In this document: piece by piece, positions 1 to 64,000 of the stretch
Position numbering within the stretch: position 1 is the first letter of the stretch
Layout of the letters: the number at the start of each line of letters is the position of its first letter
Assembly (NCBI RefSeq): GCF_902506145.1
Contig: NZ_LR733519.1
Span: forward strand, 1,958,314-2,022,313
Length of the DNA stretch: 64,000 nucleotides
Direction of reading: 5' to 3'
Origin: Burkholderia sp. 8Y
GTDB taxonomy: Bacteria > Pseudomonadota > Gammaproteobacteria > Burkholderiales > Burkholderiaceae
Program-made: the position numbers and the translations under genes
The notes under the pieces: generated by a model
Database searches by the model: none
What the model was told of the DNA's origin: nothing
Seen by the model: the letters and a program-made list of their open reading frames with translations, nothing else

Positions 1-84
1 CGTAAGAAGCGATGCGCGATTGAACTGTGCCGCATTGCCCGAGGTCTTTCCAGTTTCCGCTCAACGGATGAGGACACCCACGTC

Positions 85-1641
85 ATGCCGAACGATGCAG
101 ACCAAAGCAGTCAGGCAAGTGCTTCGAACCCGCCTTCAGCGTCGCCCGCAGCGAGGCGCCGCGCGCCTCCCTGCACACTCGTGATCTTCGGTGCGGGCGG
201 CGATCTCACGCGGCGGCTTCTGATGCCCGCGCTCTACAACCTGTCCGCCGACGGTCTGCTCGACGACGACATGCCCATCATCGGCGTCAATCACGGCGCG
301 CGCGAGACGTCCGAGTGGCGCGACGAGCTCACCGAGTCGCTGCGGAAATTCGCCGCCGACAAGGCCAGCACGTTCCACACGTCGAAGCTGGACGAAGACG
401 CCTGGAACCGCGTCGCGCAAAAGCTCGAATACTTCGCGGGCGAGTTCGACGACGACGACACCTTCGCGCGGCTCAAAAAGCGGCTCGCCGAGTCGAAGGC
501 GCGCAATGTCGTTTTCTATCTGGCCGTGGGCGCGCGCTTCTTCGCGCCGATCGCCGAACATCTCGGGCGCGCCGGTCTGCTGGAAGAGAAAGACGGCGCA
601 TTCAGACGGCTTGTCATCGAAAAGCCGTTCGGCACCGACCTCGCTTCCGCGCAGGCGCTCAACCGCTGCATTCTCACGTACGCGCAGGAATCGCAGATCT
701 ATCGCATCGACCATTTTCTCGGCAAGGACACGGTGCAGAGCATTCTCGCGGTGCGCTTCGCCAACGCCATGTTCGAGCCAGTGTGGCGGCGCGAATACAT
801 CGATCACGTGCAGATCACGGCGTCGGAGACGATCGGCGTGGAAGGGCGCGGCAGCTTCTACGAGCAGACCGGCGCATTCCGCGACATGGTGCCGAACCAT
901 CTCTTCCAGTTGCTCGGCATGGTGGCGATGGAGCCGCCCAATTCCTTCGACGCCGAAAGCGTGCGCGACAAGAAAGCCGAAGTCTTCGACGCGATGAAGC
1001 CGCTCTCCACCGAGGACGTGGTGTTCGGGCAATATGAGGCCGGTGCGGCGGGACCGGGCTATCGCGAAGAGCCGGGCGTCGCGAAGGACAGCCGCACGGA
1101 GACGTACGCGGCGGCGCGCGTCTTCATCGAGAACTGGCGCTGGGCGGGCGTTCCGTTCTATCTGCGCACCGGCAAGCGGCTGACGGAGCGCCGCACGGAG
1201 ATTTCGGTGCAACTGAAGGCGGTGCCGTTCAGGCTGTTCCGGGACACGCCCGTCGATGCGCTGACGCCGAACGTCTTCACGCTGCGCATCGATCCCGCGC
1301 ACGGCACGACGTTCGACTTCAACGTCAAGGTGCCGGGCCCCGTGATGCAAATAGGCGCGGTGCGCTCGGCGTTCGATTACGGCGACTTCTTCGCGGAACG
1401 CGCGAACGTCGGCTATGAAACGCTGCTCTACGACTGCATGCTCGGCGACGAAACGCTGTTCCAGCGCGCCGACAGCATCGAGACGGCATGGGCGGCGGTG
1501 GATCGCGTGCTGCATCCGGATGGCGAACTGCCCGTGCATGGCTACGCGGCGGGCAGCGCAGGCCCGCAGGAAGCGGACCGGTTGCTGGCCGAGGACGGCC
1601 GGGCGTGGCGTCCGCTAACCGATAACCGCAAGAAGAACTGA
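85..1641 (+). CDS. zwf: Glucose-6-phosphate 1-dehydrogenase
   Basis: Oxidises glucose 6-phosphate to 6-phosphogluconolactone with NAD(P)+, feeding the Entner-Doudoroff and pentose phosphate routes in the cytoplasm. The 518-residue product has the dinucleotide-binding start FGAGGDLTRR near residue 35 and the family active-site signature RIDHFLGK near residue 207. It is slightly longer than the usual 490 residues because of a polar, low-complexity N-terminal tail of about 28 residues. A GAGGA ribosome site lies upstream of the ATG. The glucokinase gene follows after 16 bases, so the two probably form one glucose-processing operon with the HAD gene behind them. Confidence 0.97.
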   Translation: MPNDADQSSQASASNPPSASPAARRRAPPCTLVIFGAGGDLTRRLLMPALYNLSADGLLDDDMPIIGVNHGARETSEWRDELTESLRKFAADKASTFHTSKLDEDAWNRVAQKLEYFAGEFDDDDTFARLKKRLAESKARNVVFYLAVGARFFAPIAEHLGRAGLLEEKDGAFRRLVIEKPFGTDLASAQALNRCILTYAQESQIYRIDHFLGKDTVQSILAVRFANAMFEPVWRREYIDHVQITASETIGVEGRGSFYEQTGAFRDMVPNHLFQLLGMVAMEPPNSFDAESVRDKKAEVFDAMKPLSTEDVVFGQYEAGAAGPGYREEPGVAKDSRTETYAAARVFIENWRWAGVPFYLRTGKRLTERRTEISVQLKAVPFRLFRDTPVDALTPNVFTLRIDPAHGTTFDFNVKVPGPVMQIGAVRSAFDYGDFFAERANVGYETLLYDCMLGDETLFQRADSIETAWAAVDRVLHPDGELPVHGYAAGSAGPQEADRLLAEDGRAWRPLTDNRKKN

Positions 1642-1657
1642 ACCCTGGACATCGACG

Positions 1658-2491
1658 ATGACAAGCGTGAGCACGGAAACCAGAACCAAGCAAAGACGGC
1701 ATGCGAGCACTGCGAAGGGCGCGGTGAAGGCGGACCGCATTCTCGCGATCGATATCGGCGGAACGGGGTTGAAGGCCGCCGTGCTGTCCGAAGACGGCGA
1801 GATGAAAAGCGAGCGCGTGCGCGTGCCGACGCCCAAGCCCGCGATGCCCGACGTGGTGGTGGATACGCTCATCGCGCTCGTGCAGCCGATAGTCGCCGAG
1901 CCGCCGACGCATATTTCCATCGGCTTTCCCGGCGTGGTGCGCGATAACGTCGTGCTGACCGCGCCGAATCTCGGCAACGAATACTGGAAACGGGTGCCGC
2001 TCGCGGACCTGATTTCGCAGCGTCTCGGCGGCATGCCCGCGCGCATGATCAACGATGCCGAAATGCAGGGGCTCGCGGCCATCGAAGGACACGGTATCGA
2101 ATTCGTGCTGACGCTCGGCACGGGCGCAGGCACCGCGCTCTTTCGCGACGGCGAACTCATGCCGCATCTGGAACTCGCGCACCATCCGGTGTCGAAGAGC
2201 CGCACGTATGACGAATATATCGGCAACGCGGCGCGCGAGAAGGCCGGCAACAAGCGGTGGAACCGGCGCGTCGAGAAGGTGATCGGCATTCTCGACACGC
2301 TGGTCAATTTCGACAAGCTGTGGATCGGCGGGGGCAACGCCGCGCACCTGACTTTCGAGTTGCCGCCGAACGTGGCGGTCGTAGCGAACGCGGCGGGCAT
2401 CGAGGGCGGCGCGAAGCTGTGGCATCCGCGCTCCGTTCGCGAGAGTCGCCAGCTTACTGACTTCAATCAGCGCGAGGGAGCGCCTTCATGA
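1658..2491 (+). CDS. ppgK: Polyphosphate glucokinase, ROK family
   Basis: Phosphorylates glucose, probably with inorganic polyphosphate (and possibly ATP) as donor. The 277-residue protein has a basic, disordered first 25 residues, then the phosphate-binding motif DIGGTGLKAAV. Family features follow: GFPGVV, the catalytic region NDAEMQGLAAI and GTGAGTALF. The cysteine zinc motif of classical ROK repressors and kinases is absent, as expected for the polyphosphate subgroup. Its product is the substrate of the zwf product encoded just upstream. The last four bases overlap the start of the next gene, indicating translational coupling. Polyphosphate as donor is inferred from the subfamily. Confidence 0.85.
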   Translation: MTSVSTETRTKQRRHASTAKGAVKADRILAIDIGGTGLKAAVLSEDGEMKSERVRVPTPKPAMPDVVVDTLIALVQPIVAEPPTHISIGFPGVVRDNVVLTAPNLGNEYWKRVPLADLISQRLGGMPARMINDAEMQGLAAIEGHGIEFVLTLGTGAGTALFRDGELMPHLELAHHPVSKSRTYDEYIGNAAREKAGNKRWNRRVEKVIGILDTLVNFDKLWIGGGNAAHLTFELPPNVAVVANAAGIEGGAKLWHPRSVRESRQLTDFNQREGAPS

Positions 2492-3369
2492 ACGCCAATG
2501 GCCAATTCGGTTTGCACAGCGTGAACGGCGACGGCGCCGCCGCATTCGAGGCGCTCGCGCAAGTCGATCTCGTCGTCTCGGACTGCGACGGCACGCTGCT
2601 CCATACCGACAAGTCGATCAGCGAGGCCGCGAAGGACGCGGTGCGGCGTCTGCGGCAAGCGGGCGTCGAGTTCACGGTCGCGAGCAGCCGCCCGGGGGCG
2701 GGGATGCGCACTATCGTGGAGACGCTCGGCGTCGACATGCCGTATGCGTCGTATAACGGCGGCAATCTGGTTCAGCCGGGCACGTGGGAAGTGCTCGCCG
2801 CGCACAAGCTGCCGCGCGATGCCGTGCAGACGTCGCTGGAGGCGCTCGCGTCGGCGGGCGTGGATGCGTGGGTGTTCGTCGGCGACGTGTGGTATCTGAC
2901 CAATCCCGATGGCGCCTACGTGCCGCGCGAACGGCGCACGGTTGGCTACGACGGCGTGGTGGTGCAGCGTTTCGACGATGTCGACCTCGATGCCGTCGAC
3001 AAGATCGTCGGCTCGACGGCGGACGCGCCGCTGCTCGAACGCGTTGAAGCGCAGTTGCAGACGCGCTTGGAAGGGCGCGCGAACGCGGCGCGCTCGCAGA
3101 GCTATTACCTCGACATTACGCATCTGCTCGCGAACAAGGGCGACGCGGTGCGCGAACTCGCGAAGCGCAAGAACGTGCCGCTCGAGCGCGTGGCCGTGCT
3201 CGGCGACATGACCAACGATATCGCGATGTTCGAGATTGCGGGGACGTCGATCGCCATGGGCCAGGCGTCGGAGGCGGTGCAGCGACGCGCGAGCCTCGTC
3301 TCGTCGACGAACGATGAGGATGGATTTGCGGTGGGAATCAGCGCGCTCTTGTCGGCGCGTGGCGCATAG
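2488..3369 (+). CDS. Cof-type HAD-superfamily sugar-phosphate phosphatase
   Basis: A cytoplasmic HAD hydrolase of the Cof/YidA type, 293 residues. HAD motif I is seen as SDCDGTLLHTD near residue 31, and the C-terminal motif as GDMTNDIAMF near residue 243. The cap region between them is typical of type IIB phosphatases acting on sugar phosphates. The ATG overlaps the stop of the glucokinase gene (ATGA), so it is the third gene of a zwf-glucokinase-HAD operon. Its substrate cannot be read from the sequence. A role in clearing excess phosphorylated sugar is an inference from context. Confidence 0.88.
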   Translation: MNANGQFGLHSVNGDGAAAFEALAQVDLVVSDCDGTLLHTDKSISEAAKDAVRRLRQAGVEFTVASSRPGAGMRTIVETLGVDMPYASYNGGNLVQPGTWEVLAAHKLPRDAVQTSLEALASAGVDAWVFVGDVWYLTNPDGAYVPRERRTVGYDGVVVQRFDDVDLDAVDKIVGSTADAPLLERVEAQLQTRLEGRANAARSQSYYLDITHLLANKGDAVRELAKRKNVPLERVAVLGDMTNDIAMFEIAGTSIAMGQASEAVQRRASLVSSTNDEDGFAVGISALLSARGA

Positions 3370-3426
3370 CAGAAATGGCAGCGCCGCCCGGCTCGCGCTG
3401 GCGAGCCGCGCTGGCGCGCGGACGGA

Positions 3427-3696
3427 TTAGCGCCGGCGCATCGGCGCGCGTGCCCCGCCGCCGCCGCTTGCGCGTTCGTCCTTATGACGAAAGTTGATAC
3501 GGCCCTTCGTCATGTCGTAGACCGACATTTCGAGCGTCACGCGGTCGCCGGCCAGAATGCGGATGTGGTTCTTGCGCATGCGGCCCGAGGCGTAACAGCC
3601 CACGACCACACCGTTGTCCAGCGTCACGCGATAGCGGCTGTCGGGAAGCACTTCGTCAACGATACCGTCGAGTTCGATAAGTTCTTCTTTCGCCAT
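3427..3696 (-). CDS. infA: Translation initiation factor IF-1 (stand-alone copy)
   Basis: Binds the 30S A site during initiation. The 89-residue protein starts [13 protein letters not shown] and is a single S1-like OB fold, containing [12 protein letters not shown] and [18 protein letters not shown]. Canonical IF-1 is 72 residues; this copy has a Gly/Arg-rich tail (SGGGGARAP and a basic end). The open frame continues upstream, but the ATG at 3696 is preceded by AGGAG and matches the family N-terminus. It is not next to ribosomal protein genes, so it is probably the second IF-1 of Burkholderia rather than the one in the spc operon. Confidence 0.95.
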
Positions 3697-4238
3697 TTGA
3701 GCTCCTGTTAAGTAATTGTGAGTGCCGCGCCCGCCGTTCGAGGCCACGTAATGCCAGCCACGCAAGGCCACGCAGCGACATTCGCGATTGTCGGCGGGCG
3801 ACGGTGCCAAGAGGGCATCGTCGCTGCAACGCGTCGGTAGCGAAGTCAGGCGTGGTTCGGCGCGCTCGAACGAAGAAACGCGCCGCGTCTTGCTTTCAGG
3901 CTCGTGGCGAGCTTGACGGCAGTGGCCGCAACGACAGGACGCGCCTCGAAGCGGCAAGTCCTTGGCCGGCATGACCGGGACGGCGACGCCGGCGCGATGT
4001 GAGGCTTCGACCCGGATTCAGGGCGATGCCGCGAGTGCCGACGTGCGGTGTGATGCGGTGAATGGGTCTGCTGTGACTGGCAGGTGCGGTCAGAAAGCCG
4101 GAATACAAGCTACTGAGGAGGCACTGAGGCTGCGTCGCGACAGAGTCCGTTTAGACAGAGGAAACCGCACAAAAGTTCCTTGCGCGATGCCCGGCGAGTG
4201 GTGCTTGTTTTGATGCGACTAATCGCATCGAACCCGTA
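3697..4238. other. Intergenic region, no gene recognised
   Basis: About 540 bases between infA and corA, both on the minus strand. Short open frames exist on both strands, but none has a convincing ribosome site or a protein-like composition. It probably carries the infA promoter and leader. I see no clear terminator or riboswitch. Confidence 0.5.
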
Positions 4239-5249
4239 TTATAACCACCCGGCCTTCTTGAAGCGCCAAAAGAGCGCGATATCGACCAGCAACATCACGC
4301 CGATGCACGCCGGATAGCCATACGCCCAGTCCAGTTCCGGTATCCGATGGAAGTTCATGCCGTAGATGCCCGCGATCATCGTCGGCACGGCGAACAGGGC
4401 GGCGAACGAGCCGAGGCGCTTCGTGACTTCGCTTTCCGCGAGCGCAATCAGACCGAGGTTGACCTGAATCGCGGTGACGATCATTTCCCGGCGGCCTTCG
4501 ATCGTCTTCACGATGCGCAGCAGGTGGTCGTAGACGTCGCGGAAGTATTCCTGCATGCCCGCGCACACGCCCGGCGGCCGCCCGCCGTACAGCTTGCTCA
4601 CGGCTTCGAGCAGCGGCGCCGTGTGATGCTGCATGAGGGTCATGCGGCGCTTGAGGGAATACAGGTCTTCGATGATCTCGCGCGACGCCGCCGAGCCGTT
4701 GCGCTCGAAGATGCGCTCTTCCACTTCGTCGAGCGCCGCGCCGAGTGTTTCGAGCACCGGAAAATAGCGGTCGACGACGGCATCGAGCAACGCGTACATC
4801 ACGAAGGCCGGACCGTGCTTGAGCAACTGTGGCTCGCGCTCGCAGCGTTTGCGCACTTCCTGGAACCCTTGCGTGGCGCGGTTACGCACGGAGATCACGT
4901 AGTTGCGCCCGACGAACACGTTCATTTCGCCGACGAGCAGCTCGCCTTCTTCGTCGAACTCGACGGTATGGATCACGGCAAAGAGCGAATCGCCGTACTC
5001 CTCGATCTTCGGCCGCTGATGCCCATGCTGCGCGTCCTCGACGGCCAGTTCGTGCAGGCCGAACTGATGCGCCATGTGCGCGAGTTCGCCGGGACCGGGC
5101 TCCTTCAACGCGACCCAGATGAACGAGTCGGGCAGATCGCGGTACGCATTGATATCGTCGATTTGCACGTCCGCGAGCTTTCGGCCGTTCTGATAGGCCG
5201 CGCAATTGACCAGCATGGGGCGCCTTGTAATTTCGATGTGATCGGCCAC
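4239..5249 (-). CDS. corA: CorA-family magnesium/cobalt channel
   Basis: A 336-residue inner-membrane divalent cation channel. The long, acidic, helical cytoplasmic domain is followed by two C-terminal membrane segments. The diagnostic pore motif GMN occurs in GIYGMNFHRIPELDW near residue 298, and the protein ends in basic residues (WRFKKAGWL), as CorA does. The N-terminal part holds the family sequence FIWVALKEPGPGEL. It is a single-gene unit between infA and the bactofilin operon. The residues that separate Mg from Co or Zn transport cannot be assigned by eye. Confidence 0.95.
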   Translation of the reverse strand: MADHIEITRRPMLVNCAAYQNGRKLADVQIDDINAYRDLPDSFIWVALKEPGPGELAHMAHQFGLHELAVEDAQHGHQRPKIEEYGDSLFAVIHTVEFDEEGELLVGEMNVFVGRNYVISVRNRATQGFQEVRKRCEREPQLLKHGPAFVMYALLDAVVDRYFPVLETLGAALDEVEERIFERNGSAASREIIEDLYSLKRRMTLMQHHTAPLLEAVSKLYGGRPPGVCAGMQEYFRDVYDHLLRIVKTIEGRREMIVTAIQVNLGLIALAESEVTKRLGSFAALFAVPTMIAGIYGMNFHRIPELDWAYGYPACIGVMLLVDIALFWRFKKAGWL

Positions 5250-5369
5250 GCGCCTTTTGAAAGATGCACGACGGGCGCGGCCGCGCGGACTTCACCGTTG
5301 AAATCTTAGCGGATCGCGACGCGCCGCGCGCCCGGTATTCGCACGGGCGAGCGGCATCTCGCGCGGGGC

Positions 5370-5807
5370 TCAGTTCGCCGTGTAATCGAGCTGCGGGAGG
5401 ACTTCGGGAACGGGCAGGGCGACGACGGTCGACTGCATCGCGTCGAGCTTGGTCAGCTTGCCTTCCACCGTCGCGCCGACGTCCATGCGCAGTTTCTGAT
5501 AGTAGATGTTGCCCTGCACGTGCGCGTTCGACTGCAACTCGACGAAGTGCGCGACCGTCACGTCGCCGACCACGCGGCCGTTGATGATGACATCGTACGC
5601 GCTGACGTTGCCGTGAATCGCGCCCTGATCGCTCAGGACGAGCAGCGATTCATCGCCCGGGCGGCCCGTGACGTTGCCCGTCACCTGACCGTCCATGCGC
5701 AGCCCTTCGCTGAATTCGAGGTCGCCCGAAATATGCACGTTCTGCGCGATGAGGGTGGAGAGCTTGGCCGGCTTGACGCTTTGTGCGTCTTTCTTCGATG
5801 AAAACAT
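5370..5807 (-). CDS. Bactofilin, polymer-forming cytoskeletal protein
   Basis: A 145-residue bactofilin (DUF583). A short polar N-terminal tail (MFSSKKDAQS) is followed by a right-handed beta-helix core. The core shows the regular family pattern: ISGDLEFSEGLRMDGQVTGNV, then IHGNVSAYDVIINGRVVGDV and AHVQGNIYYQKLRMDVGATVEGKL. Bactofilins self-assemble without nucleotides on the inner face of the membrane and position cell-wall enzymes. It is the third gene of an operon after an M23 peptidase and a small membrane coiled-coil protein, an arrangement known for shape-controlling bactofilins. Confidence 0.93.
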   Translation of the reverse strand: MFSSKKDAQSVKPAKLSTLIAQNVHISGDLEFSEGLRMDGQVTGNVTGRPGDESLLVLSDQGAIHGNVSAYDVIINGRVVGDVTVAHFVELQSNAHVQGNIYYQKLRMDVGATVEGKLTKLDAMQSTVVALPVPEVLPQLDYTAN

Positions 5808-5882
5808 GGCGATTCCTTGCGATGCGATAAAGGGTGACTTCCGGCGATCACGCGCAGCGGCGTGCCCGGTCGGTCGGATGAA

Positions 5883-6239
5883 TCAACGTTGCTTCTTCAT
5901 GAAAGCGAGGTCGGTCTGCAGCCGCTCGATCTGCGCGGCGCTTTGCACGGCACGCTGTTCGAGCGCGGCGCGCGCCGCCGTTTCCTGTTCGAGCGCGAAC
6001 TGCGCATGCGCCAACTGGTCGCGCAGCGTCTGTTCGGACACGGGCGGCGCGCAAAGCACATCCAGCTTGCGCGCCTGTTCGTGCGAGGTCTTCAACGCGT
6101 AACCGGCCGCGGCCAGCGCGCCGATCGCGCAGATCGCCGCCATCGCGCCGGGGAGATACGCGGCGCTGCGCTTGGGCGTGAGCGAATACGTATGCTGGGT
6201 CAGCTTCAGCGACATCCGCTTCGAATCAGCCTTGCGCAT
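5883..6239 (-). CDS. Small membrane-anchored coiled-coil protein
   Basis: A 118-residue protein I do not recognise as a named family. Residues 1-28 are basic and cytoplasmic. Residues 29-50 (LPGAMAAICAIGALAAAGYA) form one membrane segment. The rest is a predicted periplasmic coiled coil rich in Ala, Gln and Glu (ALEQETAARAALEQRAVQSA). It overlaps the end of the M23 peptidase gene by 14 bases and lies 75 bases before the bactofilin gene, so it is probably co-expressed with both. A linker role between peptidase and bactofilin is an inference. An alternative start is the ATG at 6215. Confidence 0.75.
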   Translation of the reverse strand: MRKADSKRMSLKLTQHTYSLTPKRSAAYLPGAMAAICAIGALAAAGYALKTSHEQARKLDVLCAPPVSEQTLRDQLAHAQFALEQETAARAALEQRAVQSAAQIERLQTDLAFMKKQR

Positions 6240-7236
6240 TGGGTTTTTGCCTGAAGAGCGTGAGATAGGGCTTCGGATTGAGCTGCGCGCCGCCGACGAT
6301 CACTTCGAAGTGCAGATGCGGCCCGGTCGAGCGGCCCGTCGAGCCGACCTCAGCGACTTCATCGCCCGGCATCACGTACTGGCCTTCCGTCACGAGAATG
6401 CGCGACGCGTGTCCGTACCGCGTCACCATGCCGTTGCCGTGGCGAATATCCACGGCGTTGCCGTAACCGTTGCGCTCGCCCGCCTGGATCACGCGCCCGC
6501 CCGCGCTCGCGAGAATCGGCGTGCCGGTCGGCGCGACGAGGTCCAGCCCCGGATGAAAACTGACGTGCCCGGTGAACGGATCGATGCGGTTGCCGTAAGG
6601 CGAGCCGAAGTGCGAGCCGGGCGCGGGATCGCGGCCCGGAAACGCCATGTACGCGGTGTAATGCGCGATGGCCTGGCCTTGCACTTGCGAGAGCGTGTCG
6701 CTCAGGCACCCGATGACCTTCTTCGCGCGCTCGAGGCGCTGCGCGGGCGTGCCATCCTGCCCGCGCGCCGAGTCGCAGAGGCGCGGCGGCAGTTCGGGAC
6801 CGCCCGCGCCGTCGAGCGAAGTCGCGGGCCCTTCGGTGTCGGGCAGCGGCGGCACGTCATGGACGCCGGAGGCGGTGCCCGTGCCGGGCGCGGCCTTCAG
6901 CCGGTTATCGAAATCGCGCAGTTCGCCGATCTGCGCCGACAGCGCCGCGACGCGCGGCACGAGCGAGCCGATATCGGCGTCGATGCGCCCGAGTTGCTCG
7001 ATCTCGTAAGAGCGGCGCGACACGAACGCCTGCTCCTCGCCGAGATGACTGCGCGCGAACGTCGTGCCAATGGCGATGCCGAGCGCAAGCGCGGCGATCA
7101 GCAGCGCGATCAGCCCGATGACGGCGATGGTGCGAGCCGTGCGCGCTTCGACGAAGCGCACGCGCTGGCTCGACACGGAACGTCTTGACCAGATGACGAA
7201 CGACATCAGCGGACGGCGCGCAGTGTGCCGGCGCAC
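6226..7236 (-). CDS. Membrane-anchored M23 (LytM-type) peptidoglycan endopeptidase
   Basis: A 336-residue protein with one N-terminal membrane segment (about residues 35-58), a helical stretch, and a C-terminal peptidase M23 domain. Zinc ligands are visible in FHPGLDLVAP and GPHLHFEV, with the H in RYGHASRI between them, so the enzyme looks active. M23 enzymes cleave peptide cross-links in the periplasm. It heads the operon peptidase - coiled coil - bactofilin, consistent with localised wall remodelling and control of cell shape. The listed start is GTG; an ATG at 7206 (MSFVIW) is an alternative, and neither has a strong ribosome site. Confidence 0.9.
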   Translation of the reverse strand: MRRHTARRPLMSFVIWSRRSVSSQRVRFVEARTARTIAVIGLIALLIAALALGIAIGTTFARSHLGEEQAFVSRRSYEIEQLGRIDADIGSLVPRVAALSAQIGELRDFDNRLKAAPGTGTASGVHDVPPLPDTEGPATSLDGAGGPELPPRLCDSARGQDGTPAQRLERAKKVIGCLSDTLSQVQGQAIAHYTAYMAFPGRDPAPGSHFGSPYGNRIDPFTGHVSFHPGLDLVAPTGTPILASAGGRVIQAGERNGYGNAVDIRHGNGMVTRYGHASRILVTEGQYVMPGDEVAEVGSTGRSTGPHLHFEVIVGGAQLNPKPYLTLFRQKPNAQG

Positions 7237-7502
7237 GCGGCCGGACAGGGTTGAATTAGGCTAAAGCTCAATCGATTCAAGTAGAAGCAGCGCCGCGACG
7301 GACGGCGCGATGGAACGGGCCGGCGAATATGCCGCACGACGTCCGGTGCGCCGACATGTAGTCGGGATGGCGAATTAAATTAATACGAAGCCAGCGCGAA
7401 CAAGCCGGATGGCGATGCGGGACTGCATCGCCGGAAAGCGGCATTAAAACACCTGTGCGCGCTAACAACGTCAAAAAGGTTCAAAGCGTTCCGAGCACGT
7501 GT

Positions 7503-8465
7503 TCAGGATGGCTTGACGTCCACCCAGCCGATGTCGGGCGCGTCGCCCAGAAGAAACGCTTGGTTGAGTTCCGCCGCCGCGCGCAGATAGTCCCAGACGG
7601 CGGTGATGCGCCGCAGCCGGCGCAAGTCTTCGCGACACGAGAGGAAGAAGGCGCGCGTCACGACGATCTCGTCGGGCAGCACAGGCACCAGCCGCGCATC
7701 GGGCGACGCCATGAAGCACGGCAGGATGGCGAGCGCGCGCCCCTGAAGCGCGGCGTGATACTGCGCGATTGCGCTCGTGCTGCGCCAGCGCGACACCGCG
7801 CCCGGCACCGCGCGCTCCAGATACAGCAGTTCGTGACTGAACGCGAGGTCGTCGATATAACTTGCGAAGCGATGCTCGCGCAGATCGTCTTTCGCGCGGA
7901 TCGGCGCGTGCGCGTCGAGATAGCCGCGCGTCGCGTAGAGCTTCAGCCGGTAATCGCAGAGCTTGGTGTAGACGTACTGCCCTTGCTCGGGGCGTTCGAG
8001 CGTCACCGCGATATCCGCCTCGCGCTTGGACAAGCTCACGAAGTGCGGCACCGGCAGCAGGTCGATGGAAATGTTCGGATGCGCGTCCTGAAAGCGCGCG
8101 AGATGCGGCGCGAGAAAGAAGCAGCCGAAGCCTTCGGTCGAACCGACGCGCACGTGCCCCGACAACGCATGTCCCGTGTTGGCGATCTGCTCGGCGGCGG
8201 ATTGCACCGTCGTTTCCATCGCATCGACGAAACCGAGCAGGCGCTGGCCTTCCGCAGTCAGCACGAAGCCGCCGCTGCGCGACTTGTCGAAGAGCAGCGT
8301 GCCGAGCGCATCTTCGAGCGCGCGCACGCGCCGCGCGACAGTCGTGTAATCGACGCCCAGGCGCTTGGCCGCGCCGCTCGCGCGCTGCGTGCGCGCCACT
8401 TCGAGGAAATAGCGCAGATCGTCCCAGTTCAGTTTGGCGGCGTCGAACTTCGTGCCTTTTTGCAT
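7503..8465 (-). CDS. LysR-family transcriptional regulator next to mmsAB
   Basis: A 320-residue LysR regulator. The N-terminal winged helix-turn-helix reads LNWDDLRYFLEVARTQRASG followed by RLGVDYTTVARRVRALE, and a LysR substrate-binding domain fills the rest. It is divergent from the mmsA-mmsB operon with a short shared intergenic region, so it is the likely regulator of valine or 3-hydroxyisobutyrate catabolism. I chose ATG 8465 because a TATAGT -10-like box lies on the minus strand at 8509-8514, just upstream. An in-frame ATG at 8507 would add 14 residues. Confidence 0.88.
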   Translation of the reverse strand: MQKGTKFDAAKLNWDDLRYFLEVARTQRASGAAKRLGVDYTTVARRVRALEDALGTLLFDKSRSGGFVLTAEGQRLLGFVDAMETTVQSAAEQIANTGHALSGHVRVGSTEGFGCFFLAPHLARFQDAHPNISIDLLPVPHFVSLSKREADIAVTLERPEQGQYVYTKLCDYRLKLYATRGYLDAHAPIRAKDDLREHRFASYIDDLAFSHELLYLERAVPGAVSRWRSTSAIAQYHAALQGRALAILPCFMASPDARLVPVLPDEIVVTRAFFLSCREDLRRLRRITAVWDYLRAAAELNQAFLLGDAPDIGWVDVKPS

Positions 8466-8652
8466 ATCGGTCGGGTGTTTTTCTAGTGCCAAGGCGGACT
8501 TTTGCATAACTATACTCAAAGGCACGAGCCTGCCGGATAGCGGGCCGATACCTGAAACGGAGACGACATGCCTTTCCCCCCGACGCTTTGCCCGCGTCGC
8601 GCCCGCGCGTCTTCGCTCCTTCTTCCGCACCGTTCCCATCGAGGAGTCATTC

Positions 8653-10197
8653 GTGAATATCGTTGCTGAACATCCGGCGCAGGGTGCTCGACCCGGCGCG
8701 TCCGCGCGCACGGCCAAACTGCTGATCGACGGCGAGTTCGTCGAGTCGAAATCGGGCGAATGGCGCGACATCGTCAATCCGGCGACGCAGGAAGTCGTCG
8801 GCCGCGTGCCGTTCGCGACCGCAGACGAGGTGAACGCGGCGGTCGCCGCCGCGCAGAAGGCGTTCGAGACGTGGCGCACGACGCCGCTCGGCACGCGCAT
8901 GCGGCTCATGCTCCGCTTTCAGGATTTGATTCGCCAGAACATGAAGCGCATCGCGCAGACGCTGACCGCCGAGCAGGGCAAGACGCTCGCGGACGCGGAG
9001 GGCGATATTTTTCGCGGCCTCGAAGTGGTGGAACACGCGTGCGGCATCGGCACGCTGCAACAGGGCGAGTTCGCGGAGAACGTCGCGGGCGGCGTCGATA
9101 CCTACACGCTGCGCCAGCCGATCGGCGTCTGCGCGGGCATCACGCCATTCAATTTCCCCGCGATGATCCCGCTCTGGATGTTCCCGATGGCGATCGTCTG
9201 CGGCAACACCTTCGTGCTGAAGCCGTCGGAGCAGGACCCGCTGTCGACCATGGAACTCGTCGAGCTGGCGATGGAAGCCGGCGTGCCGCCGGGCGTGCTC
9301 AACGTCGTGCATGGCGGCAAGGATGTGGTCGATGCGCTCTGCACGCACGCCGATATCAAGGCGGTGTCCTTCGTCGGCTCGACGGCGGTCGGCACGCACG
9401 TCTACAACCTCGCGAGCCAGCACGGCAAGCGCGTCCAGTCGATGATGGGCGCGAAGAATCACGCCGTCGTGCTTCCCGACGCCAACAAGGAGCAGACGCT
9501 CAACGCACTTGCCGGCGCGGGCTTCGGCGCGGCGGGGCAGCGTTGCATGGCGACGTCGGTCGTCGTGCTCGTGGGCGCGTCGAAGGACTGGCTGCCGGAT
9601 CTCGTCGAACGGGCGCGCTCGCTGAAGGTCGACGCGGGCACGGAGCCGGGCGCGGACCTCGGGCCGGTCGTGTCGCGCGCGGCGAAGGAGAGGATTCTCG
9701 GCATGATCGCGAAGGGCGTGGAAGAGGGCGCGACGCTCGCGCTCGACGGGCGCGACATCATCGTGACCGGCTACGAGAACGGCAACTTCATCGGCCCGAC
9801 CGTGTTCTCGGACGTGACGACGGACATGGCGATCTACCAGACCGAGATTTTCGGGCCGGTGCTGTGCGTGGTGGAAGCGGCGACGCTCGATGACGCGATC
9901 GCGCTCGTCAACCGCAATCCGATGGGCAACGGCGTCGGTCTCTTCACGCAAAGCGGCGCGGCGGCGCGCAAGTTCCAGAGCGAAATCGACATCGGGCAGG
10001 TCGGCATCAACATCCCGATTCCGGTGCCGGTGCCGTCGTTCAGCTTTACGGGATCGCGCGGCTCGAAGCTCGGCGATCTCGGTCCCTACGGCAAGCAGGT
10101 CGTGCAGTTCTATACGCAGACGAAGACGGTGACGTCGCGCTGGTTCGACGACGCCACCGTAAACGACGTCGTCAATACGACGATTTCGCTCCGATAA
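8653..10197 (+). CDS. mmsA: CoA-acylating methylmalonate-semialdehyde dehydrogenase
   Basis: Converts methylmalonate semialdehyde (or malonate semialdehyde) to propionyl-CoA (or acetyl-CoA) with NAD+ and CoA, in valine and inositol breakdown. The 514-residue protein has the aldehyde dehydrogenase fold, with ITPFNFPAMIPLW and catalytic Cys at about residue 298 in GAAGQRCMATS. Its C-terminus, PVPSFSFTGSRGSKLGDL, is typical of MmsA. The start is GTG, placed by the GAGGAG site six bases upstream; the open frame continues further 5-prime but overlaps the divergent regulator. mmsB follows after 17 bases. Confidence 0.96.
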   Translation: MNIVAEHPAQGARPGASARTAKLLIDGEFVESKSGEWRDIVNPATQEVVGRVPFATADEVNAAVAAAQKAFETWRTTPLGTRMRLMLRFQDLIRQNMKRIAQTLTAEQGKTLADAEGDIFRGLEVVEHACGIGTLQQGEFAENVAGGVDTYTLRQPIGVCAGITPFNFPAMIPLWMFPMAIVCGNTFVLKPSEQDPLSTMELVELAMEAGVPPGVLNVVHGGKDVVDALCTHADIKAVSFVGSTAVGTHVYNLASQHGKRVQSMMGAKNHAVVLPDANKEQTLNALAGAGFGAAGQRCMATSVVVLVGASKDWLPDLVERARSLKVDAGTEPGADLGPVVSRAAKERILGMIAKGVEEGATLALDGRDIIVTGYENGNFIGPTVFSDVTTDMAIYQTEIFGPVLCVVEAATLDDAIALVNRNPMGNGVGLFTQSGAAARKFQSEIDIGQVGINIPIPVPVPSFSFTGSRGSKLGDLGPYGKQVVQFYTQTKTVTSRWFDDATVNDVVNTTISLR

Positions 10198-10214
10198 CCA
10201 CGAGGAGACACGCG

Positions 10215-11099
10215 ATGCGAATCGGTTTTATCGGCCTCGGCCACATGGGCGGCCCGATGGCCGCGAATCTGCTGAAGGCCGGCCACGCGGTGACGGCCTT
10301 CGATTTGTCGCCGCCCGCGCTCGACGCGGCGAAGGCGGCGGGCGCGACGCTCGCGGGTTCGCCGCGCGTGGCGTCCGAAGGGGCGGAAGTGGTCATCACC
10401 ATGCTGCCCGCCGCGCCGCACGTCAAAGCCGTCTATCTGAACGACGACGGCGTGCTGGCAGGCGTCGGCGCGGGCGTGCCGCTCATCGACAGCAGCACGA
10501 TCGATCCGGCCACGGCGAAGCTCATCGGCGAGGCGGCGGCGGCGCACGGCAACCCGTTCGCGGACGCGCCGGTATCGGGCGGCGTGGTCGGCGCGCAGGC
10601 GGGCACGCTCACGTTCATGGTCGGCGCGGACGAGGCGCTCTTCGAAACGCTGCGGCCGGTGCTCTCGAGCTTGGGCAAGAACATGGTGCGCTGCGGCGAA
10701 ACCGGCACCGGACAGATCGCGAAGATCTGCAATAACCTGTTGCTCGGCATCTCGATGATTGGCGTCGCCGAAGCGATGAAGCTCGGCGAGACGCTCGGCA
10801 TCGACCCTGCGAAGCTCGCGAGCATCATCAACACATCGACGGGGCGCTGCTGGAGTTCGGATACGTGTAATCCCTATCCCGGCATCGTGGAGACCGCGCC
10901 GGCATCGCGTGAGTACAGCGGCGGCTTCGGCGCGGACCTCATGCTGAAGGATCTCGGCCTCGCCGTCGATGCCGCGCGCGGCGCAAAACAGCCTGTTTTC
11001 ATGGGCGCGATTGCACAGCAGCTTTACCAATCGATGAGCCAGCAGGGTCTCGGCGGACTGGATTTTTCAGGCATCATCAAGCTGTACGGCAAGCACTGA
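10215..11099 (+). CDS. mmsB: 3-hydroxyisobutyrate dehydrogenase
   Basis: Oxidises 3-hydroxyisobutyrate to methylmalonate semialdehyde, the substrate of the upstream mmsA product. The 294-residue protein begins with a Rossmann nucleotide site, IGFIGLGHMGGPMAANLLKAG. The 3-HIBADH substrate motif DAPVSGGVVGAQAGTL appears near residue 120, and the catalytic Lys lies in GQIAKICNNLLLG near residue 173. All hallmarks are intact. Together with mmsA it forms a two-gene valine-catabolic operon. Confidence 0.97.
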   Translation: MRIGFIGLGHMGGPMAANLLKAGHAVTAFDLSPPALDAAKAAGATLAGSPRVASEGAEVVITMLPAAPHVKAVYLNDDGVLAGVGAGVPLIDSSTIDPATAKLIGEAAAAHGNPFADAPVSGGVVGAQAGTLTFMVGADEALFETLRPVLSSLGKNMVRCGETGTGQIAKICNNLLLGISMIGVAEAMKLGETLGIDPAKLASIINTSTGRCWSSDTCNPYPGIVETAPASREYSGGFGADLMLKDLGLAVDAARGAKQPVFMGAIAQQLYQSMSQQGLGGLDFSGIIKLYGKH

Positions 11100-11363
11100 A
11101 CGGGATATTCGGCACGCACGTGCGTGCCGGATCGAATGCCCGCCATAACTGCTTTATTAAGTTGCACTGCACAATGCGTCGCGCTGCGGCTTATCCGGCG
11201 GAGTCATCGGGATTACGATGATTCGCTTTCCCAAAAAATGTCCTATTCTGAAAGCACGACGCGCGTGTGCCGTTCAATCCACTCAGGTGAAAACGGTGTC
11301 GCGCGCGCCTCCGAGGCAAGCCGACGAGCCCGGTCTTTCGGGCGATCAGATGAGGAGCACGCG

Positions 11364-11720
11364 ATGCAAGTAACACGTCATTTGAATATGGAACTGCGGC
11401 ATGCCACGATGCCGACTTACGTAGCCAGCTATTTCTTTCCGTTGCTGCTTTTGGCATACGAAGCCTGGCGAGTGGGATCCTGGGTCGCGGTGAATGGCTT
11501 CAACTTCATGAACTTCAACGCGATGGGCTACGAGTTCGCGCTGATGATCGCCGTGTTCGCCATGCAGGTCATCGTGGAAATCGCGTTCCTCGCGGGGGCC
11601 GTGCTGACGCGGCATAAAGATGTCGGCCACCGGCTGGCGAATCTGTCGCTCGGTATCTTCTGCTCGATGGTCGTGCTCGGCTTCGACCTTGCGCTGCAAT
11701 ATGGTTTGAGCGGAAGCTGA
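11364..11720 (+). CDS. Small integral membrane protein
   Basis: A 118-residue protein with three to four hydrophobic segments: YVASYFFPLLLLAYEAW, FALMIAVFAMQVIVEIAFLAGA and LSLGIFCSMVVLGFDLAL. I do not recognise the family. The open frame runs further upstream, but the ATG at 11364 has a clear GAGGAG site seven bases before it, and the upstream extension is Arg/Ser-rich and unlike a protein. It is transcribed toward a strong bidirectional terminator shared with the flavoprotein gene on the other strand. Confidence 0.75.
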   Translation: MQVTRHLNMELRHATMPTYVASYFFPLLLLAYEAWRVGSWVAVNGFNFMNFNAMGYEFALMIAVFAMQVIVEIAFLAGAVLTRHKDVGHRLANLSLGIFCSMVVLGFDLALQYGLSGS

Positions 11721-11750
11721 TTCGGCGGCGCTGGGTTAGCAACGTCCATA

Positions 11751-11793
11751 AACGCAAAGGCCGGCTGTTTTCACAGCCGGCCTTTGCGTTTTA
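11751..11793. terminator. Bidirectional rho-independent terminator
   Basis: A perfect 17-base inverted repeat (11751-11767 and 11774-11790) with a 6-base loop is followed by TTTT on the right; the left flank is A-rich. It sits between two convergent genes, the membrane protein ending at 11720 and the flavoprotein ending at 11808, and should serve both. Confidence 0.9.
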
Positions 11794-11807
11794 CGAGCGA
11801 CGTCGTT

Positions 11808-13244
11808 CTAACAGCCTGCCGCGCTCGCGAGACCCGGCGGTTTCGCGGCGCGCTCGGCGTACCACTTGTCGCTCGCGTCTCTAAGCGCCGTGCGCAACCC
11901 TTCCTCGACGACAGGATGGTAGAACGGCAGCTTCAGCACGTCGTCGAGCGTCAGGTCGAGCTGGATCGCCCACGCGAGCAAATGTCCCACATGCTCCATC
12001 GCCGGGCCGCAGCCTTGCGCGCCGCGCAGCCTGCCGCTTTTCGCGTCGGCATAGACGTGAAGCAAGCCGCGGTTTTGCCGCATCACGCGGCTGCGTCCTT
12101 GCGTGTCGAACGACACGGCGCCCGTCACCGTCATCTGCTTGTCGAGCGATTCGTACGATGCGCCGACGATCACGACCTGCGGTTCGCAGAACACGATCGA
12201 GAACGGAACCTTGCGCTTGACCCGCTGCACGTTCGGGAAACGCGCGGCGTTTTCGCCGGCGAGCTTGCCTTCGTCGGCGGCATCCTGAAGCCACGGGCGC
12301 GTGCCGTCGCAGTCGCCCGCGATGAAGATCGCGCTGCCGCCGCATTGCATCGTCGATTCGTCGAAACGCGGCACGCCCTTGTCGTTCAGTTCGATGCCCG
12401 CGTGTTCGAGCGCGAGCGGCTTCAGATTCGGCGCGCGGCCGGTCGCGGCGAGCACGAGGTCGAACTGTTCCGTGCGCGTGGCGCCGTCGCGCGACTTGAA
12501 GCGCAGCGTCGGGCGGCCGTCTTCCAGCGACATCTGTTCGATATCGGCGTCGGGATCGAGATAGAACTCGTCGGCGAGCGCCGCCGTGAGCGCGTCGCGC
12601 ACGGGCGTGTCCGACAGCGCGGCGACGTTGCCGCCGTTGCCGAACATGAAGACTTCCACCGACAGTCTCGACAGCGCCTGTCCCAATTCCAGCGAGAGCG
12701 GCCCTGTGCCGAACACGGCGATGCGCTTGGGCAGCGTGCGCAGTTCAAAGAGATCGTCGCTCGTGATCAGCTTGTCGCCGAAGACCTTGAACTCGTCCGG
12801 AACGCTCGGCGCCGCGCCCGTCGCGATGACCACGCTTTTCGCCTCGACCCGTGTTGCCTCGCCGACGAGCAGCCGTCCCGGCGCCTCGAAGCGCGCTTGT
12901 CCGCGCAGAATCGAACGGTCCGGGAACGCCTCCGTTTCCTCGATGACGCCGCGCACGAAGTGATCGCGCTCGCGGCGCACGTAGTCCATGACGCACGCGG
13001 AGTCGGTTTTCAGCGCATGCGTGCCTTCGATGCCGCGCGCCGCGAGCGAGCGGGCGTCGTGCAGGCCGTTCGCGGCGGCCACGAGCAGCTTCGACGGCAT
13101 GCAGCCGACGCGGGCGCACGTCGTCCCGAGTTCGCCGCCTTCGATGAGCACCGCGTTCGCGCCCGCATCGCGTGCCGCGCGAAACGCGGCCATGCCCGCC
13201 GTGCCCGCGCCGATCACGGCAACATCCACTTCGATCGTGTTCAT
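11808..13244 (-). CDS. Dihydrolipoamide-dehydrogenase-like flavoprotein disulfide reductase
   Basis: A 478-residue class I pyridine nucleotide-disulfide oxidoreductase. It has the FAD site VIGAGTAGMAAFRAARDAG, the redox-active disulfide TTCARVGCMPSK (Cys43, Cys48), a second nucleotide site (AVFGTGPLSLELGQAL), the FAD motif IFIAGDCDG and a dimerisation domain with HPVVEEGL, which keeps the active-site His/Glu region. It is not beside a 2-oxoacid dehydrogenase complex. Instead it follows a glucose-dehydrogenase-like gene by six bases, so a role other than a standard E3 is possible. The exact acceptor is unknown. Confidence 0.87.
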   Translation of the reverse strand: MNTIEVDVAVIGAGTAGMAAFRAARDAGANAVLIEGGELGTTCARVGCMPSKLLVAAANGLHDARSLAARGIEGTHALKTDSACVMDYVRRERDHFVRGVIEETEAFPDRSILRGQARFEAPGRLLVGEATRVEAKSVVIATGAAPSVPDEFKVFGDKLITSDDLFELRTLPKRIAVFGTGPLSLELGQALSRLSVEVFMFGNGGNVAALSDTPVRDALTAALADEFYLDPDADIEQMSLEDGRPTLRFKSRDGATRTEQFDLVLAATGRAPNLKPLALEHAGIELNDKGVPRFDESTMQCGGSAIFIAGDCDGTRPWLQDAADEGKLAGENAARFPNVQRVKRKVPFSIVFCEPQVVIVGASYESLDKQMTVTGAVSFDTQGRSRVMRQNRGLLHVYADAKSGRLRGAQGCGPAMEHVGHLLAWAIQLDLTLDDVLKLPFYHPVVEEGLRTALRDASDKWYAERAAKPPGLASAAGC

Positions 13245-13250
13245 GGCGAG

Positions 13251-14051
13251 TCAGCCGTTATCGGCGAAACCGGGATACAGCGTCATGCCGCCATCGACGA
13301 AAAGCGTGGTGCCGACCACGTAATCGCTTTCGTCCGACGCGAGCCAGACGGCCGCGCGCCCGATATCGTCGACTTCGCCGATCCGCCCGTACGGCACGAG
13401 CGTCAGCAGCCGGTCGAGCGCCTCCTTCGAATCCCATGCGTCCTGATTGATCGGCGTGCGGATCGCGCCGGGCGCGATCGAATTGACGCGGATGCGCTGC
13501 GGCGCGACTTCCTGCGCGAGGGATTTCATCAGCATCTGAATGCCGCCTTTGGACGAAGCGTAATTCACATGCCCCGCCCACGGAATCACTTCGTGCACGG
13601 AACTCATGCAGATGATTTTGCCGAGCGCCTTCGAAACGGGGCGCGGCCCGCGCCGCAGGAATTCGCGCACCGCGCGCTGCGCCGTGAGGAATTGCCCGGT
13701 GAGATTCGTGTCGATGACCTTGCGCCACTGGGCGAGCGTCATGTCGGCGAACTTCGCGTCCTGCTGCAAGCCCGAATTGGCGACGACGATATCCACCGTG
13801 CCGTAGCGTTTCACGACGGCGTCGAACATGGCGTCGATGGCGTGTTCGTCGGAAACGTCGGCGCCGACGGCGAAGGCCTCGCCGCCGAGCGCCGCGATTT
13901 CGGCGGCCAGCTTCTCAGCCGGCTCGCCGTGCGAGTGGTAGTTGATGGCGACGTGCGCGCCGGCGTCCGCCAGCGCCTTCGCGACGCCCGCGCCGATGCC
14001 GGAACTGCCGCCGGTCACGAGCGCGATCTGGCCTGCCAGGGCTTTTTGCAT
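13251..14051 (-). CDS. SDR oxidoreductase, glucose 1-dehydrogenase-like
   Basis: A 266-residue short-chain dehydrogenase with the NAD(P) motif VTGGSSGIGAGVAKAL at the N-terminus and the catalytic pair in NYASSKGG near residue 165. The C-terminus, FVDGGMTLYPGF, resembles that of Bacillus-type glucose 1-dehydrogenase, as does the segment SIAPGAIRTPIN. The ATG at 14051 has an AGGAAGG ribosome site; the upstream extension is unsupported. It lies 70 bases after glgA and six before the flavoprotein gene, so all four genes from glgC may be co-transcribed. The substrate is inferred from similarity only. Confidence 0.85.
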   Translation of the reverse strand: MQKALAGQIALVTGGSSGIGAGVAKALADAGAHVAINYHSHGEPAEKLAAEIAALGGEAFAVGADVSDEHAIDAMFDAVVKRYGTVDIVVANSGLQQDAKFADMTLAQWRKVIDTNLTGQFLTAQRAVREFLRRGPRPVSKALGKIICMSSVHEVIPWAGHVNYASSKGGIQMLMKSLAQEVAPQRIRVNSIAPGAIRTPINQDAWDSKEALDRLLTLVPYGRIGEVDDIGRAAVWLASDESDYVVGTTLFVDGGMTLYPGFADNG

Positions 14052-14121
14052 GAGCCTTCCTGATGTCGGTTGAATGGCTAGCGGCGGCAGCAAGGTGCGC
14101 GCCCGGCGTTCTGGGAACCAC

Positions 14122-15585
14122 TCAGACGCTGAGCAATTGCCGGTAGACCTCGGCGTAGCGTTGCGCCGCCGTTTCCCAGCCGAAGTTCTGGCTCATCGCG
14201 CGCTTGACGACCGTCTTCCATTCCGTGCGCCGCCCCTTGAGCGCGAACGCACGGCGGACCGCCGCGACGATGCCCGCGCGCTGGAAATGCTCGAAGACGA
14301 AGCCGGTGGCCGTGTCGTCCGCGAGATTCTCCAGCGAACAATCGACGACCGTATCCGCGAGACCGCCGACGCAATGCACGAGCGGCAACGAACCGTAGGC
14401 GAGCGCGTACAGCTGCGTGAGCCCGCACGGCTCGAAACGCGAGGGCACCATCACGACGTCGCTGCCCGCGATGATCGAATGCGAAAGGGTTTCGTCGAAA
14501 CCCAGTTCGACCGCGACCGCGCCCGGATGCGCCGCCGCCGCGTTCTTGAGGCCGGTCTCGAGCGCCGGGTCGCCGGTGCCGAGCACGACGAGTTGCCCCC
14601 CGTGCCGCACGATCTCCGGCACCGCCGAAAGCAGCAGATCGATGCCTTTCTGTTCCGTGAGCCGGCTGACGACGCCGAAGAGCAGCGCGTCGTCGTCGCG
14701 CGCGAGTCCCATGCGCTCCTGTAGCGCCGTCTTGCACTTGCTCTTGCCGGCGGGCTTGACAGCGGTATAGCGGGCAGCGATGGCGTCGTCGACGGCGGGG
14801 CTCCAGATCGTATAGTCGACGCCGTTCAGGATGCCGCTGATGTCGTGCGTGCGCGCTTGCAGCAGGCCGTGCAGACCTGCGCCCTGCGCTTGCGTCTGGA
14901 TTTCGCGGGCGTACGTCGGGCTGACGGTCGTGATGCGGTCCGCGTAATACAGGCCGGCCTTGAGAAACGACGTCTGCCCATAGAACTCGACGCCTTCCAC
15001 CGCGAAGAAATCCGGCGGCAACTGCAGCACGCCGAACTGCGACGCCGGAAAGACGCCCTGATACGCGAGGTTGTGCACGGTCATCACGCTCGGCACGCGC
15101 GGCGCGCCCGTGCGCTCGAACGCGCGCAGATACGCTGGCGCGAGACCGGCGTGCCAGTCGTGCGCGTGGACGATATGCGGCCGCCACGCGGGATCGGCGC
15201 CCATCGCGATTCGCGCGGCGCTCCAGCCGAGCAGCGCGAAGCGGCGGTCGCTGTCCGCGTACGGCTTGTGCGACGCGTCCAGATACGGATTGCCCGGACG
15301 GTCATAGAACTGATCGGCGCGCACGACATAGACCACGACGCCGTGCGGCTGCAACACGCCGCGTTCGAGCCGCACGTCGTTCGCGCCGAACGCGGCGCCG
15401 AGACCCGCCACCGGCTCGATATCGGTGAGGCCCGCGAGCACGGCGGGGAAGCCCGGCAGCACGACGCGCACGTCCGCGCCCAGTTGCGATTGCGCGGGCG
15501 GCAGGGCGCCGACTACATCGGCGAGGCCGCCGGTTTTGAGAAGCGGAAACATCTCTGCTGCGACATGCAGCACGCATACGGTCAT
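14122..15585 (-). CDS. glgA: Glycogen synthase (ADP-glucose type)
   Basis: Transfers glucose from ADP-glucose to the growing alpha-1,4-glucan. The 487-residue GT5 enzyme has the N-terminal ADP-glucose motif KTGGLADVVGALP, then HNLAYQGVFP and, in the GT-B C-terminal domain, VPSRFEPCGLTQLYALAYG and GGLADTV. It follows glgC in the same direction by 91 bases. It supplies glycogen synthesis from glucose 1-phosphate and links with the glucokinase and zwf genes at the start of the window as a carbohydrate-storage theme. Confidence 0.96.
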   Translation of the reverse strand: MTVCVLHVAAEMFPLLKTGGLADVVGALPPAQSQLGADVRVVLPGFPAVLAGLTDIEPVAGLGAAFGANDVRLERGVLQPHGVVVYVVRADQFYDRPGNPYLDASHKPYADSDRRFALLGWSAARIAMGADPAWRPHIVHAHDWHAGLAPAYLRAFERTGAPRVPSVMTVHNLAYQGVFPASQFGVLQLPPDFFAVEGVEFYGQTSFLKAGLYYADRITTVSPTYAREIQTQAQGAGLHGLLQARTHDISGILNGVDYTIWSPAVDDAIAARYTAVKPAGKSKCKTALQERMGLARDDDALLFGVVSRLTEQKGIDLLLSAVPEIVRHGGQLVVLGTGDPALETGLKNAAAAHPGAVAVELGFDETLSHSIIAGSDVVMVPSRFEPCGLTQLYALAYGSLPLVHCVGGLADTVVDCSLENLADDTATGFVFEHFQRAGIVAAVRRAFALKGRRTEWKTVVKRAMSQNFGWETAAQRYAEVYRQLLSV

Positions 15586-15676
15586 CGGCGCTCCTGTTGA
15601 TCATGGGTTGACTTTGTTATCAGGCCAGTGGCGGCAGTGCCACAGCGGCACGGACGCCACGCCAGCCCGCCGTGGC

Positions 15677-16951
15677 CTAACCCCCGCCAAGCCGCGCGAG
15701 CGCCTCTCGCGTGACGAGCGTCACACCCGACTCGGTGCGGAAAAACCGCGCGGCGTCATCGTCGGGATCCTCGCCGATCACGAGTCCCTCGGGCACCGTG
15801 CAGCCTCGGTCGATCACCACGCGCTGCAATCGGCAACTCGGCCCGACCGTGACCTGAGGCAACAAGACTGCCTCATTGATGTTACAGAACGAGTGCACGC
15901 GCACCGCCGACGAAAACACGGACTTCGACACCTGCGAGCCCGAGATCACGCAGCCGCCGCACACCAGCAGATTCGTGATGGCGCCTTGCTGGCCGTTCAG
16001 ATCGCGCACGAACTTGCCGGGCGGCAACTGCTCCTGATTGGTCCAGATCGGCCATTTGCGGTCGTAGAGGTCGAGTTGCGGAATCGTCGAGGCGAGATCG
16101 AGATTGGCGGCCCAGTAAGCGTCGACCGTTCCGACATCGCGCCAATAGGCGGGCGCGTTCGGATCGTTGTCCGACGTGACGCAGGACATGCCGAACGGAT
16201 GCGCGATTGCCCGGCCGCTCGTCACGACGCGTGGAATGATGTCCTTGCCGAAATCGTGGTCCGTGCTCGACGCGGCGATGTTCTCTTCGAGCAGGTGATA
16301 CAAATACTTCGCGCTGAACACGTAGATGCCCATGCTCGCGAGCGCGATGTCGGGCTTGCCGGGCATGGCGGGCGGATCGGCGGGCTTCTCCAGAAAAGCC
16401 GTGACGCGGCGGTTTTCGTCGACATGCATCACGCCGAAGGCCACCGCCTCCATGCGCGGCACTTCGATGCAGCCCACCGTGCAGTCCGCGCCGCTCTCCA
16501 CATGGTCGAGCACCATGCGCGTGTAGTCCATCTTGTAGACGTGATCGCCCGCCAGCACGATGATGAACTCCGGCGCGATCGAACGGATGATGTCGAGGTT
16601 CTGGAACACGGCATCGGCCGTGCCGCGATACCAGCTCGAATCGACGCGCTGCTGCGCCGGCCAGATGTCGATGAACTCGTTGAACTCGCCGCGCAGGAAA
16701 CCCCAGCCGCGCTGGAGGTGGCGCAACAGCGAGTGCGCCTTGTACTGCGTGACGACCGCAATGCGTCGAATGCCCGAATTCAGGCAATTGGACAACGCGA
16801 AGTCGACGATGCGGTATTTGCCGCCGAAATGGACGGCGGGTTTGACCCGCTTGTCCGTGAGCGGCCCGAGACGCGTGCCGCGCCCGCCGGCGAGGACGAT
16901 TGCGAGGGTGGACTTCTGCAAGTCGGTGCGATTCTTAGACGGCGTCTCCAT
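15677..16951 (-). CDS. glgC: Glucose-1-phosphate adenylyltransferase
   Basis: Makes ADP-glucose, the first committed step of bacterial glycogen synthesis. The 424-residue protein shows the nucleotidyltransferase start [20 protein letters not shown], substrate motifs [11 protein letters not shown] and [12 protein letters not shown], and a C-terminal left-handed beta-helix domain ([19 protein letters not shown]). It is the first gene of the glgC-glgA unit and is divergent from pdxY across a 394-base gap. Allosteric control by fructose 1,6-bisphosphate or similar is known for the family but cannot be read here. Confidence 0.96.
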
Positions 16952-17345
16952 GTCGGCTCCTGATTTGCCTGCGTCTGTTGGTTGTCGTGTGGATGGTCTG
17001 CGGTGCTTCGGTCCTCGGGGATTGGCCTCCGCTGTCAGCGGTGCGCGCGTTTATGTTCGTTGCATTATCGGCGCGCGTTCGGGTTTCTGTGCTGCCGCCG
17101 TTCGATTTTTTGTTGCCGGCAGGCATGGTTGTCGAGCGGACTGAGCAAGGCGCATGCCGAAAGCGCGCCCTGGACCGGGGCGCTTTCGGCATCGCGCTGC
17201 GTTGTTGCATGCGCGCGACTGGACAAAATGCGGCGCCGCACTTTATAACGAGCACGCGATGCTGCGCGACGCGGGGCACGGCACAATACCGAATGCCCCG
17301 CCGTATCGACTCCGACCGCCCACATGCAAGCCGGGAAATGACAAC
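16952..17345. other. Divergent intergenic region between glgC and pdxY
   Basis: About 390 bases without a convincing gene. It must hold the promoters of glgC (leftward) and pdxY (rightward). The clearest structure is the long inverted repeat at 17154-17192, described separately. Confidence 0.5.
17154..17192. repeat. Perfect 13-base inverted repeat in the pdxY leader region
   Basis: Arms 17154-17166 and 17180-17192 are perfect complements (ATGCCGAAAGCGC and its reverse complement), and the 13-base spacer itself contains a CC...GG pairing. No T-run follows on either strand, so it is not a standard terminator. It could be an operator or an RNA hairpin in the pdxY leader, about 150 bases before the start codon. 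Confidence 0.6.
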
Positions 17346-18227
17346 ATGAACAATGTCCTGAGTATTCAGTCGCACGTCGTTTTCGGGCACGCGGGCAATA
17401 GTGCAGCGGTCTTTCCGATGCGGCGGCTCGGCGTCAACGTCTGGCCGCTGAACACCGTGCAGTTCTCCAATCACACGCAATACGGCCGCTGGACCGGCGG
17501 CGTGGTGGATGCCGAAGAGTTGCAGAGCGTGATCGAAGGCATCGGCGCGATCGGCGTGCTTGCGCGCTGCAACGCGGTGCTCTCCGGTTATCTCGGCGCG
17601 ACGGAGCAGGGCCGCGCGGTCGTCGAGATCGTCAAGATGGTGAAGGCCGTGAACCCGCGCGCGCTTTTTTTCTGCGATCCGGTGATGGGCGTCGAGGGCG
17701 GCTGCACGGTCGCGCCCGGCATCGAAGATTTCCTCGTCACGACGATGCCCGAAGTCGCCGATGCGATCATGCCCAATCACAACGAACTGCAAAAGCTCAC
17801 GGGCCGCACCATCGAGACCGTGGAAGAAGCCGTCGACGCGTGCCGCGAGGTCCTCGCGCGGGGGCCGCGGGTCGTGCTCGTCAAGCATCTGTTCGATCGC
17901 AACAGCCGCGCCGATACTTTCAACATGCTCGCCGTCAGCCCGAACGAAGCGTGGTTCGTGCAGCGGCCGCTGTATCCGTTCGCGCGGCAGCCGGTGGGCG
18001 TGGGCGATCTGACGAGCGCGGTGTTCGTCGCCCGGACTCTGCTCGGCGATTCGCTGCGCGACGCGCTCGAACACACGCTCGCGGCGGTCAACGCCGTTGT
18101 GAAGGCGACTTACGACGCAGGCCGCTACGAACTCGAGATCGTGGCGTCGCAAGACGAGATCGCGAAACCGACCGACCGCTTTCCCGCCATCCGTGTGACC
18201 GGTAACGCGCCGGCCCACGCGCGCTGA
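17346..18227 (+). CDS. pdxY: Pyridoxal kinase
   Basis: Phosphorylates pyridoxal to pyridoxal 5-phosphate (vitamin B6 salvage) in the cytoplasm. The 293-residue product begins [20 protein letters not shown], a sequence diagnostic of PdxY/PdxK. It has [28 protein letters not shown] and the catalytic region [17 protein letters not shown] near residue 215, where the usual GTGD motif is GVGD. The ATG at 17346 matches the family N-terminus; the open frame extends upstream without support. Confidence 0.95.
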
Positions 18228-18232
18228 CGCAC

Positions 18233-18712
18233 TCAGACGGTAGCCGCGGCCGCCATCGCCCTGAAGTTCTCGGGCGTGGCGAACGCCAGATACTCGGCCT
18301 GCATCTCGGGCGTCAGGAATTCCAGCATTGTCCCGTTCTCGATCCAGAACTCGATCACGTCGAAGAAGTGGTCCCCGCGCGTGCAACGCACCGCGCGCCA
18401 GCCTTCGCGCTCGCCGATCGCCAGCACGTCGGCGGCGCTGCGCCGTGTCGCGATCGCCATGTGGAACGCGCTGTACTGCGGCCGCTCGACGGTGCCCGCT
18501 CCGTAGCTCACGCTCGTTTCGTGTCCGCCGCCGGGCGTGATGACGCGATCGCCCGGATACACCTCGATGATGCTGCCGCGGTCATCGCCCGCGACGGCCA
18601 TCCATGCATCGGGAAAAGGGGAGAAGGGCGCGGCGAAGCCGTCCCAGAGTTCGGCTAGCACGTGCGCGACATGCTTCGGATCGCGGGCGGGAATGGACGC
18701 GTGGTAGATCAT
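18233..18712 (-). CDS. VOC-fold (glyoxalase-like) protein
   Basis: A 159-residue protein starting MIYHASIPARDPKHVAHVLAE, which looks like the first beta-alpha unit of the vicinal oxygen chelate fold. Candidate metal ligands are the early His and the Glu in TMLEFLTP. No specific reaction can be assigned. The ATG at 18712 has a GGAG site; an upstream in-frame start at 18787 would add a segment not typical of the fold. It is convergent with pdxY, with five bases between the stop codons. Confidence 0.7.
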   Translation of the reverse strand: MIYHASIPARDPKHVAHVLAELWDGFAAPFSPFPDAWMAVAGDDRGSIIEVYPGDRVITPGGGHETSVSYGAGTVERPQYSAFHMAIATRRSAADVLAIGEREGWRAVRCTRGDHFFDVIEFWIENGTMLEFLTPEMQAEYLAFATPENFRAMAAAATV

Positions 18713-19273
18713 CTGGAGTACTCCGGCGGAAGGAGACGCAATGCGCGTGGATGCTTCCATGCTGTGCCGGACTGCGTCAATTGGCATTCGCCGCGATATT
18801 GCGGATTAATGCTTAATTTTGTCTTCTCGATATTATTCGTCTGGTTATTCGGACGATTAAATCGTGTGCATTTATCACGTACGTTCAAAACCCCGGCAAA
18901 TTTGCTTGCGACAAAGAAGCTTGAACGTTACGCTTCGCTTCACCAGCGATTAACTCAATTCGCAGGTACGCGTTTCTCTCTTGCTCAGAAGTCTTGAGCA
19001 AATACAAACAGCGCCCGTCAGGGCGTGATTCTGTGGCCAGTGCATGCAGCGGGCTGATTCGACCGCATGCAAAAGCCATATACGGCAAAACTTGCGCGCA
19101 TGAGACCAGCGCCCCGAGCGAAACTCCCGTTTCGCCCGGTCTCGTGTCGTTCGCGAAGTTTGTTGATGCTCGATTCACGCAGACAAGGCATGCATGCGCA
19201 TGCCTTCGCGGAGCGTTGTGCGCGTTGAACGCATACCGCAACGAATTCTTTTAACGATAGGCGGAGTTGAGAC
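18713..19273. other. Long AT-richer intergenic region upstream of the duplicated-domain lipoprotein
   Basis: About 560 bases with lower GC than their surroundings, most marked at 18785-18960. An open frame for 62 residues begins at ATG 18809 (MLNFVFSILFVWLF) but lacks a ribosome site, so I do not call it. The region contains the palindrome at 19185-19206 and should hold the promoter of the lipoprotein gene at 19274. Confidence 0.5.
19185..19206. promoter_or_regulatory. Perfect palindrome upstream of the lipoprotein gene
   Basis: AAGGCATGC and its reverse complement flank a 4-base centre (arms 19185-19193 and 19198-19206). It lies 68 bases before the ATG at 19274 and is not followed by a T-run. 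It is a candidate operator for a dimeric regulator. Confidence 0.5.
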
Positions 19274-20542
19274 ATGGAAGGAAAATATACGCATTGGATT
19301 GGCGCAGTCGCTTCGGCAGCCGCGTTGGTTTTACTCGCCAGTTGCGGCGGCGGTGGCGGCGGAACCAGTTCGAACGGCGCAGGCTCGACGACAACGACGG
19401 ACACGGGCGCGAGTTCGCCATCGGGCGCGAGTTCGCCGAGCGGCGCGAGTTCGCCATCGGGCGCGAGTGCGCCGAGCGGCGCGAGCTCGACCGGTTCGAC
19501 GACCGTCACGCCGACCCTCGCCGCAGCGACGCAAGTCGTCGACGGCACGGCGCTGGGGACGGCGCAGTGGGCGAGCGGCTCGACGGCGAGCGGCGGCACG
19601 GGCCAGCCGATCAGCGGCCTGAACTGCGCGGTCGCGGGCAACACGTACAGCTACTCGCATCTGTCCATCTATCAGAACGGCAAACTGCTTGCGCTGCCCG
19701 CGAACATCGGCACCGTCGCGCCGACCATGGCGCTGCAGACGGGCTGCGTGTATCCGGTGCATACCGATGACAACACAGGCAAGATCCGCATGGACGTGAC
19801 GAGCAACGCCTCGTACACGCTCGGCCAGTTCTTCTCGGTGTGGGGTCAGCCGCTTTCGGCGACGAACGTGGCGGGCATTACGGGCGCGGTCACGGCATGG
19901 GTGAACACGGGCGGCACGCTCACGCAATACACGGGCGATCTCGCGAGTCTCGTCTTGCCCCAGCACGGCGAAGTGACGCTCGCCATCGGCACGCCGCCCG
20001 CGCAGATTGCGACCTACACGTGGATCGATCCGCCGGCGTTCAACACCAACCCGGTCACGCTGGTCTATGGCGGAGTCGTCGGTACGACGGCTGCCTGGCC
20101 GACGGGCGGCACCGCGACGGGCTCGACGATCGACGGCATCATCTGCGCGGCGGGGATGGCCGAGACCTTCCACGTGCATGCGCATGTCGCGATCTTCAAG
20201 GACGGCCAATGGCTCCAGTTTCCGCAGCAGATCGGCATTCCGGGAAGCTGTAACTACGAGATGCACACGCACGATCAGACCGGCATCATCCATATCGAAA
20301 CGCCGAACCTGAAGACCTATACGCTCGGGCAGTTCTTCGATATCTGGGGCCAGCCGCTCACGACGACCAACGTCGCGGGCAACACGGGCAACGTCGTGGT
20401 GTATATCAACGACAACGGCGACTCGCGGCGTTATCTCGGCGATCCGCGCGATATCGTGCTGACTTCGCATCGCGATATCACCTTCCAGATCGGCTCGCCG
20501 ATTAGCTCGCTCGCCACGTACTCGTGGTATGAGCCGAAGTAA
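19274..20542 (+). CDS. Lipoprotein with two tandem copies of a His-rich beta domain
   Basis: A 422-residue exported lipoprotein. The lipobox LLASC places the modified Cys at residue 24. A Gly tract and a Ser/Gly/Ala-Pro linker with 18-base DNA repeats (residues about 45-70) follow. Two homologous domains occupy roughly residues 115-250 and 285-420; both contain YTLGQFF(S/D)(V/I)WGQPL and end in a TYxW motif. The second keeps a potential metal site, FHVHAHVAIF plus MHTHDQTGIIHIE. The first has lost most histidines (SYSHLSIY and VHTDDNTGKIRMD). The ATG has a GGAG site seven bases upstream. I know similar H-H/THD domains only as uncharacterised proteins. Confidence 0.82.
   Translation: MEGKYTHWIGAVASAAALVLLASCGGGGGGTSSNGAGSTTTTDTGASSPSGASSPSGASSPSGASAPSGASSTGSTTVTPTLAAATQVVDGTALGTAQWASGSTASGGTGQPISGLNCAVAGNTYSYSHLSIYQNGKLLALPANIGTVAPTMALQTGCVYPVHTDDNTGKIRMDVTSNASYTLGQFFSVWGQPLSATNVAGITGAVTAWVNTGGTLTQYTGDLASLVLPQHGEVTLAIGTPPAQIATYTWIDPPAFNTNPVTLVYGGVVGTTAAWPTGGTATGSTIDGIICAAGMAETFHVHAHVAIFKDGQWLQFPQQIGIPGSCNYEMHTHDQTGIIHIETPNLKTYTLGQFFDIWGQPLTTTNVAGNTGNVVVYINDNGDSRRYLGDPRDIVLTSHRDITFQIGSPISSLATYSWYEPK
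19406..19485 (+). repeat. Tandem 18-base coding repeat (about 4.5 copies)
   Basis: Units beginning GGCGCGAGTTCGCC repeat every 18 bases at 19406, 19424, 19442 and 19460, with a partial unit at 19478. They encode repeats of GASSPS in the linker after the lipid anchor. Such a repeat is prone to gain or loss of units without shifting the frame. Confidence 0.9.
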
Positions 20543-20570
20543 GCGCCGGCGAAGCAGGCGTTGAGGCAAG

Positions 20571-20602
20571 CGGGCGGCGTTCGGTGAACGCCGCCCGTTT
20601 TT
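20571..20602 (+). terminator. Rho-independent terminator of the lipoprotein gene
   Basis: A 12-base perfect stem (20571-20582 and 20586-20597) with a GGT loop is followed by TTTTT. It lies 29 bases after the stop codon at 20542. Confidence 0.9.
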
Positions 20603-20633
20603 CGTTGGACGAGCGTTAGAAGCGGCGCGCGGC

Positions 20634-20662
20634 AAAAAAAACGCCGCCCGGGGGAGGCGGCG
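20634..20662 (-). terminator. Rho-independent terminator (minus strand)
   Basis: On the minus strand, CGCCGCC and GGCGGCG (20656-20662 and 20642-20648) form a 7-base stem followed by eight T. It probably ends transcription of the small lipoprotein gene whose stop is at 20879, leaving a 3-prime region of about 215 bases. Confidence 0.75.
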
Positions 20663-20878
20663 AGAGCGCGTCCGTTGCGAGACTGTCCCGAACGGGGTGA
20701 ACGGACGCGTGAGGAGACAACGAGATGCAGGTGAGTATCGCAAGGCCGGATGGCCGACTCAACCGGCTTTTGGAAGCAGTGCGTTTCGCGTTCGCCTGAT
20801 TATGCCGATCCGCGCATCCGATCCGGCGTCCGCCTCGAGCCTCGGCTCATCCGAACCGAAACGTGCGTGTTGCGCGTT

Positions 20879-21355
20879 TCAGCATTCGTTCGACGGCATC
20901 AACCGGGGATAGCCCGGCTGCGCGGAATCGATCGTCGTGACGCATGCGCCGGGCTGCACGTCGAGCGTGCTGTCGATCGCGCGCTTCGCGCCGTCGCGCG
21001 TCTGAACGCCGTAGCGATAAACCTTCGCGGTCTGCTCGGGGCTTCTCTCGAAGAGGCTCGTCAGATCGAAGCTCAATCCCGCGCCCGCGCCGACACCGCT
21101 CCAGCCGCTGCCACCGAAACCGCCACCGCCCACGCCGACCGATGGCCCCGACGACGATGCCGCGCCGGTCGTCACGGTCGTCAGATATTGCTTGTCCGCG
21201 ATGCGTCCGTTGGCGAGCCGGGCATCGGCCGGAAGTGCGCCCGATGCGCCGGGACCGGTGGCGCACGCCGCGAGCAGCGCGCAAGTCATGGCGACGACGC
21301 TTGCCAGCGCCGGGCGTTTGAACATGAGTCGATACGTTTTCATTGCAGCCTTCAT
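20879..21355 (-). CDS. Small lipoprotein, Gly/Ser-rich, unknown function
   Basis: A 158-residue exported lipoprotein: a basic N-terminus, the hydrophobic core ALASVVAMTCALLAAC ending in a lipobox, then a Gly/Ser-rich segment (SVGVGGGGFGGSGWSGVGAG) and a C-terminal part with two further cysteines. No family is recognised. A second ATG at 21343 (MKTYRLMF) may be the true start. Minus-strand terminators lie both after it (20634-20662) and before it (21437-21464), so it is probably a single-gene unit. Confidence 0.72.
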   Translation of the reverse strand: MKAAMKTYRLMFKRPALASVVAMTCALLAACATGPGASGALPADARLANGRIADKQYLTTVTTGAASSSGPSVGVGGGGFGGSGWSGVGAGAGLSFDLTSLFERSPEQTAKVYRYGVQTRDGAKRAIDSTLDVQPGACVTTIDSAQPGYPRLMPSNEC

Positions 21356-21436
21356 TGAGCTTCTTCATACCCTCGGTGACGGCGAGCGTCTGATGTCTTA
21401 TGCCAGCGAGAGCGAGGACGCGGCGAAGCGGCGCGC

Positions 21437-21464
21437 AAAAAAATGCCGCCCGTGAGAGGGCGGC
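21437..21464 (-). terminator. Rho-independent terminator of the AroE-like gene
   Basis: On the minus strand, GCCGCCC (21458-21464) pairs with GGGCGGC (21445-21451) across a 6-base loop. It is followed by a seven-base T-run (21437-21443). It lies 120 bases after the stop at 21584. Confidence 0.85.
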
Positions 21465-21583
21465 GAGCCGATGTTTCGCCGGCAGAAGGCATGCGCGGCT
21501 GAGGGAGGCACACGCGCCGCGGTATGGTGCAGCAGCGCGCGGTCCATTTGAACCAGACTGCTCCGATTCCGTCCGCGAGCGAT

Positions 21584-22411
21584 TCAGTCTTTCAGCAGGA
21601 AATCCACGATGGCGTCGCAGACGCGGCCGAACATCTGCGTGCCGGTGACGGTTGGACAGCCCCGCCCGCGAGCCGCTTCGATGAACGGCGTGATCGGCGG
21701 CTTGGTGACGACATCGCCGACGAAAGTCGCCGGCGCGAGGCTCGACACGTCGATGGGCACCGGATCGCCCGGTCGCATGCCGGCCGGCGACGCATTCACG
21801 ACGATGTCGTAGCCATGCGCGGCGTCGTCGTCCGCGATGCTCACCGCGCCGCGCCCGAGCGACGCAAGCCGCGAGGCGAGGGCGCCGGTGCGTGCGGCAT
21901 CGAAATCGCGGATGGCGAGCGACGCCACGCCCGCTTCCACCAGCGCGTGTCCGATGGCCGAGCCCGCGCCGCCCGCGCCGATCAGAAGCGCGCGCTTGCC
22001 GGCCGGCTCGCAGCCTGCGTCCGCCAGCGCCGCGACCATGCCGACGCCGTCGGACATGCCGCCGTGCCACGACCCGTCGGCGTTGCGCCTCAGCATGTTC
22101 GTCGCGCCGAGGATGTCCGATTCGCCGGTCAGCGTGCGGCAATACTGCGCCGCGCTGAACTTGTGCGGCACCGTGATGATGATGCCGTCGACGTTCTGCA
22201 TCGGCGTCACGCCGGCGAAGAACGCGCCGAGGTCCGATGGCGCGACGTGCGCGGGAACGACGATCGCGTCGCGGCCGGCTGCGCGCATCGCGGCGGTGAC
22301 GCCGGACGGCGAGCGGACCTGCGCGATCGGATCGCCGACGATGAAATACACGCGAGTCGCGCCGCTCAAGCCGGCATCGAGCGATGCGGAAAAGGAAGTG
22401 TCCTGCGCCAT
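21584..22411 (-). CDS. Shikimate/quinate-dehydrogenase-family protein (AroE paralogue)
   Basis: A 275-residue AroE-fold oxidoreductase. The catalytic Lys84 lies in TVPHK and the nucleotide site is LLIGAGGAGSAIGHAL near residue 145. Residues that bind shikimate in true AroE are altered: the usual S-x-S near the N-terminus is RSPSG, and the NTD motif is MSDGVG. This suggests a paralogue acting on another hydroxy acid or serving a catabolic role rather than the housekeeping enzyme. It stands alone, followed by its own terminator. The ATG at 22411 gives a normal family length. Confidence 0.82.
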   Translation of the reverse strand: MAQDTSFSASLDAGLSGATRVYFIVGDPIAQVRSPSGVTAAMRAAGRDAIVVPAHVAPSDLGAFFAGVTPMQNVDGIIITVPHKFSAAQYCRTLTGESDILGATNMLRRNADGSWHGGMSDGVGMVAALADAGCEPAGKRALLIGAGGAGSAIGHALVEAGVASLAIRDFDAARTGALASRLASLGRGAVSIADDDAAHGYDIVVNASPAGMRPGDPVPIDVSSLAPATFVGDVVTKPPITPFIEAARGRGCPTVTGTQMFGRVCDAIVDFLLKD

Positions 22412-22646
22412 GCGTCGATTGTCCCGGTTGGCGCGCGCCTGGTGAGCGCGGGCGTGATGTGAAAAATGGCGGATGGAGAACTCTAGTTGAGATTGGAGTG
22501 ACGTTCAACGGTGGCAAAGTCATTGATCTGCAACTAACGGTCGATTTTCTTCGCATACCTCGAACTGCGAAGCCAATCTCCAATACCCCGTCAACAAGCC
22601 CCGCCTGCACTATGCTTTGCAGATCAAGCCCGCTCCGAGGCAGATC

Positions 22647-24113
22647 ATGACAGCCGCGACCGCCATCGCTCCCGCGCGTGAACTTCACGACTTGCCGTCG
22701 CCGCGCGGCCTGCCGCTCATCGGCAATCTGCATCAGCTTCCGCCCGCGACGCACCACCTCACGCTCGAACGCTGGGCCGCCGAACTGGGCACGCCTTACG
22801 TCTTCCGGCTCGGGCGCACGCCGGTCACGGTGTGGTCGGACATCGAACTGAGTCATGCCGTCATGCGCGAGCGGCCGCATCGCTATCGCCGTTACGAGCC
22901 GATCGAATCCGTGCTGAAGGAGTTCGGTTGCAACGGGCTTTTTTCGGTCGAAGGCGCGGCGTGGCTGCCGCAACGCCGGCTCGTGATGCAGGCGCTCTCC
23001 ATTCCGCACATCAAGGCGTTCTATCCGACGCTCGCCGCCATCGCCGACCGTCTGCGGCGGCGCTGGGAAGCGGCGGCGCGCGATGAGCGCGTCGTCGACA
23101 TGATCGGCGATCTCAAGCGGTTCACCGTCGATGCGACCAGCGCGCTCGCATTCGGCGAAGACCCGAACACGCTGGAAAAGGACGGCGACGTCATCCAGCA
23201 GCATCTCGCGCTGCTTTTGCCGATGTTGATGTCGCGCGTGAACGCGCCGTTCGCGTACTGGCGCTATCTGAAAATGCCGCGCGATCGCCGGTTCGAACAT
23301 GCGATGGCCGAAGTGCATCGCTATATCCGCGCGCTGATGGCGCGTGCGCGCGAACGCATGGAGCCGCAGCAGCAGGAGCCGCGCAATCTGCTCGAAGCGA
23401 TGCTCGCCTTGCGCGACGCGCCCGGCTCCGACATCACGGACGACGACGTTGCCGCCAACGTGATGACGCTTCTGGTGGCGGGCGAGGACACCACGGCCAC
23501 GTCGATCGCCTGGGCGCTGCTGTTTCTCGGCGCGGACGATGGGCTTCAGTCCCGGATCGCCGCTGACGCCCGCCGCGCGCTCGGCGACGCGCCCGTGTGT
23601 CAGAGCTACGACGCCATGCGCGAGCTCGATTCGTGCGAAGCCGTCTGCACCGAGGCGAGCCGCCTGCATCCGGTCGCGCCGTATCTGTCGTTCGAACCGC
23701 TGGAGGACGTGCGGCTTCTCGGCGTGCGGCTGCCGGCGGGCACGAAGATGTTCATGCTCAATCGCCCGGCCATGCTCGATGCGCGCCATTTCGCCGATGC
23801 CGCCCGCTATGACCCGCAGCGTTGGCTGCGCGATCATCGTCGGGATGGCAATGCGAACGCGCCGACGCACGAAACGCGCGCCTGGCTGCAATTCGGCGCG
23901 GGGCCGCGCGTGTGTCCGGGGCGGCATCTGGCGTCGGTGGAAATGCGGCTCGTCGTGTCGATGCTGGCGGCGAACTTCGTCGCGCGTCTCGCGACGGACC
24001 CGGCGAACATCCACGAAGTCTGCGCGTTCACCATGGTCCCGAGCGAAATGCCGATGCGGCTTCAGTTGCGCGATCGTCGCGCCGAAGTCCGGTCGGACGC
24101 GAGACCTTATTGA
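22647..24113 (+). CDS. Cytochrome P450
   Basis: A 488-residue haem-thiolate monooxygenase. Visible are the Pro-rich entry LPSPRGLPLIGNLHQL, the I-helix oxygen motif VAGEDTTATS near residue 277, the ExxR motif in CTEASRL near 334, and the haem-binding loop FGAGPRVCPGRH with Cys at about 423. The Pro-rich start and length resemble eukaryote-like bacterial P450s. No ferredoxin or reductase gene is adjacent, so redox partners must come from elsewhere. The ATG at 22647 has a GAGG site. Its end overlaps the convergent regulator gene by seven bases. The substrate is unknown. Confidence 0.93.
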   Translation: MTAATAIAPARELHDLPSPRGLPLIGNLHQLPPATHHLTLERWAAELGTPYVFRLGRTPVTVWSDIELSHAVMRERPHRYRRYEPIESVLKEFGCNGLFSVEGAAWLPQRRLVMQALSIPHIKAFYPTLAAIADRLRRRWEAAARDERVVDMIGDLKRFTVDATSALAFGEDPNTLEKDGDVIQQHLALLLPMLMSRVNAPFAYWRYLKMPRDRRFEHAMAEVHRYIRALMARARERMEPQQQEPRNLLEAMLALRDAPGSDITDDDVAANVMTLLVAGEDTTATSIAWALLFLGADDGLQSRIAADARRALGDAPVCQSYDAMRELDSCEAVCTEASRLHPVAPYLSFEPLEDVRLLGVRLPAGTKMFMLNRPAMLDARHFADAARYDPQRWLRDHRRDGNANAPTHETRAWLQFGAGPRVCPGRHLASVEMRLVVSMLAANFVARLATDPANIHEVCAFTMVPSEMPMRLQLRDRRAEVRSDARPY

Positions 24114-24736
24114 GCGTCGAGCGCGGGCGCGGCAGCGGGCACGGCGCCGCCCGTCGCCATCCAGAGCACTTCGGCGTCTTCGTCGCTCGTGGAGATGGCC
24201 GCGTGGCCGGTGCGGCTGTCGAAGTACAGGCTGTCGCCGGCGTTCAGATGCGTCGGCGCGTAGAGTTCCGAATACAGGCAGACGCTGCCGCTGATCACGT
24301 ACAGAAATTCCTCGCCTTCGTGACGGCCCCAGTCGTCGAAGGCGTCGAGCGTATGCGCGGAAATGCGGATGCGAAACGGCAGCATCGCCTTGTGCGCGAG
24401 TTCGGTGGCGAGCAGTTCCATCTGATAGCCGCGATACGCGTGGCGCTGACCCTGGTCGCGCCGCGTGAGCGCGCGCCTTCCGCTTGCGCTCGGCGCGCTC
24501 GCGTTGCCGAACAGTTCGGCAAGATCGATTCGCAGGCCACGCACGATTTTCTGGAGCACGTCGAAAGTGGGCGACATCAGCCCGTTCTCGATCTTGGACA
24601 GCGCCGAGCGCGACACGCCGCACAAGCGGCTGGCCGTCTCCAGCGTCATGTCTTGCGCGACGCGCGCCTGTCTGACGCGGCGGCCGAGATCGGCTGCGGA
24701 TTGCTCGGGCGATGAGCGGGTGCGAAGGGTCGTCAT
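24107..24736 (-). CDS. XRE-family regulator with C-terminal cupin domain
   Basis: A 209-residue repressor-type protein. An N-terminal helix-turn-helix (about residues 15-75: LGRRVRQARVAQDMTLETAS, then SRSALSKIENGLMSPTF) is joined to a cupin sensor domain (HEGEEFLYVISGSVCLYSE, then LNAGDSLYFDSRTGHAA). It is divergent from the P6C dehydrogenase gene with 200 bases between them, and a perfect palindrome lies there (24879-24894). Control of the dehydrogenase/oxidase operon is therefore likely, perhaps with a lysine-pathway ligand. The start at 24736 fits the domain; upstream in-frame starts exist (24772, 24874). Confidence 0.87.
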   Translation of the reverse strand: MTTLRTRSSPEQSAADLGRRVRQARVAQDMTLETASRLCGVSRSALSKIENGLMSPTFDVLQKIVRGLRIDLAELFGNASAPSASGRRALTRRDQGQRHAYRGYQMELLATELAHKAMLPFRIRISAHTLDAFDDWGRHEGEEFLYVISGSVCLYSELYAPTHLNAGDSLYFDSRTGHAAISTSDEDAEVLWMATGGAVPAAAPALDAQ

Positions 24737-24839
24737 GGCAATGCGCGGAAATTTTGTTTCGGATAATAACATCGGCACGAGTCCAACATTCGCCGCACAT
24801 GGCTCGTCCTTGTTGGGGAGAACCCGCATATTGGCGCCA

Positions 24840-24868
24840 TTGTGAGGCGTGACGTCCACGCGTATAGT
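24840..24868 (+). promoter_or_regulatory. Candidate sigma-70 promoter of the P6C dehydrogenase operon
   Basis: TTGTGA (24840-24845), a 17-base spacer and TATAGT (24863-24868) lie 71 bases before the GTG start. The palindrome at 24879-24894 falls just downstream, near the expected transcription start. Confidence 0.55.
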
Positions 24869-24878
24869 CTCCACGAAC

Positions 24879-24894
24879 GTTTCTGATCAGAAAC
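24879..24894. promoter_or_regulatory. Perfect 16-base palindrome, candidate XRE-cupin operator
   Basis: GTTTCTGATCAGAAAC reads identically on both strands. It sits in the divergent gap between the XRE-cupin gene and the P6C dehydrogenase, about 10 bases downstream of the proposed -10 box, a position suited to repression. Binding by the neighbouring regulator is inferred. Confidence 0.65.
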
Positions 24895-24938
24895 ACAGCA
24901 ACGCGCCGTTCAACCAGCAGCTTCGAAAGGATTACACC

Positions 24939-26438
24939 GTGGACGCTCAATCGATTCTTTCCGACCTCGGGATTTCAGGACTCGTGCAGGACGGCGATCT
25001 CGCCGTCACGTCGCCGGTCACGGGGCAGGTCATCGGGCGCGTGAAGCGCCATACCGCCGCCCAACTCGACGCCACGCTCGATCAGGCGCGCACCGCGTTC
25101 GCCGTCTGGCGCACTGTGCCCGCGCCGCGCCGGGGCGAACTCGTGCGCCTGCTCGGCAACCGCTTGCGCGAAAAAAAGGCCGCGCTCGGGCGGCTCGTGT
25201 CGCTGGAGGCGGGCAAAATCCTCGAGGAAGGTCTCGGCGAAGTCCAGGAAATGATCGATATCTGCGATTTCGCCGTCGGCCTGTCGCGCCAGCTTTACGG
25301 CCTGACCATCGCATCGGAGCGCCCGGGGCATCGCATGGCCGAGACGTGGCATCCGTTCGGCGTCTGCACCATCATTTCAGCGTTCAATTTTCCGGTGGCC
25401 GTGTGGTCGTGGAATGCGGCGCTCGCGCTGGTGTGCGGCAACGCGGTCGTCTGGAAGCCGTCGGAGAAGACGCCGCTCACCGCGCTCGCCGTCGACCGCA
25501 TCTTCCGCGAAGCCCTCGACGAATTCGGCAGTGCGCCGCCGGGACTCGCCACGGTCGTGATCGGCGACCGGGACATGGGCACGCAACTGGTCGCGGACAA
25601 ACGCTCGGATATCGTCAGCGCGACCGGCAGCACGGAGATGGGCCGCGCGGTGGGCGTCGAAGTGGCGCGCCGCTTCGGCCGCTCGATTTTAGAGCTCGGC
25701 GGCAATAACGCGGGCATCGTCTCGCAGACGGCCAATCGCGATCTCGCGCTGCGCGGCATTCTGTTTTCGGCGGTCGGCACGGCGGGGCAGCGGTGCACGT
25801 CGCTGCGGCGCCTGTTCGTCCACGACAGCATCTACGACGAGACCGTCGCGCGCCTTAAAGACCTCTACGCGAAGGTGCCCATTGGCAATCCGCTGAACGA
25901 CGGCGTGCTGATGGGGCCGCTCATCGACGTGCAGTCGTTCGCGCGGATGCAGGACGCACTGGAGCAGGCGAAGGGCGAAGGCGGCAAGGTGTTCGGCGGC
26001 GAGCGGGTGACGGTCGAGGGTTGCGAGAACGGCTACTACGTGCGTCCGGCGTTGATCGAAATGCCCGCGCAAAGCGAAGTCGTCCTGAAGGAAACCTTCG
26101 CGCCGATTCTCTATGTGATGCGCTACAGCGATTTCGACGAGGCTATCGCGCTGAACAACGCGGCGGTGCACGGCTTGTCGTCGTGCGCGTTCACGACGGA
26201 CCTTCGCGAAGCCGAGCGATTCCTCTCTGCGTCCGGAAGCGACTGCGGCATCGCGAACGTGAACATCGGGCCGAGCGGCGCGGAGATCGGCGGTGCGTTC
26301 GGCGGCGAAAAGGAAACGGGCGGCGGACGCGAATCCGGCTCGGACGCGTGGAAGGCGTACATGCGCCGCGCGACCAACACGATCAACTACTCGTCCGAAT
26401 TGCCGCTCGCGCAGGGCATCGACTTCAATCTCGGCTGA
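24939..26438 (+). CDS. amaB: L-piperidine-6-carboxylate / alpha-aminoadipate semialdehyde dehydrogenase
   Basis: An ALDH7-type aldehyde dehydrogenase of 499 residues that oxidises aminoadipate semialdehyde (in equilibrium with piperidine-6-carboxylate) to 2-aminoadipate in lysine/pipecolate breakdown. Seen are FNFPVAVWSWNAALALVCGN, catalytic Cys286 in GTAGQRCTSLRR, and the ALDH7 C-terminal signature FGGEKETGGGRESGSDAW. The start is GTG with GAAAGG eight bases upstream; a longer open frame is not supported. The FAD oxidase gene follows at once, matching the P. putida amaA-amaB pair in function. Confidence 0.9.
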   Translation: MDAQSILSDLGISGLVQDGDLAVTSPVTGQVIGRVKRHTAAQLDATLDQARTAFAVWRTVPAPRRGELVRLLGNRLREKKAALGRLVSLEAGKILEEGLGEVQEMIDICDFAVGLSRQLYGLTIASERPGHRMAETWHPFGVCTIISAFNFPVAVWSWNAALALVCGNAVVWKPSEKTPLTALAVDRIFREALDEFGSAPPGLATVVIGDRDMGTQLVADKRSDIVSATGSTEMGRAVGVEVARRFGRSILELGGNNAGIVSQTANRDLALRGILFSAVGTAGQRCTSLRRLFVHDSIYDETVARLKDLYAKVPIGNPLNDGVLMGPLIDVQSFARMQDALEQAKGEGGKVFGGERVTVEGCENGYYVRPALIEMPAQSEVVLKETFAPILYVMRYSDFDEAIALNNAAVHGLSSCAFTTDLREAERFLSASGSDCGIANVNIGPSGAEIGGAFGGEKETGGGRESGSDAWKAYMRRATNTINYSSELPLAQGIDFNLG

Positions 26439-26472
26439 GACGTTCAACGCAACAAACTGCGACGGGGGCGGC

Positions 26473-27645
26473 GTGGCTCAACAGGTGGTGATCGTCGGTG
26501 GCGGCGTGATCGGCAGTTCGGTCGCGTATTTTCTGCGGGCATCGGACCCGGGCGTGCAGGTCACGGTAATCGAGCGCGATCCGACTTACGCGCGGTCGTC
26601 GTCGGCGTTGTCGGCGGCGTCGATCCGTCAGCAGTTCTCAACGCCGCTTTGCGTGCGCATGTCGCTATTCGGCATCGAGTTCTTGCGCGCCATCGGCGAG
26701 CGGCTCGAAGTGAACGGCGAGCGGCCGTCCATCGACTTGCACGAGGGCGGCTACCTCTTTCTCGCGACGCCTCGCGGGGAAAGCACGCTGCGCGAAAATC
26801 ACGCGATGCAGCGTGAACTCGGCGCCGATATCGCGCTACTCGACCCTTCGGGCTTGCAGGCGCGTTTCCCGTGGCTCAACACGGACGACCTCGCAGCGGG
26901 CGCATTCGGCGAGCGCGGCGAAGGCTGGTTCGATGGCTATGGGCTCGTGCAGGCGCTCAGACGCAAGGCGCAGGCGCTCGGCGCGCGCTATGTGACGGCA
27001 GATGTGACCGGCATCGAACGCGAAGGGCGGCGCGCGACGCGCGTGCGCGCCTCGAACGGCGATGCGTATTCGTGCGATGTCGTTGTGAACGCGGCGGGCG
27101 CGTGGTCGCGCTCTATCGCGGGAATGCTCGGCATCAATCTTCCGGTGCACGCCCGGCGGCGCAGCATCTTCAACGTGTCGTCGCCGGCCAAGCTCGACGG
27201 CTGTCCGCTTCTGATCGACCCGAGCGGCGTCTATTTCCGCCCCGAAGGGCGCACGTATATCTGCGGCACGTCGCCCGCCGAGGATAACGACCCGGACGAC
27301 CTTCCGCTCGACGAAGTGGACCACGCCCTTTTCGACGATGTGATCTGGCCGACGCTCGCGCATCGGGTGCCGCCATTCGAGGCATTGCGCGTGGAACGTT
27401 GCTGGTCCGGTTATTACGAATACAACGTGCTGGATCAGAACGCGATAATCGGCTTTCATCCGGCAATCGACAATTGCATTTTTGCAAGCGGCTTTAGCGG
27501 ACACGGTCTGCAGCACGGTCCGGCCACCGGGCGCGGTGTCAGCGAACTGATCCTGCATGGCCGATATACAACACTCGATCTATCGCCGCTCGATTGGGCG
27601 CGTGTGATCGAAGGGCGGCCGATCGTGGAGAAGAACGTCGTTTAG
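26473..27645 (+). CDS. FAD-dependent amino-acid oxidase/dehydrogenase of the DAO family (probable pipecolate oxidase)
   Basis: A 390-residue flavoprotein: ADP-binding motif VVIVGGGVIGSSVAYFLRAS at the N-terminus, ARSSSALSAASIRQQFS at the flavin site, and a C-terminal DAO region (CWSGYYEYNVLDQNAIIGFH, then FASGFSGHGLQHGPATGR). It most resembles the FOXRED1-like group. It starts with GTG 34 bases after the P6C dehydrogenase stop, with a GGGGG-rich ribosome site. The pairing suggests oxidation of L-pipecolate (or a related cyclic or N-alkyl amino acid) to piperidine-6-carboxylate. The precise substrate is an inference from the neighbour. Confidence 0.83.
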   Translation: MAQQVVIVGGGVIGSSVAYFLRASDPGVQVTVIERDPTYARSSSALSAASIRQQFSTPLCVRMSLFGIEFLRAIGERLEVNGERPSIDLHEGGYLFLATPRGESTLRENHAMQRELGADIALLDPSGLQARFPWLNTDDLAAGAFGERGEGWFDGYGLVQALRRKAQALGARYVTADVTGIEREGRRATRVRASNGDAYSCDVVVNAAGAWSRSIAGMLGINLPVHARRRSIFNVSSPAKLDGCPLLIDPSGVYFRPEGRTYICGTSPAEDNDPDDLPLDEVDHALFDDVIWPTLAHRVPPFEALRVERCWSGYYEYNVLDQNAIIGFHPAIDNCIFASGFSGHGLQHGPATGRGVSELILHGRYTTLDLSPLDWARVIEGRPIVEKNVV

Positions 27646-27800
27646 CAATAACGGCGGATAAGGCGCGGGGGACGGACACTCTTTAAATGATCGATACCGT
27701 TTCGGCGCGCGTCCATCGATGAAATCCACTAGGGCCAGTTGGCCCACGGAAGCGCATCCTGAATATGTCTCGATAATTCGAGTGTGAACAGGAGGCAAAG

Positions 27801-28007
27801 ATGGATGCTCGATCCAACACGCAACACGCGCATTTCGCAGAATGGATGGACGATCAGCAGGTAACGGGAGAATCGACGGCAACGGCGTCGCACCGCTCTA
27901 GCCAGGTGTGCGCCGAACCGGAATATGTTGCCGACGTATGCGGACGTTTCGCGGGAGAAAAAACAGAAGAGGAACAAAAGTCCTGCGTGGTTCGCGGATA
28001 TAACTAA
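27801..28007 (+). CDS. Small hypothetical protein with strong ribosome site
   Basis: A 68-residue acidic, polar protein (MDARSNTQHAHFAEWMDD at the N-terminus; VCGRFAGEKTEEEQKSCVV near the C-terminus) with three cysteines, no signal peptide and no membrane segment. I do not recognise it. Its support is a perfect GGAGG site six bases before the ATG. It stands alone between the oxidase gene and a small membrane protein gene. Confidence 0.5.
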   Translation: MDARSNTQHAHFAEWMDDQQVTGESTATASHRSSQVCAEPEYVADVCGRFAGEKTEEEQKSCVVRGYN

Positions 28008-28341
28008 GCGTTTTGCAGTGCGATTCGTTGCGCGCGATATCGGCATTTACGCCGCGGGCGCGCAGCGATAACCGATAGACAAAGGCAATTCGCGCCGCAC
28101 GGCGGATTTGCGTATCGTGAATGCGCGCAGTTCTTCTGCGCCCATGCTTTCGTCGCGTTCGGTTCACGCTATTCCATCGCTAAAAGAATGTTGCGCCGAC
28201 GCAAAACGAACATCATTGCGTCGCTTGAGCGCGGTCTTTTTTGAACGCCTACGCTGGCGCTTGCAGATGGAGATATCTTCATGAAACGCCTCACCGCGCC
28301 GCGCGCGTCTGCCTGGCGCGTATCCAATGGAGCGCCGTATC
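28008..28341. other. Intergenic region, nothing recognised
   Basis: About 330 bases with no supported gene, RNA or clear terminator. Short open frames on the minus strand lack ribosome sites. Confidence 0.45.
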
Positions 28342-28830
28342 ATGCGTGTCGATGAACACGGGGCACTCGAACCGGGACTGCCGCCTTCGCTTTCCACTGT
28401 TTCGTACGAAGCCGACGAACGCGTGCGTCGCATCGATCCGCCTTCCCGCAGGCGCTCGTTCAGCGACGCGCGCAACAACGCCGATCGCTTGCGGCGCGCA
28501 CTCGCGGCATCGACGTGCGTGATGGTCGCGTGGTCGCTCTTCGAAGTGCCGTGGGAACTCGACACGGACAGCCGCGGCCAGCAGATCGCCGCCGTGCTGA
28601 CAGCCAAGGCGCTGTTGATGCTGATCGCGGGCATGGCACTGCGCGGGCGGCGTTTCGCGCGCTATCTTTTGCTGTTCGTGTGCGTCACGAGCGTGCTCGC
28701 CATTGCGCCCGAGCTGCCCGGCGAGTTCGTGCATGCGCCGTGGCTGGCCGTGCTCTCGACCGTCGAATGCATGACCAAGCTCGCCACGCTCACGCTCATC
28801 GCGCTGCATCTCAAACCTCGTCTGCGCTAA
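28342..28830 (+). CDS. Small integral membrane protein of unknown function
   Basis: A 162-residue protein. A polar, Arg-rich N-terminal 50 residues is followed by several membrane segments: LAASTCVMVAWSLF, IAAVLTAKALLMLIAGMAL, YLLLFVCVTSVLAI and a final TKLATLTLIALHL. I do not recognise the family. Start ATG 28342 (MRVDEHG) has a GGAG site nine bases upstream, inside which lies another in-frame ATG at 28327. It is a single gene upstream of a thioesterase-like gene. Confidence 0.62.
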   Translation: MRVDEHGALEPGLPPSLSTVSYEADERVRRIDPPSRRRSFSDARNNADRLRRALAASTCVMVAWSLFEVPWELDTDSRGQQIAAVLTAKALLMLIAGMALRGRRFARYLLLFVCVTSVLAIAPELPGEFVHAPWLAVLSTVECMTKLATLTLIALHLKPRLR

Positions 28831-28963
28831 GGCGCATAGGTTGTCTTCGCCGAGGCGGCGCGCGCGGGCGTCGCCGCGCAATGGCACAATCCCTAGCTGA
28901 AATGGCGCACGCCGCGTTGCGGTTTCGACGCGACGAAAACAACGACGCAGGGAGAACGCACAG

Positions 28964-29350
28964 TTGGCGAATCTGGATCTCGACAATCCTTTCCTCGAAG
29001 CACTCGGTGCGACGCTGACCGCGTGGCGCGACGGCTACGCCGAATTCACGATGCCGATTCACGCGGGCCATCTCAATCGACAGCGCATTCTTCAGGGCGG
29101 CGCGATCGCCACACTTCTCGATGCGGCCTGCGGCTACACGGGCCTTTTCACGACGGAAGCGATGCCCATTCATGGCTTCACGCTCTCGCTCACGGTCAAC
29201 TACCTGGATCGCGGCATTGGCGACAAGGTCGTGGCAAAAGGATTCCTGGAGCGAAAAGGGCGCTCCGTGTACTTCGCGCGCGGCGAAGCGTGGGTCGACG
29301 ATCGCGTGATGATCGCGAGCGCGCAGGGCACGTTCAAGTACGCGCGCTGA
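28964..29350 (+). CDS. PaaI-family hotdog thioesterase
   Basis: A 128-residue hotdog-fold protein: a helix-strand start (FLEALGATLTAWRDGYAEF), the PaaI-type core LNRQRILQGGAIATLLDAACG with the catalytic-region GG, and a C-terminal strand (VYFARGEAWVDDRVMIASAQGTF). Such enzymes hydrolyse acyl-CoA or aromatic-CoA thioesters. The start is TTG, preceded by GGGAG about ten bases upstream. The LysR gene begins six bases after the stop, so the two may be co-transcribed. The substrate is unknown. Confidence 0.85.
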   Translation: MANLDLDNPFLEALGATLTAWRDGYAEFTMPIHAGHLNRQRILQGGAIATLLDAACGYTGLFTTEAMPIHGFTLSLTVNYLDRGIGDKVVAKGFLERKGRSVYFARGEAWVDDRVMIASAQGTFKYAR

Positions 29351-29356
29351 ACTGAC

Positions 29357-30277
29357 ATGGCGCTCAAGAACCTGTTGCGGCGTCTTGATCTGACGACGCT
29401 ACAACTCTTTCTCGCCGTCTTCGAGGAAGGCACGCTCACGCGCGCGGCCGAGCGCGAGGCCATTGCGGTGTCGGCGGCGAGCAAGCGGCTATTGGAACTC
29501 GAGCAGGCGGTGGGCGCGGCGCTCTTCGAACGCAAGGCGCGCGGCATGGCGCTCACGCCTGCCGGCGAGACGCTGCTGCATCACGCGCGGCGCGTGTTGC
29601 GCGATGTCGAGAACATCGGCATCGAACTGGCGGAGCATGCGAGCGGCGTGCGCGGCTACGTCCGCATGATGGCGAATCTCTCGGCCATCGTCGAATTCCT
29701 GCCCGAAGACCTGCGCGCCTTTCTCGCGGCACACGGGCAGATCAAGATCGATCTCGAAGAGCGGCCGAGCGGCGGGATCGTGGATGGCGTCTTGGACAGC
29801 CTCGTCGATCTCGGCATCTGTTCCGGCGATGCGGACACGCGCGGCCTGGAAAGCACGCATTATCGGCACGACCGGCTCATCATCGTGACGCCGGGCGATC
29901 ATCCGCTCGCGAAGCGCGAAAGCGTGAGCTTCGCCGACACGCTCGACTTCGATCACATCGGCCTGCACTCGGCCAGTTCGATCAACGCGCGCACGCATCT
30001 CGCCGCGCGGCAGGCGGGCAAGCCGCTGCGCTTGCGCATCCACGTGCCGGGCTTCGATGCCGTGTGCCGCATGGTGCAGGCCGGCATGGGCGTCGGCGTG
30101 TTGCCGCTGGCGGTGTTCGAGGCGATGGGCCGCCAACTCGGACTCGCGGCTGTTCCGCTCGATGAAGCATGGGCCGCGCGCAGCCTCATCATCGTCGTGC
30201 GCGATGCATCGGCGTTGTCGCCCGTGAGCCGGCTGCTGTTCGACCATCTCCGTTCGATAGAAGCAGCACAACGCTGA
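29357..30277 (+). CDS. LysR-family transcriptional regulator
   Basis: A 306-residue LysR regulator. The helix-turn-helix lies in LDLTTLQLFLAVFEEGTLTR and SAASKRLLELEQAVGAALFE; the ligand-binding domain has IVTPGDHPLAKRESV and VCRMVQAGMGVGVLPLAVFE. It lies directly upstream, and in the same direction, of the CoA-transferase / lyase / MFS cluster (110-base gap) and is the likely regulator of it. LysR genes are more often divergent from their targets, so this arrangement is slightly unusual. Confidence 0.93.
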   Translation: MALKNLLRRLDLTTLQLFLAVFEEGTLTRAAEREAIAVSAASKRLLELEQAVGAALFERKARGMALTPAGETLLHHARRVLRDVENIGIELAEHASGVRGYVRMMANLSAIVEFLPEDLRAFLAAHGQIKIDLEERPSGGIVDGVLDSLVDLGICSGDADTRGLESTHYRHDRLIIVTPGDHPLAKRESVSFADTLDFDHIGLHSASSINARTHLAARQAGKPLRLRIHVPGFDAVCRMVQAGMGVGVLPLAVFEAMGRQLGLAAVPLDEAWAARSLIIVVRDASALSPVSRLLFDHLRSIEAAQR

Positions 30278-30387
30278 CGCGACGAGCGTTCGCGTTTGAC
30301 GAACGATGCTTGCCGAAATGCGGTTGGACGCGCTGCGCCCGCCGCCCATAAGCTTGTCTCAACGATACATAACCGGAGACGAGCAAC

Positions 30388-31581
30388 ATGAGCGGACCGC
30401 TTACGGGCATTCGCGTAATCGAAATCGGCACCCTGATTGCCGCGCCATTCGCTGCGCGCATGATGGCCGAGTTCGGCGCGGAAGTGATCAAGATCGAGGC
30501 GCCCAATGGCGGCGACCCGCTTCGCAAATGGCGAAAACTGCACGAGGGCACGTCGCTCTGGTGGTACCTCCAGTCCCGCAACAAGAAGTCTGTCTGCGTG
30601 AACCTCAAGTCGCCCGAAGGGGCCGACGTCATCAAGCGTCTCGCCGCCGACGCGGATATCGTCATCGAGAACATGCGGCCCGGTGCGCTCGAAAAGCTCG
30701 GACTCGGCTGGGACGTCTTGCATGCAATAAACCCGAAACTCACGATGGTTCGCATCTCCGGCTATGGACAGACGGGTCCGTACCGGGATCGTCCGGGTTT
30801 TGGCGCGATCGGCGAGGCAATGGGTGGCATTCGGTATACAACCGGCGACGCGGAAGGCACGCCGGCGCGCGTCGGCATCAGTCTCGGCGATTCGCTTGCG
30901 TCGCTGCACGGCGTGATCGGCGCGTTGATGTCGCTGTTGCGCGTGAAGACAGGGCAGGGCGAAGGACAGGTCGTCGATGTATCGCTGGTCGAGAGCGTGT
31001 TCAACCTGATGGAAAGTCTCGTGCCCGAGTACGACCTACTCGGCCATGTTCGCGAGCGAAGCGGTGGCGCGCTGCCGGGCATCGCGCCGTCCAATACCTA
31101 TCGCACGGAAGATGGCGGGTTCGTCGTCATCGCGGGCAACAGCGATCCGATCTACAAGCGCCTGATGAACGTGATCGGCCGGCCCGATCTCGCCGACGAC
31201 CCCGCGCTCGCGCATAACGATGGCCGCGTGCGGCGAAGCGCGATGCTCGATGAAGCGATCGGCGCGTGGACATCGCATCACGCAATGGGCGATGTGCTGG
31301 CTGCACTGGAGGGCGCGGAAGTGCCGTCGGGCCGCATCTACTCGGTCGCGGACATCATCGGCGATGCCCACTACCAAGCGCGCGACATGCTGTTGCAGGC
31401 GACCTTGCCGGGTGGGGCATCGGTGAAGATGCCGGGCATCGTGCCGAAGCTTTCCGATTCGCCCGGCGAAGTCCGCTGGCAGGGACCGGCGCTCGGCGAG
31501 CACACGCAGAGCGTCCTTGAATCCCTCGGTTTCGACGAAAGCGATGTGCAGCGGCTGCGTGCCGAAGGAGCGATTCAATGA
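30388..31581 (+). CDS. Class III (CaiB/BaiF) CoA transferase
   Basis: A 397-residue formyl-CoA-transferase-family enzyme that moves CoA between carboxylic acids through an aspartyl thioester. The N-terminal VIEIGTLIAAPFAARMMAEF and KKSVCVNLKSPEGADVIKRL are family hallmarks. The catalytic Asp168 lies in GISLGDSLASLH. It overlaps the following lyase gene by four bases, so the two act in one pathway. By context the acceptor may be a branched dicarboxylate such as 3-hydroxy-3-methylglutarate. Glutarate, citramalate or itaconate are alternatives. Confidence 0.9.
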   Translation: MSGPLTGIRVIEIGTLIAAPFAARMMAEFGAEVIKIEAPNGGDPLRKWRKLHEGTSLWWYLQSRNKKSVCVNLKSPEGADVIKRLAADADIVIENMRPGALEKLGLGWDVLHAINPKLTMVRISGYGQTGPYRDRPGFGAIGEAMGGIRYTTGDAEGTPARVGISLGDSLASLHGVIGALMSLLRVKTGQGEGQVVDVSLVESVFNLMESLVPEYDLLGHVRERSGGALPGIAPSNTYRTEDGGFVVIAGNSDPIYKRLMNVIGRPDLADDPALAHNDGRVRRSAMLDEAIGAWTSHHAMGDVLAALEGAEVPSGRIYSVADIIGDAHYQARDMLLQATLPGGASVKMPGIVPKLSDSPGEVRWQGPALGEHTQSVLESLGFDESDVQRLRAEGAIQ

Positions 31582-32522
31582 CGCGCGATGATAGCGAACG
31601 GCTGATCGTGCAGGAAGTCGCGCCACGCGACGGCCTGCAGATCGAAGCGAAATGGGTCGAGACGGCGGACAAGATCGCTTTGATCGACGGGCTGTCCGAG
31701 TGCGGCTTCACGCGCATCGAGGCTGGCTCTTTCGTCTCGCCCAAGGCGATTCCCGTGCTGCGCGACGGCGATGCGGTGTTCAGCGGCATACGACGCGCGC
31801 CCGGCGTGATCTATGTGGCGCTCGTGCCGAACCTCAAGGGCGCACAGCGCGCGCTCGCCGCACGAGCCGATGAACTCAACCTCGTGATGTCGGCAAGCGA
31901 GACCCATAACCTCGCGAACATGCGGATGAGTTGCGACGCCTCGCTCGCGGGCTTTTCGGAAGTCGTTCGTATAGCGAAGGAATATCGCCATGTCTTGCTG
32001 AACGGTACGGTCGCCACTGCGTTCGGCTGTCCGTTCGAAGGCCGCATCGACGAAGATCGCGTCGTGTCGATTGCGCGGACGTATCGCGAGATGGGCATGG
32101 AGGGCGTCACACTTGCCGATACGACAGGCATGGCGAATCCGCGGCAGGTCGAGCGCCTCGTATCTCGCGTGCTCGAACATGTTCCGGCTTCGGCCTTGAC
32201 GCTGCATTTTCACAATACGCGCGGTCTGGGTCTTGCCAACGTACTCGCCGCATATCAAGCCGGCGCGCGCCGCTTCGACGCCGCTTTGGGCGGGCTGGGC
32301 GGCTGTCCGTTCGCGCCGGGTGCGTCCGGCAACATCTGCACGGAAGACCTCGTGAACATGTGCCACGAGATGGGCATTCCCACGGGCATCGACTTGCTGA
32401 AACTCATTGCACTGTCGCGGACGCTGCCTGCGCTCGTCGGTCACGACGTACCCGGCCAGGTGGCGAAGGCCGGGCGCAATGCCGATCTGCATCCCGTGCC
32501 CGCCTACGTGCGAGCAATCTGA
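31578..32522 (+). CDS. mvaB: Hydroxymethylglutaryl-CoA lyase-type enzyme
   Basis: A 314-residue DRE-TIM metallolyase that cleaves HMG-CoA to acetyl-CoA and acetoacetate. The divalent-metal motif EVAPRDGLQ is at residues 13-21, followed by RIEAGSFVSP. The catalytic cysteine loop ALGGLGGCPFAPGASGNICT is near residue 238 and metal ligands lie in LTLHFHNTRG. All key residues are intact. The start overlaps the CoA-transferase stop (ATGA). There is no leucine-degradation gene nearby, so it probably acts on HMG-CoA made by the neighbouring transferase. Confidence 0.92.
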   Translation: MTRDDSERLIVQEVAPRDGLQIEAKWVETADKIALIDGLSECGFTRIEAGSFVSPKAIPVLRDGDAVFSGIRRAPGVIYVALVPNLKGAQRALAARADELNLVMSASETHNLANMRMSCDASLAGFSEVVRIAKEYRHVLLNGTVATAFGCPFEGRIDEDRVVSIARTYREMGMEGVTLADTTGMANPRQVERLVSRVLEHVPASALTLHFHNTRGLGLANVLAAYQAGARRFDAALGGLGGCPFAPGASGNICTEDLVNMCHEMGIPTGIDLLKLIALSRTLPALVGHDVPGQVAKAGRNADLHPVPAYVRAI

Positions 32523-32576
32523 AGCAACGGTCCGATAAAAACTCAATCCCGGACCGCCCCATACAAGGAGACAATC

Positions 32577-33914
32577 ATGAGCGATCTAAGCGTATCGAGC
32601 GCGGATAAACCGCAGGCGTTGCAAAGCACGAGCGACATCGTTCGCAAAGTGGCATGGCGGCTCATGCCGCTCATCATGCTGTGCTATCTGTTCGCGTTTT
32701 TTGACCGTATCAACATCAGCTTTGCCAAGTTCCAGTTGCAAAGCACGCTCGGCTTCTCCGATACCGCTTACGGACTTGGCGCAAGCCTTTTCGTGATCGG
32801 ATATGTTTTGTTCGAAGTACCAAGCAATATGTTGCTGTACAAAGTCGGCGCGCGGCGCTGGATTGCACGGATCATGATTTCGTGGGGTATCGCGACTGCG
32901 CTCATGGTCTTCGTGCAAACGGAGTGGCAGTTCTACGGGCTGCGCTTCGTTATCGGCGCGATGGAAGCGGGCTTCGCGCCGGGCGTGCTCTACTATCTGA
33001 CGCTGTGGTTCCCGGCGAGCTATCGCGGGCGCATCACGTCATTGCTGTTCCTTGCTTCCGCATTTTCGGGGCTCATCGGTGCGCCGCTGTCGGGTCTCGT
33101 GCTCGGGCATATGAACGGCGTGTTCGGCATCGCGGGATGGCATTGGCTCTTTCTGCTCGGCGGCTTGCCGTGCGTGCTGCTGGGCATACTCGTGCTGAAG
33201 GTGCTGAAGGACCGCATCGACGACGCCGGATGGCTCACGAGCGTCGAAAAGGCTTATCTCAAGAGTCAGATTGCGACGCAGAGCCAAGCCACCTCGACCG
33301 GTCATTCGCTATTCGGCGCCATCAAGACGCCCGGCTTTCTGATGCTCGGCCTGATCTACTTTCTGATCCAGATCGCGTCCTATGGCCTGAACTTCTGGGC
33401 GCCGCACCTGATTCGCGCAGCGGGCACGCATAATCCGACGATCATCGGCTTGTTGACGGCGGTTCCGTATATCTGCGGCGCGGTGTGCATGGTGGTGGTC
33501 GGGCGGCTGTCGGATACCTCGGGCGAACGACGCAAGTTCGTATGCGCGCTGCTGCTGATGGCCGCGGCAGGCTTTTTCGCGGCGGGCGTGTTCGACAAGC
33601 AGACGACGCTTCTGATCGTCGCGCTCGGCGTGATGGGCGCGGGTGTGATCGCTTCGATTCCGGCGTTCTGGGCGTTGCCTCCGAAGCTGCTGACGGGAGC
33701 GGGAGCGGCGGGCGGCATCGCGTTGATCAATACGCTCGGTCAATTGGGCGGAATTGTCAGTCCGGTGATGGTGGGACGTATTCGCGATGTCACTGGCAGC
33801 ACGACGCCCGCTTTGTATGCAATCGGCGCGATGAGCCTCGTCTGCGCGCTGTTGTTGCTGTTCGGGTTGCCGCAGACGTTGCGTCAGCGAGACCATTCCG
33901 AGCGCGCGAGCTGA
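32577..33914 (+). CDS. MFS transporter, anion:cation symporter (ACS) type
   Basis: A 445-residue inner-membrane carrier with about 12 segments. The ACS pattern is seen in FFDRINISFAKFQLQSTLGF, then GYVLFEVPSNMLLYKVGARR, with GRITSLLFLASAFSGLIGAP later. ACS members usually import organic acids such as tartrate, phthalate or galactonate. It lies 54 bases after the HMG-CoA-lyase gene and is followed by a terminator, so it is the last gene and the probable uptake system of this cluster. Confidence 0.92.
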   Translation: MSDLSVSSADKPQALQSTSDIVRKVAWRLMPLIMLCYLFAFFDRINISFAKFQLQSTLGFSDTAYGLGASLFVIGYVLFEVPSNMLLYKVGARRWIARIMISWGIATALMVFVQTEWQFYGLRFVIGAMEAGFAPGVLYYLTLWFPASYRGRITSLLFLASAFSGLIGAPLSGLVLGHMNGVFGIAGWHWLFLLGGLPCVLLGILVLKVLKDRIDDAGWLTSVEKAYLKSQIATQSQATSTGHSLFGAIKTPGFLMLGLIYFLIQIASYGLNFWAPHLIRAAGTHNPTIIGLLTAVPYICGAVCMVVVGRLSDTSGERRKFVCALLLMAAAGFFAAGVFDKQTTLLIVALGVMGAGVIASIPAFWALPPKLLTGAGAAGGIALINTLGQLGGIVSPVMVGRIRDVTGSTTPALYAIGAMSLVCALLLLFGLPQTLRQRDHSERAS

Positions 33915-33935
33915 AAAGCGCGCGGTAGTTGAGAG

Positions 33936-33967
33936 CGCCCGGCGACCGCGCTGTCGTCGGGCGTTTT
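33936..33967 (+). terminator. Rho-independent terminator of the CoA-transferase/lyase/MFS operon
   Basis: An 11-base stem (33936-33946 with 33953-33963, one G-T mismatch) and a 6-base loop are followed by TTTT. It starts 22 bases after the MFS stop. Its 3-prime part merges with the dispersed 22-base repeat. Confidence 0.8.
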
Positions 33968-33982
33968 GCATTCTGCATGCCG
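33961..33982 (-). repeat. Dispersed 22-base repeat, copy 1
   Basis: On the minus strand this reads CGGCATGCAGAATGCAAAAC followed by GC, identical to 39127-39148 on the plus strand. It lies between the MFS terminator and the acetate kinase gene. Confidence 0.8.
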
Positions 33983-34003
33983 AATGAAACATGCAACATG
34001 CAA

Positions 34004-35110
34004 TCAGTCCGCAAGCAAGCGCCGGCAATGCCGCGCAATCTGCGTCTCCTCATCGGTACGCACCACGCGATGCGGTGCATTGAGGAACGCGAGGCCCTCG
34101 AGTATCTGCGCGCGAATCGCCTCGCTATGCTCGCCGATGCCGCCGCTAAAGACGATCAGGTCCAAGCCGCCCAGCACGGCCGCGTAGGCACCGATAGTCT
34201 TTCGTATCGCGTCGCAGAACACGTCGATGGCGAGCGTCGCGTCCGCATCGCCCTGAGCGCGGCGGGCAAGCAGCGTCTGCATGTCGTCGTCCGAGTCGGA
34301 GAGCGCCTTCAGGCCGCTCTTTCGATTCACGAGCGTCTCCAGCGCGTTCGCGTCCAGCGACTCGTTGCGCAGCAGATGAATCAGCACGCCGGGGTCCATA
34401 TCGCCGCTGCGCGTCGCCATCGGGATGCCGCCTGTCGGCGTCATGCCCATCGACGTATCGACGGAGCGGCCGTCTTTCAGCGCGCAGAGGCTGGCTCCGG
34501 ACCCGAGGTGCGCAATCACCATGCGCGACGGCAACTCCCTGCCCAGCGTGCTCACGATGAACTCGTACGACAGCCCGTGAAAGCCATAGCGCACCATGCC
34601 GCGCTGCGCATAGTCACGTGGCAAGGCGAAACGCGTCGCGCGCTCCGGCATCGTGCGATGGAACACCGTGTCGAAGCATGCAAAATGCGGCACACCGGAG
34701 AAGATGCGCTGCGCTTCGTCGATCAACGCGAGCGATTGCGGCAGATGCAGCGGCGCAAATTGAACGGCTTCGCGCAACGCGTCTTTCACGTCCTGCGTGA
34801 GTTCGCAGTGCGCGCGCACATGCGGTCCGCCGTGCACGACCCGATGCCCCACCGCAGCAAGCGGCTCGTGCAAGTGCTCATGAAGGGCATCGGCGACGCG
34901 CTGCAATGCGTCGTGCTGCGATTCCATCAAATGATCCTGCGCAATATCGATGCTTCCATCCGCCGAGCGCATGGACAGCGACCCGTTCTCGCGCCCGATG
35001 CCCTTCGCGCTGCCCGTGAGCCATGCCTGTTCGTCGTGATCGCGCGGCACGAACACGCCGAACTTCAGCGATGACGAGCCGCTATTCAACACCACGATGC
35101 CTTGTGTCAT
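34004..35110 (-). CDS. ackA: Acetate kinase
   Basis: Interconverts acetyl phosphate and ADP with acetate and ATP. The 368-residue ASKHA kinase starts GIVVLNSGSSSLKFGVF. It has RYGFHGLSYEF (catalytic His region), AHLGSGASLCAL, MGMTPTGGIPMATRSGDMDP and the C-terminal IVFSGGIGEHSEAIR. It is somewhat shorter than the usual 400 residues but no motif is missing. The ATG at 35110 lies four bases after the phosphoketolase stop and has a GGAAAGG site. With phosphoketolase it converts acetyl phosphate to ATP and acetate. Confidence 0.95.
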   Translation of the reverse strand: MTQGIVVLNSGSSSLKFGVFVPRDHDEQAWLTGSAKGIGRENGSLSMRSADGSIDIAQDHLMESQHDALQRVADALHEHLHEPLAAVGHRVVHGGPHVRAHCELTQDVKDALREAVQFAPLHLPQSLALIDEAQRIFSGVPHFACFDTVFHRTMPERATRFALPRDYAQRGMVRYGFHGLSYEFIVSTLGRELPSRMVIAHLGSGASLCALKDGRSVDTSMGMTPTGGIPMATRSGDMDPGVLIHLLRNESLDANALETLVNRKSGLKALSDSDDDMQTLLARRAQGDADATLAIDVFCDAIRKTIGAYAAVLGGLDLIVFSGGIGEHSEAIRAQILEGLAFLNAPHRVVRTDEETQIARHCRRLLAD

Positions 35111-35114
35111 GGCA

Positions 35115-37514
35115 TCAACCTTTCCACGTCCATTCGCGGATCTCATCGCGATCAATGCCTTCCTCATGCGCATAGCGCACACTCTCGATGATCTGGTTCT
35201 TGAGCATCTCCTTGGTATGCGCAGCCGTGCTCGAAAGTCCCGGTACACGGTCGATCACGTCGATGGCGAGGCTGTACCGATCGACGCCATTGATGATGGC
35301 GAGCTCGAACGGCGTGTTGATATTGCCGCGCTCGCGATAACCATGCACGTGCATGTTGTCGTGATTCGTGCGGTTATACGTGAGCTTATGCACAAGCGAT
35401 GCATACGAATGGAAGTTGAAGATCACCGGCTTGTCACGCGTGAAGAGCGAATCGAAGTCGCGATTGGATAGGCCGTGCGGATGATCCGTGTCGGGCATGA
35501 GCCTGAAGAGATCGACCACATTGACGAAGCGCATCTTCAGATCAGGGCATTGCGTCTTCAGGATTTCGACAGCGGCAAGCGCCTCCATCGTCGCGATATC
35601 GCCCGCCGATGCGATGACGACGTCGGGCTCGTGATTCTGATCGGTCGATGCCCAGTCCCATATGCCGATGCCTTTCGCGCAATGCACCATCGCGTCTTGC
35701 ATGTCCAGGTACTGCAAATGCGGTTGCTTGTCCGCGACGATCACGTTCACATAGTCATGCGAGCGCAGACAATGGTCCGCGACGCTCAGCAGGCAATTGG
35801 CATCCGGCGGTAGATAGATACGCACGACCTGCGGGCTCTTGTTGGTCACGACATCGAGAAAGCCAGGGTCTTGATGGGTGAAGCCGTTATGGTCCTGACG
35901 CCAGACGAGCGACGTAATGAGCAGATTGATCGACGGCACCGGCGCACGCCACGACAGCTCGTTCTTCGCTTTCTCCAGCCATTTCGCGTGCTGGTTGAAC
36001 ATCGAATCGATCACATGCACGAACGCTTCGTAGGTCGCGAATAGTCCATGACGGCCCGTCAATACGTAGCCTTCGAACCAGCCTTCGAGCGTATGCTCCG
36101 AGAGCATTTCCATCACGCGGCCATCGGTGGAAAGCGCACCGCCGTCGGCGTCTTCGGGCTTCATCTCCGCGAGCCAGCGTTTGCCCGATGCTTCGTACAC
36201 GCCGTCGAGCTTGTTGCTTGCGGTTTCATCGGGGCCGAACAGACGGAAGGTCTGCATGTTGCGGCGGATCACATCGCGCAGGAAGGTCGCGAGCACAACC
36301 GTCGGCGATTGATACGCGCTTGCCGCGCGCTTCAAATCGAAGGCGTAATCGCGGATATCCGGCATATCGAGCGCCTGCCTGAGCAGGCCGCCGTTCGCAT
36401 GAGGATTCGCGCTGATACGCCGTCCGCCCACCGGCGCGAGTTCACGCAGACTCTCGACGAGGCTTCCGTTTTCATCGAAGAGTTCTTCGGCCTTGTAGCT
36501 CTTCATCCAGTGTTCGAGCACGGCAAGACTCTTGTCATTCGTCGCCGGGTCCAGCACGGGAACCTGATGTGAACGCCAGAAGTTCTCCACCTTATGGCCA
36601 TTCACTTCTTTAGGGCCGGTCCAGCCTTTAGGCGAGCGCAGCACGATCATGGGCCACCGCGGACGCGTTACGTCGCCTGGATTCGCGCGAGCGCGTTGCT
36701 GGATCGCGCGGATATCGCCGATGCAGCGTTCGAGCGTCGCCGCCATCAATTGATGCATCGTGTCCGGATCATCGCCCTCGACGAAATGCGGCTCATAGCC
36801 ATAGCCCTTGAACAACGCTTCGAGTTCGTCGTGCGGAATGCGCGCGAGAATGGTCGGATTCGCGATCTTGTAGCCGTTCAGATGAAGAATCGGCAACACG
36901 GCACCATCGGTCGCGGGATTGAGAAACTTGTTCGAGTGCCACGAGGTTGCAAGCGGGCCGGTTTCCGCTTCGCCGTCGCCCACCATTGTCGCGACGATCA
37001 AGTCGGGGTTGTCGAATGCCGCGCCGAACGAATGCGACAGGCTATAGCCCAGTTCGCCGCCTTCATGAATGGAACCCGGCGTCTCGGGCGTGCAATGCGA
37101 GCCGATGCCGCCCGGCGACGAGAACGCGCGAAAGAGCCGCAGCATGCCGCGCTCGTCGGGACTGCGGTCGGGATAGATCTCGGAGTAATGCCCTTCGAGA
37201 TAGGCATTCGCGAGCGTCGCGGGCGCACCGTGGCCGGGGCCGGAGACGAACATCACGTTGAGATCGTCGCGTTTGATGAGACGGTTCAGATGCACCCACA
37301 CGAAGGACTGTCCGGGGTCCGAGCCCCAGTGGCCGAGCAGGCGTCGCTTGATGTGCTCGGGCTTGAGCGGCGCGCGCAGCAGCGGATTGGCGCGCAGGTA
37401 GATCATGCCGACCGAGAGGTAATTGCAGGCGCGCCAATAGGCGTCGATTCTACGCAGCAGCTCGGGAGCGAGAGGCGTGTGCGTCGCGGTCTTGCCTTGG
37501 ACGTCGTCGTTCAA
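35115..37514 (-). CDS. xfp: Xylulose-5-phosphate/fructose-6-phosphate phosphoketolase
   Basis: A 799-residue thiamine-diphosphate enzyme that splits xylulose 5-phosphate (or fructose 6-phosphate) with phosphate into acetyl phosphate and glyceraldehyde 3-phosphate (or erythrose 4-phosphate). Length and motifs are typical: [31 protein letters not shown], the ThDP motif [17 protein letters not shown], and [12 protein letters not shown]. The start is TTG, supported by AAGGAG six bases upstream and by the family N-terminus. It forms a tight operon with acetate kinase, giving a phosphoketolase bypass. Confidence 0.97.
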
Positions 37515-37726
37515 TTGCTTCTCCTTGCGGTGAAAGTTTGGGTCGAGCGTCGGCTTGCGGCTTGATGCGAGTGAATTGCTGAGTCGGATTCCTGTGATGG
37601 AAGACGTTGGATTTCAGGGTCGCACTGACAGAGCGAGCCTGAAGAGAGCGAAGATTGCTGTAGCGTCGCGCAACATCATACTTGTGTTCGCGCGACGAAG
37701 TTTTGACAGAACCGCAGGCGCGGCGC

Positions 37727-39025
37727 TTATTCGCGGGCGGATTGCGTCATGTCGTAATCCATCAGCAAGGCTTTGTGGTCTTCCCACATGCCGATGTAAT
37801 GCACCATGAAGCTGTCGGCACGCCGATAAATCCACGGCGTGTTCCACTCGATGAAAGACGCAATGCGCGTTGCGTCGAAATCCGCGTGACTTTCAAATTC
37901 GCGGATAAAGAAAGGTTGATCCCCCATGTTCGCATAGACGCTCGATTTGTCGTCGAGTTGCGAGCATGCATGCAGGATGTAATGGAACGCGTCGTAGTTG
38001 GGATGCGTGCGGCGAAAGCCCATGATGCCGGAATTGAACGTCCACGTGCCGACATCGCGGGCAAACAGGGCGTCCTGTCCCTGCATGATGGATTCGAGCG
38101 TGCGATTCATGTCGTTGAAGAGCACGTCGGCATCGACCCAGAAGACCCATTCATGATGCGGCAGATACTCGCGCAACAGGGCAGGCTTGAGCCAGTTGCC
38201 CGCTGTCTTGCCGTCGTTCAGATGCGCCGGAATCGCGCGGTGAACATAGAGCGTATAGCCATGACGCGCGCAATAGCGCCTGAAATTGGCCTCGGCAATG
38301 CGCCCGTAACGCGCGACGTTCGGCGTATAGAGCGTGACGACGGCGATCGGCTGGCCGGGCTGATAGACGCTTCGAGCCGAAGTATCGTCCGTGTCTGCAT
38401 CGAAGAAGGAAAGGAACGGCAAGCCCCGCGCCAAACGTTGATTGATGTGCTCGAAAAGCGCCGTGCGAAACCGCCGATGCTGCGGCTCTTCGCGGATGCA
38501 CACCGAGAAGGCAGGCCATTTCGCCCACACGCTTTCGAGCGAGACCGCAGCAGGCACGGCCACATGAACTTTGCCGATCATGGTCTGGGGAGGAAGCGCG
38601 TCGAACTCACACAGCAGCAAGCCTTCGTCCGCAGGCAGCTCAACGCTGAAGCGGCAGTGGGTAACGACCTTGTAGAGCTTGCGGCGAACTTCTTCGGTGT
38701 TGCGCCATACCTGGAGATCCGTCTGCGGATGCCCCTTTTCCACGCATGTCAAAAGCCAGTCGCGGTTATCGAGCAATTCGGGCAACGGCATCGTGCCGAT
38801 GATCGCGGCGTTCTGCGTCAGCAGCATGATGATCTCGCCGGGGTCGGCCTTGGTCAGCGTTTGCAGCAGCGTTTCGTACTTGAACATCCACAAGACATGG
38901 GCGCTGCTACCGGACAATTCCGACAGGTCGATCTCAACATGCCGATAGCCGTGCATGCGGGCATAGCGTCGATGATTGGCGAGCGCGCCGGGCGCGTGGT
39001 CGAATAGCAGGCTGATGACGATCAT
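37727..39025 (-). CDS. GT34-like galactosyl/mannosyl glycosyltransferase
   Basis: A 432-residue protein. The C-terminal half has a GT34-type (GMA12/MNN10-like) fold: PIAVVTLYTPNVARYGRIAE and YCARHGYTLYVHRA, the DxD-containing HEWVFWVDADVLFND, then FNSGIMGFRRTHPN and SFIEWNTPWIYRR. The N-terminal half (residues 1-200) is unlike the rest and unassigned. Transfer of a hexose from a nucleotide sugar is expected; the acceptor is unknown. No surface-polysaccharide genes surround it. Start ATG 39025 (MIVISLLFDHA) is a choice among weak options. Confidence 0.78.
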   Translation of the reverse strand: MIVISLLFDHAPGALANHRRYARMHGYRHVEIDLSELSGSSAHVLWMFKYETLLQTLTKADPGEIIMLLTQNAAIIGTMPLPELLDNRDWLLTCVEKGHPQTDLQVWRNTEEVRRKLYKVVTHCRFSVELPADEGLLLCEFDALPPQTMIGKVHVAVPAAVSLESVWAKWPAFSVCIREEPQHRRFRTALFEHINQRLARGLPFLSFFDADTDDTSARSVYQPGQPIAVVTLYTPNVARYGRIAEANFRRYCARHGYTLYVHRAIPAHLNDGKTAGNWLKPALLREYLPHHEWVFWVDADVLFNDMNRTLESIMQGQDALFARDVGTWTFNSGIMGFRRTHPNYDAFHYILHACSQLDDKSSVYANMGDQPFFIREFESHADFDATRIASFIEWNTPWIYRRADSFMVHYIGMWEDHKALLMDYDMTQSARE

Positions 39026-39126
39026 GAATGCAATATGCAAATGGACGGCGGCGCATGCGCAACAGCGCCGGGACGGCCGTAGCATGGCCGCAATCAACGC
39101 CAGCCCGCATGGGACGGGTCCTAAAA

Positions 39127-39148
39127 CGGCATGCAGAATGCAAAACGC
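39127..39148 (+). repeat. Dispersed 22-base repeat, copy 2
   Basis: CGGCATGCAGAATGCAAAAC plus GC, identical to the reverse complement of 33961-33982. It lies in the 152-base divergent gap between the glycosyltransferase and lhr, 30 bases before the lhr start. Confidence 0.8.
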
Positions 39149-39177
39149 TGACTCTCAACCGCCCCTAGAATGTGGCA

Positions 39178-42100
39178 ATGACCGTCGATTTCCACACGCC
39201 CGACGACGCGCTCGCGGGTTTTCATCCCGCCGTCGTCAATTGGTTCCGCGCGCATTTCGCCGCGCCGACCGCCGCGCAGGCGCGCGCGTGGCCGCTCATT
39301 CATGCGCGCCGGTCGACGCTCGTCGCTGCGCCCACCGGCTCGGGGAAGACGCTCACCGCGTTTCTCGCCGCACTGGATGAGCTCGTCCGCGACGGCATCG
39401 CGGGCGGCGGCGTCTTGCCGGACGAGACGCGCGTTGTCTACGTGTCGCCGCTGAAGGCGCTGTCGAACGACATCCGCGTGAATCTGGAAGAGCCGCTCGC
39501 GGGCATTGCGCGCGAACTGCGCGACATGGGCGCGGCTGCGCCGGGCATCCGCGCCGCCGTGCGGACCGGCGATACCACGCAGCAGGAGCGCAACGCGGTG
39601 CGCAAGCGCCCGCCGCATATTCTCGTGACGACACCGGAATCGCTTTACGTGTTGCTTTCGTCCGATTCCGGCCGCGTGATGTTGTCAACCACGCGCACCG
39701 TGATTGTCGACGAAATACACGCGGTGGCGGGCGGTAAGCGCGGCTCGCATCTGAGCCTGAGCCTCGAACGGCTCGACGCGCTCTGCGAGGAACGCGGCGC
39801 GGCGCGGCCCGTGCGCGTCGGCCTGTCGGCGACGCAGAAGCCCATCGAACTCGTTGCCAAGTTTCTGGCCGGCGAAGGCCGGCCGTGCGAAATCGTCGAT
39901 GTCGGGCATGTCCGCGCACGCGATCTCGCGCTGGAACTGCCGCCGATGCCGCTCGAAGCGATCATGTCCAACGACATGTGGGAGCGCGTCTACGACCGGC
40001 TCGCTGAATTGTCGGCGCAGCATCGCACGACGCTCGTCTTCGTCAATACGCGGCGCATGGCCGAGCGCGCGGCGCGGCATCTCACCGACCGGCTCGGCAA
40101 GGAGGCGGTCGCGGCGCATCACGGCAGCCTCGCGCGGGAGCATCGGCTGGACGCGGAACAGCGCCTCAAGCGCGGCGAGTTGCGCGTGTTGATCGCGACC
40201 GCATCGCTGGAACTGGGCATCGATATCGGCGATGTCGATCTCGTCTGCCAACTCGGCTCGCCCGGTTCCATCGGCGCGTTCCTGCAGCGCGTCGGGCGCT
40301 CGGGCCACCACGTCGGCGGCGTGCCGAAAGGGCGGCTCTTTCCCACTTCGCGCGACGATCTGATCGAATGCGCCGCGCTGCTCGACTGCGTGCGCCGAGG
40401 CGAGCTCGACGCCCTGACCATCCCGCGCGCGCCGCTCGACGTGCTCGCGCAGCAGATCACCGCCGAAGTCGCGTGCCGCGAGTGGGGCGAGGATGCGCTG
40501 TTCGAGCGCATCCGCCGCGCGTATCCGTACGCGACGCTCGAACGCACGCGCTACGACGCCGTGCTGCGCACGCTCGCCGAAGGCTATACGGGCCGTCAGG
40601 GCGTGCGCGCGGCTTATGTGCATCGCGATGCGGTCAGCCGCACGCTGCGCGCCCGGCGCGGCGGCAAGCTCACGGCGGTCACGTCGGGCGGAGCGATTCC
40701 CGACAACGCGGATTTCGCCGTGCTGCTGGAGCCGCAAGGCTTGCAGATCGGCACGGTCAACGAGGACTTCGCCGTCGAAAGTCTCGCTGGCGATATCTTC
40801 CAGCTCGGGAATACGTCGTATCGCATCTTGCGCGTGGAAGGCGGGCGGGTGCGCGTGGAGAATGCGAACGGCCAGCCGCCGAACATTCCGTTCTGGCTCG
40901 GCGAAGCGCCGGGCCGCAGCGATGAGCTTTCGTTCGCGATTTCGCGTCTGCGCGCGGACGTCGATGCGCGGCTTGCATCGGGCGACGGCAAGGGTCGTAT
41001 GCATGCCGCATCCAATATGCCGAATGCAATAGACCAAACGTCGCCCGTCGATCTCACCGTCCGCTGGCTCGCCGACGAAACGGGCATCGGCATGGAAGCG
41101 GCGCGGCAGATCGTCGATTATCTGGCTCGCGCGCGCGCCGCGCTCTCGGTTCTGCCGACGCAGGACACGCTCGTCATGGAGCGATTCTTCGACGAATCCG
41201 GCGGCATGCAACTCGTCATTCACGCGCCGTTCGGCAGCCGAGTGAACCGGGCGTGGGGCTTGGCGTTGCGTAAGCGGTTTTGTCGCAAGTTCAATTTCGA
41301 GCTTCAGGCGGCGGCAACCGAAGATGCGATCGTGCTGTCGCTGACTGGCGGCCACAGCTTCGCGCTCGACGACGTATGGCGTTATCTGAAATCCGCCACC
41401 GCCGAGCACGTGCTGGTTCAGGCGCTGCTCGACGCGCCGCTGTTCGGCGTGCGCTGGCGCTGGAATGCGACCAACGCGCTCGCGCTGCCGCGTTATGCGG
41501 GCGGGCGCAAGGTCGCGCCGCAGTTGCAGCGCATGAAGAGCGAGGATCTGCTCGCGGCCGTGTTTCCGGATCAGGTCGCGTGCGCCGAGAATGTCGTCGG
41601 CGAGCGCGACGTGCCGGCGCATCCGCTCGTCGAGCAGACCATCGACGATTGCCTGCACGACGCGATGGACAGCGAGGCGTGGCTCGCGCTGCTGCGACGC
41701 ATCGAAGCGGGCGACGTGCGGCTCATCACGCGTGATTTGCCTGCGCCGTCGCCGCTCGCCGCCGAAATTCTGTCGGCGCGGCCATACGCGTTCCTCGACG
41801 ACGCCCCGCTCGAAGAACGCCGCACGCAGGCCGTGCTGGCGCGCCGCTGGACAGACCCGCGATCGACAGACGATCTTGGCGCGCTCGATGCCGACGCCAT
41901 CGCGAGCGTGCGCGCAGAAGCGTGGCCCACGGTGACGAGCGCCGATGAGATGCACGAGGCGCTGACGAGCCTCGCCGGGGTGACGGACGCCGAAGCCGCC
42001 GCGAGCGATGGCTGGCCCGCGTGGCTCGACGTCCTCGCCCGCGCTGGCCGCGCGACGCGCCTGCAGATCGCCGAGCATGACGGCTTGTGGACGCCCGTCG

Positions 42101-43608
42101 AGCGCCTGACTTTGCTGCGGGCCGTCTATAACCGCGCGCCGATGCATCCGCGCCTCACGCCGCCGCCCGGCTTCGACACGGCCTGGGACGCCGACGACGC
42201 GCTCGTCGAAATCGTGCGTGCACGGCTCTCGGGCTTCGGGCCGCTGACCTTGGCGGACGTCGCGCGGCCGCTGGCGTTGTCGGCGTCGTCGGTCGCGGTC
42301 GCGTTGACGCGCCTCGAATCCGAAGGTTATGTGATGCGCGGCCAGTTCACGCCGGACGCATCCGCTGAATCCGGCGTCGATGAACAGTGGTGCGAGCGCC
42401 ATCTGCTGGCGCGGATTCATCGCTACACGGTGCGGCGGCTGCGTCGAGAAATCGAGCCGGTGGAGCGGCAGGACTTCATGCGTTTCCTGTTCGAATGGCA
42501 GCGCGTCGCGCCGGATGCCCGCGGCGAGGGCCGCGACGCGCTGCTTGCCGTTCTCGAACAACTGGAGGGTTTCGAAGCGCCCGCCGTCGCGTGGGAGGAC
42601 GAGATTCTTCCGGCACGCATCGCTGATTACTCCGGCATCTGGCTGGACGAAATCTGCCGCGCCGGAAAGATCGTGTGGTCGCGCCCGGCGGGGCGATCGC
42701 GCGCCGCGGGCGGTCCGGTGCGCGGCACGCCCATCGTGCTGCTGCCACGCCGCGCGCTCGCGGCGTGGAATGCGCTGATGCGTCCGGACGAAGCGCCGGA
42801 GCTGTCGTCGCGTGCGCAACGCGTCTTCGATGCGCTCTCGACGCACGGCGCGATGTTCTTCGACGAATTGCTTGCCGAAACACGCCTGTTGCGCACCGAA
42901 CTGGAAGACGCGCTCGGCGAACTGGTCGCGCTCGGCCTCGTGAACGCCGACAGCTTCGCCGGGCTGCGCGCCTTGCTGACGCCCGCCGCCAAACGCAACG
43001 CGATGTCACGGCGCACGCGCAGGCCGGGCGGCGGACTCTTCATCGGCGGAATGGACGACGCGGGCCGCTGGGCGTTGCTGCATCGCGCAGGCCCCGGCCA
43101 CGAAGGCGGCGATGCCGAGCATGTCGCGCTGACGCTCCTGCGCCGGTATGGCGTCGTGTTCTGGCGGCTGCTCGAGCGCGAGGCGCAATGGCTGCCGCCG
43201 TGGCGCGACCTGCTGCGCGTCTATCACCGGCTGGAGGCGCGCGGCGAGATTCGCGGCGGGCGTTTCGTCGCGGGACTCGCGGGCGAGCAGTTCGCGCTGC
43301 CCGACGCCGTGCCGCTCCTGCGCGAAGTGCGCAGGCGGCCAAAGGACGGCGCATTCGTCGCGTTGAGCGCAGTGGATCCGCTGAACCTCGTCGGTACCTT
43401 GCTCCCGGGCGGCAAAGTGCCGGCGCTGGCGGGCAACCGCGTGCTGTATCGGGACGGCGTGCCCGCCGGCGCGGTGATCGCGGGCAAGACGCATTATTTC
43501 GGCGATGCCGACGCGCCGACGCGCGAGCGCATGCGTCTTGCCCTCGTCAAACGAAACGCGCGTTCCTTGAGCGCGTCGGCCGCGCGCCAGGTGGCGGTTC
43601 CCGACTGA
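39178..43608 (+). CDS. lhr: Large helicase-related protein Lhr (ATP-dependent DNA helicase)
   Basis: A 1476-residue superfamily 2 helicase of the long Lhr type. The core has motif [13 protein letters not shown] near residue 51, motif II VDEIHAV near 176, [35 protein letters not shown] and the arginine-finger motif QRVGRSGH. An Lhr winged-helix/beta-barrel region and the long C-terminal extension (DUF1998-unlike, Lhr-CTD) follow. Lhr is a 3-5 prime DNA translocase linked to DNA repair. A short segment near residue 604-616 ([13 protein letters not shown]) looks like an in-frame insertion. The ATG at 39178 is chosen over an upstream GTG. Confidence 0.96.
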
Positions 43609-43824
43609 CTACTTCGACACGAGCTTGTGGACGAACGGCCCCGGCTGTTGCACCGGCACGTCCTTCACCGGCACGCCGGGGTAATCGACCACGCGCTGCG
43701 GGTTTGCATGCAGAATGCGAAACGACGGACGCACGCGCTCGCGCGAGCCGCCGGCGATGCTGGCCATCGCTTGCCGGTCCAGCTCGACACTGTCGGCCAG
43801 ATCCCTGATCTTGATGACAGCCAT
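43609..43824 (-). CDS. Gly-Gly leader small protein, paralogue 3
   Basis: A 71-residue protein. Residues 1-26 are a leader with IRDLADSVELDRQAMASIAGG, nearly the same as in two upstream genes; the double Gly is at residues 25-26. The remainder (about 45 residues) is Pro/Val-rich, basic and unrelated to the others, and part of it (FRILHANP) is encoded by the dispersed repeat. The ATG at 43824 has a perfect AGGAGG site. The stop is directly adjacent to the convergent lhr stop. A terminator separates it from the other two genes. Confidence 0.72.
   Translation of the reverse strand: MAVIKIRDLADSVELDRQAMASIAGGSRERVRPSFRILHANPQRVVDYPGVPVKDVPVQQPGPFVHKLVSK
43706..43724 (+). repeat. Dispersed repeat, partial copy 3 inside a coding region
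   Basis: GCATGCAGAATGCGAAACG matches 18 of 19 bases of the core of the copies at 33961-33982 and 39127-39148. Here it lies within the small gene on the minus strand and encodes part of its C-terminal region. Confidence 0.65.
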
Positions 43825-43912
43825 GACTGTCCTCCTGGTTGAGCGCCGCGTCTCGTTCAGTATAGGAAGCAAACGAGCACGCGGTCGTGTCTAACGAAAA
43901 GCCACGAAAGCC

Positions 43913-43955
43913 AAAAAAGCCGACAGGCGGCGAAAGGCCGAAGCCTTTCGCCGCC
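43913..43955 (-). terminator. Rho-independent terminator of the Gly-Gly leader gene pair
   Basis: On the minus strand a 12-base stem (43944-43955 with 43926-43937) and a 6-base loop are followed, after a short GC-rich spacer, by six T (43913-43918). It lies 41 bases after the stop at 43997. Confidence 0.75.
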
Positions 43956-43996
43956 CACGCTCTCAGGCGCTTATCGTTTCCGATGCTCGTCGCAGA

Positions 43997-44263
43997 TCAG
44001 AACAGTGCGGCGGCGGCGTTCAGATGCGCCATCTGCTGCGGTTTCACGTAGATGGACGGCGCGGCGAAATTCGCCCCGATGACGCCGACATCATTCAGCG
44101 TGTTGACCTGCACGTTCTGCAACTGCGAGATGTTCTGCAGGATGCCGACGTTCACGTTGACATTCGCATACGGACCGTAGCCTTGCCCGCCGGAAACGGC
44201 GGACATTGCGCGGCGGTCCAGTTCCTTGCTATGGGACAAGTCCCGGACGACGATGGACGACAT
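43997..44263 (-). CDS. Gly-Gly leader small protein, paralogue 2 (N/V-rich)
   Basis: An 88-residue protein. Leader residues 1-26 contain VRDLSHSKELDRRAMSAVSGG with Gly-Gly at 25-26. The mature part is poor in charge and rich in Asn, Val and Gln (YANVNVNVGILQNISQLQNV), suggesting beta-rich or amyloid-like structure. The ATG has GAGGAG nine bases upstream. It lies 30 bases after paralogue 1 in the same direction and before a terminator. The leader resembles Gly-Gly secretion leaders, but no peptidase-transporter is in the window. Function unknown. Confidence 0.8.
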   Translation of the reverse strand: MSSIVVRDLSHSKELDRRAMSAVSGGQGYGPYANVNVNVGILQNISQLQNVQVNTLNDVGVIGANFAAPSIYVKPQQMAHLNAAAALF

Positions 44264-44293
44264 GATGGTGCTCCTCGCGAAGGGAATCGTAGG

Positions 44294-44584
44294 TCAGGCG
44301 TACAGCATGCCGAGACCGCCGCCGATATTGATGTTGCTGGAGTTGCTGCCTTTCTGGACCGGATGGAGGTCCGAATGAATGCCGCTCGCGAAGGCGACGT
44401 TCACGCCGTTCTGGTTAGACGTGTTCTGCTCTTGTTGCACCATTTGCTGCGTGTTGAACGAGAGCGACGTCTTCGAGAAGTCGAAGCTCGGCAGCAGATA
44501 GCCCATGCCGCCTCGCACGGCGGACATCGCGCGGCGATCGAGTTCTTCAGTGATGGGCAGGTCTTTGATGGTCAGCGTCTTCAT
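44294..44584 (-). CDS. Gly-Gly leader small protein, paralogue 1 (N/Q-rich)
   Basis: A 96-residue protein. Leader residues 1-26 read IKDLPITEELDRRAMSAVRG plus G, with Gly-Gly at 25-26. The rest is rich in Gln, Asn, Ser and Gly (FNTQQMVQQEQNTSNQNGVN, then SNSSNINIGGGLG). It has no cysteine and no membrane segment. The ATG is preceded by AAGGAG. It is first of a tandem pair and divergent from the Ser/Thr kinase gene. The leader is conserved among the three paralogues while the C-terminal parts differ, the usual pattern of exported peptides. Confidence 0.8.
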   Translation of the reverse strand: MKTLTIKDLPITEELDRRAMSAVRGGMGYLLPSFDFSKTSLSFNTQQMVQQEQNTSNQNGVNVAFASGIHSDLHPVQKGSNSSNINIGGGLGMLYA

Positions 44585-44976
44585 AGCGGTTCTCCTTGGG
44601 TGCGCGTGGCGCGTTCAGGTAAGGGTTCGAGCAACATGTCTGCTCGGGCCAGTTCAATGCATAGGGTGTGCCAAGCGGCATGAGCCGCGCCCGAAACCAT
44701 CGCAAAGCCCTTTATTCATGGGCTTTTCCGACATCGCGCTTCGCTTGCGCCGACAGCATCGGTCATCGCGGCGGCGCCCGAATGCCGCGTCGAATCCAAC
44801 AGCGCGCTGAATTGTGTCGGTCTGCGAAAGACATGTGCGCGATGCCGCGCATCCGATAAAACGCCATTTGCTTAAGCCCGATACGAAGGCTAGTATCGAA
44901 CGATCAACCGGCGTTTGTTACGACAAGTAGAGTGCCGGCCGACCACGTTATTTCGGAGCCGCAACGAGTCGCACAG
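44585..44976. other. Divergent intergenic region between Gly-Gly leader genes and kinase
   Basis: About 390 bases without a supported gene. It holds the kinase promoter proposed at 44868-44896 and should hold the leftward promoter of the leader-peptide genes, which I cannot place. Confidence 0.5.
44868..44896 (+). promoter_or_regulatory. Candidate promoter of the Ser/Thr kinase gene with a dyad
   Basis: TTGCTT (44868-44873), a 17-base spacer and TAGTAT (44891-44896) lie about 80 bases before the ATG. A small dyad, CGATAC (44879-44884) and GTATCG (44893-44898), overlaps spacer and -10 and could be an operator. Confidence 0.5.
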
Positions 44977-47115
44977 ATGACTAGCTTTCAAGAATCGCTT
45001 CGTGCATACCGGGGCGAAGGCGGGTCGCGCGACGCGTTCTTTGCGGGGGTCGACGGCGCATTGGCCGCCGAGCGCAGCCCGCCCGCGCGGCTCATGCAGA
45101 TCCTCGACGAGGCGCATGCGGCAAGTCCGCTGCCGCCCGATATCTATGCAGCCATCCGCCGCCGCATCGAACATGCGGCGCGCACGCGTTTCGACGGCGA
45201 ACCCGGCACCGCATTCGAGCCGGGCCGCGACGAAACCCGTATGCGCGCCGCGCCGGACTTTCCGCCGCCCTTGCCGCCTCGCGTGACGAATACGCCGAGC
45301 GCGGGCAGCGACCCGAGCGGCGCCACTTCCGGCCAGGCGACGCAAGTGCTCGCGGACACCGATCAGGTCAAGGGCGTCGGCGACACGCTCAATAACCGCT
45401 TCGTGCTCGAAGAATGTCTCGGTATCGGCGGCATGGGGACCGTCTACAAGGCGCTCGATCTGCGCAAGCTGGAGGCGTCGGACAGGCGTCCGTATGTCGC
45501 CATCAAAGTGCTGAATCTGCAGTTTCGCGGCAACCCGAAGTCGCTGATTGCGCTGCAACGCGAGGCACGCAAGGCGCAGCAGCTTGCGCACCGCAATATC
45601 GTCACCGTGTACGACTTCGATCGCGACAACTCCGTCGTCTACCTGACGATGGAGTATCTTTCGGGGCAACCGCTTTCGAAGATACTTCGGACACCGAACT
45701 TCAAGGGGATGCCGTTCGCGCAGGTCTTTCCGCTATTCAAAGGGATGGCGACCGCGCTTGCCTACGCGCACGAGCGCGGCTTCGTGCATTGCGACTTCAA
45801 GCCGGCGAACGTGTTCGTGACCGATGCATCGGAAGTAAAGGTCATCGACTTCGGCATTGCTCGCGTGATTCAACGCCCGGAAGAAGAAAGCGAGGCCACG
45901 GTCTTCGATCCGGGCAGCCTCGGCGCGCTGACTCCCGCGTATGCAAGCCCGGAGATGCTCGAACATCGCGAGCCCGACCCGCGCGACGATATCTATGCGC
46001 TCGCATGCATCACGTATGAACTATTGACCGGTAAGCATCCGTTCGACCGCGTTCCGGCGACGCAGGCGAAAAGCGCGGGCATGAAACCGCAGCGTCCGGA
46101 ACAACTCGGCAACAAGCAATGGAAGGCGCTGAAGGCGGCGCTCGCTTTCGAGCGCGAAGCGCGCACGCCGACAGTCGCGCAGTTTCTCGATGAGATCAGC
46201 GAGGAATCGCCGCCCGCGCCCAAGCAGTCAAAGAAGTTTCGGGCAGGCGTGCCGAGTGTCGCGGTCGGCGCGCTGGCGCTCGTCATCATTGCGAGCGCGG
46301 CGTATTACGTCGTCGCGCACAAGAAGAGCGGCAATGCGCCGACCGCCGTTGCAGTCGCCCCGGCGCTTCCAACGCCAACCCCGATGCCGACGCCGGAAAA
46401 GCCCGCGATCACCCCCGCTGTCCCCGCCGCCCCCGCGCCGACGCTCACGATGGCCGCCGTCACGCCGGTGCTTGGGAGCGTGCCGTGTTCGGCGCTCGTT
46501 GCTTCGGTCCACGATCAGACTGTCGATGTGCAGGGCTTCGTGTCGCAGCAATACGGCCTTACTCGCCTCAAGGACGCGCTCGGGCGCGTGCCGGGCGTCA
46601 AGACGACGAACTTCGGCGTCCAGACCGTCGCCGATGACAAGTGCGATCTGCTCACGGTGCTCGGGCCCTACTGGACGACGAACAGGCAGTCGGGCCGGCC
46701 CGCATCGGTGCATACGCGTTCGAACCAGACGCGCCTCACCGAAGGCGATCCGCTGATCGTCGAGCTGATGACGCCCGCCTTCGATTCATACGTGACTGTC
46801 GATTACTTCATGCTCGACGGCAGCGTGGTGCATCTGCTGCCGAACGCGCATTCTCGCGACAATCAGGCGCCGCCCGGCTATACCGCGACGCTCGGCACGA
46901 TGGGCGACTGGGTCGTCGGCAAGCCCTTCGGCTCGGAGATGATCGTGCTGACCGTCACGCCCGCGCCGCTCTTCGACGCGTTGCGCCCCGACAGCGAAGC
47001 GAAGTCCGAATATCTGCGCGAGATCGATAAACGGCTCGCCGCGCTCGCCGCCCGTTACGGACGCGAGCGCGTGGCCGTCGATATCGTTCAGATCACGACG
47101 CAGCCGAAGAAGTGA
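44977..47115 (+). CDS. Membrane-anchored Ser/Thr protein kinase with DUF4384-like sensor domain
   Basis: A 712-residue Hanks-type kinase. Order: a helical N-terminal region with a Pro-rich linker (1-135); kinase domain about 140-400 with the glycine loop GIGGMGTVYKA, AIKVL lysine, catalytic HCDFKPAN near 269 (Cys replaces the usual Arg, so activation-loop control may be absent) and DFG near 290; one membrane segment about 421-443 (VAVGALALVIIASAAYYVVA); a Pro/Ala/Thr linker; an outside segment with PCSALVASVHDQTVDVQGFV; and a C-terminal DUF4384-like domain (FDSYVTVDYFMLDGSVVHLL). It is divergent from the Gly-Gly leader genes. Targets are unknown. Confidence 0.9.
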   Translation: MTSFQESLRAYRGEGGSRDAFFAGVDGALAAERSPPARLMQILDEAHAASPLPPDIYAAIRRRIEHAARTRFDGEPGTAFEPGRDETRMRAAPDFPPPLPPRVTNTPSAGSDPSGATSGQATQVLADTDQVKGVGDTLNNRFVLEECLGIGGMGTVYKALDLRKLEASDRRPYVAIKVLNLQFRGNPKSLIALQREARKAQQLAHRNIVTVYDFDRDNSVVYLTMEYLSGQPLSKILRTPNFKGMPFAQVFPLFKGMATALAYAHERGFVHCDFKPANVFVTDASEVKVIDFGIARVIQRPEEESEATVFDPGSLGALTPAYASPEMLEHREPDPRDDIYALACITYELLTGKHPFDRVPATQAKSAGMKPQRPEQLGNKQWKALKAALAFEREARTPTVAQFLDEISEESPPAPKQSKKFRAGVPSVAVGALALVIIASAAYYVVAHKKSGNAPTAVAVAPALPTPTPMPTPEKPAITPAVPAAPAPTLTMAAVTPVLGSVPCSALVASVHDQTVDVQGFVSQQYGLTRLKDALGRVPGVKTTNFGVQTVADDKCDLLTVLGPYWTTNRQSGRPASVHTRSNQTRLTEGDPLIVELMTPAFDSYVTVDYFMLDGSVVHLLPNAHSRDNQAPPGYTATLGTMGDWVVGKPFGSEMIVLTVTPAPLFDALRPDSEAKSEYLREIDKRLAALAARYGRERVAVDIVQITTQPKK

Positions 47116-47118
47116 CCG

Positions 47119-47544
47119 CTAGCTTTGGGGCTTCTCGACCGCGGCCTTCAATTCCTGCATTGCTTCCTCCATGCGCTTGCTGACGAGCGCATAGGCTTCG
47201 GCCTGTGTCTGCTGCGTGGTCCGCGCGATGTCCTGCATGTCGGCGAGCGCATTGTGCAGCGCACGCTGCACGACTTCATTCGCATTGAACGGCGGCTTGC
47301 CCGACGACGACGCGATCTGCTTGGCGATACTCTCCAGATCGCCCAGCGTCCGGCGCAGTATTTCGAGCTGTTTGTCGCGCAACGCTTCCATGCCGCCGAA
47401 TGCAACGCGATTGGTCGCGGCGAGCGCCTCGACGTCCTTGCGCCGCGATTCCATGATGGCGGTGACGTCGAACCCTGGTAGCTGATACTGCTGGAACATG
47501 GCGGCAAACTGGCTGAACGGATCGCTGAATTTTGATTGATTCAT
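47119..47544 (-). CDS. Phasin-family protein
   Basis: A 141-residue helical protein. The N-terminus has the phasin pattern FSQFAAMFQQYQLPGFDVTA then ESRRKDVEALAATNRVAFGG, followed by long amphipathic helices with heptads. Phasins coat polyhydroxyalkanoate granules; some small members have other roles. The ATG at 47544 has GGGAGG upstream, and the upstream reading frame is not supported. It is convergent with the kinase gene (three bases between stops). No other PHA gene is in the window. Confidence 0.82.
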   Translation of the reverse strand: MNQSKFSDPFSQFAAMFQQYQLPGFDVTAIMESRRKDVEALAATNRVAFGGMEALRDKQLEILRRTLGDLESIAKQIASSSGKPPFNANEVVQRALHNALADMQDIARTTQQTQAEAYALVSKRMEEAMQELKAAVEKPQS

Positions 47545-47796
47545 CTTGCCTCCCAGGTTCAATCGGACGAGCGCGGGCGCGATTTGATGACCGTCGCCTT
47601 CGCGCGGCAGTGCGCCGGCCGCCGCGGTCGACGACCTTCGGCCGGCTCCTGATACTACCAATATAAGTGTCCTGAATGGGGCAAGGGAAAACACCAGATC
47701 GCTCAACGAACGACTTGATTCAGGTCAAATGCCTCTCGCGAAGAACGATCATCATAAGAATGTAGCGCCGCAAGAAAACCGGCGCGGAGGACGATC

Positions 47797-47988
47797 ATGA
47801 TCAGAGGCGAAGCGCGAATCGTCGCGGCGGCGGTCGCGGTGTTCGTGGCGCTGGCGGGCATCGTCGTCGCGCTGCACGGCCTCGTCTTCGACAAGCTGGC
47901 CGTGCTCGATTACGGCGCGCTCGCGATTCTTATCGGCGTCACGTCGTTCGCGGTGCTTTTGATGCCGATGCCGGAAGATCACGCCTGA
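47797..47988 (+). CDS. Small two-helix membrane protein
   Basis: A 63-residue protein consisting almost wholly of two membrane segments, ARIVAAAVAVFVALAGIVVA and GALAILIGVTSFAVLLMP, joined by a short polar loop. The ATG has a perfect GGAGG site seven bases upstream. I do not recognise the family. It stands alone, transcribed opposite its neighbours. Confidence 0.65.
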   Translation: MIRGEARIVAAAVAVFVALAGIVVALHGLVFDKLAVLDYGALAILIGVTSFAVLLMPMPEDHA

Positions 47989-48030
47989 CGTTTGCCGCTG
48001 CGTGCGCTCGCGGCACGCGTGCGCGACGCG

Positions 48031-48405
48031 TCAGGCGTCCTCGTCGCCTGCGAAGACGCTGTGCTCGGCCTTAATCTGCGCGCGGTCGATGCACTGCACA
48101 TGCCAGCGGCCCAGGCCCGGCGATGCCGCGCCGTCCGCATACCACAGCACCCGCCCGGCCACGCCTTCGGCCGGCCCGCCGGGCGCTTCCAGGTCCAGTT
48201 CTTCGAGCATGCAGACCGGCTGCTGCGCATGCGGATGGCAGATCAGCGTGCCGTTCGAGGCGCGGGCGAGTCCGCCCCAATCCGGCACATCCACCGACTG
48301 ATGGCCTTCGCGCGACCAGCGGCGGGATTCCTTGTCGAGCCACAAGATGGCGTAGGCGGCCGGTGGCGCGCCTTCGAAACCATCGAGCTTGACGGTGATA
48401 CGCAT
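48031..48405 (-). CDS. DUF3564-like Burkholderia protein
   Basis: A 124-residue soluble protein starting MRITVKLDGFEGAPPAAYAI, with LWLDKESRRWSREGHQSVDV. This matches my recollection of the Burkholderia family DUF3564, of unknown function. It is acidic with no membrane segment. The ATG at 48405 has GGAGG five bases upstream; the longer reading frame is not supported. Confidence 0.72.
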   Translation of the reverse strand: MRITVKLDGFEGAPPAAYAILWLDKESRRWSREGHQSVDVPDWGGLARASNGTLICHPHAQQPVCMLEELDLEAPGGPAEGVAGRVLWYADGAASPGLGRWHVQCIDRAQIKAEHSVFAGDEDA

Positions 48406-48741
48406 GACATCCTCCATGGAAACGGGTTTCGACGGGACGGACGCTGACTGCGTTCGGGACGTGTTGTCGAGCCGCGTCGCGAGACATTGAATCAGCTTCG
48501 ACTGCATGCGGAACATTGCGTTCGCAAAGCGATGAAAAAGCAAGTCCAGTGCCGATTCCTTACGGCACTCCCCGCATTGTTCCAGCTTAGTCCTGGCCGT
48601 TGACACTGTGACGACAACCGTCATCATCGAGTGGAAATGACCGTGCGGACGCGCGCCACGCGCGTGCATCGTGCACCTTTGCGTCGAACGGACGCCCTTC
48701 TTTGGATATCGATCTGAGTTAGACGGTAGAACGAACGATCG
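48406..48741. other. Intergenic region, nothing recognised
   Basis: About 335 bases between the DUF3564-like gene and the Crp-type gene, both on the minus strand. It should hold the DUF3564 promoter. I see no clear terminator, RNA or short gene. Confidence 0.45.
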
Positions 48742-49425
48742 TCAGACGCGTTCCAGCCGCGCGCGATCGACAATACGCAAGTGCCTGCCATTCAGTTCGA
48801 TCGCGTGCTCGCGTTGCAGCTTCGACAGCGTGCGGCTCACGGTTTCCAGTTCCAGTCCGAGGTGACTGGCGATGTCGGCGCGCGTCATCGGCAGCAGCAT
48901 TTCCGCGCTATCGTTCGATCCGAGCCGTGTCGACAGGTCCAGCAAGAATGCGGCGACGCGTTCGCGGGCGGCCATCGTGCCGAGCATCAGCGCGAGCCTC
49001 GCCGCGCGCACGATTTCCGCGCTCATGATCGCGAGCAGCGCGTGCTGCATTCGCGCATATTCGCGGCACAGCGGTTCGAGAATGCCGACCGGCATGATCC
49101 GCACGACGCTTTCTTCCAGCGCGACGGCGTCGCTTTGATGACGGCCGGTGCAGATGCCATCGAGCCCGAGCGTTTCGTCTGCCAAATGGAACGCCGTGAT
49201 CTGCATGCGCAGGGGATTGTCGTCGTCGGCGGCGGGGTAGGCGGCCACGCTCTTGAAGCTGCCCGACTGCACCGTGTAGAGGCTGCGGAGCGGCTCGCCG
49301 GCGAAATACACGGCGTCGCCACGGGCGATGGTGCGCGTCGGAAAGGCAATCGAATCGGTGTCGGCAAAATGGACGTGCAGGGCGGCGGGCCGACGCGCGT
49401 GATCGGAATCGGTAACGATACGCAT
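48742..49425 (-). CDS. Crp/Fnr-family transcriptional regulator
   Basis: A 227-residue regulator with an N-terminal cyclic-nucleotide-like domain (TIARGDAVYFAGEPLRSLYT), a long dimerisation helix and a C-terminal helix-turn-helix (TRADIASHLGLELETVSRTL). Recognition-helix residues ETVSR fit the Fnr-type DNA contact. The N-terminal Cys cluster of oxygen-sensing Fnr is missing, so it is not a 4Fe-4S sensor; the ligand is unknown. The ATG at 49425 has an AGGAGA site. It follows the histidine kinase gene by 61 bases and may be co-transcribed with it. Confidence 0.9.
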   Translation of the reverse strand: MRIVTDSDHARRPAALHVHFADTDSIAFPTRTIARGDAVYFAGEPLRSLYTVQSGSFKSVAAYPAADDDNPLRMQITAFHLADETLGLDGICTGRHQSDAVALEESVVRIMPVGILEPLCREYARMQHALLAIMSAEIVRAARLALMLGTMAARERVAAFLLDLSTRLGSNDSAEMLLPMTRADIASHLGLELETVSRTLSKLQREHAIELNGRHLRIVDRARLERV

Positions 49426-49486
49426 GGCCGTCTCCTGCGATCTTCTCTCTATCAGTATGGCCCACGCCGCGCGCAAAGAAAGAGCG

Positions 49487-50818
49487 TCAACCGGCGGCGG
49501 TGTTTTCGAGCGGCAAAACAATGCACGCTTCTGCGCCGCCGCCTTCGCGTGCGCGCAGTTCGAGCGTGCCGCCATGCAGCCGCGCCATGCGCTCGACAAT
49601 GGCGAGGCCGAGGCCCGTGCCCTTCGGCTGGCCTTCGCCGCCGCCGCGCTTGAACGGCTGCTTCAACGCCTCGGCGTCTTGCGTGCCAAGTCCCTTGCCG
49701 CGATCTTCCACCACGATGCAAGCGCTGTGCGTCCGTTCATCCATCCACGTTCGCACGCCGAGCCCGACGACGCCGTACAGCACCGCGTTCTGCATCAGAT
49801 TCATGAGCATTCGCATCATGCCGATCGGACGAAACGCGAACGGCGGTATCTCCCCGAGCGACAGCGCGAACGCGTGGCCGAGCCCCGCGAAATCGGCCGC
49901 GAGGTTCGCGACCAGCGCATTGAGATCGCCGACCACGGGCGTCTCTTTCGCGCCGCTGCCCGCGTAGTCCATGAACTGCTGGAGGATCGTGTCGATCTGG
50001 TCGAGATAGTTTTCCGCCGATGCCGCGAACGATGCGTCCACCGAAGGAACCGAGGACATCGCCATGGCGAGCCGCAGCTTGGTCATCGGCGTGCGGATGT
50101 CGTGGGAGATGCCGGCGAGCATCAGCGCGCGCGTGGCTTCGGCTTCCGCGAGCGCCGCCGTCATGCGGTTGAACGCGGTGCTCACTTGCGCGATTTCCGT
50201 CGGGCCGTCGGTGGGCAGCACGCCCGGCTCGCCACCTGCGGACAGGCGTCGCGCGGCATCGGCCAGATCAGATAGCGGGCGGTTCAGGTGGCGTTGAATC
50301 GCGTAAGCCGTCGCGATGGCGAGCGCGCCCAGGCCGAGCGACAGCAGGAGCGTCGTGGTCAGCCCGTCGTCGTGCGCGGCTTCCGGCACGGGCAGGGCGA
50401 TCCAGCGTGCCTCGCCGGACAGATGGACGCGAATCCAGAGCCGCTGCTGACCATCGGCGGTGGTCTCGCCGCCTTGCCAGCGCACGGGCATGTCGGCGGG
50501 CAGATGACGCCGCAGGCTCTCGACGAACGTATCGCGCTGATACGTCCGATAAAAGCGCAGCCATGAGCCGGGCGCTTGAGTGTTGGCGCCCGCAGGCAAG
50601 TCCGAACGAACGTCGAGGCGCGTCGTGCCGGGAGGCGCATCGCGCAGCACGGTGTCGAGCGTTTCGATGTAGCTCGCGAAAGTCGCGGCGGCCCGCTCGA
50701 TGCGCGGCGTCTGAATGAAATGCAGGAGCACGGCGAGCGCACACACCTGGCTCACCGCGACAAGCGCGACGAGCAACAGGACGTTACGCGCGAAGAGCGA
50801 GCGCGGCGCGAGGCTCAC
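49487..50818 (-). CDS. EnvZ-like sensor histidine kinase
   Basis: A 443-residue membrane kinase. Two membrane segments (about residues 10-35 and 152-175) flank a periplasmic domain of about 110 residues. A HAMP linker (RHLNRPLSDLADAARRLSAG), the phosphoacceptor His239 in GISHDIRTPMTKLRLA, and an ATPase domain with NLMQNAVLYG, DRGKGL and KGTGLGLAIV follow. The start is GTG overlapping the regulator stop (GTGA), so it is translated with its partner. The signal is unknown. The pair resembles EnvZ-OmpR. Confidence 0.94.
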   Translation of the reverse strand: MSLAPRSLFARNVLLLVALVAVSQVCALAVLLHFIQTPRIERAAATFASYIETLDTVLRDAPPGTTRLDVRSDLPAGANTQAPGSWLRFYRTYQRDTFVESLRRHLPADMPVRWQGGETTADGQQRLWIRVHLSGEARWIALPVPEAAHDDGLTTTLLLSLGLGALAIATAYAIQRHLNRPLSDLADAARRLSAGGEPGVLPTDGPTEIAQVSTAFNRMTAALAEAEATRALMLAGISHDIRTPMTKLRLAMAMSSVPSVDASFAASAENYLDQIDTILQQFMDYAGSGAKETPVVGDLNALVANLAADFAGLGHAFALSLGEIPPFAFRPIGMMRMLMNLMQNAVLYGVVGLGVRTWMDERTHSACIVVEDRGKGLGTQDAEALKQPFKRGGGEGQPKGTGLGLAIVERMARLHGGTLELRAREGGGAEACIVLPLENTAAG

Positions 50819-51528
50819 GGCTCGATATCCGCGAGCAGCATATAGCCGACGCCCCACACGGTCTTGATGAAGCGCGGCTTGCCCGGATCGTCCTCGATCA
50901 GCTGACGCAGGCGCAGCACCTGCACGTCGATGCTGCGATCGAGCGCGTCGTGCTCGCGGCCGCGCGTGCGGGCGATGAGGTTGTCGCGGCTTACCGCGCG
51001 ATTCGGCGATGACCCGAGCGCGTTGAGCAACTGCATCTGCGCCGAGTGGATTTCGAACGGCTCGCCGCCGCGAAAGAGCCGTTGCTTGCCGAGATCGAGC
51101 CGGAACTCGCCGAAGCGGATGACGTGCGAGGTCAGCGTCGGATCGCCTGCGGCGATCTTTTGCCGGCGCAGCAGGGCGCGCACACGAGCGACGAGTTCCT
51201 GCGGCAGGAAAGGCTTCGCCAGATAGTCGTCCGCGCCGGTTTCGAGGCCGACCACTTTATCGACCGGATCGCCTTTCGCGGTGAGCATCAGGATCGGCAG
51301 CGTGTGGCCTTCGGCGCGCAGGCGGCGGCACACGGAGAGGCCGTCTTCCGGTTCCATCATCCAGTCGAGCACGAGCAGGTCGTACGGTTCGCGCTGGAGA
51401 TAGCGGTCGAGCCGCTTGCCGTTTTCCACGACGCGCACCTCGAAGCCCTGCGACGTGAGAAACCGCTGCAGCATGTTGCGTAGCTCGGCTTCGTCATCCA
51501 GCACGATGATCTTCGGCGCGGTTTCCAT
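50815..51528 (-). CDS. OmpR-family response regulator
   Basis: A 237-residue regulator. The receiver domain has acidic Asp11/Asp12, phosphoacceptor Asp55 in LLVLDWMMEPEDG and Lys in ADDYLAKPF. The C-terminal winged helix reads HSAQMQLLNALGSSPNRAVS, then DRSIDVQVLRLRQLIEDDP and TVWGVGYML. It is cognate to the histidine kinase overlapping its stop codon. An EF-hand protein gene lies 12 bases upstream in the same direction, so the three form one operon. Confidence 0.96.
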   Translation of the reverse strand: METAPKIIVLDDEAELRNMLQRFLTSQGFEVRVVENGKRLDRYLQREPYDLLVLDWMMEPEDGLSVCRRLRAEGHTLPILMLTAKGDPVDKVVGLETGADDYLAKPFLPQELVARVRALLRRQKIAAGDPTLTSHVIRFGEFRLDLGKQRLFRGGEPFEIHSAQMQLLNALGSSPNRAVSRDNLIARTRGREHDALDRSIDVQVLRLRQLIEDDPGKPRFIKTVWGVGYMLLADIEP

Positions 51529-51540
51529 GACGTGCCCCGT

Positions 51541-51849
51541 TTAGCGTTGCGCGGCGTGATCGCGCATGAAGGCTTCGATCTGCGGCAGCGTCACGTAGCC
51601 GTTCTTCTGCGTGTCGATTTCGTCGAAGTGCTTCGCGACCATCGGCATGCCGGTCGATGCCTGATCGCGCGTGAGCTTGCCGTCGTGCGTGACGTTCGCT
51701 TGCGCGAAGCGCGTCTGCAACATCTGCATGCCGCGTTCGACGCGCGGGGTCGCGCCCATCGGCTGCGTCGCGGTCTGCGCGGAGGCGGGGCCGCTTATCA
51801 GGGCGAGGCAGGTGGCGAATGAGGCAATTGAGGCGGCAATCTTCTGCAC
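51541..51849 (-). CDS. Secreted EF-hand calcium-binding protein
   Basis: A 102-residue exported protein. The signal peptide (MQKIAASIASFATCLALISG, then PASA at the expected cleavage site) precedes two EF-hand-like loops: THDGKLTRDQA (one imperfect) and DTQKNGYVTLPQIEAF. The start is GTG with AAGGAG nine bases upstream. It lies 12 bases before the response regulator gene, so it may be the sensory or target partner of the two-component system, for example a periplasmic Ca-dependent factor. That role is inferred. Confidence 0.83.
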   Translation of the reverse strand: MQKIAASIASFATCLALISGPASAQTATQPMGATPRVERGMQMLQTRFAQANVTHDGKLTRDQASTGMPMVAKHFDEIDTQKNGYVTLPQIEAFMRDHAAQR

Positions 51850-52102
51850 GACGTTCTCCTTGTTCAGTGCAAATCGAGGTGATCGGTGACAGAGATTTTT
51901 ATTGAGCCGCGCGTGGAAGGCAATGACAGCGGCGCGACGAATCATGTCGGGATATTTCGTGGTCCGCGCTCATGCGCCGAGCCGACATACGGCGACACAA
52001 GTTCCCGCTAACGCATCGGTGACGCCTTGGCTATCGTTGCACAGGTCGCGCTTTCCGCGATTCAACCCGTCGATTCAACCGTCGATTCATGAGGACATCA
52101 CG

Positions 52103-52453
52103 ATGAACATCCGTCTGCTCAGCCTTTCCGCCGCCGCCGCCTTCACGTTGACCTGCACGCAGAGCGCGTCGGCGGGCACGGCCGTTCAGGTCTCCTATGT
52201 CGCGCCGGCCGTGGTCTATGCGCCGCCGCCGCGTCCGGTCTATTACTACGCGCCGCCCGCGCCGCCTTACTACTATGTGCCCGCGCGCACTGTCGTGGCC
52301 GTGCCCGTCGCGCCGCCTGTCGCAGTGATCGCGCCGCCGCCGATGAAACCGCCGGTCGTCGTCGTGGGCGCGCCGGTCCGCGTCTACGCGCCGCCCGTGC
52401 GCGTGATGTATGCGCAGCCGGTCGTGGCCGCGCCGATGGTCGTCGTCCGTTGA
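52103..52453 (+). CDS. Secreted Pro/Val/Tyr-rich low-complexity protein
   Basis: A 116-residue protein. A signal peptide (MNIRLLSLSAAAAFTLTCTQ then SASA) is followed by a low-complexity mature part of Pro, Val, Ala and Tyr (VVYAPPPRPVYYYAPPAPPY; later PPVAVIAPPPMKPPVVVVGA). Such sequences resemble small Burkholderia exported proteins of unknown function. The ATG has a GAGGA site. No family assignment is made. Confidence 0.65.
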   Translation: MNIRLLSLSAAAAFTLTCTQSASAGTAVQVSYVAPAVVYAPPPRPVYYYAPPAPPYYYVPARTVVAVPVAPPVAVIAPPPMKPPVVVVGAPVRVYAPPVRVMYAQPVVAAPMVVVR

Positions 52454-52622
52454 GCGTGCTGCACTGAGCATAGTGCATTTCGCTGGCGGCATCCCGATGC
52501 GCGGCTGCGGGACCGTTGCTTGCGCCTAGCGTGCGATGAAGCAGTCACGGCTCCTATACTGAATGAACCACGTCGGCGCTTTGCGCGCGTTTCGTGGCAA
52601 TCGTCAGAAGGAGGGCCGAGCC

Positions 52623-52904
52623 ATGTTGTTCATCGTCAGTTGGACCGCGCTGCCGGAAGTCCGCGAGCGGGCAGCGGAACGCTTTCTGCAGAACGCCGGT
52701 GCGCCGCCGGACGGCGTGCGTTTGCTGGGACGCTGGCACGGCATCGGTTCCATACGCGGCGTCGGCGTGGCCGAAAGCGACGACATTGAGCCGGTCGCGC
52801 GATGGGCGTACGAATGGTCCGATCTGTTCACGCTCGACATCATGCCCGCGATGACGGACGAACAGCTCGGCAAGCTGCTCGCCGATGCGGCAGGGCGGCG
52901 CTAG
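52623..52904 (+). CDS. DUF3303-like small protein
   Basis: A 93-residue protein with a ferredoxin-like start (MLFIVSWTALPEVRERAAER) and the pattern GAPPDGVRLLGRWHGIGS, DLFTLDIMPAMTDEQLGKLL, typical of DUF3303. No catalytic residues can be named. The ATG at 52623 has AAGGAGG upstream; the longer reading frame is unsupported. It precedes the BKACE gene by 48 bases. Confidence 0.75.
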   Translation: MLFIVSWTALPEVRERAAERFLQNAGAPPDGVRLLGRWHGIGSIRGVGVAESDDIEPVARWAYEWSDLFTLDIMPAMTDEQLGKLLADAAGRR

Positions 52905-52952
52905 ACGTTTTTGCAGGCAAAGCATCGGGGACACCCCGGACAGGAGACAAGC

Positions 52953-53789
52953 GTGACGCAAGCCACTACCAACGAACCGTGCATCATTTCCGTCGCGATC
53001 ACCGGGTCGGTGCCGCGCAAGAAGGACAACCCGGCGGTGCCGATCACGATCGCCGAGCAGATCGAGAGCACGCACGAGGCGTACGAAGCCGGCGCGACGC
53101 TCGTGCATCTGCACGTGCGCGACGAAGACGAGCGGTCGAGTTCGGACCGGCATCGCTTCGAGGAATTGCAGGACGGCATCCGCAAGCATTGTCCGGACAT
53201 CATCATCCAGTTTTCGACAGGCGGGCGCGGACGATCGTTCGAACAGCGCGGCGCGATGCTGGACCTGAAGCCCGACATGGCCTCGCTGGCGACCGGCTCG
53301 GTGAATTTTCCGACCATCGTCTACGAGAACCCGCCGGACTTCGTGCGCTCGCTCGCGCAACTGATGCTCGATCACAACGTGAAGCCCGAAATCGAAGTCT
53401 TCGACCTGGCGATGCTGTACAGCACCGTCGATCTCGTCAACCAAGGCTTGCTGAAAAGCCCGGTCCACGTCCAGTTCGTGCTCGGCGTGAAGAACGCATT
53501 GCCGGCGCGGCGTGAGATTCTCGAATTCGAAGTCGAGCAACTGAGAAAGCACCTGCCCGATGCGACATGGGTGGCCGCGGGCATCGGGCGGCATCAGCTC
53601 GAAGTGAACCACTGGACGCTGGAGATGGGCGGCCACTGCCGCACCGGGCTGGAAGACAACGTGCGCTGGGACAAGGACACGCTCGCGAAAAGCAATGCGC
53701 AACTGGTGAGCCGCGTGGCGTCGCTGTGCGCGGAGTACGGACGTCCCGTGGCGAGCGCGAAGGAGGCGCGGAGGCTGCTGTCGCTTTGA
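52953..53789 (+). CDS. Beta-keto acid cleavage enzyme (BKACE, DUF849)
   Basis: A 278-residue zinc-dependent TIM-barrel enzyme. BKACE condenses a beta-keto acid with acetyl-CoA, giving acetoacetate and a new acyl-CoA. Metal ligands His52 and His54 are in VHLHVRDED. Family motifs IIIQFSTGGRGRSFEQR, EIEVFDLAML and MGGHCRTGLEDNV are intact. The keto-acid specificity cannot be read. The start is GTG with CAGGAG upstream. A GntR regulator and a DHDPS-like enzyme follow, suggesting one catabolic module. Confidence 0.9.
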   Translation: MTQATTNEPCIISVAITGSVPRKKDNPAVPITIAEQIESTHEAYEAGATLVHLHVRDEDERSSSDRHRFEELQDGIRKHCPDIIIQFSTGGRGRSFEQRGAMLDLKPDMASLATGSVNFPTIVYENPPDFVRSLAQLMLDHNVKPEIEVFDLAMLYSTVDLVNQGLLKSPVHVQFVLGVKNALPARREILEFEVEQLRKHLPDATWVAAGIGRHQLEVNHWTLEMGGHCRTGLEDNVRWDKDTLAKSNAQLVSRVASLCAEYGRPVASAKEARRLLSL

Positions 53790-53924
53790 GCGGGGCTTGG
53801 CTGAGACGGGTGGACGGATACGGCGGGCGCCGCGAGTCTCGGGCGCTTCGCTCGACTCAGCGTCAACGGCGGGAGAATCTGCCTTACAATCGCCGTCTAC
53901 CCTGACAAGCTGTCCAGCCTGAAC

Positions 53925-54617
53925 ATGAACGAGCGTAAGTCGCCCGGCCTGGCCGACCGCATCTACAGCGACATTCTCAACAGCATCATCGAAGGCGAGT
54001 TCAAGGAAGGCGACCGGCTCATGACCGAGCACGCCCTCGCGGACCGCTTCGCCACCTCGCGGCCGACCGTGCGCGAAGCTCTCGCACGTCTGCGCGCCGA
54101 CGGCATCATCGTGACGCGACGCGGTTCCGGCACGACGGTCGGTCGTCGTCCCGATCCGGACGTGCGGCGGTTCGCACCGCTCGAAACGCTTTCGGATATC
54201 CGGCGCTGCTACGAATTCCGTATCGTCTCGGAAGCGGGCGCGGCTGAATTGGCAGCGCAGAAGGCCGACGACGACGATCTTCGCGCCATCCAGCAAGCCT
54301 GGGAACAACTGGAGCGTGTGGTCGAAGCGCAGCAGGGCATCGGCGCGAGCGACGACTTCGCGTTCCATCTCGCGGTGGCGCGCGCCTCGAAGAACCAGTT
54401 CTTCATCACCGTGATGTCGTTCATCGAGGAGCAGGTCGTCTTCAGCATGAACCTGTCGCGTAATCTCTCGCTCGTGAAGACGCTCGAACGGCAGCGGCTC
54501 GTGCAGCGCGAACATCTGGAGGTTCTCGAAGCCATCCGCGCTCGGGATTCGGCGCGCGCCGGACAGGCCATGCGCGCGCATCTCGCGGGGGCGCTGGAGC
54601 GCATGTTCGGCAATTAG
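53925..54617 (+). CDS. GntR-family (FadR subfamily) transcriptional regulator
   Basis: A 230-residue regulator. An N-terminal winged helix (LADRIYSDILNSIIEGEFKE, then RFATSRPTVREALARLRADG) is joined to a helical FCD ligand-binding domain (FAFHLAVARASKNQFFIT). FCD proteins bind small organic acids through a metal. It lies between the BKACE gene and the DHDPS-like gene, and a matching operator candidate lies just downstream at 54681-54691, so it probably represses the next gene and perhaps the transporter operon. Confidence 0.92.
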   Translation: MNERKSPGLADRIYSDILNSIIEGEFKEGDRLMTEHALADRFATSRPTVREALARLRADGIIVTRRGSGTTVGRRPDPDVRRFAPLETLSDIRRCYEFRIVSEAGAAELAAQKADDDDLRAIQQAWEQLERVVEAQQGIGASDDFAFHLAVARASKNQFFITVMSFIEEQVVFSMNLSRNLSLVKTLERQRLVQREHLEVLEAIRARDSARAGQAMRAHLAGALERMFGN

Positions 54618-54680
54618 ATGTCATACGACCGCTCAGACGCGCTCGGGGAAACGCTCGGTTAACAAAGCGATCTGGCGAAG

Positions 54681-54691
54681 TTGTTTGACAA
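54681..54691. promoter_or_regulatory. Candidate GntR/FadR-type operator
   Basis: TTGTTTGACAA fits the GntR-FCD half-site pattern TNGTNNNACNA exactly. It overlaps the -35 box of the promoter proposed at 54685-54713, where a bound repressor would block RNA polymerase. Assignment to the adjacent GntR protein is inferred. Confidence 0.6.
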
Positions 54692-54713
54692 CCTTCGGTC
54701 GCCTTGCTAGCTT
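54685..54713 (+). promoter_or_regulatory. Sigma-70 promoter of the DHDPS-like gene
   Basis: TTGACA (54685-54690), a 17-base spacer and TAGCTT (54708-54713) lie 35 bases before the start codon. The -35 box is consensus and overlaps the operator-like palindrome. Confidence 0.6.
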
Positions 54714-54748
54714 CAACGCACACTCTGCCCCACGCGAAGCGAGGCGTC

Positions 54749-55684
54749 ATGAAGGTCGACCCGATCACCATCACCGAATTCTCCCAGAGCGTCATGGCCG
54801 TGCCGCCCCTTGCGCGGCGAGCCGATTACTCGCTCGACGACGCGCAGAACCGCGCGCTCGTCACTCATATCGAAGCCGGCGGCGTGCGAACCGTGCTCTA
54901 TGGCGGTAACGCGAATCTCTATCACGTCGCGGTCAGCGAATACCGCGAGCTGCTTGACATGCTGGCCGAAATCGCCGGCGCGCAGACTCGCGTGATTCCG
55001 TCGATCGGGCCAGACTACGGGAAAATGCTCGATCAGGCGCGCATTCTCGTGCAGACCGATTACCGCACCGCGATGATCCTGCCGCTCGCGGGCTTCACGA
55101 CGCCGGACGGCGTGGCGACCGGCCTCAGGCGCCTGACCGATATCGCCGGCATGCCGTTCACGCTTTATATCAAGAGCGAGGACTATCTCGACGTCGATAC
55201 GCTCGCGGCGCTCGTCGGGGACGGGACGCTGCTCGCTGTCAAGTATGCGATCGTGCGCCCCGATCCGTCCGACGATCCTTTCCTGCGGCGGCTTCTCGAA
55301 AGCGTGCCGGCAGCGCAGGTGATATCGGGCATGGGCGAGCGGCCCGCGCTCGTCCACACGCGCGACTTCGGGCTCGCGGCATGGACCACCGGCTCAGGCT
55401 GCATCGCGCCGCACGCCGTGATGGCGCTGCTGCACGCAGCCAAGTCCGGCAATGCCGAGGAAGCGCAGCGTCTTTACGACCGCGTTCTTCCGCTCGAAAC
55501 TTTGCGCGACGAGATCTCGCTGATTCGCGTGTTGCACGACGCGGTCACGCTCTGCGGCATCGCGGACATGGGTCCGATCCTGCCGCTCCTGTCCGCCACG
55601 CCCGAACTTGCGTTGCCCTCGGTCGAGCGGGAAGCGCGGACGCTGCTCACATTCGACCGCTCGCTGGCGGGAAACGCCGGGTAA
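54749..55684 (+). CDS. Dihydrodipicolinate-synthase-family aldolase/lyase
   Basis: A 311-residue TIM-barrel enzyme of the DapA/NAL superfamily. The Schiff-base Lys is in LLAVKYAIVR (Lys165), and Tyr140 in FTLYIKS matches the catalytic Tyr 25 residues before it. The nucleotide or carboxylate-binding loop near residues 50-60 is GGNANLYH instead of the usual GTTGE. It is therefore not housekeeping DapA but a catabolic relative acting on a 2-keto sugar acid or similar. The ATG has a GAGG site. The transporter operon follows. Confidence 0.87.
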   Translation: MKVDPITITEFSQSVMAVPPLARRADYSLDDAQNRALVTHIEAGGVRTVLYGGNANLYHVAVSEYRELLDMLAEIAGAQTRVIPSIGPDYGKMLDQARILVQTDYRTAMILPLAGFTTPDGVATGLRRLTDIAGMPFTLYIKSEDYLDVDTLAALVGDGTLLAVKYAIVRPDPSDDPFLRRLLESVPAAQVISGMGERPALVHTRDFGLAAWTTGSGCIAPHAVMALLHAAKSGNAEEAQRLYDRVLPLETLRDEISLIRVLHDAVTLCGIADMGPILPLLSATPELALPSVEREARTLLTFDRSLAGNAG

Positions 55685-56026
55685 AAAGAAGTAAAACAAG
55701 TCGGGTAACGGCGCGCTCCGGGTATATCCCGACAAGTGGACGCAGCCCCGCACCGCAACGAGCAAAAGCCCTATTTCGCACGTCTGGGAAACACGGAAAG
55801 CCGTCTCCGATTTGCTTGACATACGATGATTCGGTTGGCTATTTTTCAGCTTCGTGAGCTAATAACGGACGCGAGGACGCCGACCGACAGACAAGAGACA
55901 GCGCACCGAGCACCATCAGAACGAAGCACGAACAGGCCGGCGATCGAATTCATCGACAGAACGACAGAATCGACAAGCGACCGGACCTCGTCCCAATAGT
56001 GGTTGCGAGAGAAGTGAGGAGACAAC
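55685..56026. other. Promoter and leader region of the ABC transporter operon
   Basis: About 340 bases without a gene. The promoter at 55816-55845 leaves a leader of about 175 bases before the binding-protein gene. No clear riboswitch or GntR-type site was found in it. Confidence 0.5.
55816..55845 (+). promoter_or_regulatory. Sigma-70 promoter of the ABC transporter operon
   Basis: A consensus TTGACA (55816-55821), an 18-base spacer and TATTTT (55840-55845). It lies 182 bases before the ATG of the solute-binding protein gene. Confidence 0.6.
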
Positions 56027-57199
56027 ATGGCTTTCAAGGCAGGACTGTCAGTGAAACTGGCGGCGCTGTGCGTCGCGGTGAGCGCGGCATTCGCGGCGAG
56101 CGCGGCTCACGCGGCGGACCCGGTGGCGATCAACATCGTGGACGTCGCGGGCAATCTTCAACTGACGCAGAAGGGTTTCGAAGCGTTCAAGGCCAAGTAC
56201 CCGGATCTTGTGTCCAGCATCACGTTCACCAATGCACCCGCGCCGCAATTGCCGGGCAAGATCAAGGCGATGCAGGCGGCGGGCCGCTCGGACATCGACC
56301 TCGTCGTGACGGGCACCGATGCGCTCGCCGCCGGCATCCAGCAGGGCCTCTGGGAGAAACTGCTGCCCGAACACGCCGCCGTCTTCCCCGGCGTGCTGGA
56401 CAAATACGCGCCCGGTCCGCGCAAGATGCAGGACTTAGCGCAGGGCTATGGTCTCGAAGTGACGTACATGCCCGCCGGCCCGCTGCTCGAATACAACCCG
56501 GCCAAGGTCAGCGATCCGCCGAAGACGCCGGAGCAGTTGCTCGCCTGGTGCAAGGCGCATCCGAACAAGCTGATCTATGCCCGCCCGGCCAATTCCGGTC
56601 CGGGCCGCACGTTCCTGATGGGCCTGCCGTACGTGCTCGGCGACAAGAACCCGATGGACCCGGTCAACGGCTGGGACAAAACGTGGGCGTTCCTCAAGCA
56701 GCTCAACGACTGCATCCCTTACTACCCGGGCGGCACGTCGGCCGTGATGAAGGAACTCGGCGAAGGCACGCGTGATATGACCGTGACCGTGACCGGCTGG
56801 GACATCAATCCGCGTGCGCTCGGCATCGTCCCGGCGGACTTCAAGGTTCAGGCGTTCGACAACATGACGTGGGTGAACGACGCTCACTACATGGTCATCC
56901 CGAAGGGCGTGCCGAAAGAAAAGCTCGACGTGCTCTACAAGCTGATGAACTTCATGCTGGAGCCGGCGCAACAGGCGTTGACCTACGACGACGGCTATTT
57001 CTATCCCGGCCCCGCGGTCAAGGACGTGCCGCTCTCGGCCGCGCCCGCGAAGAGCCAGGAAGTGATCCAGAAGTTCGGCCGTCCGGAGTACGCGAAGCTG
57101 CTGGCCGACCGGCCGCACGTCGTGCCGTTGAATGCGCAGGCGATGGTCGCCGCGTTCCAGAAATGGGACCGCGAAATCGGCGCGCAGAAGACGAAGTAA
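56027..57199 (+). CDS. Periplasmic solute-binding protein of an ABC importer
   Basis: A 390-residue exported protein. The signal peptide (about residues 1-29, ending AAHA before ADP) precedes a two-lobe family 1 binding protein: INIVDVAGNLQLTQKGFEAF, then ARPANSGPGRTFLMGLPYVL and TGWDINPRALGIVP. It resembles iron/polyamine/phosphonate-type binding proteins rather than classical sugar ones. It is the first gene of a five-gene operon with ATPase, two permeases and an epimerase-like enzyme. The ligand is unknown. Confidence 0.9.
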   Translation: MAFKAGLSVKLAALCVAVSAAFAASAAHAADPVAINIVDVAGNLQLTQKGFEAFKAKYPDLVSSITFTNAPAPQLPGKIKAMQAAGRSDIDLVVTGTDALAAGIQQGLWEKLLPEHAAVFPGVLDKYAPGPRKMQDLAQGYGLEVTYMPAGPLLEYNPAKVSDPPKTPEQLLAWCKAHPNKLIYARPANSGPGRTFLMGLPYVLGDKNPMDPVNGWDKTWAFLKQLNDCIPYYPGGTSAVMKELGEGTRDMTVTVTGWDINPRALGIVPADFKVQAFDNMTWVNDAHYMVIPKGVPKEKLDVLYKLMNFMLEPAQQALTYDDGYFYPGPAVKDVPLSAAPAKSQEVIQKFGRPEYAKLLADRPHVVPLNAQAMVAAFQKWDREIGAQKTK

Positions 57200-57274
57200 G
57201 CACATCGCACTCGCAGGGCTATCGGCGGCGGCGCTCCTTCCGGGGCGTCGCCGCTCGCGCAACAGGAAATCGCC

Positions 57275-58347
<1,073 letters not shown>

Positions 58348-58351
<4 letters not shown>

Positions 58352-59208
58352 TCGCGCTTCCCGCGCAGCGCGACCCGAAGGGCTGGCTCGTCGCGCCGGC
58401 GCTCGTCTTCATCATCGCGCTCTTTATCTACCCGTTCGCTTACGGGCTCATGCTGTCGTTCAATCCGATGAACGGCGGCGCATGGGCGAATTACGTGACG
58501 TTCTTCACCGATACGTCGATGTGGCCGACGATCATCGTCACGCTGAAGCTCGCCGTGCCCGCGACGATCATCAACGTCGGCATTTCGGTGCCGGTCGCGT
58601 TCGCGTTGCGGCGCTCGTCGCCGTATCAGAAGTTCGCGACCACCTTGCTCGTCATTCCGGTGACGCTCGGCACGGTGCTGATCGCCGACGGCATGCTCAC
58701 GTACTTCAGCCCGAACGGCTGGTTTCCGCAGGCAGTTCAGGCGCTGCATCTGTATGGCGATGAAGTGCGGCTCACGCATAACTACTGGGGCGTGCTCATT
58801 TCGCTGATCGTGTCGGGCTTTCCGTTCGCGTTCCTGCTGACGCTTTCGTATGTGACGGGTATCGACCCGACGCTCGCGCGTGCCGCCGCCACGCTTGGCG
58901 CGAGTCCGTGGCAGCAGTTCCGCCAGATCTATCTGCCGCTCCTGCTGCCCGGCCTCACGATGACCGCGTGTCTTTCGTTCGTGCAGGCGTTCTCGGTGTT
59001 TCCGTCGGCGGTCCTGCTCGGCGCGCCGGCGGGCCCCACGCGCGTCATTTCGATTGCCGCGTCCGAAGCCGCGTTCGAAAGCTACGACTATTCGCTGGCG
59101 TCGACCATCGCCATCGTCATGGGCTTCGTGCAATTGCTCGTGGTGGGCGGCATGCTCGGCGCGCGCCGCTTCTTCTACACCGGCCCGGTGAGCGGAGGGA
59201 AGGGATAA
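58348..59208 (+). CDS. ABC transporter permease, subunit 1
   Basis: A 286-residue inner-membrane permease with about six segments (APALVFIIALFIYPFAYGLM at the first). The cytoplasmic EAA loop that contacts the ATPase is RAAATLGASPWQQFRQIYLP. It starts inside the ATPase stop codon (ATGA) and ends at TAATG, overlapping subunit 2. The family (PotB/FbpB-like) fits polyamine, iron or phosphonate uptake. Confidence 0.92.
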
Positions 59209-60116
59209 TGGCAACCGACAACCGCGCGGCGCCCGCCTGGCAGGCGCCCGCGCCGACTCAACGCTCCGGCAAGAACATGAAACAGCAAGCGAGCCTGCGC
59301 GACAGGGTGTGGAAGACGTTCGTCTGGGTCACGATGGGCTTCTTTCTCCTCAACGTCCTTCTTCTGATCGCGACGGTCGCGGTGAATTCCGTCGCGACGC
59401 GCTGGTTCGGCACGCTTCTGCCGCAGGGGTTCACGCTGCACTGGTACGCGCAGGCGTGGAGCGACTTCCAGTTGTCGAGCGTGCTGCTCGTGACGCTGGA
59501 AGTGGTGGGCGCGGTGGTGCTGCTGTCGATCGTGCTCGGCGTGCCTGCCGCGTATGCGCTCGCCCGCGTGCAGTTTCCCGGCAAACGCTTCGCGATGCTC
59601 GTGTTCCTGCTGCCGCTGATGGTTCCACCCGTCACCTACGGCATCCCGATGGCGACGGTCATGTACAAGTTCCATCTCGCGGGCACGCTGACCGGCGTGA
59701 TTCTCGCGAATCTGGTGCCTGCGCTGCCGTTCGTGATTCTGGTGATGACGCCGTTCATCGAGCAGATCGATCCGAATCTGGAATCCGCCGCGCGCATTTT
59801 CGGCGCGAACACGGTGCGCTACTTCCGCTACGTGCTGTTGCCGCTGCTCGTGCCGGGCATGCTCGCGGCGGGGCTGCTGGTGCTGGTGCGGACCATCGGC
59901 ATGTTCGAGCTGACGTTCTTCACCGCCGGGCCGACGACACAGACGCTCGTCGTCGCGCTGTATTACGCGGTGTTTTCGACGGGCGTGCGCGCGCCGCAAT
60001 CCATCGACGCCATGGCGATGATCTACATGGCCATCACGCTCGTCTGGGTGCTGATCGCGCTGCAATTCGTGAGTCCGACGCAACTCGTCTCGCGCGTGAA
60101 AGAGCAGCGGCAATGA
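59208..60116 (+). CDS. ABC transporter permease, subunit 2
   Basis: A 302-residue PotC-like permease. A polar, Ala/Gln/Pro-rich N-terminal tail of about 35 residues precedes the first membrane segment (FVWVTMGFFLLNVLLLIATV). The EAA loop reads ESAARIFGANTVRYFRYVLL. It starts at TAATG overlapping subunit 1 and ends overlapping the epimerase-like gene (ATGA). The long N-terminal tail is unusual for the family. Confidence 0.92.
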   Translation: MATDNRAAPAWQAPAPTQRSGKNMKQQASLRDRVWKTFVWVTMGFFLLNVLLLIATVAVNSVATRWFGTLLPQGFTLHWYAQAWSDFQLSSVLLVTLEVVGAVVLLSIVLGVPAAYALARVQFPGKRFAMLVFLLPLMVPPVTYGIPMATVMYKFHLAGTLTGVILANLVPALPFVILVMTPFIEQIDPNLESAARIFGANTVRYFRYVLLPLLVPGMLAAGLLVLVRTIGMFELTFFTAGPTTQTLVVALYYAVFSTGVRAPQSIDAMAMIYMAITLVWVLIALQFVSPTQLVSRVKEQRQ

Positions 60117-61027
60117 CGTCGCCGAAGCCGATGCGCCCGGTCGTCGAGTTGCGCGCCGAGCCGCGCCTTCGTGTGGCGAGCGGGCCGCATGTGCTGGAAT
60201 TGGCGCCGGCCGCTGGCGGGCGCATCACGCGCTTGGCGACGCATGACGAAGCGGGCGCGCACGACTGGCTCGTGCCGATTACCGCGTCGAGCTGGCCGTG
60301 CGACGCGTGGCCGAAGGGCGGCAGCTATCCGCTGGTGCCGTTCTCCAACCGCGTGCGCGATGCGCAGTTTCCCGCGCCCAGCGGCGAGCGCGTTCAACTG
60401 GCGACGTTTCCCGGCATGGCGCACGCGCTGCACGGCTTCGGCCAGTACGCGGCATGGAGCGTCGAGCGGCACGATGCCGATTGCATCGAACTGCGTTACA
60501 CGCATCGGGAAGGCGAGCACGGCTGGCCGTGGGCGTTCGAAGCGATCCAGACGATTCACGCGACCGCCGAAGGCGCGCGCCTGTCCATGCGCGTCGTCAA
60601 CCGTTCGCCGCGTCCGATGCCGGCGGGCTTCGGTTTTCATCCGTACTTCGCGGCGCACGAAGCGCAACTCGATGCCGCGACGCTCTGGCGTCACGAAGCC
60701 GAGATCGCGCTGGGACCGTCGGACGAGCAACCGCCGCGCCGTCACACGAGGGAGCGCGACGGCTATACGCGCTATCTCAGCGGCTGGGACGGCCGCGCAA
60801 CGCTTCTCTATGCCGATGGCCGCACGCTCGCGCTCGAAGCGGACGGCGCGCTGCGGCATCTGGTCGTGCATTGCCCGGCGGGCGGCGCGTATCTGTGCGT
60901 GGAGCCGGTCTCGCACGTCAGCGACGGCTTTAATCTCGATGCGCAAGGTATCGACGGAACGGGCGTCATCGTGATCGCGCCGGGAAGCGAAGTGGCCGCG
61001 TCAGTCGTCATGACGCCGGGGCGCTGA
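60113..61027 (+). CDS. Aldose 1-epimerase-family protein
   Basis: A 304-residue galactose-mutarotase-fold enzyme. Substrate-site residues are visible: an Arg-containing loop FSNRVRDAQFPAP, the conserved His in GMAHALHGFGQ and in GFGFHPYFAA, and a C-terminal Glu in LCVEPVSH. The gene is translationally coupled to the transporter permease (ATGA), so the imported solute is probably an aldose or a compound yielding one, despite the non-sugar-like binding protein. Substrate identity is open. Confidence 0.9.
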   Translation: MTSPKPMRPVVELRAEPRLRVASGPHVLELAPAAGGRITRLATHDEAGAHDWLVPITASSWPCDAWPKGGSYPLVPFSNRVRDAQFPAPSGERVQLATFPGMAHALHGFGQYAAWSVERHDADCIELRYTHREGEHGWPWAFEAIQTIHATAEGARLSMRVVNRSPRPMPAGFGFHPYFAAHEAQLDAATLWRHEAEIALGPSDEQPPRRHTRERDGYTRYLSGWDGRATLLYADGRTLALEADGALRHLVVHCPAGGAYLCVEPVSHVSDGFNLDAQGIDGTGVIVIAPGSEVAASVVMTPGR

Positions 61028-61040
61028 ACCGCGCCGCCAT

Positions 61041-61493
61041 TCAGCGCGCGAGCGGGGCGGTAAAGAACGCATCCACCAGATCGACGATGCGCCACGTCGA
61101 ACACGGACGCCTGCAATGCGCGTCGAATCCCGCGTCCTTGAGCTTTTGCACGGGGTCGGCGGGCCACACGTTGCTCATCGCGACGAAGAGACGCCCCGTG
61201 ACATCCGCGTCCATGCGCAGCGTGCGGATGAAGACATAGCCGGGATCGCTGTCGAGGGCCGTGTCGAGCACGAGCGCCTGCGGCTGCCAGCCATGCAGCA
61301 GCGCCCGAACCGACTTCAGCTCCTGCGAATGGATCACCTGCAAGCCCTTCAGCCGAAGCTGCACGGCAAGCGATTCGGCGATCGATTTGTCCTTGTGCGC
61401 GATCAGCACGCGCCGCGCGGCATCGCCCGGACACGCGCGCTTGATGCGCCACAGCGCGAACTCGGTCTCGTCGTCGGATAGGCGGGCTGGCAT
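61041..61493 (-). CDS. Degenerate receiver-domain protein
   Basis: A 150-residue protein that is mostly a receiver domain: RVLIAHKDKSIAESLAVQLR, with the phospho-acceptor region ALVLDTALDSDPG (Asp77). The acidic pair is reduced to Lys34-Asp35 and the conserved Lys near the end is replaced by Arg (HCRRP), so signalling by phosphorylation is doubtful. The N-terminal 25 residues are polar. The ATG at 61493 has an AGGAGA site. It is divergent from the NarL-type regulator at 61689 and could be a pseudoreceiver partner. Confidence 0.75.
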   Translation of the reverse strand: MPARLSDDETEFALWRIKRACPGDAARRVLIAHKDKSIAESLAVQLRLKGLQVIHSQELKSVRALLHGWQPQALVLDTALDSDPGYVFIRTLRMDADVTGRLFVAMSNVWPADPVQKLKDAGFDAHCRRPCSTWRIVDLVDAFFTAPLAR

Positions 61494-61688
61494 CGCGTTC
61501 TCCTGTTCCGTTCGTGCCGCAAGTTGATTCGAGTGCAATCAGTGTCGGCCAGCCGTGCGCTTCGCTAAACCCGGCACGGGCGGGGAAGGGCGGCGATTCT
61601 GGGAGACTGCCGAATGTATCCCTGCGAATGGAGGGGTTCGAACGCTCACCTGCGCGCGTAATATCGAAAGCGTTCTCGGGGACTTGCA

Positions 61689-62384
61689 ATGGAAAACGGA
61701 TATTTCAAAACAGTATTGCTGGTAGAGGACGAAGGGCTCACTCGCAGCGCGATGAAGACGCTGATCCTGGCGAACGAGCCCTTGCTCGAGATCGACGAAG
61801 CCGATGGATTCGAGCAGGCGAAGGCGAAGCTCTCGGCAAATACGTACGATCTGATGTTTCTCGACTATCACTTGCGCGGCCCGGCCACCGGCATGGACCT
61901 GCTCAACTGGATACGCGAGGCGGAGCGCGAGGTTCAGACCATCATGCTGTCCGCTCAGGATGACCGCGATACCGTGCTGGAGTGCATTCGCAACGGGGCG
62001 TGCGGCTTCATCTCGAAGGGCAGCGAACAGGGCGCGGGCGTGTTCCGCGAAGCCCTGAAGACCATTCTCAATGGGCGCGTCTATCTGCCCAACACGGTGC
62101 TCGGCAAGGGCGGCCACAGCCCCAAGCCCGTTTCGACGCATGCGGGCGTGACCATCGAATCGCTGGAACTTCCGCCGCGTCTCACGGAAACGCTGCGCTA
62201 TCTCCTGCAAGGGCTGTCGAACAAGGCCATCGCGCGCAAGATGAACATCAGCGAGAACACGGCCAAGGAATATTCGAGCGACCTGCTCGCGCGCTTTCAC
62301 GTCACGCGGCGAACCTTCCTGATCGTGGAAATGGCCCGGCGCGGTATAGAAATGCCGATGGGCAACACGTCGTCGGCTTCGTAA
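61689..62384 (+). CDS. NarL/FixJ-family response regulator
   Basis: A 231-residue regulator. The receiver domain has acidic EDE (residues 13-15), phosphoacceptor Asp58 in LMFLDYHLRG and Lys in FISKGSE. The LuxR-type helix-turn-helix is at the C-terminus (RLTETLRYLLQGLSNKAIAR, KMNISENTAKEYSSDLLARF). No sensor kinase is adjacent, so it is an orphan in this window. The degenerate receiver protein lies divergently upstream. Confidence 0.93.
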   Translation: MENGYFKTVLLVEDEGLTRSAMKTLILANEPLLEIDEADGFEQAKAKLSANTYDLMFLDYHLRGPATGMDLLNWIREAEREVQTIMLSAQDDRDTVLECIRNGACGFISKGSEQGAGVFREALKTILNGRVYLPNTVLGKGGHSPKPVSTHAGVTIESLELPPRLTETLRYLLQGLSNKAIARKMNISENTAKEYSSDLLARFHVTRRTFLIVEMARRGIEMPMGNTSSAS

Positions 62385-62531
62385 GCGGTTCTTCAGGCAG
62401 CGCGGCGCCCGAGGCGGCGTCGTGCGGCCACTGCGTCCCCGTTTCTCAAAACTCCGAGGATTCGCGCCGGAATGGTAAGGTAGAGCCCGGTTTATTTTGA
62501 GATGGGAAACGCGCAGGTGAACAGCAGGTCG

Positions 62532-63074
62532 ATGATCCACAGTTTGAAAGGCGCCGGCACGGCATTCGCGTTTGCAACGGCGCTCGCCATGGCCGCGTGT
62601 GCGCCACTTCCTGACCAGCAAAAGAACGCCGATGCGGCGGCGGCTGCATCGGCGGCGCAGGCCGCGCAGGCGGCTTCCGCCGCGGCAGCGGCCAAGGCAG
62701 CCGCGGCTGCTTCGGGGCCGACGGAACAGCGGATCGCGGTCGGCGGGGCAAGCGGCTATCACGTGACCGTCAAGACGACGCCGCCCGCGCAGGTTTGCGA
62801 CAACACCGCCTTCGCGGACGGCGTGCGCTACGGCTATGCGCTGACGTGGAACCGGCTCGTCGGCGAAGCGATCCGCGAAAACGGCGGCAAGCCGGTCAAA
62901 GGCAAGCTCGGCAAGTTCGACCCGTCCGCCATCCACTCGGAAGACGACCAGTACAAGATCCAGTGGAACGGCAAGGAGCGCACGAACGCCTGCGCGTCGG
63001 ACGGCTATCTGATCGGGCGCATCGTCGGCACGCATTTGGCGGGTGTCGACATGCGCAACGGCAAGCCGTCGTAA
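62532..63074 (+). CDS. Lipoprotein with Ala-rich tract, unknown function
   Basis: A 180-residue exported lipoprotein. The signal ends in the lipobox LAMAAC. Then comes an Ala-dominated helical tract (residues about 32-62: QKNADAAAAASAAQAAQAAS and more), likely a linker or coiled coil. The globular C-terminal domain contains VCDNTAFADGVRYGYALTWN and KIQWNGKERTNACASDGYLI with two Cys that may form a disulfide. No family is recognised. Starts at 62502 or 62517 are alternatives. It is convergent with another small lipoprotein gene. Confidence 0.75.
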   Translation: MIHSLKGAGTAFAFATALAMAACAPLPDQQKNADAAAAASAAQAAQAASAAAAAKAAAAASGPTEQRIAVGGASGYHVTVKTTPPAQVCDNTAFADGVRYGYALTWNRLVGEAIRENGGKPVKGKLGKFDPSAIHSEDDQYKIQWNGKERTNACASDGYLIGRIVGTHLAGVDMRNGKPS

Positions 63075-63090
63075 GGTCGCGGGCGCGCGT

Positions 63091-63441
63091 TCAGTCGCAG
63101 GCGTGGGCTGCGGCGACGTAGCGGCTGCCCGCCGCGCTGTCGCCGTAGATCGTGTAGCCGGTGCCGTACGCCGCCGGCTGCGCGACGACCAACACAGTCG
63201 ACGAACCGCCCTGTCCCGGAATCGAAACCGCCTGCGAATCCGCGCCGAGACCATATTCCCGCACGCGCGGCCCGATGGGCGTCCACTTGCCCTTGACGCA
63301 CTTGATGAACTCGAACGTCGTCAGCGTCGACGTGCCGGAGCCGATCGGCACGGTCTTCAGAAGCGCGTCGTCGGTGCTCGCGCAAGCCGTGAGCGCCAGT
63401 GCAAAACAGACTGCCAACGCATTTGTGACACTTTTTCTCAT
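63091..63441 (-). CDS. Small lipoprotein, unknown function
   Basis: A 116-residue exported lipoprotein: signal NALAVCFALALTAC with a lipobox, then a compact domain (FEFIKCVKGKWTPIGPRVRE, YGTGYTIYGDSAAGSRYVAA). It contains several cysteines. I do not recognise it. It is convergent with the Ala-rich lipoprotein gene (16 bases between stops), so the two may share a 3-prime region. Confidence 0.7.
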   Translation of the reverse strand: MRKSVTNALAVCFALALTACASTDDALLKTVPIGSGTSTLTTFEFIKCVKGKWTPIGPRVREYGLGADSQAVSIPGQGGSSTVLVVAQPAAYGTGYTIYGDSAAGSRYVAAAHACD

Positions 63442-63776
63442 ATTTCCGATGCCCTTGGTGGTGGTATCCGCTTAGTCTTCTCGCCGATGATGCGCGGCGC
63501 ACTTGCTTTGAAGCAGCCATCGCTCCCGGCGAAACCGGTCTGGAAGGGCGAGTCTGCCTGAAGCGCGACAGTCGCGCTCCCGAATAACGGTCAAGTCGGG
63601 TCAACCGTAGCCGTTATACAGGCGTTTCTTGCACGGAAACCTTATGAATGGCGAGCCGCCGGCGAAAACCGGCGCCGCGCGCCCACTGTGCATCATGCGC
63701 CACCCCCGATAACAACGATTCGCGCCGCAGCCGGCAGTTTCATCGCCCACGCGGCGCGAGCAAGTTCAGAAAACGC

Positions 63777-64000
63777 ATGTCTCGCAGAAAGTCGTTCACC
63801 TCGCTTCGCGCCATTCCCGCGCTCGGACGTTCGTTCGCGGCGCGCCTCGATCTCCAGCGGTTCGCCGCGCCCGCGCTCACCGTGCTCGTCTGCGCGCTGC
63901 TTCTCGTGGTCTTCCAGCACCTGTCGCATACGGTCGATTACAAGTCCGTCGTGCGCTCGCTGCGGCTGCTCTCGCTGCAAGCCTGGGGCGCCGCGCTCTT
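63777..64000 (+). CDS. mprF: Start of an MprF-like (lysyl-phosphatidylglycerol synthase) membrane protein, cut by window end
   Basis: From the ATG at 63777 the frame stays open to the window edge (74 codons). It encodes a basic N-terminus (MSRRKSFTSLRAIPALGR), a membrane segment (APALTVLVCALLLVVFQHLS) and then HTVDYKSVVRSLRLLSLQAW, a pattern found at the start of MprF-type bifunctional flippase/synthases. MprF adds lysine to phosphatidylglycerol and exports it, lowering sensitivity to cationic peptides. The synthase domain is outside the window, so the assignment rests on this short part. Confidence 0.6.
   Translation, partial: MSRRKSFTSLRAIPALGRSFAARLDLQRFAAPALTVLVCALLLVVFQHLSHTVDYKSVVRSLRLLSLQAWGAAL

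Follow-up and report, generated by a model that had tools for sequence, protein, structure and literature searches.

A candidate phosphorylation-gated, sigma-54-controlled type I secretion system for several families of Gly-Gly-leader peptides in Burkholderiales

Several described systems approach the one treated here, and they are outlined from excerpts of the reports cited. PCAT systems (bacteriocin PCATs, e.g., 4ry2, and ComA) have a C39-ABC fusion with catalytic residues and short cargo with a Gly-Gly leader. HetC of Nostoc, which we liken by description, has a cNMP domain ahead of its C39 and ABC parts. Its N-terminal part binds ppGpp and, according to the excerpt, there is no membrane-fusion gene in the vicinity and no Gly-Gly cargo gene was found nearby (PMC10986499). 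The Cdz system of Caulobacter (CdzABCDI) exports small bacteriocin-like proteins by a type I route and keeps them on the cell surface (PMC5380434). The Fap system of Pseudomonas has Asn/Gln-rich subunits and requires a C39 peptidase, FapD; the subunits travel by way of Sec and FapF, with FapD located in the periplasm (PMC5557850). The threonine phosphorylation pathway of type VI secretion (PpkA-PppA-Fha, TagQRST) has a membrane Ser/Thr kinase, a PP2C phosphatase and an FHA protein; PpkA, PppA and Fha act jointly, and TagQRST senses membrane damage (PMC10482370). Finally, MAM of Faecalibacterium duncaniae has a Gly-Gly leader, is assigned to a PCAT, and is an envelope component that forms a surface lattice, making it an example of structural cargo (PMC12184118).

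The locus described below resembles each of these in part. It departs from the PCAT systems in the two N-terminal cNMP domains of its exporter, in having several cargo families per genome, and in an island that also holds a PPIase, an FHA protein, a PP2C phosphatase, a Ser/Thr kinase and a sigma-54 activator. Unlike HetC, the exporter has membrane-fusion and Gly-Gly cargo genes in its island and carries two cNMP domains. Unlike Cdz, the cores are Asn/Gln-rich, Gly zippers are rare, phosphorylation and sigma-54 genes are present, and inspection of the window block by eye shows no immunity candidate. Unlike in Fap, the C39 domain is fused to the ABC exporter, and the three peptides of the window match no Pfam family. 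The kinase-phosphatase-FHA trio stands in a type I island, among whose identified genes there is none for type VI secretion. MAM comes from another organism and is a different cargo, and a regulatory island is not part of its description in the excerpt (PMC12184118). In sum, the parts are known and the combination is new. The system is not described in the titles and abstract beginnings among the literature matches listed; a 2026 review of Burkholderia secretion treats type I systems and, in the part on which we draw, is silent on the present one (PMC13391677). In Azoarcus BH72, a protein that matches C39 poorly comes, according to the excerpt, from a signalling screen (PMC3262810).

The window, by which we mean the whole 64-kb stretch of DNA analyzed, carries three tandem small genes on the minus strand, all identified as ORFs matching a leader HMM. 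The earlier note had described them as small proteins with Gly-Gly at residues 25-26, and this is confirmed: p3 (44294..44584) encodes 96 aa, with a leader of residues 1-26 and an Asn/Gln-rich mature part of residues 27-96; p2 (43997..44263) encodes 88 aa, with a mature part whose alignment gives the type NVNVNVxQNIxQxQxVxVNALNN; and p1 (43609..43824) encodes 71 aa, with a basic, Pro-rich mature part. Ribosome-binding sites precede the p3 ATG (AAGGAG) and the p1 ATG at 43824 (AGGAGG); we take the latter as the p1 start, whereas the mechanical ORF list begins p1 at an upstream TTG. Cys is absent from all three proteins, and two are N/Q-rich, as had been claimed: Asn+Gln makes up 25.8% of the mature part of p2, 21.4% of p3, and 8.9% of p1. 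For comparison, 33 proxy genes, for which we took the window's long ORFs that do not overlap, average 5.6% and reach 9.1% at most. The leader pattern fits 3 of the window's 3,583 ORF start choices, which are p1, p2 and p3, a count that is descriptive only because the pattern was derived from these genes. Upstream, 74 nt before the p3 ATG, is a predicted sigma-54 (-24/-12) promoter, TGGCACACCCTATGC (44659..44673, minus strand), and between p2 and p1 is a terminator-like hairpin with a T-run (43913..43959, minus strand; predicted -29.5 kcal/mol). A 1,478-aa ORF, helicase-like as judged by motifs, converges on p1 (39172..43608, plus strand). Divergent from p3 is a gene for a Ser/Thr protein kinase with a C-terminal DUF4384 (44932..47115, plus strand; PF00069, PF14326). 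By motif and TM scan, the kinase has a strong TM-like segment at 443-461 and a weak one at 505-523; its DUF4384 part is apparently periplasmic.

Existing families say little about these peptides. Pfam gave no family for p1-p3 at E≤10, curlin included, and NCBIfam gave sub-cut-off matches only (TIGR04497 at E=0.08 for p1, NF006387 at E=0.028 for p2). A PDB profile search with p3 returned a single weak match, to carnobacteriocin B2 (E=0.68, profile positions 12-56). Database relatives number 12 for p2, Aromatoleum included, and 41 for p3, two of them from the same genome as the window. The listed p3 matches have no functional name, and nearly all matches of both peptides are unnamed or called "hypothetical" or "uncharacterized". 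Two labels stand apart, a type VI component for one p2 match and "status=active" for one p3 match. AlphaFold2 modeled p2 and p3 with low mean confidence (pLDDT 46.6 and 57.6) and without strands; in p3 there is a low-confidence helix at 9-21 and nothing else. The suggestion of a beta-rich or amyloid structure is therefore without structural support.

The leader can be followed well beyond the window. An HMM of 27 columns was built from ten leaders (six of the same genome, p1-p3 among them, and four of database relatives). In the 6.28-Mb genome of the window, whose genus we take to be Caballeronia, it detects seven genes at E≤1.5e-6 (p2 at 5.1e-17, p3 at 2.4e-16, p1 at 1.6e-13), plus one weak match (0.26), and it detects the leader in 83 of 249 genomes of the family, which bears out the common 26-residue leader proposed in the earlier note. 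Three of the seven genes are those of the window, and three flank an exporter island at 947-961 kb of the same contig. The seventh, of 59 aa with two Cys, is solitary at contig position 266541.

In all, 359 leader ORFs were collected, or 317 distinct proteins; 314 were kept once sequences containing X or falling short of 55 aa had been removed. These fall into four classes, p1 (40), p2 (31), p3 (154) and p4 (89), assigned by regular expression with seven reassigned by HMM, and the p3 class takes in a few odd orphans. Positions 25-26 are GG in 298 of the 314, GA in 14 and GS in two. The low-cysteine, Asn/Gln-rich character seen in the window extends to the classes: Asn+Gln is 21.7%, 20.4% and 20.9% in the mature parts of p2, p3 and p4, and 5.8% in p1, and Cys occurs in the mature part of 18 of the 314. 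The earlier note had called the C-termini unrelated. Comparison of mature-only profiles scored p2-p3 at 23.7, p2-p4 at 27.4 and p3-p4 at 29.5, each reached by none of 60 column shuffles, while p1 against p2, p3 or p4 scored at shuffle level; the description is therefore right for p1 only. The motif common to p2, p3 and p4 is approximately A-x-Q-x-I-x-Q-x-Q-x-V. Among six Caballeronia orthologues of each gene, pooled pN/pS (uncorrected proportions) is 0.11, 0.17 and 0.29 in the leaders of p1, p2 and p3, and 0.39, 0.59 and 0.46 in the mature parts. From genus to genus the mature parts can be recognised as conserved, and they evolve under purifying selection, in both respects more loosely constrained than the leaders.

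A profile search with the leader and a look at its neighbors had been suggested in the earlier note, together with the idea that p1-p3 are Gly-Gly precursors of a C39/ABC exporter with HlyD and outer-membrane partners. As had been said, no peptidase-transporter lies in the window: the genome has three C39 proteins, all outside the 64 kb. One of them is in the island just mentioned (942000-961999 of the same contig), about 1 Mb from the window block. In order, the island encodes an LRAT-domain protein, a p4-type precursor, a PP2C phosphatase, a sigma-54 activator, the ABC exporter, a PpiC-type protein, a HlyD adaptor, an FHA protein, a NodT-type outer-membrane channel, two p3-type precursors and two DUF4399 proteins. 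Next to the DUF4399 genes is a gene whose product is related to the caspase-FGE protein from a Paraburkholderia island (53% identity over query residues 11-657). The activator has GAFTGA, and a receiver domain was not matched in it. The FHA protein (837 aa) contains a pair of FHA domains and a single TM-like segment, and the PpiC-type PPIase has no TM-like segment. The HlyD adaptor and the channel are identified by matches to PF13437 and TIGR01845.

The exporter (1,019 aa) has two cNMP domains (PF00027), a C39 domain (PF03412, 136.6 bits), PF00664 and PF00005. Gln311, Cys317, His390 and Asp406 are present and invariant in seven aligned members; we take Cys, His and Asp to be catalytic and Gln to be the oxyanion residue of the C39 domain. 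The best PDB match is HlyB, in which, in the printed alignment, Tyr occupies the position of the exporter's Cys. As all four residues are kept, the exporter is expected to cut its cargo, beyond docking it. Exporter, HlyD-type adaptor and outer-membrane channel together make up a C39 type I system. The type VI-style trio of Ser/Thr kinase, PP2C and FHA protein is also encoded, split over two places in this genome. The other two C39 proteins could provide redundancy; these exporters (L010, L011) were considered as the cognate ones and set aside, there being no leader gene in the surrounding 20 kb.

How tightly are leader and exporter linked? In the 249 family genomes (leader HMM at E≤0.001; exporter query of the N-terminal 450 residues at E≤1e-130), both were found in 79, the leader only in four, the exporter only in none, and neither in 166. 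All 79 exporter genomes thus have the leader. An eightieth exporter match (G225) was left out because it covers the C39 part only, at 33% identity. Among the leader-only genomes, G133 has a single weak match (9.6e-4), and the other three are of the same genus as the window and have remnants of the system: in G185 the sole leader match lacks a start codon and kinase matches are in several pieces; in G209 kinase matches are in two frames and the HlyD, FHA and channel matches are incomplete; and G173 has a shortened p4 precursor. In G242, counted among the 79, the exporter, FHA, PP2C, LRAT and precursor genes of the island are in pieces. It should be noted that the sampled genomes are related, and the counts are therefore not independent events. 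A C39 search of 58 same-genus genomes found exactly one C39 match, in this exporter, in 12 of the 22 with leader and exporter. The six same-genus genomes without the leader had no C39 match whatever, and for that reason they cannot tell this exporter apart from the remaining C39 exporters.

Forty of the 79 islands were examined as 19- to 20-kb stretches, along with 20 further stretches that for the most part cover distal leader loci; the 40 islands contain 135 leader genes. At least one leader gene is in every island (40/40), as are the exporter, PPIase, HlyD, FHA and channel genes (40 each). The activator is in 39, PP2C in 36, LRAT in 26 and the kinase in 25, the lower counts being in part due to stretch edges. 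A second set, of named loci, comprises the best 80 of the 275 relatives; it includes many of the genomes of the family sample and spans Caballeronia, Paraburkholderia, Burkholderia-labelled strains, Pararobbsia, Noviherbaspirillum, an Oxalobacteraceae bin and a Rhodocyclaceae bin. In these best 80 of 275, PPIase and activator are in all 80 and leader genes in 77; 76 have HlyD, FHA and channel, and 74 have PP2C, the same number as have DUF4399. The kinase is in only one because it lies beyond most stretches. Among the island carriers is Paraburkholderia xenovorans LB400 (L183), a laboratory strain of environmental origin. Two of the three leaderless loci (L223, L224) also have no HlyD, FHA or channel match in the stretch. 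In many listed islands a single stretch holds the kinase and p3-p2-p1-type genes as well as p4, PP2C, the activator, the exporter genes and another gene of the p3 type; examples are L095 and L096 (same genus), L100, L102 and L103 (Paraburkholderia group) and L111-L115. The window block, the kinase with divergent p3-p2-p1, is within the island of about 20 kb in other genera and in two same-genus genomes; in the genome of the window the block thus stands apart from the rest, by about 1 Mb. A divergent leader gene lies within 900 bp of 38 of 40 kinase 5′ ends (three overlapping pairs included: window/L013, L022/L130 and L023/L095). One of the two exceptions is the cut edge of L013.

These comparisons give the proposed relation to a C39/ABC exporter and its partners comparative-genomic support, with the exporter far from the window. 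From them we hold with high confidence the prediction that p1-p3 are cargo of the island exporter, and we predict cleavage of the leader after residue 26 with very nearly the same confidence. The window kinase is the predicted kinase of the secretion system.

Upstream regions suggest common regulation. They were scored against TGGCAC-N5-TTGC, the sigma-54 consensus, with GG-N10-GC and at least 9 of 10 positions required within 350 nt upstream; upstream stretches shorter than 200 nt and duplicates were left out. Sites precede 103 of 127 first-of-cluster p3 genes, 69 of 93 p4 genes and four of 12 p1 genes, compared with shuffle means of 1.75, 1.15 and 0.25; restriction to full 350-nt stretches leaves the counts identical. 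Only one of 83 internal precursor genes has a site. At a looser 8 of 10 the counts, which are without shuffle control, are 126/127, 91/93 and 6/12; a p3-type gene of the window genome's own island scores 8. Sites are few before the genes of the machinery (ABC 0/42, PPIase 0/42, HlyD 0/44, FHA 1/44, channel 3/44) and before those for the activator (0/40), PP2C (1/34), LRAT (0/20) and the kinase (0/39). Sigma-54 control of the precursor operons is thus predicted with good confidence.

How the parts might work together can be sketched from their domains and from the related systems. The island activator would switch on the precursor operons, and the PpiC-type protein, having no TM segment, would hold the precursors unfolded in the cytoplasm. 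The C39 peptidase/ABC exporter would cut the leader and export the mature part in one step through the HlyD adaptor and the NodT-type channel. By analogy with type VI secretion, the window kinase, PP2C and the membrane FHA protein would gate export via threonine phosphorylation, a reading that we find somewhat more convincing than its negation. The two cNMP domains, which may bind a nucleotide, would be a second input. TagR has an FGE-type domain, and the FGE-domain protein of the island may resemble it; TagR-like roles in the island are proposed by analogy only. Outside the cell, the low-charge, Asn/Gln-rich p2, p3 and p4 would co-assemble into a surface polymer, and p1 would be a less abundant basic accessory.

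On balance, we favor the composite reading of a phosphorylation-gated, sigma-54-controlled type I system that exports several Asn/Gln-rich peptide families, probably structural. The proposal of surface assembly draws on the low charge and the Asn/Gln content of the peptides, on their several conserved paralogues and arrays, and on the analogy with Fap and MAM, and we consider the case for a surface polymer evenly balanced. That the mature parts are amyloid, which composition suggests, is a tentative proposal. Slightly more tentative still is a new fibre route beside curli and Fap, in which a cNMP-sensing C39 exporter gated by kinase, phosphatase and FHA protein would deliver, in one step, several families of Asn/Gln-rich Gly-Gly-leader subunits to a functional-amyloid-like Burkholderiales surface matrix. 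If the composite reading is true, C39 type I export, gating by threonine phosphorylation and sigma-54 control form one secretion system, and an exporter of the cNMP-C39 class, to which HetC belongs, gains concrete cargo. The island is coherent and present in 79 of the 249 family genomes, although nearly all relatives of p2 and p3 are unnamed or called hypothetical.

An antibacterial role is the alternative that fares best. The peptides would be class II-type bacteriocins or contact-killing proteins of the Cdz kind, released on attack by the kinase/FHA/phosphatase gate. The leader and the exporter class are those of bacteriocins; Caulobacter CdzC and CdzD, of 86 and 84 aa, are type I-exported and surface-kept in the account excerpted here (PMC5380434), and type VI secretion offers a precedent for gating by phosphorylation (PMC10482370). 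However, GxxxGxxxG occurs in just 8 of 314 mature parts, so that the Gly-zipper idea was rejected, and a small immunity-candidate gene was not seen on inspection by eye of the block from the kinase through the precursors to the converging neighbor. A further precursor family, p5, also bears on the choice. In the six genomes examined it forms arrays of up to six near-identical 85-aa copies, which likewise carry sigma-54 sites, and a p5-like trio adjoins the exporter in an Oxalobacteraceae bin (L172). Near-identical copies and conserved cores fit a structural role more readily than that of a toxin under diversification, and we consider an antibacterial role unlikely.

The divergent kinase invites another thought, that p1-p4, once exported, inform its outer domain of cell density or of the state of the envelope. 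The apparently periplasmic DUF4384 and the 38 of 40 divergent arrangements would fit such signalling, as would the proposal, in the excerpt, that HetC, a cNMP-C39-ABC exporter, exports a regulatory peptide (PMC10986499). In our judgement, however, a signal would be expected to be smaller and less numerous than these mature parts, which run to about 45-85 residues and come in several families and many copies per genome; their low-charge Asn/Gln composition fits self-association. We regard signalling as improbable. It is also improbable, if anything slightly more so, that the peptides are RiPPs whose cores are modified before or after export by an enzyme of the island, be it the LRAT-domain protein, the caspase-FGE protein or some other. 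LRAT and caspase-FGE proteins are present in 70 and 73 of the best 80 of 275 loci, and the best NCBIfam match of the PPIase is TIGR04500, a family of putative peptide maturation proteins, with 81.6 bits where the cut-off is 180; but no RiPP-modifying enzyme family was matched among the own-island proteins scanned, and few cores contain Cys. Coincidence, meaning cytoplasmic small proteins that share an N-terminal helix and are not exported, is very improbable: export is predicted here from sequence and the p3 model offers only its low-confidence helix, but co-occurrence in 79 of 79 exporter genomes, remnants where the exporter was lost, common promoters and adjacency all speak against it.

Returning to the composite reading, the standing of p1 within the operon deserves comment. 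Terminator-like hairpins occur in 19 of 28 p2-p1 gaps, compared with 6 of 28 when shuffled, and in 5 of 30 p3-p2 gaps, compared with one. The p2-p1 hairpin is likely to lower read-through into p1.

Matches are also found further afield. A search of the phylum (398 genomes) returned three family members, the window genome included, along with seven distant C39 exporters in other families, which align along most of the cNMP-C39 query with roughly 30% identity. Matches occur in plasmid records as well, four records each; the two stretches inspected were unannotated.

Two genes for DUF4399 proteins adjoin the precursor genes of the strain's own exporter island (L008:18747-19223 and L008:19268-19705), and relatives of these proteins were found in all 40 of the fetched island stretches. 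A second companion combines caspase (C14) and FGE-sulfatase domains in one protein; it is encoded at L100:13529-15505 in a Paraburkholderia-group island and at C5:961911-963752 in the own genome. Its relatives are present in 37 of the 40 fetched islands and in 73 of the 80 named islands, the latter being the best 80 of 275 relatives. By analogy, it is possible that the caspase-FGE protein serves as a TagR-like activator of the kinase.

Some islands or blocks show joint decay: at L278 and L138-L141, a given genome has multiple system genes broken or incomplete together. In the related stretches L118-L120, a -24/-12 site is predicted immediately upstream of the outer-membrane channel gene, and no precursor was recognized there. 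The site is possibly a promoter that remained after the precursor was lost. Distant C39 exporters occur in other families of the phylum (L226-L232), with about 30% identity across most of the cNMP-C39 query.

The leader is carried by additional families. One (p5; about 85 aa, with APVTQVDAS in the core) is found in relatives, at L259-L264, L266, L267 and L272, where its genes stand in tandem, up to six copies per array, several of them preceded by predicted -24/-12 sites at a distance of 61-72 nt. Another (p6) comprises leader genes of 63-64 aa with the core HDVEKEKALVE..DPAP..MKL, found in L268-L270 and L273, stretches within which neither a second leader gene nor an island gene is present, and in the own genome at G000:C19:32232, where the leader match is weak (E=0.26). 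The own genome also has an orphan leader gene of 59 aa (G000:C5:266541, or L024:9443-9622), whose core contains two cysteines and differs from those of the remaining precursor classes.
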